Assembly: GCF_001668615.1 (NCBI RefSeq)
Contig: NZ_LZMC01000032.1
Coordinates: forward strand, 16,265 to 80,264
Direction of reading: 5' to 3'
Source of the DNA: Mycobacterium sp. 1274761.0
GTDB lineage: Bacteria > Actinomycetota > Actinomycetes > Mycobacteriales > Mycobacteriaceae
Length of the DNA stretch: 64,000 nucleotides
Positions 1 through 64,000 of the stretch are shown piece after piece (position 1 is the stretch's first letter; every line of letters begins with the position of its first letter). Below the pieces are notes generated by a model. It did not search any database. It was not told the DNA's origin and saw only the letters and a list, made by a program, of their open reading frames with translations. Both the position numbers and the translations under genes were made by a program.

Positions 1-222
1 GCCGACATCGCCATCCAGGCCGAGCAGTTCGCGGTCATCAAGAAGGAGATGTTCCGCCTCAACGCCGAATTCACCGGACAGACCATCGAGCGCATCGAAG
101 CCGACTCCGACCGCGACCGCTGGTTCACCGCGCAGGAAGCCCTCGAGTACGGCTTCGTCGACCACATCATCACCAGCGCGAGCCTCAACGGCTCGGGACC
201 GACGGCAGGACTGGACAAATGA
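1..222 (+). CDS. clpP1: ClpP1, ATP-dependent Clp protease proteolytic subunit (3' end only)
   Basis: C-terminal 73 residues of a ClpP serine protease, cut by the window edge. The frame is open from base 1 and ends in TGA. It shows the ClpP C-terminal pattern: the aspartate-containing [17 protein letters not shown] stretch (catalytic Asp region) followed by GFVDHIIT. The stop overlaps the start of the next ClpP gene by 4 bp (ATGA), so the pair is translationally coupled. In mycobacteria ClpP1 and ClpP2 form a mixed two-ring tetradecamer that works with ClpX or ClpC1 and is essential. Order and similarity identify this copy as ClpP1. The catalytic Ser and His lie outside the window. Confidence 0.93.
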
Positions 223-866
223 CCGACCACACCGACGCGCGCCTGCAGCCCCAGGCGCGCTACATCCTCCCGTCGTTCATCGAGCACTCGAGCTTCGGCG
301 TCAAGGAGTCCAACCCGTACAACAAGCTGTTCGAGGAGCGCATCATCTTCCTCGGCGTGCAGGTGGACGACGCGTCAGCCAACGACATCATGGCGCAGCT
401 GCTGGTGCTGGAATCGCTTGATCCCGACCGCGACATCACCATGTACATCAACTCGCCGGGCGGCTCGTTCACGAGCTTGATGGCGATCTACGACACCATG
501 CAGTACGTGCGCGCCGACATTCAGACGGTGTGCCTCGGCCAGGCCGCATCGGCCGCCGCGGTGCTGCTCGCCGCCGGCACGCCCGGCAAGCGTCTCGCGC
601 TGCCCAACGCCCGCGTGCTGATTCACCAGCCCGCGCTCGCCGGCGTCATCCAGGGCCAGTTCTCCGATCTGGAGATCCAGGCCAAGGAAATCGAGCGCAT
701 GCGCACGCTGATGGAAGTCACCCTGGCCCGGCACACCGGCAAGGATCCCGAGACCATCCGCAAGGACACCGATCGCGACAAGATCCTCACGGCCGAGGAG
801 GCCAAGGAGTACGGCGTCATCGACACGGTGCTCGAATACCGCAAGCTCTCCGCGCAGACGGCCTGA
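219..866 (+). CDS. clpP2: ClpP2, ATP-dependent Clp protease proteolytic subunit
   Basis: Complete 215-residue ClpP peptidase. The catalytic serine is S111 in GQAASAAA and the histidine is H136 in ARVLIHQP; the Asp region is [17 protein letters not shown]. The YINSPGGS handle motif is present near residue 77. A short N-terminal extension before [12 protein letters not shown] is usual for actinobacterial ClpP2. The ATG overlaps the clpP1 stop, so both subunits are made from one mRNA. ClpP2 pairs with ClpP1 and docks the unfoldase ClpX, which is encoded 399 bp downstream. Confidence 0.96.
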
Positions 867-1265
867 TCCGTTCTCATCGAGACTGCCTACAGATCGCGGC
901 TGGACCGAATCCCGCGATCTGCGCGCAGTTTCGGCGTTTGCGGGGCGACTTCGCTGGCCAGCTCCCCGGCGCTTCTCACACGGTATGGTTGAAGGCTGCG
1001 AACGCCACATCGCAACTCCACGCTCTTCTCGGCGCCTCTCGGTGCGATAACGGCAGCGACACGCCAGAGACACGGCGGTGCGTCACGGGGGTCGTGGGAC
1101 GCGTGAGGCGATATGTTGACGCAAACACAGCTGAATACCACCGACGCGATTCGGCTTTATCGGTCGCACCGCGCCGGAAACTACGGGTAGCGTCGGGTAA
1201 ACGCCCCGACAGCCCCCAAGGCTTGACAGAGAACGACTTCGACAGGAAGTAGGGACTTCACCACC
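867..1265. other. clpP2-clpX intergenic region
   Basis: 399 bp without a convincing gene; reading frames here have no family features or ribosome binding site. It holds the terminator-like hairpin at 890-921 and must carry the clpX promoter. A TTGACA at 1223-1228 has no good -10 partner and is too close to the start to be convincing. AGGGA at 1251-1255 is the likely ribosome binding site for clpX. Confidence 0.6.
890..921 (+). terminator. Hairpin terminator after clpP1-clpP2
   Basis: Perfect 10-bp inverted repeat, CAGATCGCGG (890-899) and CCGCGATCTG (912-921), with a 12-nt loop, 24 nt after the clpP2 stop. There is no U-tract, which is common for mycobacterial intrinsic terminators. It separates clpP1P2 from clpX. 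Confidence 0.6.
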
Positions 1266-2546
1266 ATGGCGCGTATTGGAGACGGCGGTGACCTGCTGAA
1301 GTGCTCGTTCTGCGGGAAGAGTCAGAAGCAGGTTAAAAAGCTGATCGCCGGCCCCGGCGTATATATCTGCGACGAGTGCATCGATCTCTGCAACGAGATC
1401 ATCGAAGAGGAGCTGGCCGATGCCGACGACGTCAAACTCGACGAGCTGCCCAAGCCGGCGGAGATCCGCGAGTTCCTCGAGGGCTATGTCATCGGACAGG
1501 ACACCGCCAAGCGGACCCTGGCCGTGGCCGTCTACAACCACTACAAGCGAATCCAGGCCGGCGAGAAGACGCGCGACTCCCGCTCGGAGACCGTCGAGCT
1601 GGCCAAGTCCAACATCCTGATGCTCGGCCCCACCGGCTGCGGCAAAACCTACCTCGCGCAGACGCTGGCCAAGATGCTCAACGTCCCGTTCGCCATCGCC
1701 GACGCCACCGCGCTGACCGAGGCCGGCTACGTCGGTGAGGACGTCGAGAACATACTGCTCAAGCTCATTCAGGCCGCCGACTACGACGTCAAGCGCGCCG
1801 AGACCGGCATCATCTATATCGACGAGGTCGACAAGATCGCCCGCAAGAGCGAGAACCCATCGATCACCCGCGACGTGTCCGGCGAGGGTGTGCAGCAAGC
1901 GCTGCTGAAGATCCTCGAGGGCACGCAGGCGTCGGTGCCTCCGCAGGGCGGCCGCAAGCACCCGCACCAGGAATTCATCCAGATCGACACCACCAATGTG
2001 TTGTTCATCGTGGCGGGCGCCTTCGCGGGGCTGGAGAAGATCGTCTCCGATCGCGTCGGCAAGCGCGGGCTGGGCTTCGGCGCCGAGGTGCATTCCAAGG
2101 CCGAGATCGACACCCAGGATCACTTCGCCGAGGTCATGCCCGAAGACCTGATCAAGTTCGGGCTGATCCCCGAGTTCATCGGCCGCCTGCCCGTCGTGGC
2201 ATCGGTGACGAACCTCGACAAGGAATCGCTGGTCAAGATCCTCTCCGAGCCCAAGAACGCGTTGGTGAAGCAGTACACGCGGCTGTTCGAGATGGACGGC
2301 GTGGAGCTGGAGTTCACCGACGAGGCGCTCGAGGCCATCGCCGATCAGGCCATCCACCGCGGCACCGGTGCCCGCGGCCTGCGCGCGATCATGGAGGAAG
2401 TCCTGCTGCCCGTGATGTATGACATCCCCAGCCGTGACGACGTCGCCAAGGTCGTGGTGACCAAGGAGACCGTCGACGACAACGTGCTGCCGACGATCGT
2501 GCCGCGCAAGCCTGCTCGGCCGGAGCGCCGCGACAAGTCCGCCTGA
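1266..2546 (+). CDS. clpX: ClpX, ATP-dependent protease ATP-binding subunit
   Basis: 426-residue AAA+ unfoldase that feeds substrates into ClpP1P2. The N-terminal zinc-binding domain has two CxxC pairs (C13/C16 and C35/C38). Walker A is GPTGCGKT, Walker B is [10 protein letters not shown], and sensor/arginine-finger features follow (EFIGRLPVV). The ClpP-docking loop reads [10 protein letters not shown] (LGF instead of the enteric IGF). The C-terminal small domain contains [16 protein letters not shown]. It has its own promoter region because a hairpin follows clpP2. Full length for the family. Confidence 0.97.
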
Positions 2547-2598
2547 GCACACGGCCGGGGACGTCGACCCCCTCGAACGACGCCCACCGACCGCGTTG

Positions 2599-2673
2599 CT
2601 AGTTGGTCAGCGACGCGAACAAGCACCACAGCAGGTAGGCCGCGACGGCGGCGAACTGCAGGTTGCTGACCAT
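2599..2673 (-). CDS. Small 24-residue hydrophobic membrane ORF
   Basis: A short frame with a strong ribosome binding site (GAGGAAAAGG, 8 nt before the ATG). The product starts MVSNLQFAAVAAYLLW and ends CLFASLTN, i.e. one potential transmembrane helix. It lies convergent to clpX and downstream of the glycosyltransferase remnant. No family is recognised. The ribosome binding site and the amphipathic-hydrophobic pattern support it being real, but conservation in related genomes cannot be checked here. Confidence 0.45.
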   Translation of the reverse strand: MVSNLQFAAVAAYLLWCLFASLTN

Positions 2674-2758
2674 GCATCCACCTTTTCCTCGCGGTGTTGC
2701 GCGGGCACGCGTAGTCGACTACTCGAATCGGGCGGTCGGTTGAACGGGTCGGCGCACG

Positions 2759-2977
2759 TCATGACGCCACCAGTTCGCCGGTGACCTCGTCGACCAATGC
2801 CGCGATCTCGGCGACGCCGTCGCGCTGCGCATCGGCCGCCTCCAGTTCACGGGCGCGACGCACATATCCGGACAGCAGGGTGACCCTGTCTCCACGGTCG
2901 ACGAGGCCGCGCGCGATGTTCAGCATCGGCGCGAAGTGCCCGGCGGGCGACAGCGCGGGGATCAATATCTCAGCCAT
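2759..2977 (-). pseudogene. Internally deleted glycosyltransferase remnant (MGT/UGT type)
   Basis: 72 codons. The first ~38 residues (ILIPALSPAGHFAPMLNIA, then RGLVDRGDRVTLLSG) match the nucleotide-sugar glycosyltransferase N-terminal Rossmann start. The remainder (ELEAADAQRDGVAEIAALVDE) looks like the extreme C-terminal helix of such enzymes. The ~300 residues between, including the sugar-nucleotide site, are missing, so no activity is expected. The ATG overlaps the preceding stop (TGATG), so it would be translated by coupling. It could alternatively be a repurposed small protein. Confidence 0.55.
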
Positions 2978-3267
2978 CAGTGGTCGGGGCACGAGAGGTC
3001 AATGAACACAACGGTGTTCTGCTTCTCGGCCGGCGAAAGCCTGGCCAGTCCGGATGTCAACGGGTGCAGGCCCTGAACCGAGCAGCGCGACAGCGGCTGG
3101 TTGTTGGTGCTTCCGTTGAGGGCCACCTGGAACCCATCGGCTTTCAGGCCGGTGACGGTGTCCTCGGCGCTGCCGCTGCCCGGGAAGGCTGCGGCGGTTC
3201 CGGCCAGCCCCAGGGTCGCAGCGGTCAACGCGCCGGCGGTGAGGCCCGTGATCGCGATCTTGAACAT
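2977..3267 (-). CDS. Small secreted protein, mycobacterial two-cysteine type
   Basis: 96 residues. The start ATG at 3267 follows AAAGG and begins MFKIAITG; an upstream in-frame start would only add a hydrophilic stretch before the signal peptide. The signal peptide runs to about residue 27 (hydrophobic core then GTAAA-FPGSG). The mature part has a pattern common in small mycobacterial exported proteins: VTGLKADGFQVALNG, then PLSRCSVQGL, and a second Cys near the end (DLSCPDH), suggesting one disulfide. Function unknown. Its stop overlaps the next start on the same strand. Confidence 0.75.
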   Translation of the reverse strand: MFKIAITGLTAGALTAATLGLAGTAAAFPGSGSAEDTVTGLKADGFQVALNGSTNNQPLSRCSVQGLHPLTSGLARLSPAEKQNTVVFIDLSCPDH

Positions 3268-3394
3268 GTCGAACCTTTCGTTGGGCGCAAGCACTTCGCC
3301 TGCTTGCGATGACGAAAGGCTGTCGCAGATCAGGAACCCAAGCTTGGAGGCTGTATGGAGATCAGCTGGAGATTGCAGGTAGGCGGACTGCGGG

Positions 3395-4219
3395 CTATCT
3401 CTGAATGCGGTCGGGGCGGGTGTAGACGTTCATCGAATCGCCGCGCAGAAACGCCACCAGGGTCACCCCGGACTGGCTCGCGAGATCCACGGCCAGCGAC
3501 GACGGTGCGGATACCGCGGCCATCACCGGAATGCCGGCCATCACGGCTTTCTGGGTGAGCTCGAACGAGGCGCGGCCGCTGACCAATAGCACGGTCTCGG
3601 TGAGCGGGACCTTGTTCTGTTCGACGGCCCAGCCGATCACCTTGTCGACGGCGTTGTGCCTGCCGATGTCCTCCCGCACAGCCAGCAGACCGCCGGTGGC
3701 GTCGAACAGCGCGGCGCCGTGCAGGCCGCCGGTGCTGGCGAACACCTTTTGCTCAGTGCGCAACAACTCGGGCATGGCTGACAGGGCGTCCGCCGCGACC
3801 TGGGTTGCGTCGTCACCGGGGGAATAGCGGCTGATGGTACGCACTGCTTCCAGCGACGCTTTGCCGCATACCCCACACGACGACGTTGTGTAGAAGTTGC
3901 GGGTGATGTCGACCTGCGGCATCGCGACGCCGGGGGACAGGGTCGCGTCGAGAACGTTGTAGGTGTTCAGGTCGTCGGGTCCGGTGCCCTTGCAGTAGCG
4001 CACGGTGGCCAGGTCGTCACGGTGGCCGATGACGCCCTCGGTCAGAAGGAAGCCTTGAGCCAGTTCGACGTCGGCACCCGGCGTGCGCATGGTGACGGTG
4101 ACCGGCTTGCCGTTGACGCGGATCTCCAAAGGTTCCTCGACCACGAGCGTCTCGGGTCGCGTCACCTCCTCACCAGCGGCGAGGTGGCTGGCCTTGCGCC
4201 GCGCGGTGACCCGTCCCAT
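3395..4219 (-). CDS. fdhD: FdhD, formate dehydrogenase accessory sulfurtransferase
   Basis: 274 residues. FdhD carries sulfur from a cysteine desulfurase to the bis-MGD molybdenum cofactor of formate-dehydrogenase-type enzymes. The CxxC sulfur-transfer motif is [11 protein letters not shown] (around residue 113), and [10 protein letters not shown] and [13 protein letters not shown] are family signatures. I chose the ATG at 4219 ([12 protein letters not shown]) because mycobacterial homologues start similarly; further in-frame starts lie upstream. The likely client is the molybdoenzyme at 28033-30465, some 24 kb away; mobA at 7586 makes the cofactor nucleotide. Confidence 0.95.
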
Positions 4220-4570
4220 GATGCCCAATCTACGGACGCCCATCTCACCGCACGCCACTGATCCGCACCGGGCGGCAGCGAGTGCTAGCAGACAGCTACC
4301 GACCGGTAACAATTTCCTTAAAAAGGTTGTGTCCCACTAAGTGACGAACGACACAGTTTTGTCTCATCTGGGTGCGGCACACGCCAGTGACCAGTACGAA
4401 CGGTCCACAATGACCGGCGACTCGACCGCGCGTCGGCGGACTTACAGCCTAAGAGAAGTGGTTTAATCGGTACTGAGAGTGACATCAAATCTTGGGAACA
4501 TCTGCACCGATGGCGCGACCAGCCCGCGACTGAGGCGCGCACCGGTAACGCAGAGCGAAAGGCAGGGGTC
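4220..4570. promoter_or_regulatory. Divergent fdhD-korA promoter region
   Basis: 351 bp between divergent genes with no coding frame I trust. It contains a perfect 12-nt palindrome TACCGACCGGTA at 4297-4308 (78 nt before fdhD), which has the form of a TetR-type operator, and a looser inverted pair TGTGTC/GACACA at about 4328-4356. GGCAGGGG just before the korA GTG is its ribosome binding site. Confidence 0.4.
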
Positions 4571-6504
<1,934 letters not shown>

Positions 6505-6508
<4 letters not shown>

Positions 6509-7575
6509 CTGACCTAGTAGGAACCGACCTCGGTCTGACCCCCGGCATCGCCGGGGTGCCGACGACCGACGAACCGCAGAAGGCAAAGGACTTCACTAGC
6601 GACCAGGAGGTCCGCTGGTGCCCCGGCTGCGGTGACTACGTCATCCTCAACACGATTCGCAATTTCCTACCCGAACTCGGGCTGCGCCGCGAGAACATCG
6701 CGTTCGTCAGCGGCATCGGCTGCTCCAGCCGGTTCCCGTACTACCTGGAGACCTACGGTTTCCACTCGATCCATGGCCGCGCCCCGACCATCGCCACGGG
6801 CTTGGCGCTGGCCCGTCCGGATCTGTCGGTGTGGGTGGTCACCGGTGACGGCGACTCGTTGTCGATCGGCGGCAATCACCTGATCCACGCGCTGCGCCGC
6901 AACGTCAACATTACGATCCTGCTGTTCAACAACCGGATCTACGGGCTGACCAAGGGTCAGTACTCGCCGACCTCTGAGACCGGCAAGATCACCAAGTCCA
7001 CCCCGATGGGGTCGCTGGACTATCCGTTCAACCCGGTGTCGCTGGCGCTGGGCGCCGACGCTACGTTCGTCGGCCGAGCGCTGGACTCCGACCGCAAAGG
7101 CCTGTCGGAGGTGCTGCGCGCCGCCGCCGCACACCGCGGCGCTGCGCTCGTCGAGATCCTGCAGGATTGCCCGATCTTCAACGACGGTTCGTTCGACGCG
7201 CTGCGCAAGGAAGGCGCCGAGGAGCGGCTCATCAACCTCCACCATGGCGAACCGATCACCTTCGGCGCCGACGGCGAGTACTGCGTGGTCCAGTCCGGCT
7301 ACGGCCTCGAGGTGGCCAAGACGGCCGACGTCTCGGCCGACGAGATCGTCGTGCACAACGCGCAGGTGCACGACCCGGCGTATGCGTTCGCGTTGTCCCG
7401 GTTGTCCGAGCAGAACCTCGAGCACATGGTGATGGGTATCTTCCGCCAGGTCAGCAAGCCGACGTACGACGATGCGGCGCGTCAACAGGTGGCTTCGGCC
7501 CGCGACGCCAAGCCGCACGACACGGCGGCGCTGCAGGCCCTGCTGCGTGGCAAAGATACTTGGACCGTCGACTAA
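6505..7575 (+). CDS. korB: 2-oxoglutarate:ferredoxin oxidoreductase, beta subunit
   Basis: 356 residues. This is the thiamine-diphosphate subunit: [12 protein letters not shown] holds conserved cysteines for the Fe-S centre, [12 protein letters not shown] and the TPP/Mg motif [13 protein letters not shown] follow, and [15 protein letters not shown] is a substrate-channel signature. C-terminal helices (AYAFALSRL) are typical. It is translationally coupled to korA. The mobA start lies only 10 bp downstream. Confidence 0.95.
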
Positions 7576-7578
7576 TCT
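7573..7578 (+). promoter_or_regulatory. Putative -10 box, leaderless mobA transcript
   Basis: TAATCT overlapping the korB stop, 7 nt before the mobA GTG, which lacks a ribosome binding site. This spacing fits a transcript beginning at the start codon. No -35 box stands out. Confidence 0.35.
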
Positions 7579-7585
7579 TTTCGAC

Positions 7586-8152
7586 GTGACATCGCCTGTA
7601 GCGCTAGCTGCTGTCGTTTTGGCGGGCGGTGCGTCCCGCCGGATGGGCCGTGACAAGGCCACCATGCTGTTCGACGGCACCCCGATGGTGGAGCTCGTCG
7701 TTTCGGCCCTGAGCGCCCGCTGCACGCCGGTATTCGTCGTCGCCGCACCCGGACAACCGTTACCGGAGCTGCAGGCTGAGATCCTGCGTGACGAGGTCCG
7801 CGGAGTGGGCCCGCTGCTGGCGACCGGGCGGGGCCTGCGGGCCGCCGCGGACGCGGGCTGCGAGCTGGCCTTCGTGTGCGCAGTCGACATGCCGCACATG
7901 ACCACGGAGCTCGTCGACGAACTCGCAGAGCACGCGGGCCGGCTCGGCGTCGACGTGGTGCTGCCGTGGGACGGGCGCGACCACTACCTGGCGGGTGTCT
8001 ATCGCACCTCGTTGGCTGACCGGGTCGACGCGCTGGTCGCGGCAGGGGAGCGAAGCATGCGCGCCTTGGTCGAGACCGTCGACACGCAGCGAATCGTGAT
8101 GCCCACGCAACGGGCGCTGACGAACGTGAACACCGCCGCCGACGTGGCCTGA
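7586..8152 (+). CDS. mobA: MobA, molybdenum cofactor guanylyltransferase
   Basis: 188 residues. It attaches GMP from GTP to molybdopterin, giving the MGD cofactor needed by bis-MGD enzymes. The nucleotidyltransferase signature is [20 protein letters not shown] at the N-terminus, with CAVDMPHMT (metal-binding Asp) in the middle. The GTG at 7586 places this motif close to the N-terminus; longer frames upstream run inside korB. It may be read through from korAB as well as from its own -10 box. With fdhD it supports the molybdoenzyme at 28-30 kb. Confidence 0.9.
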
Positions 8153-8162
8153 ATCGGCGGTT

Positions 8163-8177
8163 ATTACCTCCGGTAAT
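8163..8177. repeat. Palindrome after mobA
   Basis: ATTACC-TCC-GGTAAT, perfect 6-bp arms, 10 nt after the mobA stop. There is no T-tract; it could be a weak terminator or an operator. Confidence 0.4.
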
Positions 8178-8738
8178 GGTGGCAGCAAATTCGCGGTGCG
8201 GTATTTCCGAATTTGTCTCTGGAATTCGGATCGACCGCGTCGTTAATCCACCGAAATTATTTCGTGGTCTTTGCGCAATACGACAACCACAGGCGGCGGC
8301 CGGTTGATCTCTGCGGATCGCCTGCGCCACAACTGATTTGACGTCACTGGTCTCGTAATTTCCCCTGCTACAGCGTGAAACGGCGGATGACATTTGGGCC
8401 AAGGCCTTGCACAAGTTTGGTCGTGATCCCCTCAAAAACGCTGCGCCTGCTGCCTGACGGATCGGCAGGGGCGGCTGAGCTGTAGCACATGTCTACTGAA
8501 AGTTTTACGGCCTCAGTATCTTTCGTGGAATCCGGACATTTCGCTCTGTTGTGCGGTCACTCGCCGCGAGAACGCTGAGCTGGTGATAAAGCGTTGCGAC
8601 ACAAGAGGTTAAGTAGGTTTTCGGCGAAACAGCTTAACAGCGAACCGCTTCGGCGTTTAAAATAACGAAAAGTGGCTTGCGGAGCGGCTTCTGAGGACAT
8701 TCAGCACAGATTCGGCCCTGCTGTCAGCAGGTTTCAGC

Positions 8739-8752
8739 GTGTCCCAGGACAC
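8739..8752. promoter_or_regulatory. Palindromic operator candidate upstream of rpfE
   Basis: GTGTCC-CA-GGACAC, perfect 6-bp arms with a 2-nt centre, 8 nt upstream of the CRP-like site. The regulator is unknown. Confidence 0.4.
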
Positions 8753-8760
8753 AATTAACC

Positions 8761-8776
8761 CGTGATTTGAGTCACG
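8761..8776. promoter_or_regulatory. CRP-like binding site upstream of rpfE
   Basis: CGTGA-TTTGAG-TCACG: fully symmetric arms with GTGA-N6-TCAC, the core of the CRP/FNR consensus TGTGA-N6-TCACA. Mycobacterial CRP is known to act on rpfA in M. tuberculosis; a role on this rpf gene is inference. Confidence 0.45.
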
Positions 8777-8949
8777 CACGCAGCTGCTGACGGTATGTGC
8801 GTAACCGGGCCCGACACGCCACGGTGACCTGCGCTAACGACGCAAGATACGGGCCGTGATCAAACCGTGATCCTGTCGAGACTTTCGAGATACCCGATAT
8901 GACTTTGTCTCAAACGATTTGTAGGTTCCTCACCGGCTCCAAAACGAGC

Positions 8950-9487
<538 letters not shown>

Positions 9488-9516
9488 ACCCAAGAAGATT
9501 CACTGAACGTGAATTA

Positions 9517-9544
9517 GGTGCCGGGTCCTACGGGGCCCGGCACC
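9517..9544 (+). terminator. Intrinsic terminator after rpfE
   Basis: GGTGCCGGG (9517-9525) pairs perfectly with CCCGGCACC (9536-9544) around a 10-nt loop and is followed by TTTCAT. A smaller imperfect hairpin (TTCAC...GTGAA, about 9499-9513) precedes it. Confidence 0.8.
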
Positions 9545-9549
9545 TTTCA

Positions 9550-9585
9550 TCACATTTGTCACACCAATCACTTCAGTCACTTTAA
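9550..9585 (+). repeat. Four direct TCAC repeats with exact 9-nt period
   Basis: TCAC begins at 9550, 9559, 9568 and 9577: units TCACATTTG, TCACACCAA, TCACTTCAG, TCACTTTAA. They lie just after the rpfE terminator and about 165 nt before the second rpf gene. Direct GTCAC-type repeats are typical of response-regulator sites such as MtrA, which is reported to control rpf and cell-wall genes. This assignment is inference. Confidence 0.5.
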
Positions 9586-9721
9586 GATCAGATAGCTCTA
9601 TTAGCTCATTTGGCGTTCTTTACTCATTTGTCCCATCGCTAGCTGCGGTCTATCCCGTCTCGATAACGCGCACATACCTCCCTTGTAACGCCTGACACTT
9701 CCAACTCGAAAGACCCACTAG

Positions 9722-11389
<1,668 letters not shown>

Positions 11390-11395
11390 CAACCG

Positions 11396-11401
11396 AACCT
11401 A
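11396..11401 (-). promoter_or_regulatory. Putative -10 box, leaderless monooxygenase transcript
   Basis: TAGGTT on the minus strand, 6 nt before the GTG at 11389; no ribosome binding site is present. Confidence 0.35.
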
Positions 11402-11448
11402 ACGCCTTTTATGGCTGACGGTGTCGCGGCCTGTGCTACGAACGTCGC

Positions 11449-13434
11449 ATGAGCGAAACGCCGTTCGGCGATCTCGACGACTACTTCGCCCTGCCGCGCG
11501 TAGCCGGGCTGGCGGTCTCGCCGGACGGCTCGCGGGTGGTGACGACCATCAGCGAACTCAACGAGAAGCGCACCGAATACATCACCGCGATCTGGGAACT
11601 CGACCCGGCCGGCCGCGCACCGGCGCGGCGGTTGACCCGCGGGGCCAAAGGTGAATCGTCACCTGCGTTCACGTCCGACGGTGACCTGTTGTTCGTCTCA
11701 GCTCGCCCGAGAGACGACGACGACGATCCGCCCGCAGCACTGTGGCGGCTACCAGCGGCCGGTGGCGAGGCGGTCGACGTCTTCACGCCGCCGGGCGGAG
11801 TCGAGCTAGCCAAGGCCGCGCGTGGCAGCGCGACCGCGGTGGTGCGCACCCCGTTGTTACCGTCGGCCCGCGACGTCGACGACGACCGCAGACTCCGACA
11901 GCTGCGCAAGGACAACAAGGTCACCGCGATCGTGCACACCAGTTATCCAATCCGGCACTGGGACAGGGATATCGGGCCCGCCGCAGCGCATCTCTTCGCG
12001 GTGAACCTCGCCGGTGTGGGCGAGTCGTCGGACCTCACGCCGCAGCCCGGCGGGGCGCTGCGCGACGCCAATGTCGACATCAGCTCCGACGGGGGCTTCG
12101 CGGTCACGTCATGGCAGCAGCCTGCGCGTGGCGCATCTGTGCACTCGGTGCTGGTGCGTATCGACCTCGCCTCCGGCGAACAGACCGTCATCGCCGACGA
12201 CCCCGACGCCGATTTGTGGAGCCCGGTCATCTCGCCGGACGGATCAGCGGTCGCCTTCGTTCGCGAGTCATACTCGACACCTGACGTGGCTCCGCGAATC
12301 AGTTTGAGGCATCTAAAGTTCGGCGAAGAGCGCGACACAGTCGCCGCGCACTGGGACCGCTGGCCGATTTCGGTCACCTGGTCGCACGACGGGCAGACGA
12401 TGATCGTCACCGCCGACGACGGCGGCCGGTGTCCAGTCTTCCGGGTCGGGCTGGGCGACGGCACCGTCGAGCAGTTGACCGCCGATGACTATGCCTATAC
12501 CGACGTGGCGGCCGCGCCAGGCGGCGTCGTCTACGCGTTGCGGAGCTCCTACGCCGCTCCGCCGCATCCCGTCCGCATCGACGACGGCACCGTCACCGCG
12601 TTGCCGTGTGTCGAATTGCCTCCGCTGCCGGGAACACTGACCGAGCTCACGGCGAAGGTTTCCGACGGTGCCGCTGTGCGTTCGTGGTTGGTGCTGCCCG
12701 AGACGCAGACGCCGGCTCCGCTGCTGCTGTGGATTCACGGTGGACCGCTGGCGAGTTGGAACTCGTGGCAGTGGCGATGGAACCCGTGGGTGCTCGCGGC
12801 CCGCGGCTACGCCGTATTGCTGCCCGATCCCGCTCTGTCGACCGGTTACGGCCAAGACTTCGTCCAGCGGGGGTGGGGCAACTGGGGAGACGCGCCGTTC
12901 GACGACCTGATGGCGGCGACGGATGCGGCGTGCGCACATCCCCGGATCGATCCCACCCGCACCGCGGCGATGGGCGGTTCGTTCGGCGGTTACATGGCCA
13001 ACTGGATCGCCGGACACACCGACCGGTTCCGCGCGATCGTCACACACGCGAGCCTGTGGGCGCTCGAGGCATTCAACGCCACCACCGACGCCGCCTATTA
13101 CTGGCGGCGCGAGATGACGCCGGAGATGGCCGAAGCCAATTCGCCGCACCGATTCGTCAGCGATATCACAACGCCGATGCTTGTCATCCACGGTGACAAG
13201 GATTATCGCGTGCCCATCGGCGAGGCGCTGCGGCTGTGGTACGAGCTGCTCTCCGAATCCGGTCTGCCCGCCGCCGACGACGGCACGAGCCCGCACCGCT
13301 TCCTCTACTACCCGTCGGAGAACCACTGGATCCTGTCACCGCAGAACGCCAAGATCTGGTACCAGGTCATGATTGCGTTTCTGGCCGAGCATGTCCTCGG
13401 CGAGAAAGGCGAGCTGGCTGAGACGCTGGGGTAG
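11449..13434 (+). CDS. S9 family prolyl oligopeptidase / acylaminoacyl-peptidase-like
   Basis: 661 residues. The N-terminal half is a WD40-like beta-propeller (TolB-like repeats such as SSPAFTSDGDLLFVSARP and LWSPVISPDGSAVAFVR). The C-terminal alpha/beta hydrolase has the nucleophile S511 in GGSFGGYM, a catalytic Asp in HGDKDYRVP and His in SENHWIL. HGGPLASWNSW is the oxyanion-hole region. It cleaves short peptides from the N-terminal side and is likely cytoplasmic, as no signal peptide is seen. It ends 11 bp before the next gene. Confidence 0.9.
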   Translation: MSETPFGDLDDYFALPRVAGLAVSPDGSRVVTTISELNEKRTEYITAIWELDPAGRAPARRLTRGAKGESSPAFTSDGDLLFVSARPRDDDDDPPAALWRLPAAGGEAVDVFTPPGGVELAKAARGSATAVVRTPLLPSARDVDDDRRLRQLRKDNKVTAIVHTSYPIRHWDRDIGPAAAHLFAVNLAGVGESSDLTPQPGGALRDANVDISSDGGFAVTSWQQPARGASVHSVLVRIDLASGEQTVIADDPDADLWSPVISPDGSAVAFVRESYSTPDVAPRISLRHLKFGEERDTVAAHWDRWPISVTWSHDGQTMIVTADDGGRCPVFRVGLGDGTVEQLTADDYAYTDVAAAPGGVVYALRSSYAAPPHPVRIDDGTVTALPCVELPPLPGTLTELTAKVSDGAAVRSWLVLPETQTPAPLLLWIHGGPLASWNSWQWRWNPWVLAARGYAVLLPDPALSTGYGQDFVQRGWGNWGDAPFDDLMAATDAACAHPRIDPTRTAAMGGSFGGYMANWIAGHTDRFRAIVTHASLWALEAFNATTDAAYYWRREMTPEMAEANSPHRFVSDITTPMLVIHGDKDYRVPIGEALRLWYELLSESGLPAADDGTSPHRFLYYPSENHWILSPQNAKIWYQVMIAFLAEHVLGEKGELAETLG

Positions 13435-13437
13435 CGT
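13432..13437 (+). promoter_or_regulatory. Putative -10 box before the enoyl reductase gene
   Basis: TAGCGT overlapping the preceding stop codon, 8 nt before an ATG without ribosome binding site. Confidence 0.3.
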
Positions 13438-13445
13438 CGCTAGCG

Positions 13446-14711
13446 ATGAGCACCGAGCGTGAATTCGACATCGTCGTGTACGGAGCTACCGGATTCGTCG
13501 GCAAGCTCACCGCCGAGTACCTAGCGGCAGCGGGTGGGGACGCCCGGATCGCCCTTGCTGGGCGTTCTACGGAGAAACTGCAGGCGGTGCGCGAGTCGTT
13601 GGGCCAGAGCGCGCAAGACTGGCCGCTGATCACCGCCGATGCGTCACAGCCGACGACTCTCACGGCGATGGCCGAGCGCACGCAGGTGGTGGTGACGACG
13701 GTCGGTCCATATGCCAAATACGGGTTGCCGCTCGTTGCCGCGTGCGCGGCCGCGGGCACCGACTATGCGGACCTGACCGGCGAGACGAATTTCATCCGCC
13801 AGAGCATCGACCTGTATCACAAGCAGGCCGCTGACACCGGTGCCCGCATCGTCCACTCGTGCGGATTCGATTCGATCCCTTCAGATCTCACCGTTTTCGC
13901 GCTGTACCGCCGCGCTGAGCAGGACGGCGCTGGTGAGCTCGGCGACACGAATCTGGTGGTGCGCTCGATGGCCGGCGGGGTATCGGGTGGTACCGCGGCG
14001 TCGATGACCGAGGTGATGCGGGTCGCCTCCGCCGACGCCGAAGTCCGCCGGTTGATCGAAGATCCCTACACGTTGACGCCGGACCGCAGCGCGGAACCGG
14101 AGTTCGGCGCACAGCCCGATCTGCGCTGGCGAAGGGGTCGCGACATCGCTCCGGAACTGACCGGCTACTGGGTCGGCCCGTTCGTGATGGCGATCGTGAA
14201 CACCCGAATCGTGCGGCGCAGCAACGCTTTACTCGACTACGCCTACGGTCGGCGGCTCGAATACGCAGAGCAGATGAGCGTCGGCCGCTCGCTGGCGGCG
14301 CCGGTCGTCGCGGCACTGTCGGCGGGCGGCAACGCCGCCACAACCAGTCTGGCCAGCCGCTTTCTCGACAAAGTGCCGGAAAGCCTCATCGACCGCGTCC
14401 TGCCCAAGCCCGGCACCGGCCCGAGCGAACGTACGCGCGAGCGTGGGCACTACACCGTCGAGACGTACACCACTACGACCACCGGGGCCCGCTATCGCGC
14501 CACGATGTCACAGAAGGGTGACCCCGGTTACAAGGCCACCTCGGTGCTGCTCGGCGAGAGTGGTTTGGCGCTGGCCAAGGACCGTGACCGGCTCTCGGAT
14601 CTGCGTGGCGTACTGACACCCGCCTCTGCGATGGGCGATGCACTGATGGCACGGTTACCTGCTGCCGGAGTCACATTGGAGACTTCGCGGTTGAACCTGG
14701 GCCGGGGGTGA
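13446..14711 (+). CDS. Saccharopine dehydrogenase-like / trans-acting enoyl reductase family
   Basis: 421 residues. The N-terminal Rossmann fold is IVVYGATGFVGKLTAEYLA, followed by ARIALAGRSTEKL; VVTTVGPYAKYG and HSCGFDSIPSDLTVFAL are family signatures. The same family contains the M. tuberculosis Rv2449c and Rv2953 proteins; Rv2953 is a trans-acting enoyl reductase for phthiocerol lipids. Here the partner is unknown. It sits between the S9 peptidase and valS, as expected for the Rv2449c position. Confidence 0.87.
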   Translation: MSTEREFDIVVYGATGFVGKLTAEYLAAAGGDARIALAGRSTEKLQAVRESLGQSAQDWPLITADASQPTTLTAMAERTQVVVTTVGPYAKYGLPLVAACAAAGTDYADLTGETNFIRQSIDLYHKQAADTGARIVHSCGFDSIPSDLTVFALYRRAEQDGAGELGDTNLVVRSMAGGVSGGTAASMTEVMRVASADAEVRRLIEDPYTLTPDRSAEPEFGAQPDLRWRRGRDIAPELTGYWVGPFVMAIVNTRIVRRSNALLDYAYGRRLEYAEQMSVGRSLAAPVVAALSAGGNAATTSLASRFLDKVPESLIDRVLPKPGTGPSERTRERGHYTVETYTTTTTGARYRATMSQKGDPGYKATSVLLGESGLALAKDRDRLSDLRGVLTPASAMGDALMARLPAAGVTLETSRLNLGRG

Positions 14712-14725
14712 CGCACCGCACTCCA

Positions 14726-14731
14726 TAGAAT
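14726..14731 (+). promoter_or_regulatory. Putative -10 box, leaderless valS transcript
   Basis: TAGAAT, a good SigA -10 match, 6 nt before the valS GTG, which lacks a ribosome binding site. Confidence 0.45.
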
Positions 14732-14737
14732 GGCGCG

Positions 14738-17389
14738 GTGACCCCCAGCTCCAAACCCTCAACGGACTCCCTGCCGAAGTCGTGGGATCCGGCGACGGTG
14801 GAGAGCGAGCTGTACCGGGGCTGGGTCGACGCCGGCTACTTCACGGCCGATCCGGCGAGCGACAAGCCGTCGTATTCGATTGTGCTGCCACCGCCCAATG
14901 TCACCGGCAGCCTCCACATGGGCCATGCGCTCGACCACACGTTGATGGACGCGCTGACCCGGCGCAAGCGGATGCAGGGCTACGCGGTGTTGTGGCTGCC
15001 GGGCATGGACCATGCAGGCATTGCCACGCAGTCGGTGGTGGAAAAGCAGCTGGCGGTTGACGGTAAGACGAAGGAAGACTTCGGCCGGGAGCTGTTCATC
15101 GAGAAGGTCTGGGACTGGAAGCACGACTCCGGCGGGACGATCGGCGCCCAGATGCGTCGGCTCGGCGATGGCGTCGACTGGAGCCGCGACCGGTTCACGA
15201 TGGACGACGGCCTGTCCCGTGCGGTGCGCACCATCTTCAAGCGGCTCTACGACGCCGGGCTGATCTATCAGGCCGAGCGGCTGGTGAACTGGTCGCCGGT
15301 GCTGGAGACGGCCATCTCCGACCTCGAGGTCTCCTATTCCGAGGTCGAGGGCGAGCTGGTGTCGTTCCGTTACGGATCCCTCGACGACGCCGAACCCCAT
15401 ATCGTGGTGGCAACGACGCGGTTGGAGACGATGCTCGGGGACACCGCGATCGCGGTGCATCCCGACGACGACCGCTACCGGCACCTGGTCGGCACGACGC
15501 TGCCCCACCCGTTCGTCGACCGGAACATGATCATCGTCGCCGACGAGCATGTCGATCCCGAATTCGGCACGGGCGCAGTTAAAGTCACACCCGCGCACGA
15601 CCCGAACGACTTCGAGATCGGGTTGCGGCACCAGCTGCCGATGCCGTCCATCATGGACATCAAGGGCCGGATAGCCGACACCGGAACACAATTCGACGGC
15701 ATGGATCGTTTCGACGCACGTGTCGCGGTCCGTGAAGCGCTGGCCGCCCAGGGCAGGATAGTCGAGGAGAAGCGGCCGTATCTGCACAGCGTCGGGCATT
15801 CCGAGCGCAGCGGTGAACCGATCGAACCGCGGCTGTCGCTGCAGTGGTGGGTCAAGGTCGAGTCGCTGGCCAAAGCCGCAGGGGATGCGGTTCGCAACGG
15901 GCACACCGTGATTCACCCGCCGAGCCTGGAGCCGCGCTGGTTCGGCTGGGTCGACAACATGCACGACTGGTGCATCTCGCGCCAGCTGTGGTGGGGCCAC
16001 CGGATCCCGATCTGGCACGGACCCAACGGCGAGACCGTCTGCGTCGGCCCGGACGAGACTCCGCCGGAGGGCTGGGAGCAGGACCCCGACGTGCTGGACA
16101 CCTGGTTCTCCTCGGCGCTGTGGCCGTTCTCCACGATGGGTTGGCCCGACCACACCCCGGAACTGGCCAAGTTCTATCCGACCACCGTGCTGGTCACCGG
16201 CTACGACATCCTGTTTTTCTGGGTCGCGCGGATGATGATGTTCGGTCAGTTCGTCTCCGACGACCCGGCGATCACCCAGGACGGCGCGCGCGAGCCGCAG
16301 GTGCCGTTCGAAAACATCTTCCTGCACGGCCTCATCCGCGATGAGTTCGGTCGCAAGATGAGCAAGTCGCGGGGCAACGGCATCGATCCGCTGGACTGGG
16401 TCGAGAAGTTCGGCGCCGACGCGCTGCGGTTCACCCTCGCCCGCGGCGCCAGCCCCGGCGGGGACCTGTCGATCGGCGAGGACCATGCGCGCGCATCGCG
16501 CAACTTTGCCACCAAGCTGTTCAACGCCACCCGCTTCGCGTTGATGAACGGGGCCGCCCCGGCGCCGCTCCCCGACGTCGTCGACCTCACCGACGCCGAC
16601 AAGTGGATCCTGGGACGCGCGGAAGAGGTTCGCGCAGAAGTGGATTCGGCGTTCGACGGCTACGAGTTCAGCCGGGCCTGCGAATCCCTGTATCACTTCG
16701 CCTGGGACGAGTTCTGCGACTGGTACGTCGAGTTGGCCAAGGTGCAGCTTGCAGAAGGCATCACCCATACCACCGCAGTGCTGGCAGCCGTGCTCGACAC
16801 GTTGTTGAAGCTGCTGCATCCGGTGATGCCGTTCGTCACCGAAACCTTGTGGAAAGAGTTGACCGGTGGCGAGTCCCTCGTCATCGCCGAATGGCCCCGC
16901 CCGTCCGGGTTCGCGGTGGATCAGGTTGCCGTGCAACGCATCGCCGATATGCAGAAGCTGGTCACCGAGGTGCGACGGTTCCGCAGCGACCAAGGATTGG
17001 CCGATCGGCAGAAGGTGCCTGCGCGGCTGAGCGACGTCGCCGCCGCCGATTTGGACTCCCAGATCCCCGCGGTCACTTCGCTGGCATGGCTGACGCCCGC
17101 AACGGATGATTTCTCGCCGACCGCCTCCGTCGAAGTGCGGCTGACGCGGGGCACTGTCGTCGTTGAGCTGGATACCTCCGGCACAGTCGACATCGCCGCC
17201 GAACGCCGCCGGTTGGAGAAGGATCTGGCCGCCGCGGAGAAGGAGCTCAAGGGCACCACCGCCAAGCTCGACAACGAGGCCTTCGTGGCCAAGGCCCCCG
17301 CCGAGGTCGTCGACAAGATCCGCAGCCGCCAATCATTGGCCCGCGACGAAGTCGAGCGCATCACCGCAAGGCTGGCCTCACTGACATGA
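14738..17389 (+). CDS. valS: Valyl-tRNA synthetase
   Basis: 883 residues, class I synthetase charging tRNA-Val. The HIGH motif is [17 protein letters not shown] and the KMSKS motif is [17 protein letters not shown]. The CP1 editing domain ([19 protein letters not shown], then [16 protein letters not shown]) removes mischarged Thr. A C-terminal coiled coil is present ([17 protein letters not shown]). The stop overlaps folC by 4 bp, so valS-folC-DUF4233 form an operon. Confidence 0.97.
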
Positions 17390-18837
17390 CATGGGAGCCG
17401 GTTGACCGGCGACCCGGCGCGGAGCAGGCCCCGACGCCGGACGAGATCGCGTCGTTGCTGCAGGTCGAGCATCTTCTCGACCAGCGCTGGCCCGAGACGA
17501 AGCTCGATCCCAGCACGGCCCGCATCTCGGCCCTGCTGGAGCTGCTCGGCTCGCCGCAGCGGGGCTACCCGTCGATCCACATTGCGGGCACCAACGGCAA
17601 GACCTCGGTGGCGCGCATCATCGACGCCTTGTTGACCGCCCTGCATCGGCGCACGGGCCGCACGACCAGTCCTCATCTGCAGTCGGCGGTCGAGCGCATC
17701 GCGATCGACAACAAGCCGATCTCGCCGGCGCGCTACGTGGCGACCTACGAGGAGATCGAGCCGTTCGTCGCCCTGGTGGACAAGCAGTCCGAAGTGGCAG
17801 GCGGGCCGGCGATGAGCAAGTTCGAGGTGGTCACCGCGATGGCGTTCGCCGCGTTCGCCGACGCCCCGATCGACGTCGCCATCGTCGAGGTCGGGATGGG
17901 CGGTCGCTGGGACGCCACCAACGTCGTCGACGCGCCGGTCGCCGTCATCACCCCGATCGGCATCGACCACACCGAGTATCTAGGCACCGAGATCGCCGAT
18001 ATCGCGGCCGAGAAGGCGGGCATCATCGTCAGGCAGCAGCACGAGTTGGTGCCCGCGGGCACGGATCTGAGCACCGTCGCGGTGATCGGCAGGCAGGTGC
18101 CCGAGGCCATGGAGGTGGTGCTGGCCGAAGCGGTGCGGGCAGATGCGGCGGTCGCCCGCGAGGATTCCGAGTTCGCGGTCCTGGGCCGCCAGATCGCGAT
18201 CGGCGGCCAACTGCTGGAATTGCAGGGCCTCGGCGGGGTGTACTCCGATATCTTTCTGCCGCTGCACGGCGAACATCAGGCCCACAACGCCGTCATCGCG
18301 CTGGCCGCGGTGGAAGCGTTCTTCGGGGCGGGCGCCGATCGGCAGCTGGACGTCGACGCGGTGCGCGCCGGTTTCGCGGCCGCCGTCAGCCCCGGCCGGC
18401 TGGAGCGAATGCGGAGCGCGCCAACGGTTTTCATCGATGCCGCGCATAATCCGGCGGGCGCCGCGGCGCTGGCGCACACGCTGAACGAGGAGTTCGACTT
18501 CCGCTTGCTGATCGGAATCGTGTCGGTGATGGCCGACAAGGACGTCGACGGCATCCTGGCGGCACTGGAGCCGGCATTCGACCAGATCGTGGTCACCCAC
18601 AACGGATCGCCGCGCGCCCTGGACATCGAAAGCCTGGCGCTGCGTGCCGAGGAGCGGTTCGGTCCCGAACGGGTCATCGCCGCGGCCACGCTGCCCGACG
18701 CCATCGAGACGGCGACCGCCCTCGTCGAGGATGCGGGCAGCGACGGCGAAGGCCTCTCCGGCAGCGGCATCGTGATCACGGGTTCCGTCGTCACCGCCGG
18801 TGCAGCGCGCACGCTGTTCGGAAGGGACCCGGCATGA
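17386..18837 (+). CDS. folC: Folylpolyglutamate synthase / dihydrofolate synthase
   Basis: 483 residues. Mur-ligase-type enzyme adding glutamates to folates. The P-loop is [15 protein letters not shown], with [14 protein letters not shown] and [15 protein letters not shown] following; the C-terminal domain has [14 protein letters not shown] and [15 protein letters not shown]. It is translationally coupled to valS upstream (ATGA) and to the membrane protein downstream (ATGA). Confidence 0.95.
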
Positions 18838-19232
18838 GCGAACAGCCAAAGGGGCCCCCGGCACCTGATCCGTGGAAGAGCTTCCGCGCAGTCATGGCGG
18901 GCACCCTGATCCTCGAAGCCATCGTGGTGCTGCTGGCGCTGCCCGTCGTATCGATGGCCGACAACGGGCTGACGGTGTTCACGGGCTCGTATCTGATCGG
19001 CCTGGCGGTGGTGCTGATCTTGCTGGCCGGGATACAGGGCCGGTCCTGGGCGATCTGGGTGAATCTCGCCGTCCAGGTGGTGCTGATCGCCGGATGGGCC
19101 TTCTCCGGGGCCGTCGGTTTCATCGGCCTGGTCTTCGCCGCGGTGTGGCTGCTGATCCTCTACCTGCGCAGCGAAGTGCGGCGCCGCGAGCAGCGTGGTC
19201 TGCTGCCGGGCCAGCAGCCCCCGCCTGAGTGA
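18834..19232 (+). CDS. DUF4233 membrane protein
   Basis: 132 residues, Rv2446c-type. After an N-terminal [19 protein letters not shown] there are about four transmembrane segments ([61 protein letters not shown]) and a charged C-terminus ([11 protein letters not shown]). The function is unknown. The family is almost always downstream of folC in actinobacteria and starts here inside the folC stop. Confidence 0.85.
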
Positions 19233-19245
19233 AAGGTTCCGCAGG

Positions 19246-19251
19246 TACGCT
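19246..19251 (+). promoter_or_regulatory. Putative -10 box, leaderless ndk transcript
   Basis: TACGCT 7 nt before the ndk GTG, which has no ribosome binding site. Confidence 0.35.
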
Positions 19252-19258
19252 GTCGGCC

Positions 19259-19669
19259 GTGACTGAGCGGACCCTGGTGTTGATCAAACCCGACGGCGTC
19301 AAACGGCGTCTGATCGGCGAGGTGGTCAGCCGTATCGAGCGCAAGGGCCTGTCGATCGCCGCCCTGGAGATGCGCGACGTCGAGGACGACTTGGCCCGCA
19401 AGCATTACGCCGAGCACGACGGCAAGCCGTTCTTCGACTCGCTGCTGGAATTCATTACCTCTGGGCCGGTGGTCGCGGCCATCGTGGAGGGTCCGCGCGC
19501 GATCATGGCCTTCCGTCAGCTCGCCGGCGCCACCGACCCGGTCGAGAAGGCAGCGACCGGTTCCATCCGCGGTGACCTGGCCCTTGTCACCCAGGAGAAC
19601 CTCGTGCACGGCTCGGATTCACCCGAATCGGCCGCCCGCGAAATCGAACTCTGGTTCCCCGGCCGATAG
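19259..19669 (+). CDS. ndk: Nucleoside diphosphate kinase
   Basis: 136 residues. Transfers phosphate between nucleoside tri- and diphosphates. [20 protein letters not shown] opens the protein and fits the family start, so the GTG at 19259 is chosen over an in-frame start 10 codons upstream. The phosphorylated histidine is in [12 protein letters not shown]. The C-terminus ELWFPGR is typical of the short mycobacterial form. Confidence 0.96.
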
Positions 19670-19710
19670 CCGAGTACTCCAGCCTGGTCCGTCGGCGACC
19701 CCCCGTATGG

Positions 19711-19716
19711 GATACT
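19711..19716 (+). promoter_or_regulatory. Candidate -10 box for rne with long leader
   Basis: GATACT preceded by TGG (extended -10 form). A start site around 19723 would give a leader of about 240 nt before the rne GTG. Long rne leaders are known in mycobacteria and allow autoregulation in E. coli. The 19670-19966 gap holds no gene. Confidence 0.35.
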
Positions 19717-19966
19717 GGCTGCGGGTAGACGGCTGTACACCAGGGCCGGATGCCCGAATGAAGACTTAGACGAGCGCGACCACCGCTCACCCGCGGTGCG
19801 GCGCCGACCGTCCCAGCCATCATTCAGCCAGGCACCGGGCGTGTTCAGAAGCGGACAGCTCGGAGCGAGACCACAACAAGCCCGGGGAGCAACCGGCCCG
19901 GGCCAATAGCGGAAGCCCTCGCGTGGCCGCGTCGACACGACGCGCCCGGGGGCTTGAGGAGAATAC

Positions 19967-22660
19967 GTGGCCGACGATGCATCCACAGAAAACAAATCAG
20001 AAGAGACTCAGGAGCCCCAGGCCCAGCCCGACGGGCTGACGGTCGCGGCGCAGGAGGCCGACGGGCCCTCGGATCCGAGCCAGGAGTCGAGCGAGGACCA
20101 ACCCGCCGACGGTGTCGACGGCAGCGAACCCGAAGCTCGGCTGATCATCGAGACCACCGAGACGGTCGTCGAACGCGCCGAGTACATGCCGCTGTTCGTG
20201 GCGCCGCAGCCCGTCGAGTTCGAACCCGACGATGTCGACGAGGACGAGGACGAGGACGACGACGACGGCGGTCCGGACCGCGACGACCAGGCCGAGCGTC
20301 CCAACCGGCGCCGCCGGCGGGGTCGCCGTGGCCGCGGCCGCGGCCGTGGTGAGCAGAGCGGCGACGAGATGGGTGAGGATTCCGACGACAGCTCCTCCGG
20401 CCAGTCCGACGACTCCGACGACTCCGACGACGACGGCGGCGACGACGAATCGGGTAGTGGCGACACGGCCACCAGGCGCCGCCGTCGGCGTCGCCGGCGC
20501 AAGTCCGGGGCCGGCGACGACAACGATGTCTCACCCGACGATCCGCCCAACACCGTCGTCCATGAACGAGCCGGGCGTCGGCCGGACAAGGCGGATACAG
20601 GTTCAGACAAGGACAACGGCGAGATCCAGGGCATCTCGGGGTCGACGCGGCTGGAAGCCAAGCGCCAGCGCCGCCGTGACGGCCGCGACGCCGGCCGGCG
20701 CCGGCCGCCCATCCTGAGCGAGGCCGAGTTCCTGGCCCGCCGCGAGGCCGTCGAACGCGTGATGGTGGTGCGCGACAAAGTGCGCACCGAGCCGCCGCAC
20801 GAGGGCGCCCGCTACACGCAGATCGCTGTGCTCGAGGACGGCGTCGTCGTCGAACACTTTGTCACCTCGGCTGCGTCTGCTTCGTTGGTCGGCAACATCT
20901 ACCTGGGCATCGTGCAGAACGTGCTGCCCTCGATGGAGGCGGCGTTCGTCGATATCGGCCGCGGCCGCAATGGCGTGCTCTACGCCGGCGAAGTGAACTG
21001 GGAGGCAGCGGGCCTCGGCGGCGCCAACCGCAAGATCGAGCAGGCCCTCAAACCCGGCGACTACGTCGTCGTTCAGGTCAGCAAGGATCCGGTGGGGCAC
21101 AAGGGCGCCCGGCTGACCACGCAGGTGTCTCTGGCCGGCCGCTACCTGGTCTACGTTCCCGGCGCATCGTCCACCGGCATCAGCCGCAAGCTGCCCGACA
21201 CCGAGCGTCAGCGGCTCAAAGAGATTCTGCGCGAAGTGGTTCCGTCTGACGCCGGCGTGATCATTCGCACCGCCTCAGAGGGCGTCAAGGAAGACGACAT
21301 CCGCTCCGACGTCAGCCGGCTTCAGGAACGGTGGGCCAAGATCGAGGCGAAGGCGGCCGAAACCAAGAAAAAGGCCGCCGGCGCAGCGGTGGCGTTGTAC
21401 GAAGAGCCTGATGTACTGGTCAAGGTCATCCGCGACCTCTTCAACGAGGACTTCTCCGGGCTGATCGTGTCCGGCGACGAGGCATGGTCCACGATCAATG
21501 ACTACGTCAATTCCGTTGCGCCCGACCTTGTTCCGCGTCTGACGAAGTACCAGCCCGCCAGCAGTGACGGACCCGACGTCTTCGCGGTCCACCGCATCGA
21601 CGAGCAGCTGGCCAAGGCGATGGACCGCAAGGTCTGGCTGCCCTCGGGCGGCACGCTGGTCATCGACCGCACGGAGGCGATGACCGTTGTCGACGTCAAC
21701 ACCGGCAAGTTCACCGGCTCCGGCGGCAACCTCGAGCAGACCGTCACCCGCAACAACTTGGAAGCCGCCGAGGAAATCGTGCGGCAGCTGCGCTTGCGGG
21801 ACATCGGCGGCATCGTCGTCATCGACTTCATCGACATGGTGCTCGAATCCAACCGTGATCTGGTGCTGCGCAGGCTCACCGAGGCGCTGGCCCGCGACCG
21901 CACCCGTCATCAGGTGTCCGAGGTGACGTCGCTTGGTCTGGTCCAGCTGACGCGTAAGCGTCTCGGCACCGGCCTGGTCGAGGCGTTCTCCACACCGTGC
22001 CCGCACTGCTCGGGCCGGGGCATTCTGCTGCACGCCGACCCTGTCGATTCGGCACCGGCCAGCGGTCGTAAATCTGAGTCGCGGCGCGGCAAGCGTGGCA
22101 AGAAGAGTGGCCGCACCGAGGACGTCGCCGTCGCGAAAGTGCCTGCCCACCCCGCCGGCGAGCATCCGATGTTCAAGGCGATGGCCGCCGCCAACGGCAA
22201 GCACGACGATGACTCTTCCGACGACGAGTCCGGTGACGAGGCCAAGAAGGCCGAGGAAGTCGCCGAGTCCGACACCGAGACCATCAAGAAGGCAGTCGAC
22301 GAATCGGCCGACACCGGACTCGAGGACGACGACCTCGACGAGGACTACGACGACTCGGAGGACGACTCGGATGACGACTCGGAGGACGACTCGGAGGACG
22401 ACTCCGATGACGACTCGGATGAGGACGAGATCGACCTGGACGAGGATGACGAGGAAGACGGCCTCGACGACGACATCGAGGTCATCGACTCCGACGATGA
22501 CTCAGACGATGACTCGGACGACGACTCGGACGATGACTCGGACGAGGACGACGACGAGGATGACGACGACGACGAGGACGACGTTCCGGCGGCCCGTCCC
22601 GTAGGCCGGCATCGCCGCCGGGCCGCCGCAAGGCCGGCAGGACCGCCCAGCCACGACTGA
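19967..22660 (+). CDS. rne: Ribonuclease E/G
   Basis: 897 residues. Main endoribonuclease for mRNA decay and rRNA processing. The GTG follows GAGGAGAA. The N-terminal ~270 residues are low-complexity acidic and Arg/Gly-rich (RRRRRGRRGRGRGRG). The S1 domain follows (NIYLGIVQNVLPSMEAAFVD), then the DNase-I-like catalytic part with DVNTGKFTG and DIGGIVVIDFIDM (metal-binding Asp residues), and the zinc-link CPHCSGRG. The C-terminal ~180 residues are an acidic tail of Asp/Ser repeats. The mycobacterial enzyme has scaffold arms on both sides of the catalytic core, as here. Confidence 0.95.
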   Translation: MADDASTENKSEETQEPQAQPDGLTVAAQEADGPSDPSQESSEDQPADGVDGSEPEARLIIETTETVVERAEYMPLFVAPQPVEFEPDDVDEDEDEDDDDGGPDRDDQAERPNRRRRRGRRGRGRGRGEQSGDEMGEDSDDSSSGQSDDSDDSDDDGGDDESGSGDTATRRRRRRRRRKSGAGDDNDVSPDDPPNTVVHERAGRRPDKADTGSDKDNGEIQGISGSTRLEAKRQRRRDGRDAGRRRPPILSEAEFLARREAVERVMVVRDKVRTEPPHEGARYTQIAVLEDGVVVEHFVTSAASASLVGNIYLGIVQNVLPSMEAAFVDIGRGRNGVLYAGEVNWEAAGLGGANRKIEQALKPGDYVVVQVSKDPVGHKGARLTTQVSLAGRYLVYVPGASSTGISRKLPDTERQRLKEILREVVPSDAGVIIRTASEGVKEDDIRSDVSRLQERWAKIEAKAAETKKKAAGAAVALYEEPDVLVKVIRDLFNEDFSGLIVSGDEAWSTINDYVNSVAPDLVPRLTKYQPASSDGPDVFAVHRIDEQLAKAMDRKVWLPSGGTLVIDRTEAMTVVDVNTGKFTGSGGNLEQTVTRNNLEAAEEIVRQLRLRDIGGIVVIDFIDMVLESNRDLVLRRLTEALARDRTRHQVSEVTSLGLVQLTRKRLGTGLVEAFSTPCPHCSGRGILLHADPVDSAPASGRKSESRRGKRGKKSGRTEDVAVAKVPAHPAGEHPMFKAMAAANGKHDDDSSDDESGDEAKKAEEVAESDTETIKKAVDESADTGLEDDDLDEDYDDSEDDSDDDSEDDSEDDSDDDSDEDEIDLDEDDEEDGLDDDIEVIDSDDDSDDDSDDDSDDDSDEDDDEDDDDDEDDVPAARPVGRHRRRAAARPAGPPSHD
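22333..22590 (+). repeat. Imperfect 12-nt tandem repeats in the rne tail
   Basis: Repeats of the type GACGACTCGGAG / GATGACTCGGAC encode (D/E)-D-S-(D/E) units. The array is in frame, so copy changes alter only tail length. It is a likely site of length variation between strains. Confidence 0.8.
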
Positions 22661-22684
22661 CCGACTGCCGTGACCTGCGGTGAT

Positions 22685-22714
22685 TTGACCCTGCCGCCGC
22701 GTTTCACGTACCCT
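22685..22714 (+). promoter_or_regulatory. SigA-type promoter for rplU-rpmA-obg-proB
   Basis: TTGACC (22685-22690), 18-nt spacer, TACCCT (22709-22714). It leaves a leader of about 110 nt before rplU, where ribosomal protein feedback could act. No other promoter-like pair is seen in the 173-bp gap after rne. Confidence 0.6.
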
Positions 22715-22833
22715 TGACCAGTTGTCTTTCGGCCGATGCCGAGGACAGTGGACCCACCGCGGCTCCGCACCCCAGACCCGCTCGCGCACTCACGGGTAGC
22801 GCGACGCCCCGAGAAGCATGGAGCACGAAACGT

Positions 22834-23145
22834 ATGGCGACTTATGCAATCGTCAAGACCGGCGGCAAGCAGTACAAGGTTGCCGTCGGTGACGTGGTCA
22901 AGGTCGAGAAGCTCGACGGCGAGCCAGGGGCCAAGGTCTCGCTGCCCGTCGCTCTCGTCGTTGACGGGGCCAACGTCACCAGCGACGCCAAGGCCTTGGC
23001 GAAGGTCGCCGTCACCGGCGAGGTGCTCGAGCACACCAAGGGCCCGAAGATCCGCATCCACAAGTTCAAGAACAAGACCGGCTACCACAAGCGCCAGGGT
23101 CACCGTCAGCAGCTGACGGTCCTCAAGGTCACCGACATCAAGTAG
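22834..23145 (+). CDS. rplU: 50S ribosomal protein L21
   Basis: 103 residues: [20 protein letters not shown] at the N-terminus, [18 protein letters not shown] (the 23S rRNA-binding C-terminal signature). The ATG at 22834 gives the standard length; in-frame codons upstream are leader. It is followed 12 nt later by rpmA in the conserved rplU-rpmA-obg order. Confidence 0.97.
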
Positions 23146-23157
23146 GGGAGCGAACAG

Positions 23158-23424
23158 ATGGCACACAAGAAGGGCGCTTCCAGCTCGCGCAACGGTCGTG
23201 ACTCCGCCGCCCAGCGGCTCGGCGTCAAGCGGTTCGGCGGCCAGGTCGTCAAGGCCGGTGAGATCATCGTCCGCCAGCGCGGCACCCACTTCCACCCCGG
23301 CGTGAACGTCGGCCGCGGAGGCGATGACACGTTGTTCGCCAAGGCCGCCGGCGCCGTTCAGTTCGGCGTCAAGCGTGGCCGCAAGACGGTCAGCATTGTG
23401 GAGCCGGCGGCCTCGGAGGCCTAG
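23158..23424 (+). CDS. rpmA: 50S ribosomal protein L27
   Basis: 88 residues. Begins [20 protein letters not shown], with no N-terminal leader to be cleaved, and has [20 protein letters not shown]27's N-terminal tail reaches the peptidyl-transferase centre. GGGGAGCGA precedes the ATG. Confidence 0.97.
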
Positions 23425-23429
23425 CCCCG

Positions 23430-23447
23430 CGTCGACATCGACGTTTT
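23430..23447 (+). terminator. Small hairpin with T-run between rpmA and obg
   Basis: CGTCG-ACAT-CGACG followed by TTTT, 5 nt after the rpmA stop. The short stem suggests partial termination or attenuation rather than a complete stop before obg. Confidence 0.4.
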
Positions 23448-23507
23448 GGCGCGAGGCACTCGCACTTTTGCGCCCAAATGTCCGCTTCGGCGAGGGAGGT
23501 GATCGCG

Positions 23508-24947
23508 ATGCCCCGGTTCGTCGACCGCGTCGTGATTCACGTGAGAGCGGGCAACGGCGGCAACGGCTGCGCTTCGGTCCATCGCGAGAAGTTCAAACCG
23601 CTCGGCGGACCCGACGGCGGCAACGGCGGGCGCGGCGGCAGCGTCGTGCTGGTGGTCGACCCGCAGGTGCACACCCTGCTCGACTTCCACTTCCGGCCCC
23701 ACATCGTCGCGCCGTCGGGCAAGCAGGGCGCGGGCGGCAACCGTGACGGCGCCGCGGGTGCAGACCTCGAGGTCAAGGTGCCTGATGGCACCGTCGTCCT
23801 CGACGAGAAGGGCAAACTGCTAGCCGACCTGGTCGGCGCGGGCACCCGCTTCGAGGCCGCCGCGGGCGGCCGGGGCGGACTCGGAAACGCCGCGCTGGCC
23901 TCGCGGGCCCGCAAGGCCCCCGGGTTCGCGCTGCTCGGCGAGAAGGGCCAAGCCCGCGACCTCACCCTCGAGCTCAAGACCGTCGCCGACGTCGGCCTGA
24001 TCGGCTTCCCGTCGGCGGGCAAGTCGTCGCTGGTGTCGGCGATCTCGGCGGCCAAACCCAAGATCGCCGACTATCCGTTCACCACCCTGGCGCCCAACCT
24101 CGGCGTCGTCTCGGCAGGCGAGCAGACCTTCACCGTCGCCGACGTGCCCGGGCTGATCCCCGGCGCGTCCGAGGGCCGCGGCCTCGGTCTGGATTTCCTG
24201 CGTCACATCGAGCGGTGCGCGGTGCTGGTGCACGTGATCGACTGCGCGACGCTGGAACCCGGCCGCGACCCGATCTCCGATATCGACGCGCTGGAGGCTG
24301 AGCTCGCTGCGTATACGCCTACGCTGCAAGGTGATTCGGCACTGGGTGATCTGGCCGAGCGGCCACGGGCCGTGGTGCTCAACAAGATCGACGTCCCCGA
24401 CGCCCGCGAGCTGGCCGACTTCGTCCGCGACGAGGTCGAACGGCGCTACGGGTGGCCGGTGTTCGAAGTGTCGACCGTCAGCCGGGAAGGGTTGCGGCCG
24501 TTGACATTCGCGCTGTGGGATCTGGTGTCGCGCTACCGTGCCGCGCAGCCCGAGATCGTGCCGCGGCGCCCGGTGATCCGCCCGATACCGGCCAACGATA
24601 GCGGCTTCAGCGTGGACTCCGACGGTGAAGGCGGATTCGTGGTCCACGGTGTGCGGCCCGAACGGTGGGTTGCTCAAACCGATTTCACCAACGACGAGGC
24701 TGTCGGCTACCTCGGCGACCGGTTGGCCCGCCTGGGCGTCGAGGACGAGTTGTTGCGGCTGGGCGCCACCCCCGGTTGCGCGGTCACCATCGGCGACATG
24801 ACCTTCGATTGGGAGCCGCAGACGCCCGCGGGTGTCGACGTGCCGATGTCGGGCCGCGGCACCGATGCGCGGCTGGAACAGACCGAGCGCGTCGGCGCCG
24901 ACGAGCGCAAACGCGCCCGCAAGCAACGCCGGGAGCCGCAGCCGTGA
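23508..24947 (+). CDS. obg: Obg/CgtA, ribosome-associated GTPase
   Basis: 479 residues. Domains: glycine-rich Obg fold ([30 protein letters not shown]), G domain with GFPSAGKSS (G1), [12 protein letters not shown] (G3) and NKIDVP (G4), then the C-terminal OCT domain. It assists 50S assembly and stress control. The ATG at 23508 follows GGGAGGTGA and gives the usual mycobacterial MPRFVDRVV start; an in-frame ATG at 23478 is rejected for lack of a ribosome binding site. Its stop overlaps proB by 4 bp. Confidence 0.96.
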
Positions 24948-26059
24948 GCGTGCATCGCGACGCGGTCCGAACCGCGCGCAGCGTCGTCGTCAAGATCGGC
25001 ACCACCGCGCTGACGACGCCGTCCGGCGTGTTCGACGCCGGACGCCTGGCCACCCTCGCCGACGCGATCGAGGCTCGGATGAAGGCCGGATCGGACGTCG
25101 TGATCGTGTCCTCCGGCGCCATTGCGGCCGGCATGGAGCCGCTGCGGCTGACCAAGCGGCCCGCTGACCTGGCGACCAAACAGGCCGCGGCCAGCGTCGG
25201 GCAGGTCGCGCTCATCAATTCGTGGAACACCGCCTTCGCGCGGTACCAGCGTCCCGTAGGGCAGGTGCTGCTGACCGCGCACGACATCTCAATGCGGGTA
25301 CAGCACACCAACGCCCAGCGCACGCTCGACCGGCTGCGCGCCCTGCGCGCGGTCGCGATCGTCAACGAGAACGACACCGTGGCCACCAACGAGATCCGGT
25401 TCGGTGACAACGACCGGCTCTCTGCGCTGGTCGCTCACCTCGTAGGCGCCGACGCCCTCATTCTGCTGTCGGATATCGACGGTCTCTACGACGGCGATCC
25501 GCGCAAGGCTTCCAAAGATGTTCCTGCGCGGTTCATTCCGGAGGTCGCGGGCCCGACGGACCTCGACGGCGTCATCGCCGGCCGGGGCAGCCACCTCGGC
25601 ACTGGCGGGATGGCGTCGAAGCTGTCCGCGGCGCTGCTGGCCTCCGACGCAGGGGTGCCGGTGTTGCTGGCCGCGGCCTCCGACGCCGCGACCGCGCTGA
25701 CCGAAGCATCGGTCGGCACGGTTTTCGCGCCCCGACCCGAACGCATGTCCGCGCGGCGGTTCTGGGTGCGTTACGCCGCGGAATCTGCGGGCGCGCTGAT
25801 CCTGGACGACGGGGCGGTGCGCGCGGTGGTCAAACACCGCCGCTCGCTATTGCCCGCGGGCATTACGGCGGTATCGGGACGCTTCCACGGCGGAGACGTT
25901 GTCGAACTGCGCGGCCCTGACGAGACGATGGTCGCCCGCGGCGTGGTCGCCTACGACGCTGCCGAGCTCGCGACGATGCTCGGCCGGTCGACGTCGGAAC
26001 TGCCCGCCGAGATGCGCCGACCCGCAGTGCACGCAGACGATCTCGTCGCGGTTTTCTAG
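24944..26059 (+). CDS. proB: Glutamate 5-kinase
   Basis: 371 residues, first step of proline synthesis. The amino-acid-kinase domain has [48 protein letters not shown] and [24 protein letters not shown] is a further signature. A C-terminal PUA domain follows ([14 protein letters not shown]). The GTG at 24944 overlaps the obg stop; longer frames run inside obg. The pathway partner proA lies at 36398, separated by inserted genes. Confidence 0.95.
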
Positions 26060-26066
26060 CGAAAAC

Positions 26067-26687
26067 TCACGAAGTCAGCTTGGCGATCGCCGATTTGATG
26101 CGGTCGGCGCGGTGCGTGGCCGCTACCACCGGGTCGTCGTGGGCGGGTTGTACGTCGACGCCGTGGGCACGGGCCGTCTCTTGCAGGCATCGGCGCACCG
26201 CAGGATCGGTCAGCACGAGCGTGGCGAGCACACCGGGTGAGAGCTCCTTGCGCCGCAGCACCCCGCGATAGTGCACCTCCGCGGGAATGCGGACATCCAA
26301 CGGACCGTCCTCGAGCTGCCGTCGGGCCACCGCCACCAGCGCCGTCAACACCGCCGCTCCGACGGCCTCGATCAATAGCCCGCGTCCCGGGAACCGTGGC
26401 AGCGGAAGCTTGCCCACCTGTTTGTCGATCGCGTCGGACAGCAGATAGCCGACCAGGTTGCGGCTGCGGATCTCGGTCACCACAGACCAGTCGACATCGT
26501 CACCATCGAACTCGACCGACTGCGCGCTGAAAGCGACGCCACCGAAATGGTTGAGCAGGCGCACAATACGGCCCACCGGCTCAGGTGCCTTGACCACATC
26601 GGCCACCACGTCGCCCACGCTCAGCGACCAACGCTCCTCGGTAGGACAGGTTTTCGGCCGCAACCGGTTCAGCAGCGGTGCGCTCAC
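26067..26687 (-). CDS. Conserved hypothetical protein, last gene of the molybdoenzyme module
   Basis: 206 residues, not recognised. It has no signal peptide. Mixed alpha/beta composition: VGRIVRLLNHFGGVAFSAQ, then a hydrophobic helix LLIEAVGAAVLTALVAVAR, and a C-terminal HDDPVVAATHRADRIKSAI. Its ATG overlaps the sirtuin stop by 4 bp, so it is co-translated with the sirtuin. It ends 7 bp from the convergent proB stop. Confidence 0.7.
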   Translation of the reverse strand: MSAPLLNRLRPKTCPTEERWSLSVGDVVADVVKAPEPVGRIVRLLNHFGGVAFSAQSVEFDGDDVDWSVVTEIRSRNLVGYLLSDAIDKQVGKLPLPRFPGRGLLIEAVGAAVLTALVAVARRQLEDGPLDVRIPAEVHYRGVLRRKELSPGVLATLVLTDPAVRRCLQETARAHGVDVQPAHDDPVVAATHRADRIKSAIAKLTS

Positions 26688-27517
26688 GCCGATATCTCCA
26701 TCGGCAGTTCATCGGCCAGCAGCGCAAGCATGGGGGAGCAGCCCGCATCGACCTTGACCGTCGCCAGCACGTCGCCTCGGGTGCGGCCGCGGTTGATGAT
26801 CGCAACCGGGATTCCGAGCGCAGCGGCGTGGCGTACGAAGCGGAACCCGGAGAACACGGTCAGCGACGAGCCCGCCACCAGTAGCGCATCGGCGGCGTCG
26901 ACAATCGAGAAAGCCTGCGACACGCGCTCTTTGGGCACACTCTCACCGAAATAGACGATGTTGGGTTTCAACATGCCGCCACACCGGACGCAGTCGACGA
27001 TCCTGAACGACGATGTGTCACCGATTACGGCGTCGGCGTCCGGCGCGACCGCGATGCCGCCAACCGCCTCGGCGCGGTCGACGAAACCCGGGTTGGCGGC
27101 TTCGAGCATGTCGGCCAGCGCGGCGCGGGCCATGGTGTGCCCGCAGTCCAGGCAGATGACCTCGGCGTAGGTGCCGTGCAGGTTGACGACGGCACGGCTG
27201 CCGGCCTTGCTATGCAACAGGTCGACGTTCTGTGTGATGACACCGGAGACGACGCCGGCCTGCTCGAGCGCGGCCACCGCGCGGTGCCCCGCGTTGGGCA
27301 GCGTATCGGCCATGTGCCGCCAGCCCACATGGTTGCGGGCCCAGTACCGCTGGCGGAACACCGCGTCGGACATGAACTGCTGGATCGTCATCGGATTGCT
27401 CGGGGGTGAGTCCGGTCCGCGATAGTCCGGAATCCCCGAGTCGGTCGACATGCCCGCACCGGTGAGCACCGCGACCCGACGTCCCCGCAACAGGGCGACG
27501 AGTTCGGGCGCTTCCAC
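26684..27517 (-). CDS. Sir2-family NAD-dependent protein deacylase
   Basis: 277 residues. Sirtuin motifs: AVLTGAGMSTDSGIPDYRGP (NAD-binding GAG and ADP-ribose loop), TQNVDLLHSKAGS (catalytic region QN.D), VVNLHG (catalytic His) and two zinc CxxC pairs (CLDCGHT and CVRCGGML). VAGSSLTVFSGFRF is the C-terminal NAD motif. It removes acyl groups from lysines using NAD. It belongs to the minus-strand module with the molybdoenzyme; nadE (NAD synthesis) is just beyond that module. Confidence 0.92.
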   Translation of the reverse strand: MEAPELVALLRGRRVAVLTGAGMSTDSGIPDYRGPDSPPSNPMTIQQFMSDAVFRQRYWARNHVGWRHMADTLPNAGHRAVAALEQAGVVSGVITQNVDLLHSKAGSRAVVNLHGTYAEVICLDCGHTMARAALADMLEAANPGFVDRAEAVGGIAVAPDADAVIGDTSSFRIVDCVRCGGMLKPNIVYFGESVPKERVSQAFSIVDAADALLVAGSSLTVFSGFRFVRHAAALGIPVAIINRGRTRGDVLATVKVDAGCSPMLALLADELPMEISA

Positions 27518-27556
27518 CCCATCGAGAGTAGGCGATCAGGTCCTGCGGGCAGACGT

Positions 27557-28036
27557 CTAATTCGCCAACGCTTGCGGCGAGAGTTCCTTGAGCATCGCGT
27601 TCGCCCAGCGCATCTGCCGCAGCGCCTGCGGGTGACACTGCTCGCAGAGCTCCAGCAGCTCGGTGTCCTTGACGCCTTGAGCGCCCTGGGCGAGCAGTTC
27701 CCAGTCCAGCGATACCCCCGCCGCTAGTCGGTGCAGTCGCCGCAGGTCGGCCAGCAGCAGGACCCCGGTCTCCGGCCGCCGGCCCAGACGGTCGCTGATC
27801 CACGCCTGAGCCGACTCGGTAACGGCCGCGATGCGTGGGTCGCTGCGCAGCCGTACGCCGTACCGTTCGCCGGCCTGCGCGATCAGCGCGACGTGTTCGC
27901 GTGACCACTTGCCGAGATCGAGAGCAACGTGATAGATCCCGTGGTCGTTGTGGTGGCGAGATGCGATCCCGTCGAGACTGCGGGCCAGCCGCACCTCGGA
28001 GCGGTGCAGCTCACGCAGGGCCAGACCGAGCTTCAT
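27557..28036 (-). CDS. Helical His-rich protein coupled to the molybdoenzyme
   Basis: 159 residues, no family recognised. Predicted almost all helical. Metal-ligand-like residues cluster: LRELHRSE, SRHHNDHGIYH, WSREHVAL and LELCEQCHPQALRQ, reminiscent of ferritin- or hemerythrin-like four-helix bundles, but no defined diiron pattern is established. The ATG at 28036 overlaps the molybdoenzyme stop by 4 bp (ATGA), so it is probably a partner or chaperone of that enzyme. Longer in-frame starts lie inside the upstream gene. Confidence 0.75.
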   Translation of the reverse strand: MKLGLALRELHRSEVRLARSLDGIASRHHNDHGIYHVALDLGKWSREHVALIAQAGERYGVRLRSDPRIAAVTESAQAWISDRLGRRPETGVLLLADLRRLHRLAAGVSLDWELLAQGAQGVKDTELLELCEQCHPQALRQMRWANAMLKELSPQALAN

Positions 28037-30465
28037 CGTCCTTGCACCGTTTCGACCGCCTCGGCCGCCCGTCCGCCGGTGGTGCGGGGGACATGCCCGT
28101 CGACCGGCGCCGAACCCGCAGTCGTTGGCGCGGGAGCCGACGAGATACCGCTTGCTACCCGCTGCACCGTAGCGGCGGCGGTCTTGAAAATCGGTTGCTT
28201 GGACGCCGGGTCCCAATCGGTCAGAGTCAGTTCGTTGGCGGCGCGGTGATGACCGTCGGGATCGTCCCAGTAGCCGTAGTGGAACGGCACGAAGACCACG
28301 CCGTCGCGGATCCCGCTGACCCGGCACGCCGCCACCACTGAACCGCGCGGTGTGGCGACTTCGACCATGTCGCCCTCGGCGATGCGCAGCCGCTTGGCGT
28401 CAGCGGCCGACACCTCCACCCATGGCTCGGGTGCGGCGTCACGCAGCTGCGGTGCGCGGCCAGTCTTGGTGCGGGTATGGAACTGATACAGCGTGCGGCC
28501 GGTGACGAGCACCAGAGGATAATCCTGACTCGGCTTTTCATGCGGCGGCAGGTACTCGGCGGCCTTGAGGATGGCCTTGCCGTCGGGGTTCAACGCGCGA
28601 TATTCGGTGGGCTCCAGCGGCGCTCCGGTGACGAGGTCGCGGCCGTATGACTCGCAGTACTCCGGCGCCGCCCAAAACGTGCCGTCGGTGTAAAGACGTT
28701 CGGTGCCGTCGAGATGCTCGTCGTTGCACGGCCATTGAACGCCGCCGGACCCGCGCAGCTTCGCATAGCTCAACCCCGTGTAGTCGCACGGCCGTCCCGC
28801 GCTGCACTGCTTCCAGGCCTCGAACGCCGACTCCGGATCGTTCCACGCCGGCAGCGGCGTGCCGTCCTGGTCGCGGAAGTCCATGCGCCGCGCGAAGTCG
28901 AGAAAGATGTCGAGGTCGGCGCGGGCCTGGCCGGGCGGGTCGACGGCCTTTTCCGAAAGGTGCACTGTCCGGTCGGCGTTGGTGAACGTGCCGGTTTTCT
29001 CGGCCCACCCCGCAGCGGGCAGCACCACGTCGGCAAGTGCCGTCGTCTCGGTGTGAAACATATCCTGTACCACCAGGAAAAGCCGCTTCTGGGCCAGCAC
29101 ACTGCGGATGCGGGAGAGCTCGGGCAGCGACACGGCGGGATTGGTCGCGCTCACCCAGAGCATCCGGATCGTGCCCTGCTCGGCGTACCGGAACATCTGC
29201 ATCGCATGGGTCGGCGGCGCGTAATGCGGGATCTGATGCGTCGGAAGATTCCACAGCTTCGAAAGCTCCGTGACATGAGAATCGTTGGACCAGTTGCGAA
29301 ATCCAGCCAGATCACCGTCGGCCCCGCACTCGCGGGTGTTCTCGGCGGTGGGCTGACCGTTCATCTGCAGCAGACCGCAACCGGGCTTGCCCAGCATCCC
29401 GCGCACGATGTGAATGTTGTTGACTTGCACGGCAGCTGCCGTCGCTTGGTTGGATTGATAGAAGCCCTGCAGCACCGTGGACAGCAGCGCGGTCGCGGTG
29501 CCGATCAGCCGGGCGGCCTCACGGATGTCGTCGGCGGGGATCCGGCAGATCTCAGCGACCCGCTCGGGCGGGAACTCGTCCACCCGCTTGGCGAGCTCGT
29601 CGTAGCCCACGGCGTGGGCAGACACGTAGTCGTGATCCACCCAGTCGTTGCGGACGATCTCATGCAACAGCCCGTTCATGAGTGCCACATTGGTGCCGGG
29701 CAACGGCGCCAGATGCACGGTGGCGTGATGGGCGACCGGTGTCTCGCGCGGATCGACGCACACCAGCGCGGGCGGATCGGGGCCGGCCAACCGGTCCAGT
29801 ATCCGCATCCACAGCACTGTTTGAGTTTCGGCGACATTGTGGCCGTACATCGCGATGACGTCGGCGTGGTCGACGTCGGTGTACGAGCCGGGCTGGCCGT
29901 CGCAGCCGAACGACTCCTTAAGCGCCGCAGCGGCGGTCGCCGTACACAGCCGGGTGTTGCCGTCGACGTGGTTGGTGCCGATCGCGCCGTGGGCGATCAC
30001 GCCCAGCGTGTAGTACTCCTCGCAGAAGAGTTGGCCGGACGTGTAGAAGCCGATGGCGCTCGGCCCGCGCTGCTCGAGCAGCTGCTTGGTGTGGCGCACA
30101 ATCACATCCATCGCGGTGTCCCAGTCGGTTTCCACCAGCCTGCCGTCGACACGGATCAGCGGTGTGGTCAGCCGGTCGGTCGCGTGATTGGCCTGCCACC
30201 CGTAGAGGTCCTTGGCGTCGAGCCTGCCGTGGTTGACGCGGTCGTGTGCGCGTCCACGAACCCCCACTATGCGTCCGTCTTTGACCGCGATGTCCAATCC
30301 GTCGCCGTTGGAATGCAGTACCGACGCCGACTGGACCCACTGGTCGACATCCTCTTCGCCGATGTCGCCGTCGAGATACATGTCCTCTCGCGTCGGCCAC
30401 TGCTGTCCACGGCCATACGGTGTTCGCCCGCCCCAGGGCTCGGCGATCCGATTCCGCGTCGTCAC
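28033..30465 (-). CDS. Bis-MGD molybdopterin oxidoreductase (formate dehydrogenase/nitrate reductase-like), no N-terminal Fe-S motif
   Basis: 810 residues, DMSO-reductase superfamily. The MGD-binding domains include IGFYTSGQLFCEEYYTLG, YGHNVAETQTVLWMRI, GMLGKPGCGLLQMNGQ and the C-terminal HTRTKTGRAPQL and PFHYGYWDDP. C174 in GNTRLCTATAAAALKESFG aligns with the Sec/Cys molybdenum ligand of formate dehydrogenases. The N-terminal segment that usually carries the [4Fe-4S] cysteines reads VQSASVLHSNGDG and GRLDAKDL, with no Cys. No Tat signal is seen, so it is cytoplasmic. Substrate unknown; FdhD in the window suggests formate-dehydrogenase-like maturation. Confidence 0.88.
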   Translation of the reverse strand: MTTRNRIAEPWGGRTPYGRGQQWPTREDMYLDGDIGEEDVDQWVQSASVLHSNGDGLDIAVKDGRIVGVRGRAHDRVNHGRLDAKDLYGWQANHATDRLTTPLIRVDGRLVETDWDTAMDVIVRHTKQLLEQRGPSAIGFYTSGQLFCEEYYTLGVIAHGAIGTNHVDGNTRLCTATAAAALKESFGCDGQPGSYTDVDHADVIAMYGHNVAETQTVLWMRILDRLAGPDPPALVCVDPRETPVAHHATVHLAPLPGTNVALMNGLLHEIVRNDWVDHDYVSAHAVGYDELAKRVDEFPPERVAEICRIPADDIREAARLIGTATALLSTVLQGFYQSNQATAAAVQVNNIHIVRGMLGKPGCGLLQMNGQPTAENTRECGADGDLAGFRNWSNDSHVTELSKLWNLPTHQIPHYAPPTHAMQMFRYAEQGTIRMLWVSATNPAVSLPELSRIRSVLAQKRLFLVVQDMFHTETTALADVVLPAAGWAEKTGTFTNADRTVHLSEKAVDPPGQARADLDIFLDFARRMDFRDQDGTPLPAWNDPESAFEAWKQCSAGRPCDYTGLSYAKLRGSGGVQWPCNDEHLDGTERLYTDGTFWAAPEYCESYGRDLVTGAPLEPTEYRALNPDGKAILKAAEYLPPHEKPSQDYPLVLVTGRTLYQFHTRTKTGRAPQLRDAAPEPWVEVSAADAKRLRIAEGDMVEVATPRGSVVAACRVSGIRDGVVFVPFHYGYWDDPDGHHRAANELTLTDWDPASKQPIFKTAAATVQRVASGISSAPAPTTAGSAPVDGHVPRTTGGRAAEAVETVQGR

Positions 30466-30502
30466 CTCCGCTGCCTACCCGATGGCGGGGTGGTCCAACC
30501 TG

Positions 30503-31063
30503 TCAATCCAGGCACTTCGAGGCGGAGATGATGTCGGCATCCATGTTGAGTTTCATCATCGTCAGCGCGGCGTCGCGCAGTTCGGGATCGATGTGCGCGA
30601 CGGCGTCCGGCGGGATGACGACGGGGAAGTGGCGAACGTAGGCGTCCAGCGCCGTGTACAGGATGCACTGCTCGGTCACCTGCCCGGTGAGGATGACGCG
30701 CTTGGGCTCGAGCTGGTTCAGCAGGTAGGCCAGCGACGTCGCATAGAAGGCGCTGTGACGCACCTTGGTCATCCTGCGGCTGCCCTCGGGCGGCACGATC
30801 GGTTTGATGAGGTCGGGTCGATCACCGTCCAGCGCCGAGTCGACGAGGTCGCTGAACTGCGCGCTGAAATCCCCGTAGTTGTCGTTGACGTAGATTAACT
30901 CGACATCGTCCCTGCTCGCGGCTTTCTTGATCAGCGCGGCCAGCGGTTCGACGATCTCCTCGACGTGCGGACTCAGCTTCTCCGCGTCGGGATGGGTATA
31001 GGTGTTGAGCATGTCGATGACCAGTACGGCGGTGTCAGTCACGAACTGTTGGTACCCCGTCAC
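30503..31063 (-). CDS. Isochorismatase-family cysteine hydrolase
   Basis: 186 residues. Nicotinamidase/isochorismatase fold: catalytic Asp in AVLVIDMLNTY, Lys in DLIKPIVPPEGS or the following MTKVRHSAF, and nucleophile Cys in LTGQVTEQCILYTA with the preceding cis-peptide region. The substrate is not defined. It is the first gene of the minus-strand module, 37 bp upstream of the molybdoenzyme, and is divergent from nadE. A nicotinamide-type substrate would fit the NAD-related neighbours but this is inference. Confidence 0.85.
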   Translation of the reverse strand: MTGYQQFVTDTAVLVIDMLNTYTHPDAEKLSPHVEEIVEPLAALIKKAASRDDVELIYVNDNYGDFSAQFSDLVDSALDGDRPDLIKPIVPPEGSRRMTKVRHSAFYATSLAYLLNQLEPKRVILTGQVTEQCILYTALDAYVRHFPVVIPPDAVAHIDPELRDAALTMMKLNMDADIISASKCLD

Positions 31064-31100
31064 CGGATGTTGACACTCGACGGACGAGAATTGGAGCGTG

Positions 31101-33155
31101 ATGGACTTCTACTCCGCCTATGGTCAGGGATTCGTTCGGGTGGCCGCTTGCACGCTGCACACCGCCATCGCTGAGCCCGCTACCAACGCAGATTCGGTGT
31201 TGGAGGTGGCCCGCCAGTGCCACGACGACGCGGTCGGGCTGGCAGTGTTCCCGGAGTTGACGCTGTCGGGCTACTCCATCGAGGACATCCTGTTGCAGGA
31301 CGCGCTGCTCGACGCCGTCGAACAAGCGGTGCTCGACGTTGTGAAGGCATCGGCCGACCTGCTGCCGGTGTTGGTGATCGGCGCGCCGCTGCGCCAACAA
31401 CACCGGATCTACAACACCGCTGTCGTCATTCACCGGGGGCAAATCCTCGGCGTTGTGCCGAAGTCGTATCTGCCGACCTATCGCGAGTTCTACGAACGCC
31501 GTCAGATGGCGGCGGGTGACGACGTGCGCGGCGTCATCCGCATCGGCCGGGGTGATGCCGCCGCCGAGGTCCCATTCGGATCCGATCTGTTGTTCGCCGC
31601 GACCGATCTGTCCGGGTTCGTTCTGCACGTCGAGATCTGCGAAGACATGTTCGTGCCGATACCGCCGAGTTCGGAAGCGGCGCTGGCCGGGGCCACCGTG
31701 TTGGCGAACCTGTCGGGCAGCCCGATCACGATCGGCCGCGCCGAGGACCGCTGTCTGCTGGCCCGGTCGGCGTCGTCGCGCTGCCTTGCGGCGTATGTGT
31801 ATGCCGCTGCGGGAGAGGGGGAGTCGACCACCGATCTGGCGTGGGACGGCCAGACGATGATCTACGAGAACGGCGTGCAGCTGGCCATGTCGGAGCGCTT
31901 TCCGAAGGGTCCGCGGCGGTCGATCGCCGATGTGGATCTGGAGCTGCTGCGCGCCGAACGGATGCGGATGGGCACCTTCGACGACAACGCCACCCATCAC
32001 GGGCTCGATGCAGATGCATTCCGCCGCATCGAGTTTCAACTCGATCCCCCCGACGGCGATATCGGTCTGTGCCGCGAGGTGGAGCGCTTCCCCTTCGTCC
32101 CGTCAGATCCCACACGGCTGGAACAGGACTGCTACGAGGCCTACAACATCCAGGTCGCCGGCCTCGAGCAACGGCTGCGTGCGCTGGACTACCCGAAGAT
32201 CGTCATCGGTGTCTCCGGCGGCCTCGACTCGACGCACGCGCTGATCGTCGCCGCGCGCGCAATGGACCGAGAAGAGCGGCCGCGCAGTGACATTCTTGCG
32301 TTCACCCTCCCGGGCTTCGCCACCGGCGACCGCACCAAGAGCAACGCCGTCCGGCTCGCCGAGGCGCTCGGTGTGACGTTCGAAGAGATCGACATCACGG
32401 CGAGCGCGGAGTTGATGCTGCGCGAAATGGGTCACCCGTTTTCCCGTGGCGAGAAGGTTTACGACGTCACCTTCGAAAACGTGCAAGCGGGCCTGCGCAC
32501 CGATTATCTGTTCCGGATCGCCAATCAGCGCGGCGGAATCGTGCTCGGCACGGGCGACCTGTCGGAGCTCGCGCTCGGTTGGTCGACCTACGGCGTAGGC
32601 GACCAGATGTCGCACTACAACGTCAACGGCGGTGTGCCGAAGACGTTGATACAGCACCTGATCCGCTGGGTGGTGTCATCGGAACAATTCGACGATCACG
32701 TCAACGAGGTGCTGACGTCGGTGCTGGACACCGAGATCAGCCCGGAGCTGGTGCCCCAAGGCGAGGACGAAGAGATCCAGAGCAGCGAGCAGAAGGTCGG
32801 ACCCTATGCGCTGCAGGATTTCTCGCTGTTCCAGATGTTGCGGTTCGGCTTCCGCCCCTCCCGGGTGGCATTTTTGGCCTGGCATGCCTGGTGTGATCCA
32901 CAGCGCGGCGACTGGCCCCCTGGCTTCCCCGAAGACAAGCGGCCGTCGTACTCGCTGAAAGAGATCCGGCAGTGGCTGCTGGTGTTCGTGCAGCGGTATT
33001 ACTCATTCGCGCAATTCAAGAGATCCGCGGTACCCAATGGTCCCAAGGTGTCCCACGGTGGGTCGCTGTCGCCGCGCGGTGACTGGCGGGCTCCCTCGGA
33101 CATGTCGGCCAAGACCTGGCTCGACGAGATCGAACGGGAGATCCCCGAAGGATAG
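31101..33155 (+). CDS. nadE: Glutamine-dependent NAD+ synthetase
   Basis: 684 residues. N-terminal nitrilase-type glutaminase: Glu in AVFPELTLSGYS, Lys in VVPKSYLPTYREFYE and Cys in HVEICEDMFVP. C-terminal synthetase: IGVSGGLDSTHALIV P-loop, GTGDLSELALGWSTYGVGDQ. Converts deamido-NAD to NAD. The ATG at 31101 (MDFYSAYGQGFVRVAA) follows GGAG and matches mycobacterial homologues; a GTG one codon upstream is the alternative. Confidence 0.96.
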   Translation: MDFYSAYGQGFVRVAACTLHTAIAEPATNADSVLEVARQCHDDAVGLAVFPELTLSGYSIEDILLQDALLDAVEQAVLDVVKASADLLPVLVIGAPLRQQHRIYNTAVVIHRGQILGVVPKSYLPTYREFYERRQMAAGDDVRGVIRIGRGDAAAEVPFGSDLLFAATDLSGFVLHVEICEDMFVPIPPSSEAALAGATVLANLSGSPITIGRAEDRCLLARSASSRCLAAYVYAAAGEGESTTDLAWDGQTMIYENGVQLAMSERFPKGPRRSIADVDLELLRAERMRMGTFDDNATHHGLDADAFRRIEFQLDPPDGDIGLCREVERFPFVPSDPTRLEQDCYEAYNIQVAGLEQRLRALDYPKIVIGVSGGLDSTHALIVAARAMDREERPRSDILAFTLPGFATGDRTKSNAVRLAEALGVTFEEIDITASAELMLREMGHPFSRGEKVYDVTFENVQAGLRTDYLFRIANQRGGIVLGTGDLSELALGWSTYGVGDQMSHYNVNGGVPKTLIQHLIRWVVSSEQFDDHVNEVLTSVLDTEISPELVPQGEDEEIQSSEQKVGPYALQDFSLFQMLRFGFRPSRVAFLAWHAWCDPQRGDWPPGFPEDKRPSYSLKEIRQWLLVFVQRYYSFAQFKRSAVPNGPKVSHGGSLSPRGDWRAPSDMSAKTWLDEIEREIPEG

Positions 33156-33159
33156 TCGC

Positions 33160-33642
33160 ATGGATGCACAGGAATTGGCTCGAGAGCTCAGCCATCCGGG
33201 AGCCCAGGAGTTGCTCGATCGAACGGCGGCCCACCTGGCCTACAACGGACCCGACGGGTTCCCACGGGTGATCCCGGTCGGATTTCTCTGGAACGGGCAG
33301 TGCATCGTCGTCTGCACCGCGACGACATCGCCGAAGGTCGCCGCGCTGGCGGCCAGGCCGAACGTCGCGGTGGCGATTGACAGCGGGGATTCACCCGGCG
33401 GGGCGAAGTCGCTTCTGGTGCGTGGCGTCGCGTCGGTGGAGATTGTCGACGGCGTCGCCGAGGAGTACATCGCGATGTCGAGGAAATCCATGGAGCCCGA
33501 TCAACAGGCCGAGTTCGAACGCGAAGTCCGCAGGGTCTACCCGCAGATGGCTCGCATCTCGGTCCAGCCGCGATGGGGGCGCTTCTTCGACTACGGGGCC
33601 GGCCGGCTGCCGTCTTTTCTCGACAAGATCATCAACGGCTGA
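33160..33642 (+). CDS. Pyridoxamine 5'-phosphate oxidase-like flavin protein
   Basis: 160 residues. Split-barrel fold: DGFPRVIPVGFLWNGQCIVV, then KVAALAARPNVAVAIDSG and SLLVRGVASVEIVDG. Such proteins bind FMN or F420 and reduce diverse substrates; the specific cofactor cannot be read. The C-terminal FFDYGAGRLPSFLDKI is common in mycobacterial members. ATG 4 bp after the nadE stop, so co-transcribed. It overlaps the convergent methyltransferase gene by 11 bp. Confidence 0.82.
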   Translation: MDAQELARELSHPGAQELLDRTAAHLAYNGPDGFPRVIPVGFLWNGQCIVVCTATTSPKVAALAARPNVAVAIDSGDSPGGAKSLLVRGVASVEIVDGVAEEYIAMSRKSMEPDQQAEFEREVRRVYPQMARISVQPRWGRFFDYGAGRLPSFLDKIING

Positions 33643-34240
33643 GCCGGCCGACGGCCGGGACGAAGCGTCCGACGCTCGCCGCGTAGTCGCGGTAGGCCTC
33701 GCCGTGTCTGGTTGCGAGATAGGGCTCTTCGACGACACGCACCTGGACCTCGATCGTGGCCACCAGAAGCGCGAAGCCGACGAGCGCGACCGCGTTGGGT
33801 GTCACCAACGCGATGCCGAGCCCGAAGACCAACATCGCAGTGAAGATCGGGTTGCGCACCATCCCGAAAACGCCATGGCGGACAAGCGTTGTGGTCTCTG
33901 ACGGGTCGACGCCGATGCGCCAGGACTCGCCCATGTCGATCTGTGCGTACACCGTCGCGGCGATGCCGACGACCGCTAATGCGATGCCGGTCAGCTGGAT
34001 CCACGTCTCCTGGAGTAACCCGAGCGGCGACACCACACCGCCCCATTGCAGAACCGGAGCGAAGAACGCCGCGACCATGGCCACGACGAAGCCGACACCG
34101 GCGAACCATTCTGCCGATCCCACGCGGCCGCTGATACCGCGAAACCCCGTCGATCCGGTGCGGCGGTATTGGAGCCAACTGCGCCAACAGAATCCGAGCA
34201 GGGCGAAGACGGCGAAGAGGGTCACCGCGACAGCGGGCAC
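33632..34240 (-). CDS. Isoprenylcysteine carboxyl methyltransferase-family membrane protein
   Basis: 202 residues. About five transmembrane segments (VAVTLFAVFALLGFCW, AGVGFVVAMVAAFFAP, IQLTGIALAVVGIAATVYA, AMLVFGLGIALVTPNAVALV). The SAM-binding motif LVRHGVFGMVRNPIFTAML and the C-terminal EEPYLATRHGEAYRDYAASVGRF are ICMT/PEMT signatures; the last is at residues 170-195. The GTG at 34240 follows GAGGAAGG. It lies 14 bp after the CmtR-like regulator and is almost certainly controlled by it. The methyl acceptor is unknown. Confidence 0.82.
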   Translation of the reverse strand: MPAVAVTLFAVFALLGFCWRSWLQYRRTGSTGFRGISGRVGSAEWFAGVGFVVAMVAAFFAPVLQWGGVVSPLGLLQETWIQLTGIALAVVGIAATVYAQIDMGESWRIGVDPSETTTLVRHGVFGMVRNPIFTAMLVFGLGIALVTPNAVALVGFALLVATIEVQVRVVEEPYLATRHGEAYRDYAASVGRFVPAVGRLSR

Positions 34241-34254
34241 GACCGGACCTTCCT

Positions 34255-34584
34255 CTAACAGCAGGCGTCGGCTTCGGCGGCGGGGCAGCACGCCGGGTCG
34301 ACGGTCAGAACGAGACCGATCAGATCGTCGAGTGCACGGCCGATCCGTTCGTCAGTCAACCGGTAACGACTGCGCCTGCCCTCGGCTTCGGCGATGACCA
34401 GCCCGCAACCCCGTAGACAGGCGAGGTGGTTGGACAGGATCTGCCTGCTGACCCCGATCGCTTCGGCGAGCTCGGACGGATAACCGTACCCGTCGCGCAA
34501 TCTCAACAAGATCTCCGCGCGGGTGGGGTCGGACAGCGCGCATCCGAACCGCGATAGCGCATCGCTGTGGATGACTCTCGGCAT
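34255..34584 (-). CDS. ArsR/SmtB-family metal sensor, CmtR-like
   Basis: 109 residues. Winged helix-turn-helix (ELAEAIGVSRQILSNHL). C56 and C60 in NHLACLRGCGLV correspond to the Cd/Pb ligands C57 and C61 of M. tuberculosis CmtR, and the tail DPACCPAAEADACC supplies candidates for its third thiol ligand. Established CmtR-type proteins dissociate from DNA on binding Cd(II) or Pb(II). The tail has four Cys rather than one, so metal preference may differ. It is the first gene of a two-gene operon and likely self-regulated through 34596-34611. Confidence 0.87.
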   Translation of the reverse strand: MPRVIHSDALSRFGCALSDPTRAEILLRLRDGYGYPSELAEAIGVSRQILSNHLACLRGCGLVIAEAEGRRSRYRLTDERIGRALDDLIGLVLTVDPACCPAAEADACC

Positions 34585-34595
34585 GAGCCAAACAG

Positions 34596-34611
34596 TACAG
34601 CAGGTTCTGTA
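34596..34611. promoter_or_regulatory. Operator candidate for the CmtR-like repressor
   Basis: TACAG-CAGGTT-CTGTA, perfect 5-bp arms, 11 nt before the repressor ATG. This is the size and place expected for an ArsR-family operator. Confidence 0.5.
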
Positions 34612-34638
34612 TTCAGAGAAGGCTGAACTGCGATGAAC

Positions 34639-35469
34639 TCAGATGCGGCCGTCCACCCGCAGGTCGGGGTGCACCCAGTTCGGTGACCGGCGTTCCTTGA
34701 AGGCGCGGAAACCTTCGATGGCCTCTTCGCCGCTGTAGCTCGCCTGCATGTTGATGCGGTCAAACAGGCCCATGTAGTTGTCCAGGCTGGCCTTCACGAC
34801 CCGTCGTGCCGCCGGCGCCGTCCGGCAGCATTGGGCGAGCACGTCGCGAGCGGTGTCCATCAGTTGGTCGTGCGGAACCACCCGCGAGACCATGCCCCAC
34901 TCCTCGGCCTCGGCTGCGCTGAGGGTGCGGCCGGTCAGCATCAGGTCGCGGGTGCGCACGGGCCCGATGAGCCGGGCCAGCATCTGGCTGAAGTACGTGT
35001 CGGCGATGCCGCGGAACAGTTCGGGCACGCGGAACGTCGCGCGGTCACTGACGACGGCCATGTCGCTGCACAGCGCGATCTGCAGGCCGCCGCCCTGACA
35101 CAGCCCGTTGACCGCGGACACCACGGGCTTGGTCGACTGGCGCAATTTCTCGAACGGTGTGACGTCCATGCCGAGCGCGGCGCCGAACGTCAGCCAGTTG
35201 TCGTCGCCGCCGCCGCCGAGATCGCCGCCAGGGGCAAAGACGTCGCCGGTACCCGTGATCAGCAGGCCGGCGAGATTCGGGTCCGCCTCGACATGGCCGA
35301 CGGCGTACTTGATGCCGAAATACATCGCCGGGGTCATCGCATTGCGCGCCTCGGGCCGGTCCAGCGTGCACACCGCGAACGGGCCCTCGCGCCGGAACGA
35401 CAGGAAGCGTGTGCCCAGCCAATCGCCGTCGGGTGGGCGCGGACCGGTTTCGGGTGTCGACATGGCCAT
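34639..35469 (-). CDS. Enoyl-CoA hydratase/isomerase family protein
   Basis: 276 residues, crotonase fold. Substrate-binding and oxyanion segments: CTLDRPEARNAMTP, DVFAPGGDLGGGG and VSAVNGLCQGGGLQIALCSD. The catalytic Glu pair of classical hydratases is not fully evident (FRVPELFRGIADTY has one), so the reaction may be another crotonase type. C-terminal FKERRSPNWVHPDL is unusual. It begins 5 bp after rbsK ends on the same strand, so both are probably one operon. Confidence 0.83.
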   Translation of the reverse strand: MAMSTPETGPRPPDGDWLGTRFLSFRREGPFAVCTLDRPEARNAMTPAMYFGIKYAVGHVEADPNLAGLLITGTGDVFAPGGDLGGGGDDNWLTFGAALGMDVTPFEKLRQSTKPVVSAVNGLCQGGGLQIALCSDMAVVSDRATFRVPELFRGIADTYFSQMLARLIGPVRTRDLMLTGRTLSAAEAEEWGMVSRVVPHDQLMDTARDVLAQCCRTAPAARRVVKASLDNYMGLFDRINMQASYSGEEAIEGFRAFKERRSPNWVHPDLRVDGRI

Positions 35470-35474
35470 TACGC

Positions 35475-36335
35475 CTACCGGGTGGCGACTGCGGCGTCAA
35501 TCTGCTCGGCAGACGGCGCGCAGTCACCCGCGCCGGCCACCGTGGTGGCCAGCGCACCGGCGGTACAGGCGCGTCGCAAGGCCTCCTCGTGTCCGGCCAA
35601 CCACTCGGCGGCAAGCACGCCTGCGAACACGTCGCCTGCGCCGGTGGTATCCACGGCACGGACGGTGGGTGCGGGGACGTCGAACCTTTCGTCCTGACCG
35701 AGGTAACTCGCCCCGCGTCCGCCCCGCGTGATCACCAGATGCGTTACCGGCCAATGCCATTCGCGGGCCTCGGCCTCGTTGACGACGACGACGTCGGCCA
35801 GCTGGGCCAGCGCGATGAGGTCATGAGGTTTGGCCCCAGCGGGCGAGGCGTTGACGACGACCACCGAGCCCGCCGCGCGTGCCACCCGTGCGGCATCGAC
35901 AGCGGTCGGCACGGGAATCTCCAACTGCAAGAGCAGCACGTCGCTGTCGGAGATGACGGCCTCGGCTTTACTCGACGCGACGGTCAGCCGCGCGTTGGCG
36001 CCGGGCGCGACGACGATGGTGTTCTCGCCCGCGGAGTCGACCGCGATCACTGCGGTCCCGCTGGGCCCGGGCACCTCGACGACGCCGTCGAGGCCGACGC
36101 CGTTGGCCTGCAGATGGGCGCGCAGCTGGTCGCCCGCCGCATCGTCACCGAGGGCGGCGACCAGCTGGACGCCTGCTCCTGCCCGCGCTGCCGCGACCGC
36201 CTGATTGCCGCCCTTGCCGCCGGGCAGCGGCCGCACCGACGACGCCATGACCGTCTCACCGGGGCGCGGCAGCGAATCGACGGAGAAGACGTGGTCCATG
36301 TTGACGCTGCCCACCACGCATACCTGCGCTGCCAT
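35475..36335 (-). CDS. rbsK: Ribokinase
   Basis: 286 residues, PfkB family. VVGSVNMDHVFSVDSLPRPG and PLPGGKGGNQAVAAARAG at the N-terminus bind ribose; DTTGAGDVFAGVLAAEWLAG contains the catalytic Asp and anion hole. Phosphorylates ribose at O5. The ATG at 36335 is the only start near the motif; it has no ribosome binding site, but TAACTT is 8 nt upstream. It is divergent from proA, the same arrangement as near M. tuberculosis Rv2436. Confidence 0.9.
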   Translation of the reverse strand: MAAQVCVVGSVNMDHVFSVDSLPRPGETVMASSVRPLPGGKGGNQAVAAARAGAGVQLVAALGDDAAGDQLRAHLQANGVGLDGVVEVPGPSGTAVIAVDSAGENTIVVAPGANARLTVASSKAEAVISDSDVLLLQLEIPVPTAVDAARVARAAGSVVVVNASPAGAKPHDLIALAQLADVVVVNEAEAREWHWPVTHLVITRGGRGASYLGQDERFDVPAPTVRAVDTTGAGDVFAGVLAAEWLAGHEEALRRACTAGALATTVAGAGDCAPSAEQIDAAVATR

Positions 36336-36343
36336 ATTGGTAG

Positions 36344-36349
36344 AAGTTA
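36344..36349 (-). promoter_or_regulatory. Putative -10 box, leaderless rbsK transcript
   Basis: TAACTT on the minus strand, 8 nt before the rbsK ATG. Confidence 0.3.
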
Positions 36350-36385
36350 GACCAGCGCGGCGGCGAGCGCGGTATTCACGTTCGA

Positions 36386-36391
36386 TACGCT
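36386..36391 (+). promoter_or_regulatory. Putative -10 box, leaderless proA transcript
   Basis: TACGCT 6 nt before the proA ATG; no ribosome binding site. It and the rbsK box share a 62-bp divergent gap. Confidence 0.35.
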
Positions 36392-36397
36392 GGCTTA

Positions 36398-37645
36398 ATG
36401 AGTTTGCAAGCACCGTCGACGCCTGGCTTGCGTCAGCAGGTGCACGACGCTGCGCGCCGGGCCAGGATCGCGGCCCGCGAGCTGGCGACGCTGAGCACGG
36501 CAGCCAAGAATTGCGCATTGCACGCCGCCGCCGACAATGTGTTGCGCGAGGCCGCTGCAGTACTCGAGGCGAACAAAGAGGATCTGGCGGCCGCCCGGGC
36601 CGCGGGCACACCCGAGGCGATGCTGGACCGCCTAGCGCTCAACCCGCAGCGCATCGACGGCATCGCCGCGGGCCTGCGCCAGGTCGCCGGTCTGCCCGAT
36701 CCGGTCGGCGAGATCCTGCGCGGTCAGACACTGCCCAACGGCCTGCAGCTGCGTCAGCAGCGTGTTCCGATGGGCGTGATCGGAATGGTCTACGAAGGCA
36801 GGCCCAACGTCACGGTCGACGCGTTCGGCCTGACGCTGAAGGCCGGCAGCGCCGTGCTGCTGCGCGGCAGCTCGTCGGCGGCGCGGTCGAACCAGGCCCT
36901 GGTCACAGCGCTGCGGGATGCATTGCAGATCGAGAACCGCAATCCCGACACCGTGCAGCTGTTGCCCAGCGAGGACCGCGCCAGCGTCACCCATCTGATC
37001 CAGGCCCGCGGCCTCGTCGACCTCGTCATCCCGCGCGGGGGCGCTGGTCTGATCGACGCGGTGGTCCGCGACGCGCGGGTGCCCACCATCGAAACCGGCG
37101 TCGGCAATTGCCATGTCTACGTTCATGAGTCGGCCGACCTTGATGTGGCCGAGCGCATCCTGCTCAACGCCAAGACGCGACGGCCCAGCGTCTGCAACGC
37201 GGCCGAGTCGGTGCTGATCGACGCGGCCATCGCCGAGCGCGCGGTGCCGCGGCTGACGCGCGCCCTTCAGGATTCGGGTGTGACGGTGCACGCCGACCCG
37301 TCCGAGGACGAACTACGCGCCGAGTTCCTGTCGATGGATATCGCGCTGGCGGTGGTCGACGGGCTCGACGCCGCGATCACCCACATCAACGATTACGGCA
37401 GCGGGCACACCGAGGCCATCGTCGCGACGGATCTCGCCGCGGCACAACGATTCACAGATCGCGTCGATGCCGCGGCCGTGATGGTCAACGCGTCGACGGC
37501 CTTCACCGACGGTGAACAGTTCGGCTTCGGCGCCGAGATCGGCATCTCCACCCAGAAGTTGCACGCCCGCGGACCCATGGGCTTACCCGAATTGACCTCG
37601 ACCAAGTGGATTGTGTGGGGAGATGGCCACACCCGCCCGGCCTAG
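36398..37645 (+). CDS. proA: Gamma-glutamyl phosphate reductase
   Basis: 415 residues. Second step of proline synthesis, NADPH-dependent. ALDH fold with [47 protein letters not shown] and the catalytic cysteine in [28 protein letters not shown] C-terminal segment is present as [16 protein letters not shown]. It is followed 13 bp later by the MoxR ATPase gene. Confidence 0.95.
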
Positions 37646-37658
37646 CTAGGAGTACTAC

Positions 37659-38534
37659 GTGAGCGTCCCCGCACGCCCAGCGCCGCTGTTCGCCGACATC
37701 GACGATGTCGCGCGGCGGCTGGCCGAGACCGGCTATCTGCCCGACACCGCAACCGCCACAGCGGTATTCCTGGCCGACCGGCTGGGCAAGCCGTTGCTGG
37801 TCGAGGGTCCCGCCGGCGTCGGCAAGACGGAACTGGCCCGCGCGGTGGCGCAGGCCACCGGGTCGGGGCTGGTGCGACTGCAGTGCTATGAAGGCGTCGA
37901 CGAGGCCCGCGCCCTCTACGAGTGGAACCACGCCAAGCAGATCCTGCGCATCCAGGCGGGCCACGGCGACTGGGAGCAGACGAAAACCGATGTGTTCTCC
38001 GAGGAATTTCTTCTCACCCGGCCGTTGCTGACAGCGATCAAGCGAACCGAGCCCACCGTGCTCCTGATCGACGAGACCGACAAGGCCGACATCGAAATAG
38101 AGGGCCTGCTGCTGGAGGTGTTGTCCGACTTCGCGGTCACCGTGCCCGAACTCGGCACGATCAGTGCCGAACGCGCACCGTTCGTGCTGCTGACGTCGAA
38201 CGCCACCCGCGAGCTGTCCGAGGCGCTGAAACGCCGGTGCCTGTTCCTGCACATCGACTTTCCCGACCCGGACCTGGAACGCCGCATCCTGTTGTCCCGC
38301 GTGCCTGAACTGCCCGAACACTTGGCCGAGGAGCTGGTGCGCATCATTGGGGTGCTGCGCGGCATGCAGCTGAAGAAGCTGCCGTCGGTGGCCGAGACCA
38401 TCGACTGGGGGCGCACGGTGCTGGCCCTGGGCCTCGACACCATCGACGATGAGCTGATCGCCGCCACACTCGGTGTGGTGCTCAAGCATCAGTCCGATCA
38501 GATCAAGGCGAGCGGCGAGCTGCGGCTCAACTAG
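37659..38534 (+). CDS. MoxR-type AAA ATPase
   Basis: 291 residues, Rv2426c-type. Walker A is VEGPAGVGKTELARAVA, Walker B VLLIDETDKADIEIEGLL, and sensor 1 LLTSNATRELSEALKRRC. MoxR ATPases act as chaperones with VWA-domain partners, often for metal insertion or complex assembly; the next gene encodes such a partner. In CO-dehydrogenase systems CoxD/CoxE are analogues of this pair. Confidence 0.9.
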   Translation: MSVPARPAPLFADIDDVARRLAETGYLPDTATATAVFLADRLGKPLLVEGPAGVGKTELARAVAQATGSGLVRLQCYEGVDEARALYEWNHAKQILRIQAGHGDWEQTKTDVFSEEFLLTRPLLTAIKRTEPTVLLIDETDKADIEIEGLLLEVLSDFAVTVPELGTISAERAPFVLLTSNATRELSEALKRRCLFLHIDFPDPDLERRILLSRVPELPEHLAEELVRIIGVLRGMQLKKLPSVAETIDWGRTVLALGLDTIDDELIAATLGVVLKHQSDQIKASGELRLN

Positions 38535-38544
38535 GAGAGCACTG

Positions 38545-39978
38545 ATGGCCGTCCGTCGCACCCGTCCGCCGCAGCCGCTGGCACCCCACGGCATCCCGGG
38601 CCATCTCGTGGAGTTCGTCGAAGCCCTTCGCAAGCAGGGCATCGCGGTGGGCCCGTCGGAGACGGTGGACGCCGGGCGGGTGATGAGCGTGCTCGGTCTC
38701 GCCGACCGCGAGGCGCTGCGGGAAGGCATCGCGTGCGCGGTGCTGCGCCGAGCCGACCACCGCGACACCTACGACGCGATGTTCGACCTGTACTTCCCTG
38801 CGGCGCTGGGCGCCAAGACCGCGGTCGACGAGGACAGCACGGAGGATGGGCTGCCTCCCGAGGATGTCGAGGCGATGCGGCAGATGCTGCTCGACCTGCT
38901 GTCGAACAACGAAGAGCTGGCCAGCATGGACGAGCGGCTGGCCGCGATGATCGCGCAGATCGTCGAGGCCTACGGCCGGTACAACTCCAGCCGCGGACCG
39001 TCGTATTCGTCGTATCAGGCGCTCAAGGCGATGAACCTCGACGACTTGGAGGGCAGGTTGTTGGCTGGGCTGCTGGCGCCCTACGGTGACGAGCCGACAC
39101 CCACCCAGGAGCAGATCGCCAAAGCCCTTGCAGCCCAACGCATAGCGCAGCTGCGCAAGATGGTCGAGGGCGAGACGAAGCGGCGCACGGCCGAACAGCT
39201 GGGCCGCGATCACGTGCAGATGTACGGGGTGCCGCAGCTGGCCGAGAACGTCGAATTCCTGCGCGCCTCAGGCGAACAGCTGCGTCAGATGCGCCGCGTG
39301 GTGGCACCCCTGGCGCGCACCTTGGCGACGCGGCTGGCCGCACGCCGGCGGCGGTCGCGGGCGGGCGAGATCGATCTGCGCAAGACGCTTCGCAAATCAA
39401 TGTCCACCGGCGGGGTGCCGATCGATGTCGTTTTGAAAAAGCCGCATCCGGCGCGTCCTGAGCTGGTGGTGCTGTGCGACGTGTCGGGGTCGGTCGCCGG
39501 GTTCAGCCACTTCACGCTGCTGCTGGTTCACGCGTTGCGGCAACAGTTTTCGCGTGTTCGCGTCTTCGCGTTCATCGACACCACCGATGAGGTCACCGAG
39601 CTGTTCGGCCCAGATGCCGACCTCGCGGTGGCCGTGCAGCGCATCACTCGGGAAGCCGGTGTGTACACCCGCGACGGCCACTCCGACTACGGACATGCGT
39701 TCGTTTCGTTCCTCGACAAGTACCCGAACGTGCTGTCGCCGCGCAGCTCGCTGCTGGTGCTCGGCGACGGCCGCAACAACTACCGCAACCCCGAGCTCGA
39801 CCTGCTGGCGCATATGGTCAATGCGAGCAGGCACGCACACTGGCTCAACCCCGAGCCCCGTCATCTGTGGGGCAGCGGTGACTCGGCGGTACCGCGGTAT
39901 GAGGAAGTCATCACGATGCACGAGTGCCGCTCGGCCAAACAGCTGGCCAGCGTCATCGACGCGCTACTGCCGGTCTAG
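38545..39978 (+). CDS. VWA-domain protein, CoxE-like MoxR partner
   Basis: 477 residues. N-terminal helical region (LVEFVEALRKQGIAVGPSET), a charged middle with RRRRSRAGEIDLRKTLRKSM, then a C-terminal von Willebrand A domain with MIDAS DVSGSVAGFSHF. The domain ends with LLVLGDGRNNYRNPEL. The ATG at 38545 follows AGGAGAG, 10 bp after the ATPase gene. Together they likely form a MoxR-VWA chaperone; the client is unknown. A molybdoenzyme client is possible by analogy with CoxDE. Confidence 0.9.
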   Translation: MAVRRTRPPQPLAPHGIPGHLVEFVEALRKQGIAVGPSETVDAGRVMSVLGLADREALREGIACAVLRRADHRDTYDAMFDLYFPAALGAKTAVDEDSTEDGLPPEDVEAMRQMLLDLLSNNEELASMDERLAAMIAQIVEAYGRYNSSRGPSYSSYQALKAMNLDDLEGRLLAGLLAPYGDEPTPTQEQIAKALAAQRIAQLRKMVEGETKRRTAEQLGRDHVQMYGVPQLAENVEFLRASGEQLRQMRRVVAPLARTLATRLAARRRRSRAGEIDLRKTLRKSMSTGGVPIDVVLKKPHPARPELVVLCDVSGSVAGFSHFTLLLVHALRQQFSRVRVFAFIDTTDEVTELFGPDADLAVAVQRITREAGVYTRDGHSDYGHAFVSFLDKYPNVLSPRSSLLVLGDGRNNYRNPELDLLAHMVNASRHAHWLNPEPRHLWGSGDSAVPRYEEVITMHECRSAKQLASVIDALLPV

Positions 39979-40018
39979 CCCAACGCCCGCCCGCGGCCGC
40001 GCCCCACCCACCACGCCC

Positions 40019-40159
40019 CAGGCGGGCAACCTGCTCACCCGGCGCACCGACGACAGCACCGGCCGGCGTGTCGAGTACGGCCGCGACGTCTACCGGGCCG
40101 ACCGCGCCTGGTTCGAGGTGTCCGAGCCGCTGGGGGCGCATCGGCTCTCGGCCGTCTAG
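40019..40159 (+). pseudogene. C-terminal remnant of a GntR-family (UTRA) regulator
   Basis: 47 codons ending in TAG with no start of their own. The residues LLTRRTDDSTGRRVEYGRDV, then YRADRAWFEVSEP, match the last beta-strands of UTRA effector domains in GntR/HutC regulators. The DNA-binding part is absent, and upstream this frame runs inside the VWA gene. It marks a deleted regulator gene between the VWA gene and nadD. Confidence 0.55.
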
Positions 40160-40178
40160 ACGGCCACGACCGCTGCCG

Positions 40179-40184
40179 TAAGCT
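40179..40184 (+). promoter_or_regulatory. Putative -10 box, leaderless nadD transcript
   Basis: TAAGCT 8 nt before the nadD GTG; CTAGAC at 40156-40161 is a weak -35 with 17-nt spacing. Confidence 0.4.
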
Positions 40185-40192
40185 GCCTAAAC

Positions 40193-40831
40193 GTGGCATC
40201 TCGACGCAGGCTCGGAGTGATGGGCGGGACATTCGATCCCGTCCACAACGGGCACCTGGTCGCCGCCAGCGAGGTTGCCGACCTGTTCGATCTGACCGAA
40301 GTGGTGTTCGTGCCCACCGGCCAGCCGTGGCAGAAGGAGCGCGATGTCACCCCCGCCGAGGACCGCTATCTGATGACCGTCATCGCGACCGCCTCCAACC
40401 CGCGGTTCTCGGTGAGCCGGGTGGACATCGACCGCGGCGGACCCACCTACACCCGCGACACTCTGCGCGATCTTCGGGCGCTCAACCCGGACGCGGACCT
40501 CTACTTCATCACCGGTGCCGACGCGCTCGCGACGATCCTCAGCTGGCAGGACTGGGAAGAGATGTTCTCTCTCGCCAAGTTCGTCGGCGTGAGCCGGCCC
40601 GGCTACGAACTCGACGGCAAGCACATCGAGAGGGCGTTCGCCGAGATGCCCGACGATGCGCTGAACCTGGTCGAGGTCCCCGCGCTGGCGATCTCGTCGA
40701 CCGACTGTCGCAGGCGGGCTCAGGAGAACCGGCCCATCTGGTATCTCGTGCCCGACGGGGTCGTGCAGTACGTGTCCAAGCGCGGCCTGTACCGGTCGGC
40801 CGCCCTCGCCACACAGGAGCAGCCGCGGTGA
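40193..40831 (+). CDS. nadD: Nicotinate-mononucleotide adenylyltransferase
   Basis: 212 residues. Joins nicotinate mononucleotide and ATP to give deamido-NAD, the substrate of Nad[21 protein letters not shown] carries the (H/T)xGH nucleotide motif, and [12 protein letters not shown] the ISSTxxR motif. The stop overlaps the rsfS GTG by 4 bp, in the common nadD-rsfS arrangement. Confidence 0.95.
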
Positions 40832-41196
40832 CCGCGTCCGAAGAGGCCATCGAGATGGCCACCATTGCCGCGCGTGCAGCCTCCTCCAAGCTCGCCGACG
40901 ACGTCGTCGTCATCGATGTGTCGGGCCAGCTAGTGATCACCGACTGCTTCGTCATCGCGTCGGCGTCCAACGAGCGTCAGGTCAACGCCATCGTCGACGA
41001 GGTCGAGGAGAAGATGCGGCTGGCCGGACACAAACCCGCGCGTCGGGAGGGGGCCCGCGAAGGACGGTGGACCCTGCTGGACTTCGTCGACATCGTCGTG
41101 CACATCCAGCATCAGGATGAGCGCAACTTCTATGCGTTGGACCGGCTTTGGCGGGACTGCCCGACCGTGGCGATGGATCTGGAGGCGGGGCCGTGA
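40828..41196 (+). CDS. rsfS: Ribosomal silencing factor RsfS
   Basis: 122 residues. Binds L14 on the 50S subunit and blocks joining with the 30S during starvation. [20 protein letters not shown], then [35 protein letters not shown] and [13 protein letters not shown] are the family signature. GTG chosen because it overlaps the nadD stop; longer frames are inside nadD. Confidence 0.95.
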
Positions 41197-41861
41197 CGGT
41201 CCGTCGGCTGGTGATGCTGCGGCACGGCCAGACCGAGTACAACGCCGGCAACCGCATGCAGGGTCAACTCGACACCGAGTTGAGCGATCTGGGTCGCGAC
41301 CAGGCCGTCGCAGCGGCCGAAGTGCTCGCCAAACGGCAACCGCTGCTGATCGTCTCGTCCGATCTGCGTCGCGCCCTCGACACGGCGATGGCACTCGGGG
41401 AGCGGTCGGGCGTCCCCGTCGGGATCGACGAACGGCTACGCGAAACCCACCTGGGCGACTGGCAGGGCATGACGCACATCGAAGTCGACACCGCGGCCCC
41501 GGGCGCGCGGCTGGCCTGGCGCGACGACGCGACGTGGGCTCCCCACGGCGGGGAGAGCCGGGTCGATGTGGCCGCACGCGGTATGCCGTTGATCAGCGAG
41601 CTGGTGAGCAGCCAAACCGAATGGGGGACAGACGAACCCGAACGACCCGTGGTGCTGGTGGCGCACGGCGGGCTGATCGCCGCGGTCACCGCCGCGTTGT
41701 TGAAGCTGCCCGTGGACAACTGGCCCGCGCTCGGCGGCATGGGGAACGCCAGCTGGGTGCAGCTGTCGGGATTCTCCGACGACGACGCCGGATTCGACGA
41801 GATCCGCTGGCGGTTGGATGTGTGGAACGCCTCGGCACAGGTCGCCAACGATGTCCTCTGA
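41193..41861 (+). CDS. gpgP: Glucosyl-3-phosphoglycerate phosphatase
   Basis: 222 residues, histidine phosphatase fold. RHG motif [20 protein letters not shown] at the N-terminus, Glu in [14 protein letters not shown] and second His in [13 protein letters not shown]. In mycobacteria GpgP removes phosphate from glucosyl-3-phosphoglycerate, early in methylglucose lipopolysaccharide synthesis. The assignment to GpgP rather than a generic phosphatase rests on its position (Rv2419c) next to octT. GTG overlaps the rsfS stop. Confidence 0.87.
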
Positions 41862-42582
41862 CCGGCTCACCCTGCTCGTCTTCTGTGACTCGCTCGCCTA
41901 CTACGGGCCGACCGGGGGACTTCCGGCCGACGATCCGCGGATCTGGCCGAATATCGTTGCCACATATCTCGGTTGGGATCTCGAGCTGATCGGGAGGATC
42001 GGCTGGACCTGCCGCGACGTCTGGTGGGCCGCAACACAGGATCCGCGTGCGTGGGCGGCGTTGCCGCGCGCTGGTGCTGTCATCTTCGCCACCGGCGGAA
42101 TGGATTCCCTGCCCTCACCGTTGCCGACGGCGCTGCGTGAACTGATCCGATACGTGCGCCCATCGTGGCTGCGCCGCTGGGTACGTGACGGCTACGGCTG
42201 GGTGCAGCCGAGGCTCTCTCCCGTCGCGCGCGCAGCGTTACCCCCGCACGTTTCCGTCGAATATCTCGAGATGACGCGCAACGCCATCGATTTCAACCGG
42301 CCCGGCATCCCCATCGTCGCGTCGCTGCCGTCGGTGCACATCGCCGAGACCTACGGCAAGGCGCATCATGGCAGGCCGGGCACCGTTAAGGCCATCACCG
42401 CGTGGGCCGAACAACACCATGTCCCGCTGGTCGACCTGAAAGCCGCTGTGGCCGAGCACATCATGAGTGGCAGGGGCAATCCCGACGGTATCCACTGGAA
42501 CTTCGAGGCCCATCAGGCCGTCGCCGAACTGATGCTCAAGGGTCTGCAGGAAGCCGGAGTCGCTGAACGGGATGCTCCGTAG
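41851..42582 (+). CDS. octT: Diglucosylglycerate octanoyltransferase
   Basis: 243 residues, SGNH-hydrolase fold. The nucleophile block is [27 protein letters not shown] and the C-terminal [17 protein letters not shown] (Asp-His) complete the likely triad. OctT acylates diglucosylglycerate, the primer of methylglucose lipopolysaccharides. Identification is by similarity to Rv2418c and by adjacency to gpgP. It overlaps the gpgP end by 11 bp. Confidence 0.82.
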
Positions 42583-42584
42583 CC

Positions 42585-43415
42585 ATGGCCGTCGTCGTGG
42601 TCACCGACTCGTCAGCCCTCCTGCCGCCCGAGGACACGGAGAGGTACGGCATCCGTCAGGTTCCGCTGCATATCCTGTTGGACGGCAGGGATTTCCGGGA
42701 CGGCATCGACGACGTCCCTGCCGACGTCCACCAGCGTCACGCCACCACCGCCGGCGCGACACCGGTAGAACTCGCCGACGCCTATCATGCGGCGCTGCAG
42801 CGAAGTGACGGGGACGGCGTGGTCGCCGTGCATATTTCGGCCGCGCTGTCGAGCACGTACAGTTCGGCGGTGTCGACAGCGCGTGAATTCGGTCCTGCTG
42901 TGCGCGTGGTCAATTCACGTTCGGCCGCGATGGGTGTTGGATTCGTCGCGTTGGCTGCGGCGCGAGAGGCCGCGTCGGGTGCGGATCTCAATGCCGTTGA
43001 GGCCGCCGCGCGTTCGGCTGTGCCGCGCGGGTGCGCTTTCATTGTCGTGCACCGGCTGGACAATCTGCGACGCAGCGGCCGGATCAGCAGGGGCGCGTCG
43101 CTGCTGGGCTCCGCGCTGTCGTTGAAGCCGCTGTTGTGCCTCGACGTCGACGGCAGGCTGGTGTTGGGTCAGCGGATCCGCACGGCGACCAAGGCCCACG
43201 CGGCGATGATCGACCAGGTCGCCGAGGCGGTTGGGGACGACTCGGCGAGGATCGCAGTGCACCACGTCGACAATCCGGAGGCCGCCGACGACATCGCCAA
43301 GGAATTGAGTGTCCGACTGCCCCAGATCGCTCCGCCCGCCGTCTCGGAGATGGGCCCGGTGCTGGCCGTGCACGTCGGCGGGGGCGCGATCGGCGTGTGC
43401 GTTTCCAAGGATTGA
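42585..43415 (+). CDS. DegV-family fatty-acid-binding protein
   Basis: 276 residues. VVVTDSSALLPPEDTERYGI, then HATTAGATPVELADAYHAAL, ISAALSSTYSSAV and RRSGRISRGASLLGSALSLKP at the appropriate spacing are DegV signatures. DegV proteins bind a fatty acid and in some bacteria supply fatty-acid kinase. ATG 2 bp after the octT stop, so same operon. Confidence 0.9.
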   Translation: MAVVVVTDSSALLPPEDTERYGIRQVPLHILLDGRDFRDGIDDVPADVHQRHATTAGATPVELADAYHAALQRSDGDGVVAVHISAALSSTYSSAVSTAREFGPAVRVVNSRSAAMGVGFVALAAAREAASGADLNAVEAAARSAVPRGCAFIVVHRLDNLRRSGRISRGASLLGSALSLKPLLCLDVDGRLVLGQRIRTATKAHAAMIDQVAEAVGDDSARIAVHHVDNPEAADDIAKELSVRLPQIAPPAVSEMGPVLAVHVGGGAIGVCVSKD

Positions 43416-43447
43416 CGGCGCAGCGGCGTCGGCGCAGACTCGCGGAT

Positions 43448-44071
43448 GTGTCTGCGGACACGATGGCGATGGCTCGCGACGAACGTGAAGAGTTCGTCGC
43501 GCTGCTGGACAGCCTGACACGCGAGCAGTGGGAAAGCCCGTCGCTGTGCGACAAGTGGCGTGTTCGCGACGTCGTCGCCCATGTCATCGGCTTCGACCCG
43601 CTGACCCGCACCCAACTCCTGCGGCGCATGGCTAAGGGACTGGTCACGCGCGGTGGCGCCAACGCCGTCGGCGTCGCCGAGTACGCCGACACCCCGCCCG
43701 AAGAACTCACGGAGTTGATGCGCCGATACGTCGAGCCGCAGGGGCTCACCGCCGGCTTCGGCGGCAGGATCGCCTTGACCGACGGAATGATCCATCAGCA
43801 GGACATCCGGCGGCCGCTCGGCATACCGCGCACCATCGATCCCGCCCGGCTACGGGTCGCCCTCGAATTCACCTTGTTCGCGCCGCGTCTGCTCGGAGCC
43901 GTGATGAGCCGCGGACTTCACCTCACGGCCACCGACATCGACTGGTCGCGCGGTAAGGGCCCGGAGGTGCGCGGCACGGGGGAGGCGCTGTTGATGGCGA
44001 TGGCGGGCCGACGTGACGCGCTGCGGGATCTCGATGGCCCGGGAACGCAGCGTCTCGCGCGTCGGATGTGA
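43448..44071 (+). CDS. Maleylpyruvate isomerase / DinB-like family protein (TIGR03083 type)
   Basis: 207 residues. N-terminal four-helix bundle typical of mycothiol-dependent isomerases and related proteins: EREEFVALLDSLTREQW, CDKWRVRDVVAHVIGFDP with the metal His, and GMIHQQDIRRPLG with the second ligand cluster. C-terminal ALLMAMAGRRDAL is common. Function unknown; probable mycothiol-related transferase. GTG 43448 is a guess, with ATG 43463 and 43469 as alternatives, because no ribosome binding site is clear. Confidence 0.78.
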   Translation: MSADTMAMARDEREEFVALLDSLTREQWESPSLCDKWRVRDVVAHVIGFDPLTRTQLLRRMAKGLVTRGGANAVGVAEYADTPPEELTELMRRYVEPQGLTAGFGGRIALTDGMIHQQDIRRPLGIPRTIDPARLRVALEFTLFAPRLLGAVMSRGLHLTATDIDWSRGKGPEVRGTGEALLMAMAGRRDALRDLDGPGTQRLARRM

Positions 44072-44098
44072 CCCTGCACGCCACACCAGTCGGTGTCG

Positions 44099-45142
44099 TC
44101 AGACCGCCGCGCGGCCGGTCACTGGCGGAAGGTCTTTAAGCGTGACGATCCCCGGTGGTGCCGCGACGACGGCGGGCACGGCGTTGGTGACCGGCAGGGC
44201 CGTGTAGATCATGCCAAGACCCATGAAACCGGGCTCGGTCCAATCCTTCGGCGGCAGGCAATGCAGCACGGTGCGCATGTTGGGCAGTCCGAACACCTGA
44301 ATGACGTGCCCGTGCTCAAGCGGCTTGGGCGGCGTCACATGGTCACCCATGATCCAGTTGAACCCCACACTCACGACGTTCTTGTCGCCGACCCAACCGC
44401 GGTGGTAGCCCATCACCCCGCCGACCGTGCCCTTCGGAATCTGCATGAACCCGAGGTCCGAGTCGCCGGTAGCGGCGGTGAACGTGACGTCGAACGTCAT
44501 CCGGTCGAGCTTCGCCCCGATCGCGTCGGCCATCATCGCCGCCGACTCAGCGAAGACCTCACTCTCGCGTCGCACGCTCTCGGCGAGGCCGGGAGTGTCC
44601 GGATGCTGCGAGAAACCCATCGCGGTCTGGGTGCCCGCCGACGCGTAGGTCGAACAGTCGACCGACTCGGTGATCCGAATTTCGTCGACGCGCTCACACG
44701 CCCCGCTGAGCACCATGCCGACCATGTTCGTCATACCCGGATGCGCGCCGCTGCCGAAAATCGTCGAATTGCCCTTCTCGCAGGCCTTCCGGATGCGGTG
44801 CAGGTCCTCAGGAGACTGCTTGCCGCCGGTGATCCAGGCTGCGCTCGAGCAGACGTTGATACCGGACTCCAGCAGGCGGGTCAGCTCGTCGATGTTGGGC
44901 CACAGCGGGTTGTAGCAGCACGCGTCGGGTTCGAGCGCAATCAGTGCCTCGATGTCATTGGTGGCCATGACACCAGTGGCTTCGGGCCAGCCGGCCAACT
45001 CGGCGGCGTCAACACCGACTTTGTCGGCGCCGTGCGCGTAGACGCCCACCAGTTCCATGTCGGGTCTGCCGATGATGGCGTGCAGCGAGCGTTTGCCGAT
45101 GTTTCCCGTCGTCCACTGGATCACCCGAAGGGGTCTGCGCAT
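44099..45142 (-). CDS. NAD(P)-dependent amine dehydrogenase / dihydrodipicolinate reductase-like
   Basis: 347 residues. N-terminal Rossmann segment VIQWTTGNIGKRSLHAII, LVGVYAHGADKVGVDA and GINVCSSAAWITGG. The family includes 2,4-diaminopentanoate dehydrogenase and many mycobacterial paralogues of unknown substrate. FGSGAHPGMTNMVGMVLSGA is conserved. It is convergent with the upstream gene (27 bp gap) and divergent from comEA. At this place M. tuberculosis carries eis, which is not present here. Confidence 0.8.
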   Translation of the reverse strand: MRRPLRVIQWTTGNIGKRSLHAIIGRPDMELVGVYAHGADKVGVDAAELAGWPEATGVMATNDIEALIALEPDACCYNPLWPNIDELTRLLESGINVCSSAAWITGGKQSPEDLHRIRKACEKGNSTIFGSGAHPGMTNMVGMVLSGACERVDEIRITESVDCSTYASAGTQTAMGFSQHPDTPGLAESVRRESEVFAESAAMMADAIGAKLDRMTFDVTFTAATGDSDLGFMQIPKGTVGGVMGYHRGWVGDKNVVSVGFNWIMGDHVTPPKPLEHGHVIQVFGLPNMRTVLHCLPPKDWTEPGFMGLGMIYTALPVTNAVPAVVAAPPGIVTLKDLPPVTGRAAV

Positions 45143-45187
45143 GTCCTAGGCCTCTCTCGTGTCACGGCTCTTGAGCCCACCACAGGA

Positions 45188-45214
45188 TTATCAACAGTGC
45201 CGAATTAATCCACA
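45188..45214 (+). promoter_or_regulatory. Two DnaA-box-like sites before comEA
   Basis: TTATCAACA (45188-45196) and TAATCCACA (45206-45214), same orientation, start-to-start 18 nt, each one mismatch from TTATCCACA. They lie in the 135-bp divergent gap. Confidence 0.3.
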
Positions 45215-45277
45215 GGCGGTGCCGCATCCGGACCCGATCGCGGAAACGCGTCCGGTGTCCGGCTTAGCGTCGGGCGC

Positions 45278-46099
45278 ATGGGTACCGAACTGGCTGCCGA
45301 ACGGCTCCACCGCAGGCTCGTCGGAGAGGCCGAAGTCGAGGCCGACGCAAACGACGACGGCGCTGCGTCCGATGCCGCCTTGTCTCGCTGGCTGCCCGAC
45401 ACCGCTTCCGGTGACACGCCAGGATGGCTGGCCGCGGTGCGCGCCGACCCGGGCCGCGCGGGGGTTATCGCCCTGGGCGCCATCGGGGTGGTGGCCGTGC
45501 TGGTCACCGTGTTCGCGCTGTTCCGCGACAAGACCCCTCCGGTGGCGTCGGCCAAATTGCCTCCCGTGGAAATGGTTTCGACGACAGCACCGACGCCGGG
45601 AGCACCCGCGCCGCACGGGCCGGTCATCGTCAGCGTCGTCGGCCTCGTGCACAAGCCCGGCCTTGTCACGCTGTCTTCTGGCGCACGGACCGCCGACGCG
45701 CTCGCCGCAGCGGGCGGTGCCCTCGACGGCGCAGATCTCATCGGCCTGAACATGGCGCGCCGCGTCTCCGACGGCGAACAGATCATCGTCGGCATTGCCG
45801 CGGCGCCAGGGGAACCGACGACCATGGGCAGTTCAGTTGCGGCAGAACCCAGCACGTCGGCGTCCCCGGGTTCGCCTGAACCAGCCGAAAGCAGCCCGGC
45901 TGCAAAGGGTTCCATTGATCTGAACACTGCCACCGAAGATCAACTCGACGCCTTGCCGGGCGTGGGTCCGGTGACCGCGGCCGCCATCATTGCGTGGCGC
46001 ACCGCTCACGGATCGTTCACCAGCGTTGATCAACTCGCTGAGGTCGACGGTATCGGCCCCGCACGGCTGGAGAAGCTTCGTGCCCAGGTCCATGTGTGA
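45278..46099 (+). CDS. comEA: ComEA, DNA-binding helix-hairpin-helix protein
   Basis: 273 residues. One transmembrane helix near residue 70 (VIALGAIGVVAVLVTVFAL), an SLBB-type segment (VSVVGLVHKPGLVTLSSGAR) and a C-terminal tandem HhH domain (DLNTATEDQLDALPGVG, then LAEVDGIGPARLEKL). ComEA binds incoming DNA outside the membrane in competent bacteria. Natural competence of mycobacteria is unproven. It is coupled to comEC by GTGA overlap. Confidence 0.9.
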   Translation: MGTELAAERLHRRLVGEAEVEADANDDGAASDAALSRWLPDTASGDTPGWLAAVRADPGRAGVIALGAIGVVAVLVTVFALFRDKTPPVASAKLPPVEMVSTTAPTPGAPAPHGPVIVSVVGLVHKPGLVTLSSGARTADALAAAGGALDGADLIGLNMARRVSDGEQIIVGIAAAPGEPTTMGSSVAAEPSTSASPGSPEPAESSPAAKGSIDLNTATEDQLDALPGVGPVTAAAIIAWRTAHGSFTSVDQLAEVDGIGPARLEKLRAQVHV

Positions 46100-47595
46100 G
46101 CGCGGTGGACGGACGCGAGGCCCGCCTGGATCTTCGCCTGGTGCCTGCGGCGCTGACAAGCTGGGCCGTCACTGCAGCGGGAATTCTGTGGACCGAAAGC
46201 GGTGTCGTGCTGACGCTGTCGACGGGTATCGCCATTGGGAGCGCAACGGCATGGTGGGGGAGCCGACGCCGTTCGCGGGGCGGAGCCCGTATGACGGCGG
46301 CGGCCGTGGTCGGGATGACCCTCGTAGGGGTGGGTTTCGCCGTCGCAGTGCTGCTGCGCGTCGAGCAGGTTCGGCATCATCCGCTCGTTGACCGCTACGG
46401 CACCACGGCCGCGGTCATCGTGACACCCGACGAGACACCACGTGCGCTCGGCGGCGGCAGGTTGATGTTTCGGGGCTCGCTGCGAGCCGTCGATGCGGAC
46501 GAAATATCGGGCCGTGTGGTGGTTTTCGCGTCGGTGTCGGGATTTTCGCCGGTCGCTTCAGGCCAGCCGGCGGCATTCACGGCGCGGATAGCGCCGCCGA
46601 CCCGTCGTGATCTCACGATCGCGGTGCTTTCCGCTACCGGGAAGGCGACGCTCGGCGAGGCGGCACCGATTCAGCGGGCCGGTCAGGCGGTGCGCACTGC
46701 ATTCGCCACCACGGCGCGCTCCGTGCTGCCGGTCGATCAAGCGGCGATGCTGCCGGCTCTCGTCCTCGGCGACACCTCTGCGCTGTCGAGCGACACGACC
46801 GCGCAGTTCCGGACTTCCGGGCTGACGCATCTGACGGCCGTGTCGGGAGCGAACGTCACGATCGTCTGCGGGGCGGTGTTGCTGACGGCGGCGTTCGTCG
46901 GGCCGCGGGTCGCCGTCGGTCTCGCCGCCGTCGCGCTGGTGGCGTTTGTGGTGGTGGTCCAACCCTCGGCCAGTGTGCTGCGCGCCGCCGTGATGGCCGC
47001 CATCACGCTGCTCGCCGTCGTGACACACCGTCGCAGACAGGCGATTCCGGCGCTCTGCGGAACCGTCATCGCATTGATGATTGCGGCTCCCGAGCTTGCC
47101 GTCGACATCGGGTTCGCATTGTCGGTGTCGGCGACCGCAGCGCTTGTCCGCATCGCCCCGGCGTGGTCGCGGCACCTGGTCAACCGGCGCTGGCCCAAGC
47201 CGTTGGCCGATGCGGTGAGCGTCGCCGTCGCCGCGCAGCTCGTGACGGCGCCTCTGGTGGCGGCCATCTCGGGCACGTTCAGCCTCGTCGCCGTTGCGGC
47301 CAATCTCGCAGTGGCGGTCGTGATCGCCCCGATCACGGTGATCGGGACCGCCGCCGCCGTGCTGTCGGTGCTGTGGCCCGCGGGTGCGGGCCTGCTGATC
47401 CGGTTCACCGGACCGGAACTGTGGTGGCTGATCAACGTCGCCCGCTGGGCCGCAGCCCTGCCCGGCGCAGCCGTGCACGTGCCCGCAGGAGCACCCGGCG
47501 CCCTCAGCGTCGTCGCGGCGGGAGCGTTGGCCGTCGTGGTGTCGCGGTGGTGCCGGCGATGGCTGTCAGCGCGGCATGACACGATCAGCCGATGA
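46096..47595 (+). CDS. comEC: ComEC/Rec2-family channel protein
   Basis: 499 residues, about ten transmembrane segments. Competence domain motif [36 protein letters not shown] and the leader [17 protein letters not shown]. It ends after the membrane part; the C-terminal metallo-beta-lactamase domain of long ComEC proteins is absent. It forms the DNA-transport channel where competence exists. Overlaps comEA and holA by 4 bp each, giving one operon with the polymerase subunit. Confidence 0.9.
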
Positions 47596-48554
47596 GCGAA
47601 TCGGTCCCCGGATTGCATCTGGTCCTCGGGGACGAGGATTTTCTCGTCGAGCGGGCGGTGTCGGCCATCCTGCGCGCCGCGCGCAAGCAGGCGGGCACCG
47701 ACGACGTGCCGGTGGACCGCATGCGCGCCGGCGAGGTCAGCACGGCCGAACTTGCTGAGCTGTTGAGCCCGTCGCTGTTCGCCGACGAGCGGGTGGTGGT
47801 GCTGGAATCCGCGGCCGAGGCGGGTAAGGACGCGGTCGCTCTGATCGAGGGCGCGGCCGCAGACCTGCCTGCAGGCACCATGCTCGTCGTCGTGCACTCC
47901 GGCGGCGGGCGCGCCAAGGCGCTGGCCGGTCGCTTAACGGAGCTCGGCGCCGCGGTGCATCCCTGTGCCCGCATCACCAAGGCCTCCGAACGCGCGGACT
48001 TCGTGCGCGGCGAGTTCCGCGCGTTGAAGGTCAAGGCCTCCGATGACACTGTCTCCGCCGTGCTCGACGCCGTCGGTTCGGATCTACGCGAGCTCGCCTC
48101 GGTGTGCTCGCAGCTGGTCGCCGACACCGACGGCCAGGTCGACGCCGCCGCCGTGCGCCGGTATTACAGCGGTAAAGCCGAGGTGAAGGGTTTCGATATC
48201 GCCGACAAGGCCGTCGTGGGCGACGTCGCGGGCGCTGCCGAGGCGCTGCGCTGGGCGATGATGCGCGGTGAGCCGCACGTCGTGCTCGCCGACGCGCTCG
48301 CCGAGGCGGTGCATACGATCGCCCGGGTCGGGCCGTTGTCCGGCGACCCCTACCGGTTGGCGTCCGAGCTGGGAATGCCGCCTTGGCGCGTGCAGAAGGC
48401 GCAGAAGCAGGCGCGGCGCTGGTCTCGGGAATCGGTCGCCAAGGCCGTGCGGCTGGTAGCGGCCCTCAATGCAGACGTCAAGGGAGCAGCGGCGGACGCC
48501 GATTACGCGCTGGAAGCGGCGGTGCGGAAGGTGGCCGAGCTCGTCAGCGAGTGA
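47592..48554 (+). CDS. holA: DNA polymerase III delta subunit
   Basis: 320 residues. Clamp-loader wrench subunit. [20 protein letters not shown] at the N-terminus, then [34 protein letters not shown] and [21 protein letters not shown]. The C-terminal collar domain includes [16 protein letters not shown]. It is coupled to comEC by ATGA. Its stop abuts the stop of rpsT on the other strand with no spacing. Confidence 0.93.
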
Positions 48555-48815
48555 TCAGAGCTTGTTGAAGGCGCGCGCCAGCGCGGACTTCTTGTTCGCC
48601 GCCTGGTTCTTGTGGATCACGCCCTTGCTGGCGGCCTTGTCCAGCTTGCGGCTGGTCGACGCCAACAGGTCGCCGGCTTTCTCCTTGTCGCCGGCCTCGG
48701 CGGCTTCCCGGAACGAGCGCACGGCCGTGCGAAGCGATGACTTGACCGCTTGGTTGCGCAGTCGGGCGCGCTCGTTGGTCTTGATGCGCTTTTCCTGCGA
48801 CTTGATGTTGGCCAC
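48555..48815 (-). CDS. rpsT: 30S ribosomal protein S20
   Basis: 86 residues: [20 protein letters not shown] at the N-terminus and [20 protein letters not shown] near the end. The GTG at 48815 gives the standard length and start; an in-frame ATG 15 codons upstream would add an unrelated stretch. Transcribed from the promoter at 48889-48918 and convergent with holA. Confidence 0.96.
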
Positions 48816-48888
48816 GCGCTGATCCTTCGTAAAACTCGATGGGGATGGGAAGCTCTTCACCGCGCCGTCGCGCGGGCAGCGAGGGTTC

Positions 48889-48918
48889 AGATTACCAGCG
48901 CAGCGGGTAAATGCCCAA
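48889..48918 (-). promoter_or_regulatory. SigA-type promoter for rpsT
   Basis: On the minus strand TTGGGC (48913-48918), 18-nt spacer, TAATCT (48889-48894), preceded by TGG (extended -10). It gives a leader of about 65 nt before rpsT. Confidence 0.5.
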
Positions 48919-48972
48919 AGTGGCTAACACTGGGAGCCCGCTGGCCTGCGCAAACGGGTCCGGTGCGGCAGC

Positions 48973-50709
48973 ATGTCAACGGTGAGCCTTCGTCCACCAC
49001 GCACGCGAGCCGAATCGCGCCCGCCGCGCGCGTCCACCAGGTCCGCGCGCTCCAACGGCCGCCGGACCGTCCGCTACGACGGCATCTTCGAGGGCTACAA
49101 CGACCTCGGCAGCTACTCCGAGGCCTTCGACGAGATGTTCGACGCCCAAGGCAACGTGCGCGCGCCCTACAAGAGCATCTACGACGAACTCGCCCCGTCT
49201 GACGCTTCCGAACTGGAAGCGCGCAACGAGGCACTGGGCCGGGCCTTCATCGATCAGGGCATTACGTTCTCGCTGTCGGGTCAGGAGCGGCCGTTTCCGC
49301 TGGACCTCGTGCCGCGAGTGATTTCGGCGGCCGAGTGGTCGCGGCTGGAGAAGGGAATCCGGCAGCGCGTCCAGGCGCTGGAGATGTACCTCGACGACAT
49401 CTACGGCGAGCAGGAGATCCTGCGCGACGGCGTCATCCCTCGGCGGCTGGTCACCTCCTGCGAACACTTCCACCGGGAAGCCGCCGGCATCGTCCCGCCC
49501 AACGGCGTGCGCATCCACGTCGCGGGCATCGACCTGGTGCGCGACGCGCAGGGCAACTTCCGCGTGCTGGAGGACAACCTGCGCTCACCGTCGGGAGTGT
49601 CCTACGTCATGGAGAACCGCCGCACCATGGCGCGCGTCTTCCCGAACCTGTTCGCCACCCACCGCGTGCGCGCGGTAGGTGACTACTCGTCGCATCTACT
49701 GCGGGCGTTGCGCAACGCCGCCGCGTCCAACGAAGCCGATCCCACCGTCGTGGTGCTGACGCCCGGTGTCTACAACTCCGCCTACTTCGAGCACTCCCTG
49801 CTCGCCCGGCAGATGGGGGTCGAGCTGGTCGAGGGCCGCGACCTGTTCTGCCGCGACAACACCGTCTACATGCGCACCACCGAAGGGGAGCGGCAGGTCG
49901 ACGTCATTTACCGCCGCATCGACGACACGTTCTTAGATCCCATCCAGTTCAACCCGCACTCGGTGCTCGGCGTGGCCGGGGTGCTCAACGCGGCGCGGGC
50001 CGGCAACGTCGTCATCTCCAGCGCTGTCGGCAATGGCGTCGGTGACGACAAACTCGTCTACACCTACGTGCCCACGATCATCGAGTACTACCTCGGCGAG
50101 AAGCCGCTGCTCGCCAACGTCGACACCTACCGCTGCTGGCTCGAGGACGAACGCGAGGAGGTGCTCGACCGGATCGGCGAACTCGTCATCAAACCCGTCG
50201 AGGGCTCCGGCGGCTACGGCATCGTCTTCGGACCCGAGGCGTCGGAGAAGGAACTCGCCGCGATCAGCAAGAAGATCCGCAACGACCCGCGCGGCTGGAT
50301 CGCCCAGCCCGTCGTGCAGCTGTCGACGGTGCCGACCCAGATCGGCCACAAACTCGCGCCGCGCCACGTCGACCTGCGGCCCTTTGCGGTCAACGACGGC
50401 GACGAAGTCTGGGTGCTGCCCGGCGGCCTGACCCGCGTGGCGCTGCCGGAGGGCTCGCTGGTCGTCAACTCCAGCCAGGGCGGCGGGTCCAAGGACACGT
50501 GGGTGTTGGCGTCTCGGACGTCGGTGGCCGATCGCGAGCTCGCCGCCGCCGAAGTGGTCCGCAAGCTGCCCAAATCAACCAACGGGCAGCGGGCTGGCAA
50601 GAACGGCGAAGCCCAGTCGCAGCAACTACAGCAGGCAGGTCCCAGCCAGAGCCAACAGCAACAGCAACAGCAACAGCAGGTGATCAGTGATGTTGGCGCG
50701 CAACGCTGA
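48973..50709 (+). CDS. Circularly permuted ATP-grasp type 2 protein
   Basis: 578 residues, Rv2411c-type. After an Arg-rich start come RYDGIFEGYNDLGSYSEAFD, FRVLEDNLRSPSGVSYVMEN, RRIDDTFLDPIQFNPHS and GSGGYGIVFGPEASEKE, with VVNSSQGGGSKDTWVLA near the end. Permuted ATP-grasps ligate amines to carboxylates. The last ~40 residues are Gln-rich (nine consecutive Gln). It overlaps the alpha-E gene by 20 bp and heads a three-gene operon that is widely conserved with unknown function. Confidence 0.9.
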   Translation: MSTVSLRPPRTRAESRPPRASTRSARSNGRRTVRYDGIFEGYNDLGSYSEAFDEMFDAQGNVRAPYKSIYDELAPSDASELEARNEALGRAFIDQGITFSLSGQERPFPLDLVPRVISAAEWSRLEKGIRQRVQALEMYLDDIYGEQEILRDGVIPRRLVTSCEHFHREAAGIVPPNGVRIHVAGIDLVRDAQGNFRVLEDNLRSPSGVSYVMENRRTMARVFPNLFATHRVRAVGDYSSHLLRALRNAAASNEADPTVVVLTPGVYNSAYFEHSLLARQMGVELVEGRDLFCRDNTVYMRTTEGERQVDVIYRRIDDTFLDPIQFNPHSVLGVAGVLNAARAGNVVISSAVGNGVGDDKLVYTYVPTIIEYYLGEKPLLANVDTYRCWLEDEREEVLDRIGELVIKPVEGSGGYGIVFGPEASEKELAAISKKIRNDPRGWIAQPVVQLSTVPTQIGHKLAPRHVDLRPFAVNDGDEVWVLPGGLTRVALPEGSLVVNSSQGGGSKDTWVLASRTSVADRELAAAEVVRKLPKSTNGQRAGKNGEAQSQQLQQAGPSQSQQQQQQQQQVISDVGAQR

Positions 50710-51664
50710 ATCGCTGTACTGGATCGGGCGCTACGTCGAGCGCGCCGACGACACCGCGCGCATCCTCGACGTCACCGTCCATCAACTGCTTGAGGATTCC
50801 AGCGTCGACCCAGACCAGGCATCCCGCACCCTGCTCCGGGTACTCGGCGTCGCGCCACCCGACGAGCCGCTCGACGTCTGGTCATTGACCGACATCGTCG
50901 CCTTCAGCCGCGGCACGCATGGCGGGTCCATCGTCGACTCCGTCTCGGCTGCGCGTGAAAACGCCAGGGGTGCACGCGAAGTCACCTCCACCGAGATTTG
51001 GGAGTGCCTCAACACCACCTACAACGCCCTGGCCGAACGGGAGCGTGCCGCCAAACGCCTTGGGCCCGCGGAGTTCCTGTCCTACGTCGAGCGGCGGGCG
51101 GCGATGTTCGCCGGGCTGGCCGACTCGACGCTGTCGCGCGACGACGGATACCGCTTCATGGTGCTGGGCCGCGCGATCGAACGCGTCGATATGACGGTGC
51201 GGCTGTTGCTGTCCCGCGTCGGTGACAGCGCATCCTCGCCCGCGTGGGTGACGGTGCTGCGGTCAGCGGGCGCCCACGACACCTATCTGCGTACCTACCG
51301 AGGTGTGCTCGACGCCGCCCGCGTCGTCGAATTCATGCTGCTGGACCGGCTTTTCCCGCGATCGGTGTTCTATTCGCTGCGGCTGGCCGAGCACAGCCTC
51401 GACGAACTACACCACCGCCCCCACAACCGGGTGGGTGCCACCGACGAGGCGCAACGGCTGCTCGGCCGTGCGCGCAGCGAGTTGGAGTTTCTGCGGCCCG
51501 GAGCCCTATTGGAGTCGCTCGAGCAGCGGCTCGCTAGCCTGCAGACGACCTGCCGCGAGGTCGGAGAAGCGTTGGCGCTGGAGTATTTCCACTCCGCGCC
51601 GTGGGTCGCGTGGACGGATGCCGGGCGTCACGACGCGGTGGTGATCGAGGAAGGCGAAATTTGA
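50690..51664 (+). CDS. Alpha-E domain protein
   Basis: 324 residues, Rv2410c-type. All-helical alpha-E domain: MLARNAESLYWIGRYVERAD, then ENARGAREVTSTEIWECLN, RFMVLGRAIERVDMTVRLLL and HNRVGATDEAQRLLGRARSE. Biochemical function unknown; the family is nearly always found with a permuted ATP-grasp and a transglutaminase. ATG at 50690 inside the previous gene; GTG 50687 is an alternative. Confidence 0.9.
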   Translation: MLARNAESLYWIGRYVERADDTARILDVTVHQLLEDSSVDPDQASRTLLRVLGVAPPDEPLDVWSLTDIVAFSRGTHGGSIVDSVSAARENARGAREVTSTEIWECLNTTYNALAERERAAKRLGPAEFLSYVERRAAMFAGLADSTLSRDDGYRFMVLGRAIERVDMTVRLLLSRVGDSASSPAWVTVLRSAGAHDTYLRTYRGVLDAARVVEFMLLDRLFPRSVFYSLRLAEHSLDELHHRPHNRVGATDEAQRLLGRARSELEFLRPGALLESLEQRLASLQTTCREVGEALALEYFHSAPWVAWTDAGRHDAVVIEEGEI

Positions 51665-51665
51665 G

Positions 51666-52505
51666 ATGTGGCGCATGCGGGTCGTGCACTCAACCGGTTA
51701 TGCGTACAAGTCTCCGGTGACGGCGTCGTTCAACGAGGCGCGCCTGACACCGCGGTCGGACTCGCGTCAGAACGTCATCCTCAACCGTGTTGAAACCGTT
51801 CCCCCGACACGTTCGTACCGCTACGTCGACTACTGGGGCACCGCGGTGACCGCCTTCGATCTACATGCGCCGCATACCGAATTGGAGGTCACCTCGTCGT
51901 CGGTCGTCGAGACCGACAAGGGCGAGTTTCCCGATGAGAAGGTCAGCTGGGACGACCTGACCTCCGAAGCGGTGATCGACGGCTTCGACGAGGTCCTCAG
52001 CCCCACGCATTACACGCCGGTCAGCAAGCGCATCGCGCGGGTGGGCCGCAAGATCGCCAAGGAACACGACCCGTTCGAAGCCGTTGTCGCCGCGGCTAAC
52101 TGGGTGCGCAGCGAACTCGACTACGTCGCGGGCACTACCGGTGTGCACTCTTCAGGGCTCGACGCGCTGCGCGAAGGCAAGGGTGTCTGCCAGGACTTCG
52201 CCCACCTCACCCTGATCTTGTTGCGCAGCATGGGAATTCCGGCCCGCTACGTGTCGGGGTATCTGCATCCGAAACGCAAGGCGCCCATCGGCGACACGAT
52301 CGACGGCCAGAGCCACGCCTGGATTCAGGCGTGGACGGGAGGCTGGTGGCACTATGACCCCACCAATGACACCGATATCAACGAGCAGTATGTGAGTGTC
52401 GGTGTGGGCCGCGACTATTCGGATGTCTCGCCGCTGAAAGGCATTTACTCCGGCGAGGGTTCGACTGACCTCGACGTGGTCGTGGAAATCACCCGGCTGG
52501 CGTAG
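51666..52505 (+). CDS. Transglutaminase-like protein of the ATP-grasp/alpha-E operon
   Basis: 279 residues, Rv2409c-type. N-terminal beta-rich domain (VVHSTGYAYKSPVTASFNEA) then a transglutaminase core with Cys in GKGVCQDFAHLTLILLRSMG, His in GQSHAWIQAWTGG and Asp in HYDPTNDTDINEQYV. Full catalytic triad, so an active amidase/peptidase/transglutaminase is possible. One base separates it from the alpha-E stop. Confidence 0.9.
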   Translation: MWRMRVVHSTGYAYKSPVTASFNEARLTPRSDSRQNVILNRVETVPPTRSYRYVDYWGTAVTAFDLHAPHTELEVTSSSVVETDKGEFPDEKVSWDDLTSEAVIDGFDEVLSPTHYTPVSKRIARVGRKIAKEHDPFEAVVAAANWVRSELDYVAGTTGVHSSGLDALREGKGVCQDFAHLTLILLRSMGIPARYVSGYLHPKRKAPIGDTIDGQSHAWIQAWTGGWWHYDPTNDTDINEQYVSVGVGRDYSDVSPLKGIYSGEGSTDLDVVVEITRLA

Positions 52506-52524
52506 CGCGGCTACCCTCAACTCC

Positions 52525-53331
52525 ATGGCCGAAGAGTTCGACCTCGATCTCGCGTCGGGGAGTTTACACGCTCGACGTTTCGGCGAGCCCGATGCGCCGC
52601 TCGTCCTAGCAGTCCACGGTCTGTCGGCTAACATGCATGGCTTCGACTACCTCGGGCCTCGCCTCGTTGCGGACGACGGCCGTCAGGTGGTTGCCGTCGA
52701 CCTGCGCGGCCGCGGTCGCAGCGAAACCACCCCGCCGGGCACGTATGGGCTGGCGTCGCACGCTCGCGACATGTTCGAGCTGGCTTCGCTTCTCGGCCAT
52801 GAACGATTCGACTGGGTCGGTTGGTCGCTCGGTGCGCTGATCGGGATCGTGGCGGCGCAGCTCGAACCCGACCGCCTTCGGACCGTCGGGCTGATCGACC
52901 ATGCCGGCCGTTCCGATGACGTCGTTGGGGCGGCGGTGATAGCCGGCCTCGACCGGTTGGACATGGAGCTGCCGAGCAGCGACGAGTATGTGGCCCAGGT
53001 GGAGGCGGTCAGTCCGGTTCGGCCGTTCACTGACTTCTGGCGTCGTTTCTACGCCTACGAATTCGGCCGCACCGACAAGACCGCCTGCCTTGAAGATGGG
53101 CGCGACGTGGCCGGCTGGGATTGGCCGAAACTGTGGACGCACCTCACCATGCCGGTCGGGCTGGTGCGATGCCGCCGACTGTTCAGAGGCGGATTGGTGG
53201 TTCCCGACGACGTCGCTGCCGAGATCACTTCCTCTGTTCCGACGCTGACCCTCGCCGATGTCGATGCCGACCACTTCAGCGTGATGACGCACGAACCCAC
53301 AGCGGAAGCGTTACGTGCGCTTGTTGTCTAA
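52525..53331 (+). CDS. Alpha/beta hydrolase
   Basis: 268 residues. Oxyanion strand [17 protein letters not shown], nucleophile elbow [14 protein letters not shown] (GxSxG), catalytic Asp likely in [13 protein letters not shown] and His in [12 protein letters not shown]. Substrate unknown. It starts 19 bp after the transglutaminase and ends overlapping the convergent rnz by 4 bp. M. tuberculosis has a PE gene at this place instead. Confidence 0.85.
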
Positions 53332-54191
53332 ACTGCGCCGCGGCCGCCGCCGACGGCGGGGTGCACCTCGACCCGGTGCAGGTCGTCTCCCAGCTCGATC
53401 TGCCTGCTGAAGGCGGTCGCGGCCAGTGCGCGCCAGTCGTCCTCTTGGCCGGGTGCGATACCGGGCACGTAGTGGGTCAGCACGAGGATGCCGACGCCGG
53501 CCCGCTCGGCGGTGGCGGCGGCCTGTTCGACCGAGGAGTGGTAGTCGCAGATATCGCGGATCCGTTGCTGCGGAAGCTGCGAGACCAGCTCCTTGCGGAT
53601 CACGGTGTGTACGAGCGCACCTGCGCCGGCGGCCAGCGCGTCGAGGCTGGCGCACGGCACGGTATCACCGGCCAGCACCACCGACGCGTCGTCGTGTTCG
53701 ATGCGGAACCCGATCGTCGGCGCCACGGGCCGGTGATCGGTCGGCGCCACCGTGATGCGCGCGCCGTCGCTGCCCCACACCACGCCCTCGGTTACTTCCT
53801 CCACTTCGACCCGCGGCGGTCCGGTGATGTCGGCGTGATGGGCGATGCGGTAGCCGATGTCGTGGCCGAACGCCTTCAGCGTCGCCTCGACGACCTCGGC
53901 GGTGCCGGGAGGCCCGATGATCGGCAGCGGGGCCGGGTCAGGGTCGAAAGTCGTCACCCAGCGCGTGATGATCAGGTCGCCGAGGTCGGCGATGTGATCG
54001 CTGTGCAGGTGGGTGAGCAGCAGCGCCGATAAGGCATTGGCACCGGAACCCGCTGCGGCCAACCGCTGCTGCACTCCGCGCCCGCAGTCGACGAGAAACG
54101 TCTGCCCGGCAGCCCGCACGAGCGTCGACGGGCCGGCCCGGTTCGGGTCGGGAATGGGACTGCCGGTGCCGAGCAGGATGACCTCGATCAT
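53328..54191 (-). CDS. rnz: Ribonuclease Z-like metallo-beta-lactamase
   Basis: 287 residues. [19 protein letters not shown] at the start and the zinc motif [12 protein letters not shown], then [18 protein letters not shown] and LVLTHYVPG (C-terminal His). The flexible exosite arm of full tRNase Z is short. Expected role: 3'-end processing of tRNA precursors; the symbol is by position (Rv2407) and family. Related MBL hydrolases cannot be excluded. Confidence 0.78.
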
Positions 54192-54256
54192 GGGTCATGC
54201 CTACCGCGTCGACCGCAACCGGTCAGCGCTATCGCGAAAACGTGGCCGAGGCGGGA

Positions 54257-55282
54257 CTACTCGCGGCCGGCCGACACCCAGCTCATGTCGTGGAACCTGT
54301 TCCCGGACACCAGGTCTGCCGCCCGGTTCAATTCGGCGAGGTGATCGCCGGTGAGCGTCACCGCCAGCGAGCCCAGATTTTCCTCGACCCGCGCCGCCCG
54401 CCGCGTGCCCGGGATCGGGACCGACACCACGCCGAGCTCGTCGGCCCGGTACCTCAACCACGCCAACGCCACCTGCGCCGGTGTCGCGCCTACCGATTCG
54501 GCGATCGACGTCACGATGTCGACCACGGCGAGGTTCGCGTCAAGCGCGCCCTCAGCGAACCGCGGCATCATCGCGCGGAAATCGTTGGCCGACGACAGAT
54601 CGGCGGCTGAGCGCACGGTGCCTGCCAGGAAGCCACGGCCCAGCGGCGAATACGGGACGAAGCCCACGCCCAGCTCAGCTGCGGTGGGAACGACGCTGCG
54701 CTCGACGTCGCGGCTCCAGATCGACCACTCGCTCTGCACCGCGGCGATCGGATGCACCGCAACCGCAGCGCGCAACTCCTCGGCTGTCACTTCCGACAGC
54801 CCGAGATGGCGCACCTTGCCCGCGGCCACTAGTTCTGCCATCGCGCCGACGGTTTCTTCGATCGGCACCGACGGATCCCGGCGGTGCATGTAATACAGGT
54901 CGACGACCTCGGTGTTCAACCGTGACAAGCTTTCGTCGATGCATTTGTGGACGTAGGCCCGGTCGCCGTGCACCCGCAGGGCGCCGGCCGCGCGGTCGGC
55001 CGGGTTGCTCGCGATGCCGAACTTGGTGGCCAGCGTGACCTCATCACGGCGATCGTTGAGGAGTTGGGCGATCAGCCGCTCGTTGTTGCCGCCGCCATAG
55101 ATGTTTGCCGTGTCGATGAAGGTGACGCCGAGGTCGAGGCAGCGGTGCAGGGTGGCCAGCGACTCCGCGTCGTCGACATCGCCGTAGACCGGCGTCAGCG
55201 CCATCGCCCCGAAACCGATTGCACTGACCGATAATTCGTCGCCGAGAGTTACTGGGGGCACGCCAGCGGCTTGGTTAGTCAT
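54257..55282 (-). CDS. Aldo/keto reductase
   Basis: 341 residues. TIM-barrel NADPH oxidoreductase: FIDTANIYGGGNNERLIAQ with catalytic Asp and Tyr, EVTLATKFGIASNP (Lys), VDLYYMHRRDPSVPIEE (His), FVPYSPLGRGFLAG and PGTRRAARVEENL (NADP). Substrate unknown. ATG at 55282 (MTNQAAGVPPV) follows GAGAA; upstream codons are leader. Divergent from the CBS gene with a CRP-like site between. Confidence 0.88.
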   Translation of the reverse strand: MTNQAAGVPPVTLGDELSVSAIGFGAMALTPVYGDVDDAESLATLHRCLDLGVTFIDTANIYGGGNNERLIAQLLNDRRDEVTLATKFGIASNPADRAAGALRVHGDRAYVHKCIDESLSRLNTEVVDLYYMHRRDPSVPIEETVGAMAELVAAGKVRHLGLSEVTAEELRAAVAVHPIAAVQSEWSIWSRDVERSVVPTAAELGVGFVPYSPLGRGFLAGTVRSAADLSSANDFRAMMPRFAEGALDANLAVVDIVTSIAESVGATPAQVALAWLRYRADELGVVSVPIPGTRRAARVEENLGSLAVTLTGDHLAELNRAADLVSGNRFHDMSWVSAGRE

Positions 55283-55390
55283 GTTCTCATCCCATGGATC
55301 GACTGTTCTTCTACGATCCTGCAACCGACTCTGCGGCGCGGCTGTTCCGGCGGAAGTGCTTTCGCCCCGACCAAGTTCCACCTAACCTGA

Positions 55391-55406
55391 TGTGACACCG
55401 GTCACG
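55391..55406. promoter_or_regulatory. CRP-like site between aldo/keto reductase and CBS genes
   Basis: TGTGA-CACCGG-TCACG, one mismatch from TGTGA-N6-TCACA. It ends 12 nt before the CBS-gene ATG, so it would repress that gene, or activate the divergent one. Confidence 0.45.
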
Positions 55407-55418
55407 ATGGAGGCGACG

Positions 55419-55847
55419 ATGCGAATCGCGGACGTGTTGAGGACCAAGGGCAGCGCTGTTGCGACCATCACCCCTGAGACCTCGGTCTCGGGGTTGTTGA
55501 ACGAGCTTGCCCTGCACAACATCGGAGCTATGGTCGTCGTGTCGACCGACGGCGTGGTGGGCATCGTTTCCGAGCGGGACGTGGTCCGCAAACTGCACCA
55601 GCACGGCGGCGACCTGCTGCGCAGGCCGGTATCGGAGATCATGACAACGATGGTGGCCACCTGTACACCCGCCGACACGGTTGACCATCTCACCGCGCTG
55701 ATGACCAACAAGCGGGTCCGGCATATTCCGGTGATGGAGAACAACCGCCTGGTCGGCATCGTCAGCATCGGCGACGTCGTCAAGCAGCGGATGGAAGAGC
55801 TGGAGGCCGAGCAGCGGGCGCTGCAGGACTACATCACCCGTGGCTGA
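55419..55847 (+). CDS. CBS-domain protein
   Basis: 142 residues, two CBS domains and nothing else: MRIADVLRTKGSAVATITPE, DGVVGIVSERDVVRKLHQHG, IMTTMVATCTPADTV and RLVGIVSIGDVVKQRMEEL. CBS pairs bind adenine nucleotides and act as energy sensors. Rv2406c-type. GGAGG five bases before the ATG decides this start. It overlaps the GNAT gene by 8 bp. Confidence 0.9.
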   Translation: MRIADVLRTKGSAVATITPETSVSGLLNELALHNIGAMVVVSTDGVVGIVSERDVVRKLHQHGGDLLRRPVSEIMTTMVATCTPADTVDHLTALMTNKRVRHIPVMENNRLVGIVSIGDVVKQRMEELEAEQRALQDYITRG

Positions 55848-56445
55848 AATCGCCACCCGGCCGGTCGCGCGCTCGGACATCCGAGCGCTTTCGGGGGTGC
55901 TGGCGCGGGCGTTCTATGACGACCCGGTGGCGATGTTCATGCTGCCCGACGCCCGCGCGAGACGCGCGGCGCTTCCCCGGATGTTCTGGGCGCTCGCGAG
56001 GCATCATTTCTTCTCCCGTGGTGGCTCGGAAGTGGCCGCGCGTGACGCAGTTATCGGAGCCGCGTCGCTGTGGGATCCGCCCGGTCAACGTAAGCCGTCA
56101 CGGCTCGAGGAGCTGGTCATTACGCCGTTGATGTTGTGGAGCTTCCGCGGCCGCGCCGCGCAAAGCCAGGCCGTCATGCAGATCCTGGAGGAGTCCCACC
56201 CCGAGGAGCCGCACTGGTACCTCATGTTCCTTGGCAGCGACCCGTCGGTGCGCGGCGCCGGCTTCGGGCAGGCGCTGCTGCATTCGCGTCTGGATCGGTG
56301 CGACGGCGAACACGCGCCCGCATACCTGGAAGCCAGCAAGGAAGAGCTGGTTCCGTACTACAGCCGCTTCGGTTTCGAGCAGATCGGCAAGATACAGATT
56401 CCCGACGGACCGAAGTTGTGGCCGATGTGGCGCTCGCCGCGCTGA
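55840..56445 (+). CDS. GNAT-family N-acetyltransferase
   Basis: 201 residues. Acetyl-CoA motif A is LGSDPSVRGAGFGQALLHSR; the N-terminus IATRPVARSDIRALSGVLAR and C-terminal YLEASKEELVPYYSRFGFEQ are typical of small-molecule acetyltransferases. Substrate unknown. Translationally coupled to the CBS protein, which might sense nucleotides for it (inference). Ends directly at the stop of the convergent MazF-like gene. Confidence 0.87.
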   Translation: MAEIATRPVARSDIRALSGVLARAFYDDPVAMFMLPDARARRAALPRMFWALARHHFFSRGGSEVAARDAVIGAASLWDPPGQRKPSRLEELVITPLMLWSFRGRAAQSQAVMQILEESHPEEPHWYLMFLGSDPSVRGAGFGQALLHSRLDRCDGEHAPAYLEASKEELVPYYSRFGFEQIGKIQIPDGPKLWPMWRSPR

Positions 56446-57051
56446 TCAGCTCCACGAGTAGTCGCGGCGCAGCCGCGCGGCGACGATCTCGAAGGTCTCG
56501 CGCTCGAGGATCGCACCCTCGCGCCTGATGCCCTCCTCGGGAACGTCGAGCACCCGATCCAGCCGCACCCAGCTCGCCCGGCCCTCGTAGTCCCAGGGAC
56601 CCGAACCGATGCCCACCCAGTCGTGGTCGTCTTGGTGGTGTTCCTGGCTGGACAGCATCAAGCCGAGCAGGGTGCTGCGGTCGCGACCGACCACCAGCAC
56701 CGGACGGTCCTTTCCCCGCGACGGGTCGTCCTCGTAGACCACCCACGTCCACACCACCTCGCCGGGATCGGCGCGGCCGTCGAGAGCGGGCGCGTAGACC
56801 AGTTTTCGGGCCCGGTGCGCAGTCGGAACGCTGTCCTTGGTGACGGGGCGGCCCGCCGCGATGGCAGGTCGCGCCTCGTCGGCTGCGACGCCGGTGAGCG
56901 CGTCGATGCCGGCTTTGATGCCCTGCTGAATACCGCGAGGCAACGTCTCGGGCCGCTGGAGCTGGCGGATGAACTTCGGCGCCTCGTTGAACACGATGTT
57001 TCGTGCGGCCGTACCCGCCAGCCGCTGGAAGGTCTTCCATTGCGAGGCCAT
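56446..57051 (-). CDS. PemK/MazF-like domain protein, no antitoxin visible
   Basis: 201 residues, Rv2405-type. N-terminal helical part (MASQWKTFQRLAGTAARNI) and a C-terminal PemK/MazF-like barrel with PGEVVWTWVVYEDDPSRGKD and RPVLVVGRDRSTLLGLML. Longer than true MazF toxins (~115 residues). No short antitoxin ORF is adjacent, so it may be a housekeeping RNA-binding protein. Start at 57051 chosen over an ATG eight codons upstream that lacks a ribosome binding site. Confidence 0.75.
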   Translation of the reverse strand: MASQWKTFQRLAGTAARNIVFNEAPKFIRQLQRPETLPRGIQQGIKAGIDALTGVAADEARPAIAAGRPVTKDSVPTAHRARKLVYAPALDGRADPGEVVWTWVVYEDDPSRGKDRPVLVVGRDRSTLLGLMLSSQEHHQDDHDWVGIGSGPWDYEGRASWVRLDRVLDVPEEGIRREGAILERETFEIVAARLRRDYSWS

Positions 57052-57163
57052 GTTCGCAGCATAGGTGAAGCGCAAGGTGCGCGATTGTGTCGCGACGGCG
57101 CCGGCTCGATACCCTGGAAGCCGATAGCACGCCCGCTATCGGACGCCTGACCAGGAGATTCCC

Positions 57164-59017
57164 ATAATTAGTTTCGCCGACCAGACCTTCACCGCGCCGG
57201 CGCAGATTCGGAACTTCTGCATCATCGCCCACATCGACCACGGCAAGTCGACCCTGGCCGACCGGATGCTGCAGCTCACCGGTGTCGTTGACGACCGCTC
57301 GATGCGCGCCCAGTACCTCGACCGGATGGACATCGAGCGGGAACGCGGCATCACCATCAAGGCCCAGAACGTCCGGCTGCCGTGGACCCTCAAAGAAGGG
57401 GCAGGCGCCGGCGACTATGTGCTGCACCTGATCGACACGCCGGGACACGTCGACTTCACCTACGAGGTGTCACGCGCACTCGAGGCGTGCGAGGGGGCGG
57501 TGCTGCTGGTCGACGCGGCGCAAGGAATCGAGGCGCAGACGCTGGCGAACCTGTATTTGGCGCTCGACCGCGACCTGCACATCATCCCTGTGCTCAACAA
57601 GATCGATCTGCCCGCTGCCGATCCGGACCGCTACGCCGCCGAACTCGCCCACATCATCGGCTGCGAGCCGTCCGATGTGCTGCGCGTGTCGGGTAAGACG
57701 GGCGAGGGCGTCGCCGATCTGCTGGACCACGTGGTGCGCGAGGTGCCGCCGCCGCGGGGCGACGCCGACGCGCCCACCCGCGCGATGATCTTCGACTCCG
57801 TCTACGACATCTACCGCGGCGTGGTCACCTACGTGCGCGTCGTCGACGGCAAGATCCTGCCCCGCGAACGCATCAAGATGATGTCGACCGGCGCCACGCA
57901 TGAACTGCTCGAGGTCGGCATCGTCTCGCCGGAACCCAAGGCCGCCGACGGGCTCGGCGTCGGCGAGGTGGGTTACCTGATCACCGGCGTGAAAGACGTC
58001 CGCCAATCCAAGGTCGGTGACACCGTGACCACGGCGCGCAACGGCGCCACCGACGCACTCACCGGGTACCGCGAACCCAAACCGATGGTGTACTCGGGGC
58101 TGTATCCCGTTGACGGGTCGGACTATCCGAACCTGCGCGACGCGCTGGACAAGCTGCAGCTCAACGACGCGGCACTGACCTATGAGCCGGAGACGTCGGT
58201 GGCACTCGGATTCGGTTTCCGCAGCGGCTTTCTCGGGCTGCTGCACATGGAAATCACCCGCGAGCGGCTGGAACGCGAATTCGACCTCAACCTGATCTCG
58301 ACGTCGCCGAACGTCGTGTACCGGGTCGTCAAAGACGACGGCACCGAGATCGTCGTCACCAACCCGTCGGACTGGCCAGAAGGCAAGGTCCGCACGGTGT
58401 TCGAGCCGGTGGTCAACACGACGATCATCGCGCCGAGCGAATTCATCGGCACCATCATGGAACTGTGCCAGTCGCGCCGCGGCGAGCTGGGCGGGATGGA
58501 TTACCTGTCGCCGGAACGCGTCGAGCTGCGCTACACGATGCCGTTGGGCGAAATCATCTTCGACTTCTTCGACTCGCTGAAATCACGCACCCGCGGCTAC
58601 GCCAGCCTCGACTACGAGGAGGCCGGCGAACAGGAGGCTGATCTGGTCAAGGTCGACATCCTGCTTCAGGGCGAGGCAGTCGATGCGTTCAGCGCGATCG
58701 TCCACAAGGACGCCGCATCCGCCTACGGCAACAAGATGACCACCAAGCTCAAGGAGCTCATCCCGCGCCAGCAGTTCGAGGTGCCCGTACAGGCCGCGAT
58801 CGGCTCGAAAATCATTGCCCGCGAGAACATCCGCGCGATCCGCAAGGACGTGCTGTCGAAGTGCTACGGAGGCGACATCACGCGCAAGCGCAAGCTGCTG
58901 GAAAAGCAGAAGGAAGGCAAGAAGCGGATGAAGACCATCGGCCGCGTCGACGTTCCGCAGGAGGCCTTCGTCGCCGCGCTCTCGACCGACGCCGCGGGTG
59001 ACAAACCAAAGAAGTGA
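57164..59017 (+). CDS. lepA: LepA/EF4 translation GTPase, non-canonical start codon
   Basis: About 617 residues. EF-G-like GTPase acting on ribosomes: G1 [17 protein letters not shown]3 [19 protein letters not shown]4 NKIDLP, LepA-specific C-terminus ([20 protein letters not shown]). The first in-frame ATG (57266) would remove G1. Upstream the frame is open only back to a TAG at 57125 and contains no ATG, GTG or TTG. AGGAG (57153-57157) points to ATA at 57164 (spacing 6) or ATT at 57167 (spacing 9). I give 57164 because the homologous M. tuberculosis protein has Ile there. Confidence 0.9.
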
Positions 59018-59124
59018 GGACCGAAATCGACCTCACCGACGACGAGCGTGAGGCCGCGTCCTTTCGGGCGCGGCGGCGCGTGAACTGGTATTGGCCGCCG
59101 GCTGACCGGTTCTGCTCACGCTGA
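59014..59124 (+). CDS. Possible 36-residue ORF overlapping the lepA stop
   Basis: GTG at 59014 overlaps the lepA TGA by 4 bp, the arrangement used by coupled genes elsewhere in this window. The product begins [20 protein letters not shown] and ends with an aromatic stretch [14 protein letters not shown]. No family recognised; no independent ribosome binding site. The lepA terminator hairpin lies inside it, which argues against it. Confidence 0.3.
59053..59074 (+). terminator. Hairpin after lepA
   Basis: GCCGCGTCC pairs with GGGCGCGGC (one T-G pair) around TTTC, 35 nt after lepA. No T-run, as in many mycobacterial terminators. Confidence 0.5.
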
Positions 59125-59159
59125 GTTCAACCCAGGCGTTAGCCTCCAATCTGGATACG

Positions 59160-60509
59160 TTGAATCGAGTGCAGGTTGAGATCCTCGAGACGTCCGGGCT
59201 GGGTGACCGCAGCTACGTCGTAACTGATGCGGACGTGGCGGTCGTCGTCGATCCGCAACGCGACATCGACCGGGTGCTCGACCTCGTCGGCCAGGCACGC
59301 ATCACCCACGTGCTGGAAACACACATTCACAACGACTACGTCACGGGCGGACTGGAGTTGTCCCGGGCCGTCGGCGCAGAATACGTCGTCCCCGCCGGCG
59401 AGAAACTGGGCTACCCGGCGCGCCGGGTTCGCGACGGCGATGTCATCGACGCCGGCACGATCTCGCTGCGCGTCATCCACACCCCCGGCCACACTCACCA
59501 CCACGTCAGCTACGAACTGCTCGACGAGACAGGCCGCACCGCAGGTGTCTTCACCGGCGGCTCGCTGCTGTTCGGCAGCACAGGCCGCACGGACCTGGTC
59601 GGCGACGACCAAACCGAAGCCCTGACCCGCGCGCAGTACCGATCCGTGCGGCGGCTCGCCGAGTCCCTTACCGCCGACGCACCGATCTACCCCACGCACG
59701 GTTTCGGCAGCTTCTGCTCCGCCACACCCGTCGACGACGACTCATCGACCATCGGCGAACAGCGCGACACCAACCCCGCGCTGACCAAGAGCGAACGGGA
59801 CTTCGTCGACGAGTTGCTGGCTGGGCTGTCAGCCTATCCGGCGTACTACGCCCACATGGGTGTCATCAACGCCGAAGGGCCGCCGTCGGTTGACCTTTCG
59901 CTGCCAAAGCCGCTCGACGCCGATGAGCTGCGCCGCCGACTCGAGGCCGGGGAGTGGGTGGTCGACCTTCGGCACCGAGTCGCCTTCGCCGCCGGACACC
60001 TGGCGGGCAGCCTCGGCTTCGAATCGTCGGGGTCGTTCGTCACCTATCTCGGATGGCTGCACCCGTGGGGCACCCCCTTGACCCTGATCGCCGAGGACGA
60101 AGACCAAATCGCCGGGGCACGACGCGAACTCGCGCGGATCGGCATCGACGACATCGCAGGCGCGGCCCCCGTTCACGCGGCCGAGGATGCGGGCGACCAA
60201 CGCGCTTATCGGGTGGCCGATTTCGCTGCGCTGGCCGACGTCATCGCCGAAGACGGGCCGACAGTCCTCGATGTGCGCCAACCCGACGAGTTCAGCGAAT
60301 CCCGCGTCACGGGAGCGGTGAACATCCCACTTCACGAACTGCTCGACCGCATCGGCGAGCTTCCCGACGGCCCGACCTGGGTGCACTGCGCCAGCGGCTA
60401 CCGTGCATCGATCGCCGCCTCCATACTGGACAGCTGCGGCCGCGACGTGGTGTTGATCGACGACGACTTCGACGCTGCGAAAAACCTCGGCATCACCTCA
60501 ACTGACTGA
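59160..60509 (+). CDS. MBL-fold hydrolase fused to rhodanese domains (persulfide dioxygenase-like)
   Basis: 449 residues. The N-terminal metallo-beta-lactamase has ETHIHNDYVTGGLELS (the usual HxHxDH reads HIHNDY in this subfamily), IRVIHTPGHTHHH-type second motif (RVIHTPGHTHHHVSYEL) and PIYPTHGFGSFC. A degenerate rhodanese follows, and a C-terminal rhodanese has active Cys in WVHCASGYRASIAA. Likely oxidises glutathione or mycothiol persulfide and passes sulfur. TTG at 59160 or GTG at 59169 are possible starts. Confidence 0.85.
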   Translation: MNRVQVEILETSGLGDRSYVVTDADVAVVVDPQRDIDRVLDLVGQARITHVLETHIHNDYVTGGLELSRAVGAEYVVPAGEKLGYPARRVRDGDVIDAGTISLRVIHTPGHTHHHVSYELLDETGRTAGVFTGGSLLFGSTGRTDLVGDDQTEALTRAQYRSVRRLAESLTADAPIYPTHGFGSFCSATPVDDDSSTIGEQRDTNPALTKSERDFVDELLAGLSAYPAYYAHMGVINAEGPPSVDLSLPKPLDADELRRRLEAGEWVVDLRHRVAFAAGHLAGSLGFESSGSFVTYLGWLHPWGTPLTLIAEDEDQIAGARRELARIGIDDIAGAAPVHAAEDAGDQRAYRVADFAALADVIAEDGPTVLDVRQPDEFSESRVTGAVNIPLHELLDRIGELPDGPTWVHCASGYRASIAASILDSCGRDVVLIDDDFDAAKNLGITSTD

Positions 60510-60548
60510 AATACCCCGTCGTCGCGCCCTCGTGTCACACCCCCGTGG

Positions 60549-60554
60549 CAGAAT
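60549..60554 (+). promoter_or_regulatory. Putative -10 box, leaderless SOS promoter
   Basis: CAGAAT, 7 nt before the ATG at 60562, touching the SOS box. With LexA bound, both -10 and start site would be covered. Confidence 0.4.
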
Positions 60555-60569
60555 CGAACGTATGTTCGA
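60554..60569. promoter_or_regulatory. Perfect SOS (LexA) box
   Basis: TCGAAC-GTAT-GTTCGA, the exact mycobacterial/Gram-positive LexA palindrome TCGAAC-N4-GTTCGA. The ATG of the downstream gene (60562-60564) lies within it. Confidence 0.85.
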
Positions 60570-61968
60570 GGGCGTTGATGACGCGGGCTTGGTGGCCACC
60601 ATTGAGGAAGCGACCTGCGCCGAAAACGCTGCTGCGGCGTTGCGGTCGGCGGCCATCGGCGCACTGTTGCAGCGCCGCCTGCCCGAACCCGACGATGACG
60701 AACGGGCGCTGTGGGCGTGCGACGGGTTCGACTCCACCGCCGCCGAAGTTGCTGCGGCAATGAACATTTCCCACGGCAAGGCCTGCGGCCAGCTGCGCAT
60801 CGCCGAATCGCTGCGCGACCACCTACCCACAGTTGCCGCACTGTTCGTCCGTGGCGAGCTGAGTGCCCGGGTGGTTGGGACGATCACGTGGCGCACCCGG
60901 CTGATCGTCGAGGACACCGCATGGGCACAGATCGACGAGGAACTGTGCCGACGCGCCCAGACGTGGGGGCCGATGGCCGACGACCGGCTGAGCTCCGCCC
61001 TGGACGCGGTGATTTATCAGTTCGATCCGGCCGCGGTGATCGCGGTCAAGCAGCGCGCTCGCGGACGCGATGTCACCGTCGGTAATTACGAAGACGAGGC
61101 CGGGACGGTGTCGATATTCGGGCGGCTGATGGCGACTGACGGGGCCCTGCTGGAGAAGAAGATCGCCGCCATTGCCGCTACGGTATGCGCGGATGATCCC
61201 CGCAGCCCCGGTGAGCGCCGCTCGGATGCGCTCGCCGCTCTGGCCGACCTCAACGATCACCTCACCTGCCGATGCGCCAACCCCGACTGCCCGGTCAAAG
61301 ACCAATCCGCGCAACGGTCCTCGGTGGTGATCTCGGTGATCGCTGACCAGCCTGCGATCAGCGCTGCCCGTACCGACAGCGACAGCGATGGTGCTGCGGT
61401 GATGCTCGACGACAAGTCACCGGTGCCCACCCCCCTGTTGAGTGATCTGCTGGCCAAAGGCGCGACGGTCAAACCTCTTGCCCCGCCGTGCGATGAGAAA
61501 CCGGAGCCGCGTTACCGGCCGTCGGCCAAACTGGCGGCGTTCGTGCGCGCACGCGACCTGACGTGTCGTTTCCCGGGCTGTCGGGTACCCGCGAGCCGCT
61601 GTGATATCGACCATGTCGTGCCGTACCCGATCGGGGGCACCCACCCCTCGGACCTGGTTTGCCTATGCCGCAAACACCATCTGCTCAAGACGTTCTGGGT
61701 CGGTGATTGGTCGCTGACTCTGGCGGCTGACGGCTCGGCGACGTGGACCTCACCGACCGGCAAAACCTACGTCACCCATTCCGGGAGCCGGGCGTTGTTT
61801 CCCGACTGGGACACCACCACGGCGCAACTTCCTACGTCGGAATCACGTACTCCGCCAGAGCCCCTGCGATGGCAGATGATGCCCGTCCGAAAGCAAGCCA
61901 GGGCCGCTCAACGCAAAGCCCGCATCGACGCCGAACGCAAACATGACAGCACCGGCCCGCCCGTCTGA
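60562..61968 (+). CDS. DUF222 / HNH endonuclease, 13E12 repeat family
   Basis: 468 residues. N-terminal DUF222 helical domain (SARVVGTITWRTRLIVED) and a C-terminal HNH domain: RARDLTCRFPGCRVPASRCD, IDHVVPYPIGG and CLCRKHHLLK, with zinc Cys and catalytic HV/H residues. A family that is multicopy in mycobacteria, likely tied to mobile DNA; several copies are known LexA targets. ATG at 60562 chosen (MFEGVDDAG); an upstream in-frame GTG would place the SOS box inside the gene. Confidence 0.9.
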   Translation: MFEGVDDAGLVATIEEATCAENAAAALRSAAIGALLQRRLPEPDDDERALWACDGFDSTAAEVAAAMNISHGKACGQLRIAESLRDHLPTVAALFVRGELSARVVGTITWRTRLIVEDTAWAQIDEELCRRAQTWGPMADDRLSSALDAVIYQFDPAAVIAVKQRARGRDVTVGNYEDEAGTVSIFGRLMATDGALLEKKIAAIAATVCADDPRSPGERRSDALAALADLNDHLTCRCANPDCPVKDQSAQRSSVVISVIADQPAISAARTDSDSDGAAVMLDDKSPVPTPLLSDLLAKGATVKPLAPPCDEKPEPRYRPSAKLAAFVRARDLTCRFPGCRVPASRCDIDHVVPYPIGGTHPSDLVCLCRKHHLLKTFWVGDWSLTLAADGSATWTSPTGKTYVTHSGSRALFPDWDTTTAQLPTSESRTPPEPLRWQMMPVRKQARAAQRKARIDAERKHDSTGPPV

Positions 61969-61992
61969 ATTACCAGTGCAGGTGAATGCTCA

Positions 61993-62271
61993 TCAGAGCG
62001 GTGAGGAAGCCGAGGCGGCGGGAACAAACCGGCTCCTTCCGACGAGCTCGCCCCAGGCGGCGAATGCTTCGGTGTGGCCAGCCGACGACGCGCCGCTGCT
62101 GAGAGCTACCAGGCCGTTGGCGATGCTGCCGATACCGACGCCGGTCCGATTGACCACCCGCACAAGCTCATCGAACGCCTCACGCTCGGAACAACCCCGC
62201 AGGCCGACCAGGATTCCGGTGGCCACATCGATCACCCGACGCGAGGTGTGTTCTTCGCCGCGATAATTCAT
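61993..62271 (-). CDS. Short ANTAR-domain protein
   Basis: 92 residues. SRRVIDVATGILVGLRGCSE, then AFDELVRVVNRTGVGIGSIA match the three-helix ANTAR RNA-binding domain, which stabilises antiterminator dual hairpins. The usual N-terminal GAF or PAS sensor is missing, and the C-terminal ~35 residues are Ala/Ser-rich. It could be a truncated remnant or a stand-alone ANTAR protein. Convergent with the HNH gene (24-bp gap). Confidence 0.65.
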   Translation of the reverse strand: MNYRGEEHTSRRVIDVATGILVGLRGCSEREAFDELVRVVNRTGVGIGSIANGLVALSSGASSAGHTEAFAAWGELVGRSRFVPAASASSPL

Positions 62272-62534
62272 GCAGCTGATCGTGCGTGAGGTTGAAGCGG
62301 CACTACAGGTTTAGACGCGGCGAGACGCAAACTCGATCGGAGATCGGTGATTGCATCACGACAATCCGAACTGTCTGCCCGCCACGACAGCGGCCATAAC
62401 CTTCAACGATGGTCGAGATCCGGTCGACGTTTCGCAAGCTTCGGCGCTATCTGTCGGCAACCAAAGCCATTTCAGCCGGAGCGGTGGTCGCCGCATCGAC
62501 GGGCGAGCCCGGGCTGGCCTACCAATTCGACCTC
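62272..62534. other. Gap between ANTAR gene and trehalase
   Basis: 263 bp. It presumably holds the ANTAR promoter (minus strand) and the 3' end of the trehalase transcript. Plus-strand frames of about 80 codons exist here but show no start signal or family pattern. No repeats seen. Confidence 0.5.
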
Positions 62535-63896
62535 TTACATCGGCGCGTTGGCCGGCTGGAAAACCCCTGAGCTGTCGGACTCCTCCTCGGCGCGGATGAC
62601 ATGAACCACCGCATTGATCAGCGCCAGGTGGGTGAACGCCTGCGGGAAGTTCCCGAGATGGCGCCCGGTGCGCGGCTCGATCTCCTCGGCGTAGAGATGC
62701 AGCGGGCTGGCGAACGACAGTAGCCGTTCGCACAGTCGCTTGGCGCGATGAATCTCGCCGATCTCGACCAGCGCCGACACCAGCCAGAACGAGCAGATCG
62801 TGAACGTGCCCTCCTCGCCGGACAAGCCGTCGTCGGTCTCCTCGACCCTGTAGCGCAGCACCAGTCCGTCAACCGTCAGCTCGTCGGCGATCGCCAGCAC
62901 AGTGGCCCTGATGCGCGGATCGTCGGGCGGCAGAAAGCGGGTGAGCACCGCCAGCAGCAGTGAGGCGTCCAGCGCGTCGTCGCCGTAGCGCTGCGTGAGC
63001 ACGCCGCGGGAGTCGACGCCGTTGGCCAGGATGTCGGCCTTGATCTCCTCGGCGATCGCACGCCACTGCTGCGCGTAGGACCTCTCGCCCTCGATCTCGG
63101 CCAGCTTGGCTCCCCGGTCGAGTGCGACCCAGCACATGATTTTGCTCGACGTGAAGTGCTGCGGCTCGCCGCGCACCTCCCAGATCCCGCGGTCGGGTTC
63201 TTTCCAGTGCTTGATGGCCTCTTCGACTTGTTGCTTGAGCACCGGCCACAGCGTCTCGGGGATCTGCTCGCGCGACTTCGTGTGCAGGTAGACCGAATCC
63301 AGCATCGTGCCCCAGATGTCGTGCTGCATCTGGTTGTAGGCGCCGTTGCCGATCCGCACCGGCCGGGCGTTGTCGTAGCCCGACAGGTGGTGCAGCTCCT
63401 CTTCAACCAGGGTGCGTTCCCCGCCAACGGCGTACATCACCTGAAGGGGGTGTCGTTCACCGTTGTTGGCGCCCGACACGTCGGCGATGAACGCGAAGAA
63501 GTCGTCGGCCTCCCGATCCAGCCCCAGGGTGTACAGACCCCACAACGCGAACGTCGAGTCGCGCACCCAGGCGTAGCGGTAATCCCAATTGCGTTCTCCC
63601 TGAGGGGTTTCCGGCAGCGACGTCGTTGGTGCCGCCAGCAGTGCACCGGTCGGCGAATACGTCAGCCCCTTCAACGTCAACGCGCTGCGCTGAAGGTAGG
63701 CGCGCCATGGGTGGTCGGGAAAGTCACCGACGTTGATCCACTGCCGCCAGCATTCGCTGGTCTGCCACATCTTGTCGGCGGCTTCGTCGTAGGTCTGCGG
63801 CGACGGATGCTTCGACCAGCTCAACGCGACGAAGACGTTGTCGCCTTCCTTCATTCGCGTGCGGGCCCGGGCTTCCCGGCCCTCGAGACCGATGCG
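62535..63896 (-). pseudogene. Trehalase (GH15), catalytic C-terminal part, cut at 63896
   Basis: 454 codons from RIGLEGREARARTRM to the stop. GH15 signatures: ERNWDYRYAWVRDSTFALWG (substrate pocket and general acid Glu region), SSKIMCWVALDRGAKLA, and the second catalytic region RVEETDDGLSGEEGTFTICS. Mycobacterial Rv2402/MSMEG_4535-type enzymes hydrolyse trehalose and have ~640-670 residues. Upstream of RIGLEG the minus-strand frame becomes Arg/Pro-rich and unlike the family, while the expected preceding sequence is found on the plus strand (63897-64000). First internal ATG is 63854. If the inversion is real, the enzyme is inactive. Confidence 0.75.
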
Positions 63897-64000
63897 CTGG
63901 TGATGGGGCCGTGGCACGACATCGAATCGCGGTCGCGGACGCACCGCCGCACGCCGATGGACTGGGACGCCGAGCACATCCTGTTGCGCACCGTGCGGTG
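63897..64000 (+). pseudogene. Trehalase (GH15), upstream segment in opposite orientation
   Basis: An open plus-strand stretch to the window end encodes LVMGPWHDIESRSRTH, then RRTPMDWDAEHILLRTVR. From memory, this sequence lies N-terminal to the RIGLEGREAR block in mycobacterial GH15 trehalases. Here it faces the other way, sharing the bases around 63891-63896 with the minus-strand fragment. The remainder of the gene lies beyond the window. Confidence 0.65.

What the first reader, a model, noticed from the sequence alone, without database searches (positions are those of the whole stretch)
63840..64000. Trehalase gene switches strand at about 63896: inversion or misassembly
Minus-strand GH15 coding sequence is typical up to RIGLEGREAR (63896) and then turns into Arg/Pro-rich sequence. 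At the same point the plus strand begins a family-like segment (LVMGPWHDIE, RTPMDWDAEHILLRTVR) that belongs N-terminal to it. A simple inversion of an internal segment gives exactly this junction: the start of the inverted piece lies next to RIGLEG, read in the opposite direction. It could be a programmed or accidental inversion, or an assembly error. If real, trehalose hydrolysis by this enzyme is off in this orientation.
Basis: partly seen in the sequence, partly recalled or inferred. Interest (0 to 1): 0.8.

Follow-up and report, generated by a model that had tools for sequence, protein, structure and literature searches.

The report
Fold-back artefact at contig end
The apparent flip inside this mycobacterial trehalase (sugar-splitting) gene sits in the last 111 bases of an assembled DNA piece and is most likely a fold-back sequencing artefact, one of 15 similar pairs of contig ends in this assembly, so the gene is probably whole in the living cell and the finding is ordinary.

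Summary
The strand switch is in the sequence, but the window's end is the end of contig C32. Its last 111 bases (63890-64000) are identical, in the same direction, to the last 111 bases of contig C83, where the gene's 5' part runs through that point in native order. A fixed inversion does not fit this. In 109 of 109 loci of relatives examined, both parts lie on one strand, most often 165 nt apart; that stretch was not found in the readable contigs here. The assembly has 15 pairs of contig ends with shared same-direction tails of 111-608 bases. In 14 of 15, one contig folds back on itself through a 6-16 base inverted match, the form that a toy graph gives for one-sided fold-back molecules and not for inversions. 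C32/C83 is the 15th: same junction type, 7-base match inferred, loop not closed because of the gap. Verdict: contig-end fold-back chimera; the gene is probably intact. That the chimera arose in library preparation or amplification is inferred; no reads were available, and 35 of 113 contigs were masked.

The parts
62535..63896 (-). 3' part of a GH15 trehalase-like gene, from RIGLEG to the stop codon
   Evidence: Open frame 62535-63998; Pfam Glyco_hydro_15 E 2.6e-72; 86-96% identical homologues in 39 of 40 congeners searched
63890..63896 (.). CGATGCG, inferred 7-base inverted match at which the fold-back joined
   Evidence: Lies in the tail shared with C83 and also reads as the R-I-G codons on the minus strand. 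Inferred: the native sequence left of RIGLEG was not found in this genome
63890..64000 (+). Fold-back tail: copy of a piece of the gene's 5' part, in the wrong orientation relative to the 3' part
   Evidence: Identical, same direction, to C83:6580-6690, the end of C83; maps to the opposite strand from the rest in 4 of 4 relatives
64000..64000 (.). End of contig C32 (80264 bp)
   Evidence: Window = C32:16265-80264; contig length 80264

Best explanation
The strand switch lies in the last 111 bases of a contig, the same 111 bases end a second contig where the gene's first part runs on normally, and it is most likely a one-sided fold-back chimera kept by the assembler at a gap, not an inversion in the bacterium. 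Steps: (1) inferred: during library preparation or amplification a single-stranded 3' end from the gene's 3' part annealed through a short inverted match (CGATGCG) to a copy of the nearby 5' part and was extended, giving molecules that switch strand there; (2) inferred: about 165 nt of the gene between the two parts failed to assemble, so the true continuation was missing and the chimeric join was kept; (3) shown: both contigs end in the same tail, in the same direction, at the same base. The gene is predicted, not shown, to be an ordinary intact GH15 trehalase that spans C83, the gap and C32.
For: Window end = contig end. Last 111 bases identical to the end of C83, same direction, and found at no third place in that search apart from a 68% match elsewhere in the query. 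C83 reads through the point in native order: contiguous 198-base match to an intact relative, TREH_N domain on that frame. The C83 neighbours (binding protein, permease, ABC ATPase) lie beside the gene in 21 of 23 mycobacterial named loci with full flanks. 109 of 109 loci of relatives have both parts on one strand. 15 pairs of contig ends share same-direction tails of 111-608 bases; in 14 of 15 one contig is a hairpin closed by a 6-16 base inverted match; 3 of those 14 were tested and map in 4 of 4 relatives as two neighbouring opposite-strand pieces, as the end at 64000 does. A toy k=77 graph gives this form for fold-back molecules and another for inversions. Published precedents for the process: PMC10908179 (abstract and passages) and PMC1855051 (abstract and passages).
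Against: No reads or coverage were available. C32/C83 is the one of the 15 pairs without the closed hairpin, so it is assigned to the class by its junction and shared tail. Its 7-base match is inferred, since the native sequence left of RIGLEG was not found here. Why the tail stops at 111 bases, and why 165 nt are missing, is not explained. 35 of 113 contigs were masked and could not be examined. I do not know how the DNA was prepared or which assembler was used.
Confidence: 0.87

Rival explanations
1. Assembler-made join: no chimeric molecules existed, and a gap-closing or path-extension step joined the two ends wrongly.
For: The join lies at a contig end beside an unassembled stretch.
Against: The joins fall on inverted matches of 6-16 bases in 14 of 14 closed cases, as expected for annealing of strands; a graph with overlap 77 would normally need reads that contain the join. 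Recalled, not tested: gap closers can act on short overlaps.
Confidence: 0.07
2. Reversible (programmed or sporadic) inversion of the segment in part of the population, with both orientations in the reads.
For: Both orientations of the 111 bases occur in the assembly, one on each contig. This pair's loop is not closed, so the graph argument used for the other 14 does not strictly exclude a mixture here.
Against: Contig C83 shows no branch to the flipped segment at its join. The inverted match is 7 bases at most by inference and is not conserved: CGCATCG at the RIG codons in 19 of 109 relatives, CGATGCG on the other side in 6 of 109. 109 of 109 loci of relatives show the native order. No recombinase domain among the 7 proteins of this genome scanned nearby; the wider neighbourhood was not scanned. 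A mixed inversion gives a shared edge ending inside the segment in the toy graph, unlike the other 14 pairs.
Confidence: 0.03
3. A real inverted duplication: the genome carries a second, reversed copy of part of the 5' region next to the 3' part.
For: Two contigs that end in one shared tail are also what a real repeat gives in such an assembly (5 same-direction sharings of exactly 77 bases look like ordinary repeat boundaries).
Against: It would split a gene that is in one piece of native order in 109 of 109 loci of relatives, and the 14 look-alikes would each need such an event.
Confidence: 0.02
4. A fixed accidental inversion that breaks the gene.
For: The junction on C32 alone looks like one side of an inversion.
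Against: The other side is missing: C83 runs into the same segment in native direction.
Confidence: 0.01

Closest known systems
Library-preparation chimeras at natural inverted repeats (PDSM model, PMC10908179; abstract and passages seen)
   Same: Strand switch at a short inverted match, with the stretch beyond it reverse-complemented; one-sided
   Different: Described in reads of human DNA, not at contig ends of a bacterial draft genome; read-level evidence not available here
Inverted chimeras of multiple displacement amplification (PMC1855051; abstract and passages seen)
   Same: Mostly inverted joins (85% there), usually primed at matches of 2-21 nt; the 6-16 bases here lie in that range
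   Different: It is not known whether this DNA was amplified; the published set also has joins up to and beyond 10 kb apart, here loops are 101-438 bases
Mycobacterial GH15 trehalase (review PMC10969515; passages seen)
   Same: TREH_N part on C83 and GH15 part on C32; close homologues in 39 of 40 congeners searched
   Different: Split over two contigs with about 55 codons not assembled
Invertible DNA elements (phase-variable inversions; recalled)
   Same: A segment seen in both orientations
   Different: No long inverted repeats, no second junction, native order in all relatives examined, no recombinase among the neighbours scanned

Membership tests
Fold-back (inverted) chimera | Strand switch joining nearby sequence in inverted orientation | tested here: met
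   Two opposite-strand pieces close together in 4 of 4 relatives
Fold-back (inverted) chimera | One-sided: native join present on the other side | tested here: met
   C83 runs through the point in native order
Fold-back (inverted) chimera | Short inverted match at the join | tested here: inconclusive
   6-16 bases in the 14 closed pairs; at C32/C83 7 bases inferred from the R-I-G codons only
Fold-back (inverted) chimera | Closed hairpin: contig returns into its own flank | tested here: not met
   Met in 14 of 15 pairs, not in C32/C83, whose tail stops 111 bases in. This is a feature of the assembled form, not of every chimera
Fold-back (inverted) chimera | Minority of reads at the join | not testable with these tools
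   No reads available
Programmed DNA inversion | Both junctions of the flipped segment | tested here: not met
   Only the right-hand one is present; C83 has the native left side
Programmed DNA inversion | Conserved flanking inverted repeats | tested here: not met
   CGCATCG in 19 of 109 and CGATGCG in 6 of 109 relatives
Programmed DNA inversion | Recombinase gene nearby | tested here: inconclusive
   None among 7 proteins of this genome scanned; the rest of the neighbourhood not scanned
GH15 trehalase | GH15 catalytic domain | tested here: met
   PF00723 E 2.6e-72 on the C32 piece
GH15 trehalase | Trehalase-like N-terminal domain | tested here: met
   PF19291 TREH_N E 1.3e-14 on the C83 piece
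GH15 trehalase | NCBIfam trehalase equivalog cut-off | tested here: inconclusive
   Pieces match archaeal TreH1/TreH2 models below their cut-offs: 316.7 of 820 and 290.7 of 1000 bits, 50.3 and 46.3 bits
GH15 trehalase | Trehalose hydrolysis | not testable with these tools
   No activity data

The most novel reading that the evidence does not exclude
The 15 one-sided fold-backs arise in the cell, not in the tube: replicating DNA of this mycobacterium switches template at 6-16 base inverted matches often enough to reach the assembly, and the trehalase gene is one of the sites.
Probability: 0.02. Interest if true: 0.6.

Novelty: not a real feature. Interest (0 to 1): 0.08.

Why it matters
It removes a false inversion and a false gene loss. 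The by-product is a simple check for draft genomes: contig ends that share a tail in the same outward direction, longer than the assembler's overlap and closed by a short inverted match, point to fold-back chimeras and deserve trimming before gene calls or claims of inversion. Here 30 of 156 readable contig ends are in such pairs.

Tried and rejected
Fixed inversion: rejected, because C83 holds the native left side. Ordinary repeat boundary: unlikely, because these are the only two places with the 111 bases in this genome's search and the shared tail is 111, not 77. Strand-switched letters as the normal protein: rejected, relatives have about 55 other codons there, beginning CVSG in all 30 rows printed. 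The missing stretch: probes from an intact relative found only C83, C32 and, for the protein, a second GH15 gene on C38, besides chance DNA matches of E 0.009 and worse; masked contigs cannot be judged. Low GC or extreme GC as the cause of the gap: GC of the 165-nt stretch in relatives is 0.62-0.71, mean 0.67, n = 65, nothing unusual for such genomes, so this gave no explanation. Solved structures: no PDB chain matched the intact relative by sequence at E 0.001. Inverted repeats of 10 bases or more around the join: none that joins the two sides. A paper search for fold-backs at contig ends of such assemblies listed one paper, a yeast sequencing benchmark, not opened; one search is no proof that this signature is undescribed. 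Frame statistics through the joins only helped to guess which contig was native; one guess from them (C25/C21) was the wrong way round. One search was a first pass spoiled by masked contigs and was replaced. One search was of no use.

Recalled, from no call: the likeness of the neighbourhood to M. tuberculosis Rv2397c-Rv2402, the gene names cysA/cysT/cysW/subI/cysH (the calls show domains), and the SPAdes-like nature of k = 77.

Full report
WHAT IS THERE. The window is C32:16265-80264 of a 113-contig, 5.08-Mb genome and ends exactly at the end of C32. On the minus strand an open frame with its stop at 62535 encodes a GH15 protein (Pfam Glyco_hydro_15, E 2.6e-72). The match to relatives begins at RIGLEG, at about 63896. 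The last 111 bases, 63890-64000, read on the plus strand as a piece of the same family that belongs N-terminal to RIGLEG.

THE SECOND CONTIG. The same 111 bases, in the same direction, are the last 111 bases of contig C83, 6,690 bp. There they continue an open frame of 160 residues that carries the trehalase-like N-terminal domain (TREH_N, E 1.3e-14) and runs off the contig end. A probe from an intact relative matches C83 without a break for 198 bases through this point. Elsewhere on C83 lie proteins with domains of a solute-binding protein, a transport permease, an ABC ATPase and a PAPS reductase; a further permease-like frame was not scanned. Homologues of the first three lie beside the gene in 21 of 23 mycobacterial named loci held with full flanks; over all named loci with full flanks the binding protein does so in 35 of 57. 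C83 and C32 are therefore very likely the two sides of one gene. An inversion would need the C83 side to run into the far end of the segment, and it does not.

RELATIVES. A search of 40 congeners found a close homologue (86-96% identity) in 39; one has only a 44% match. In 109 of 109 loci examined (29 congener loci, the ones fetched, and 80 named loci, the capped best of 585; some genomes may be in both sets) the two parts lie on one strand, and in 108 of 109 in one frame. The spacing is 165 nt in 65, 156 in 28, and 153-186 in the other 16. The stretch between them was not found in this genome outside the masked contigs.

THE ASSEMBLY AS A WHOLE. I compared both ends of all 113 contigs (fetched). 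35 contigs read N at their ends and were dropped; 156 ends of 78 contigs remain. Of 14 ordinary overlaps, 13 are exactly 77 bases and one is 24, so the graph overlap is 77. Of 22 same-direction shared tails of 15 bases or more, 5 are exactly 77, two (45 and 17 bases) look like repeat or low-complexity ends, and 15 are 111-608 bases long. In 14 of these 15 exactly one contig of the pair is a hairpin: the reverse complement of its last 77 bases (170 in one case) is its own flank and reaches 6-16 bases past the join, with loops of 101-438 bases. The other contig of each of these pairs has no hairpin. The other end of C32, outside this window, is one of the 14. Three of the 14 were tested against four relatives; each maps there as two neighbouring opposite-strand pieces, as the end at 64000 does.

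WHY FOLD-BACK RATHER THAN INVERSION. In a toy graph (one random genome, k = 77) native sequence plus fold-back molecules gives a shared edge of 238 bases where loop + 77 is 236; a mixed inversion gives a shared edge of 172 that stays inside the segment, and extra junction edges on both flanks; a fixed inversion gives no break (the 2-4 extra bases are chance matches). In the 14 closed pairs the tail is loop + 77 (13 pairs) or loop + 170 (one), the fold-back form. C32/C83 shares the junction type, the same-direction tail and the intact left side, but its loop is not closed. It is assigned to the class on those grounds, and this is the weakest link: a mixture of orientations at this one site is unlikely but not strictly excluded.

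PROCESS. Chimeric reads that switch strand at natural inverted repeats are described for sonicated libraries, and at palindromes for enzyme-cut ones (PMC10908179, abstract and passages). Phi29 amplification gave inverted chimeras in 406 of 475 cases, most of them primed at short matches, 2-21 nt in over 70% by the abstract (PMC1855051, abstract and passages). Which of the two acted here, if either, is not known. GH15 trehalase of M. smegmatis and M. tuberculosis is reported in the review PMC10969515 (passages).

VERDICT. An assembly artefact at a contig end. The gene is predicted, not shown, to be intact, and a second GH15 gene is present on C38, so no loss of trehalose hydrolysis can be read from this. 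Interest is low; the contig-end signature is a useful check.

Noticed in passing
L149:1-178 (start of contig C32, outside the window): The other end of the same contig is also a fold-back: shared 178-base tail with C113, 9-base inverted match, loop 101.
   Followed up: yes
Contig ends of G000, 14 pairs besides C32/C83: Systematic fold-back ends in this assembly; C74 has one at each end.
   Followed up: partly
G000, 35 contigs of 508-2591 bases: Ends read N (masked); they could not be examined.
   Followed up: no
G000:C38:184991-186730: A second GH15 gene, 40% identical to an intact relative of this one, open frame 603 codons.
   Followed up: no
window 60532-61968: DUF222-domain gene beside a rhodanese/metallo-beta-lactamase gene at 59160-60509; nothing unusual seen.
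   Followed up: no
G033:C97:6133-7497 and G030: One congener carries a second close copy of the gene (81% identity besides 96%); another has only a distant match (44%).
   Followed up: no
L091 (Prescottella defluvii): The two parts of the gene lie in different frames, 158 nt apart: a frameshift or sequencing error.
   Followed up: no
Starts of contigs C35 and C92: Nearly identical ends running into a G-rich stretch (17 identical bases at the very end); possibly a low-complexity sequencing end.
   Followed up: no
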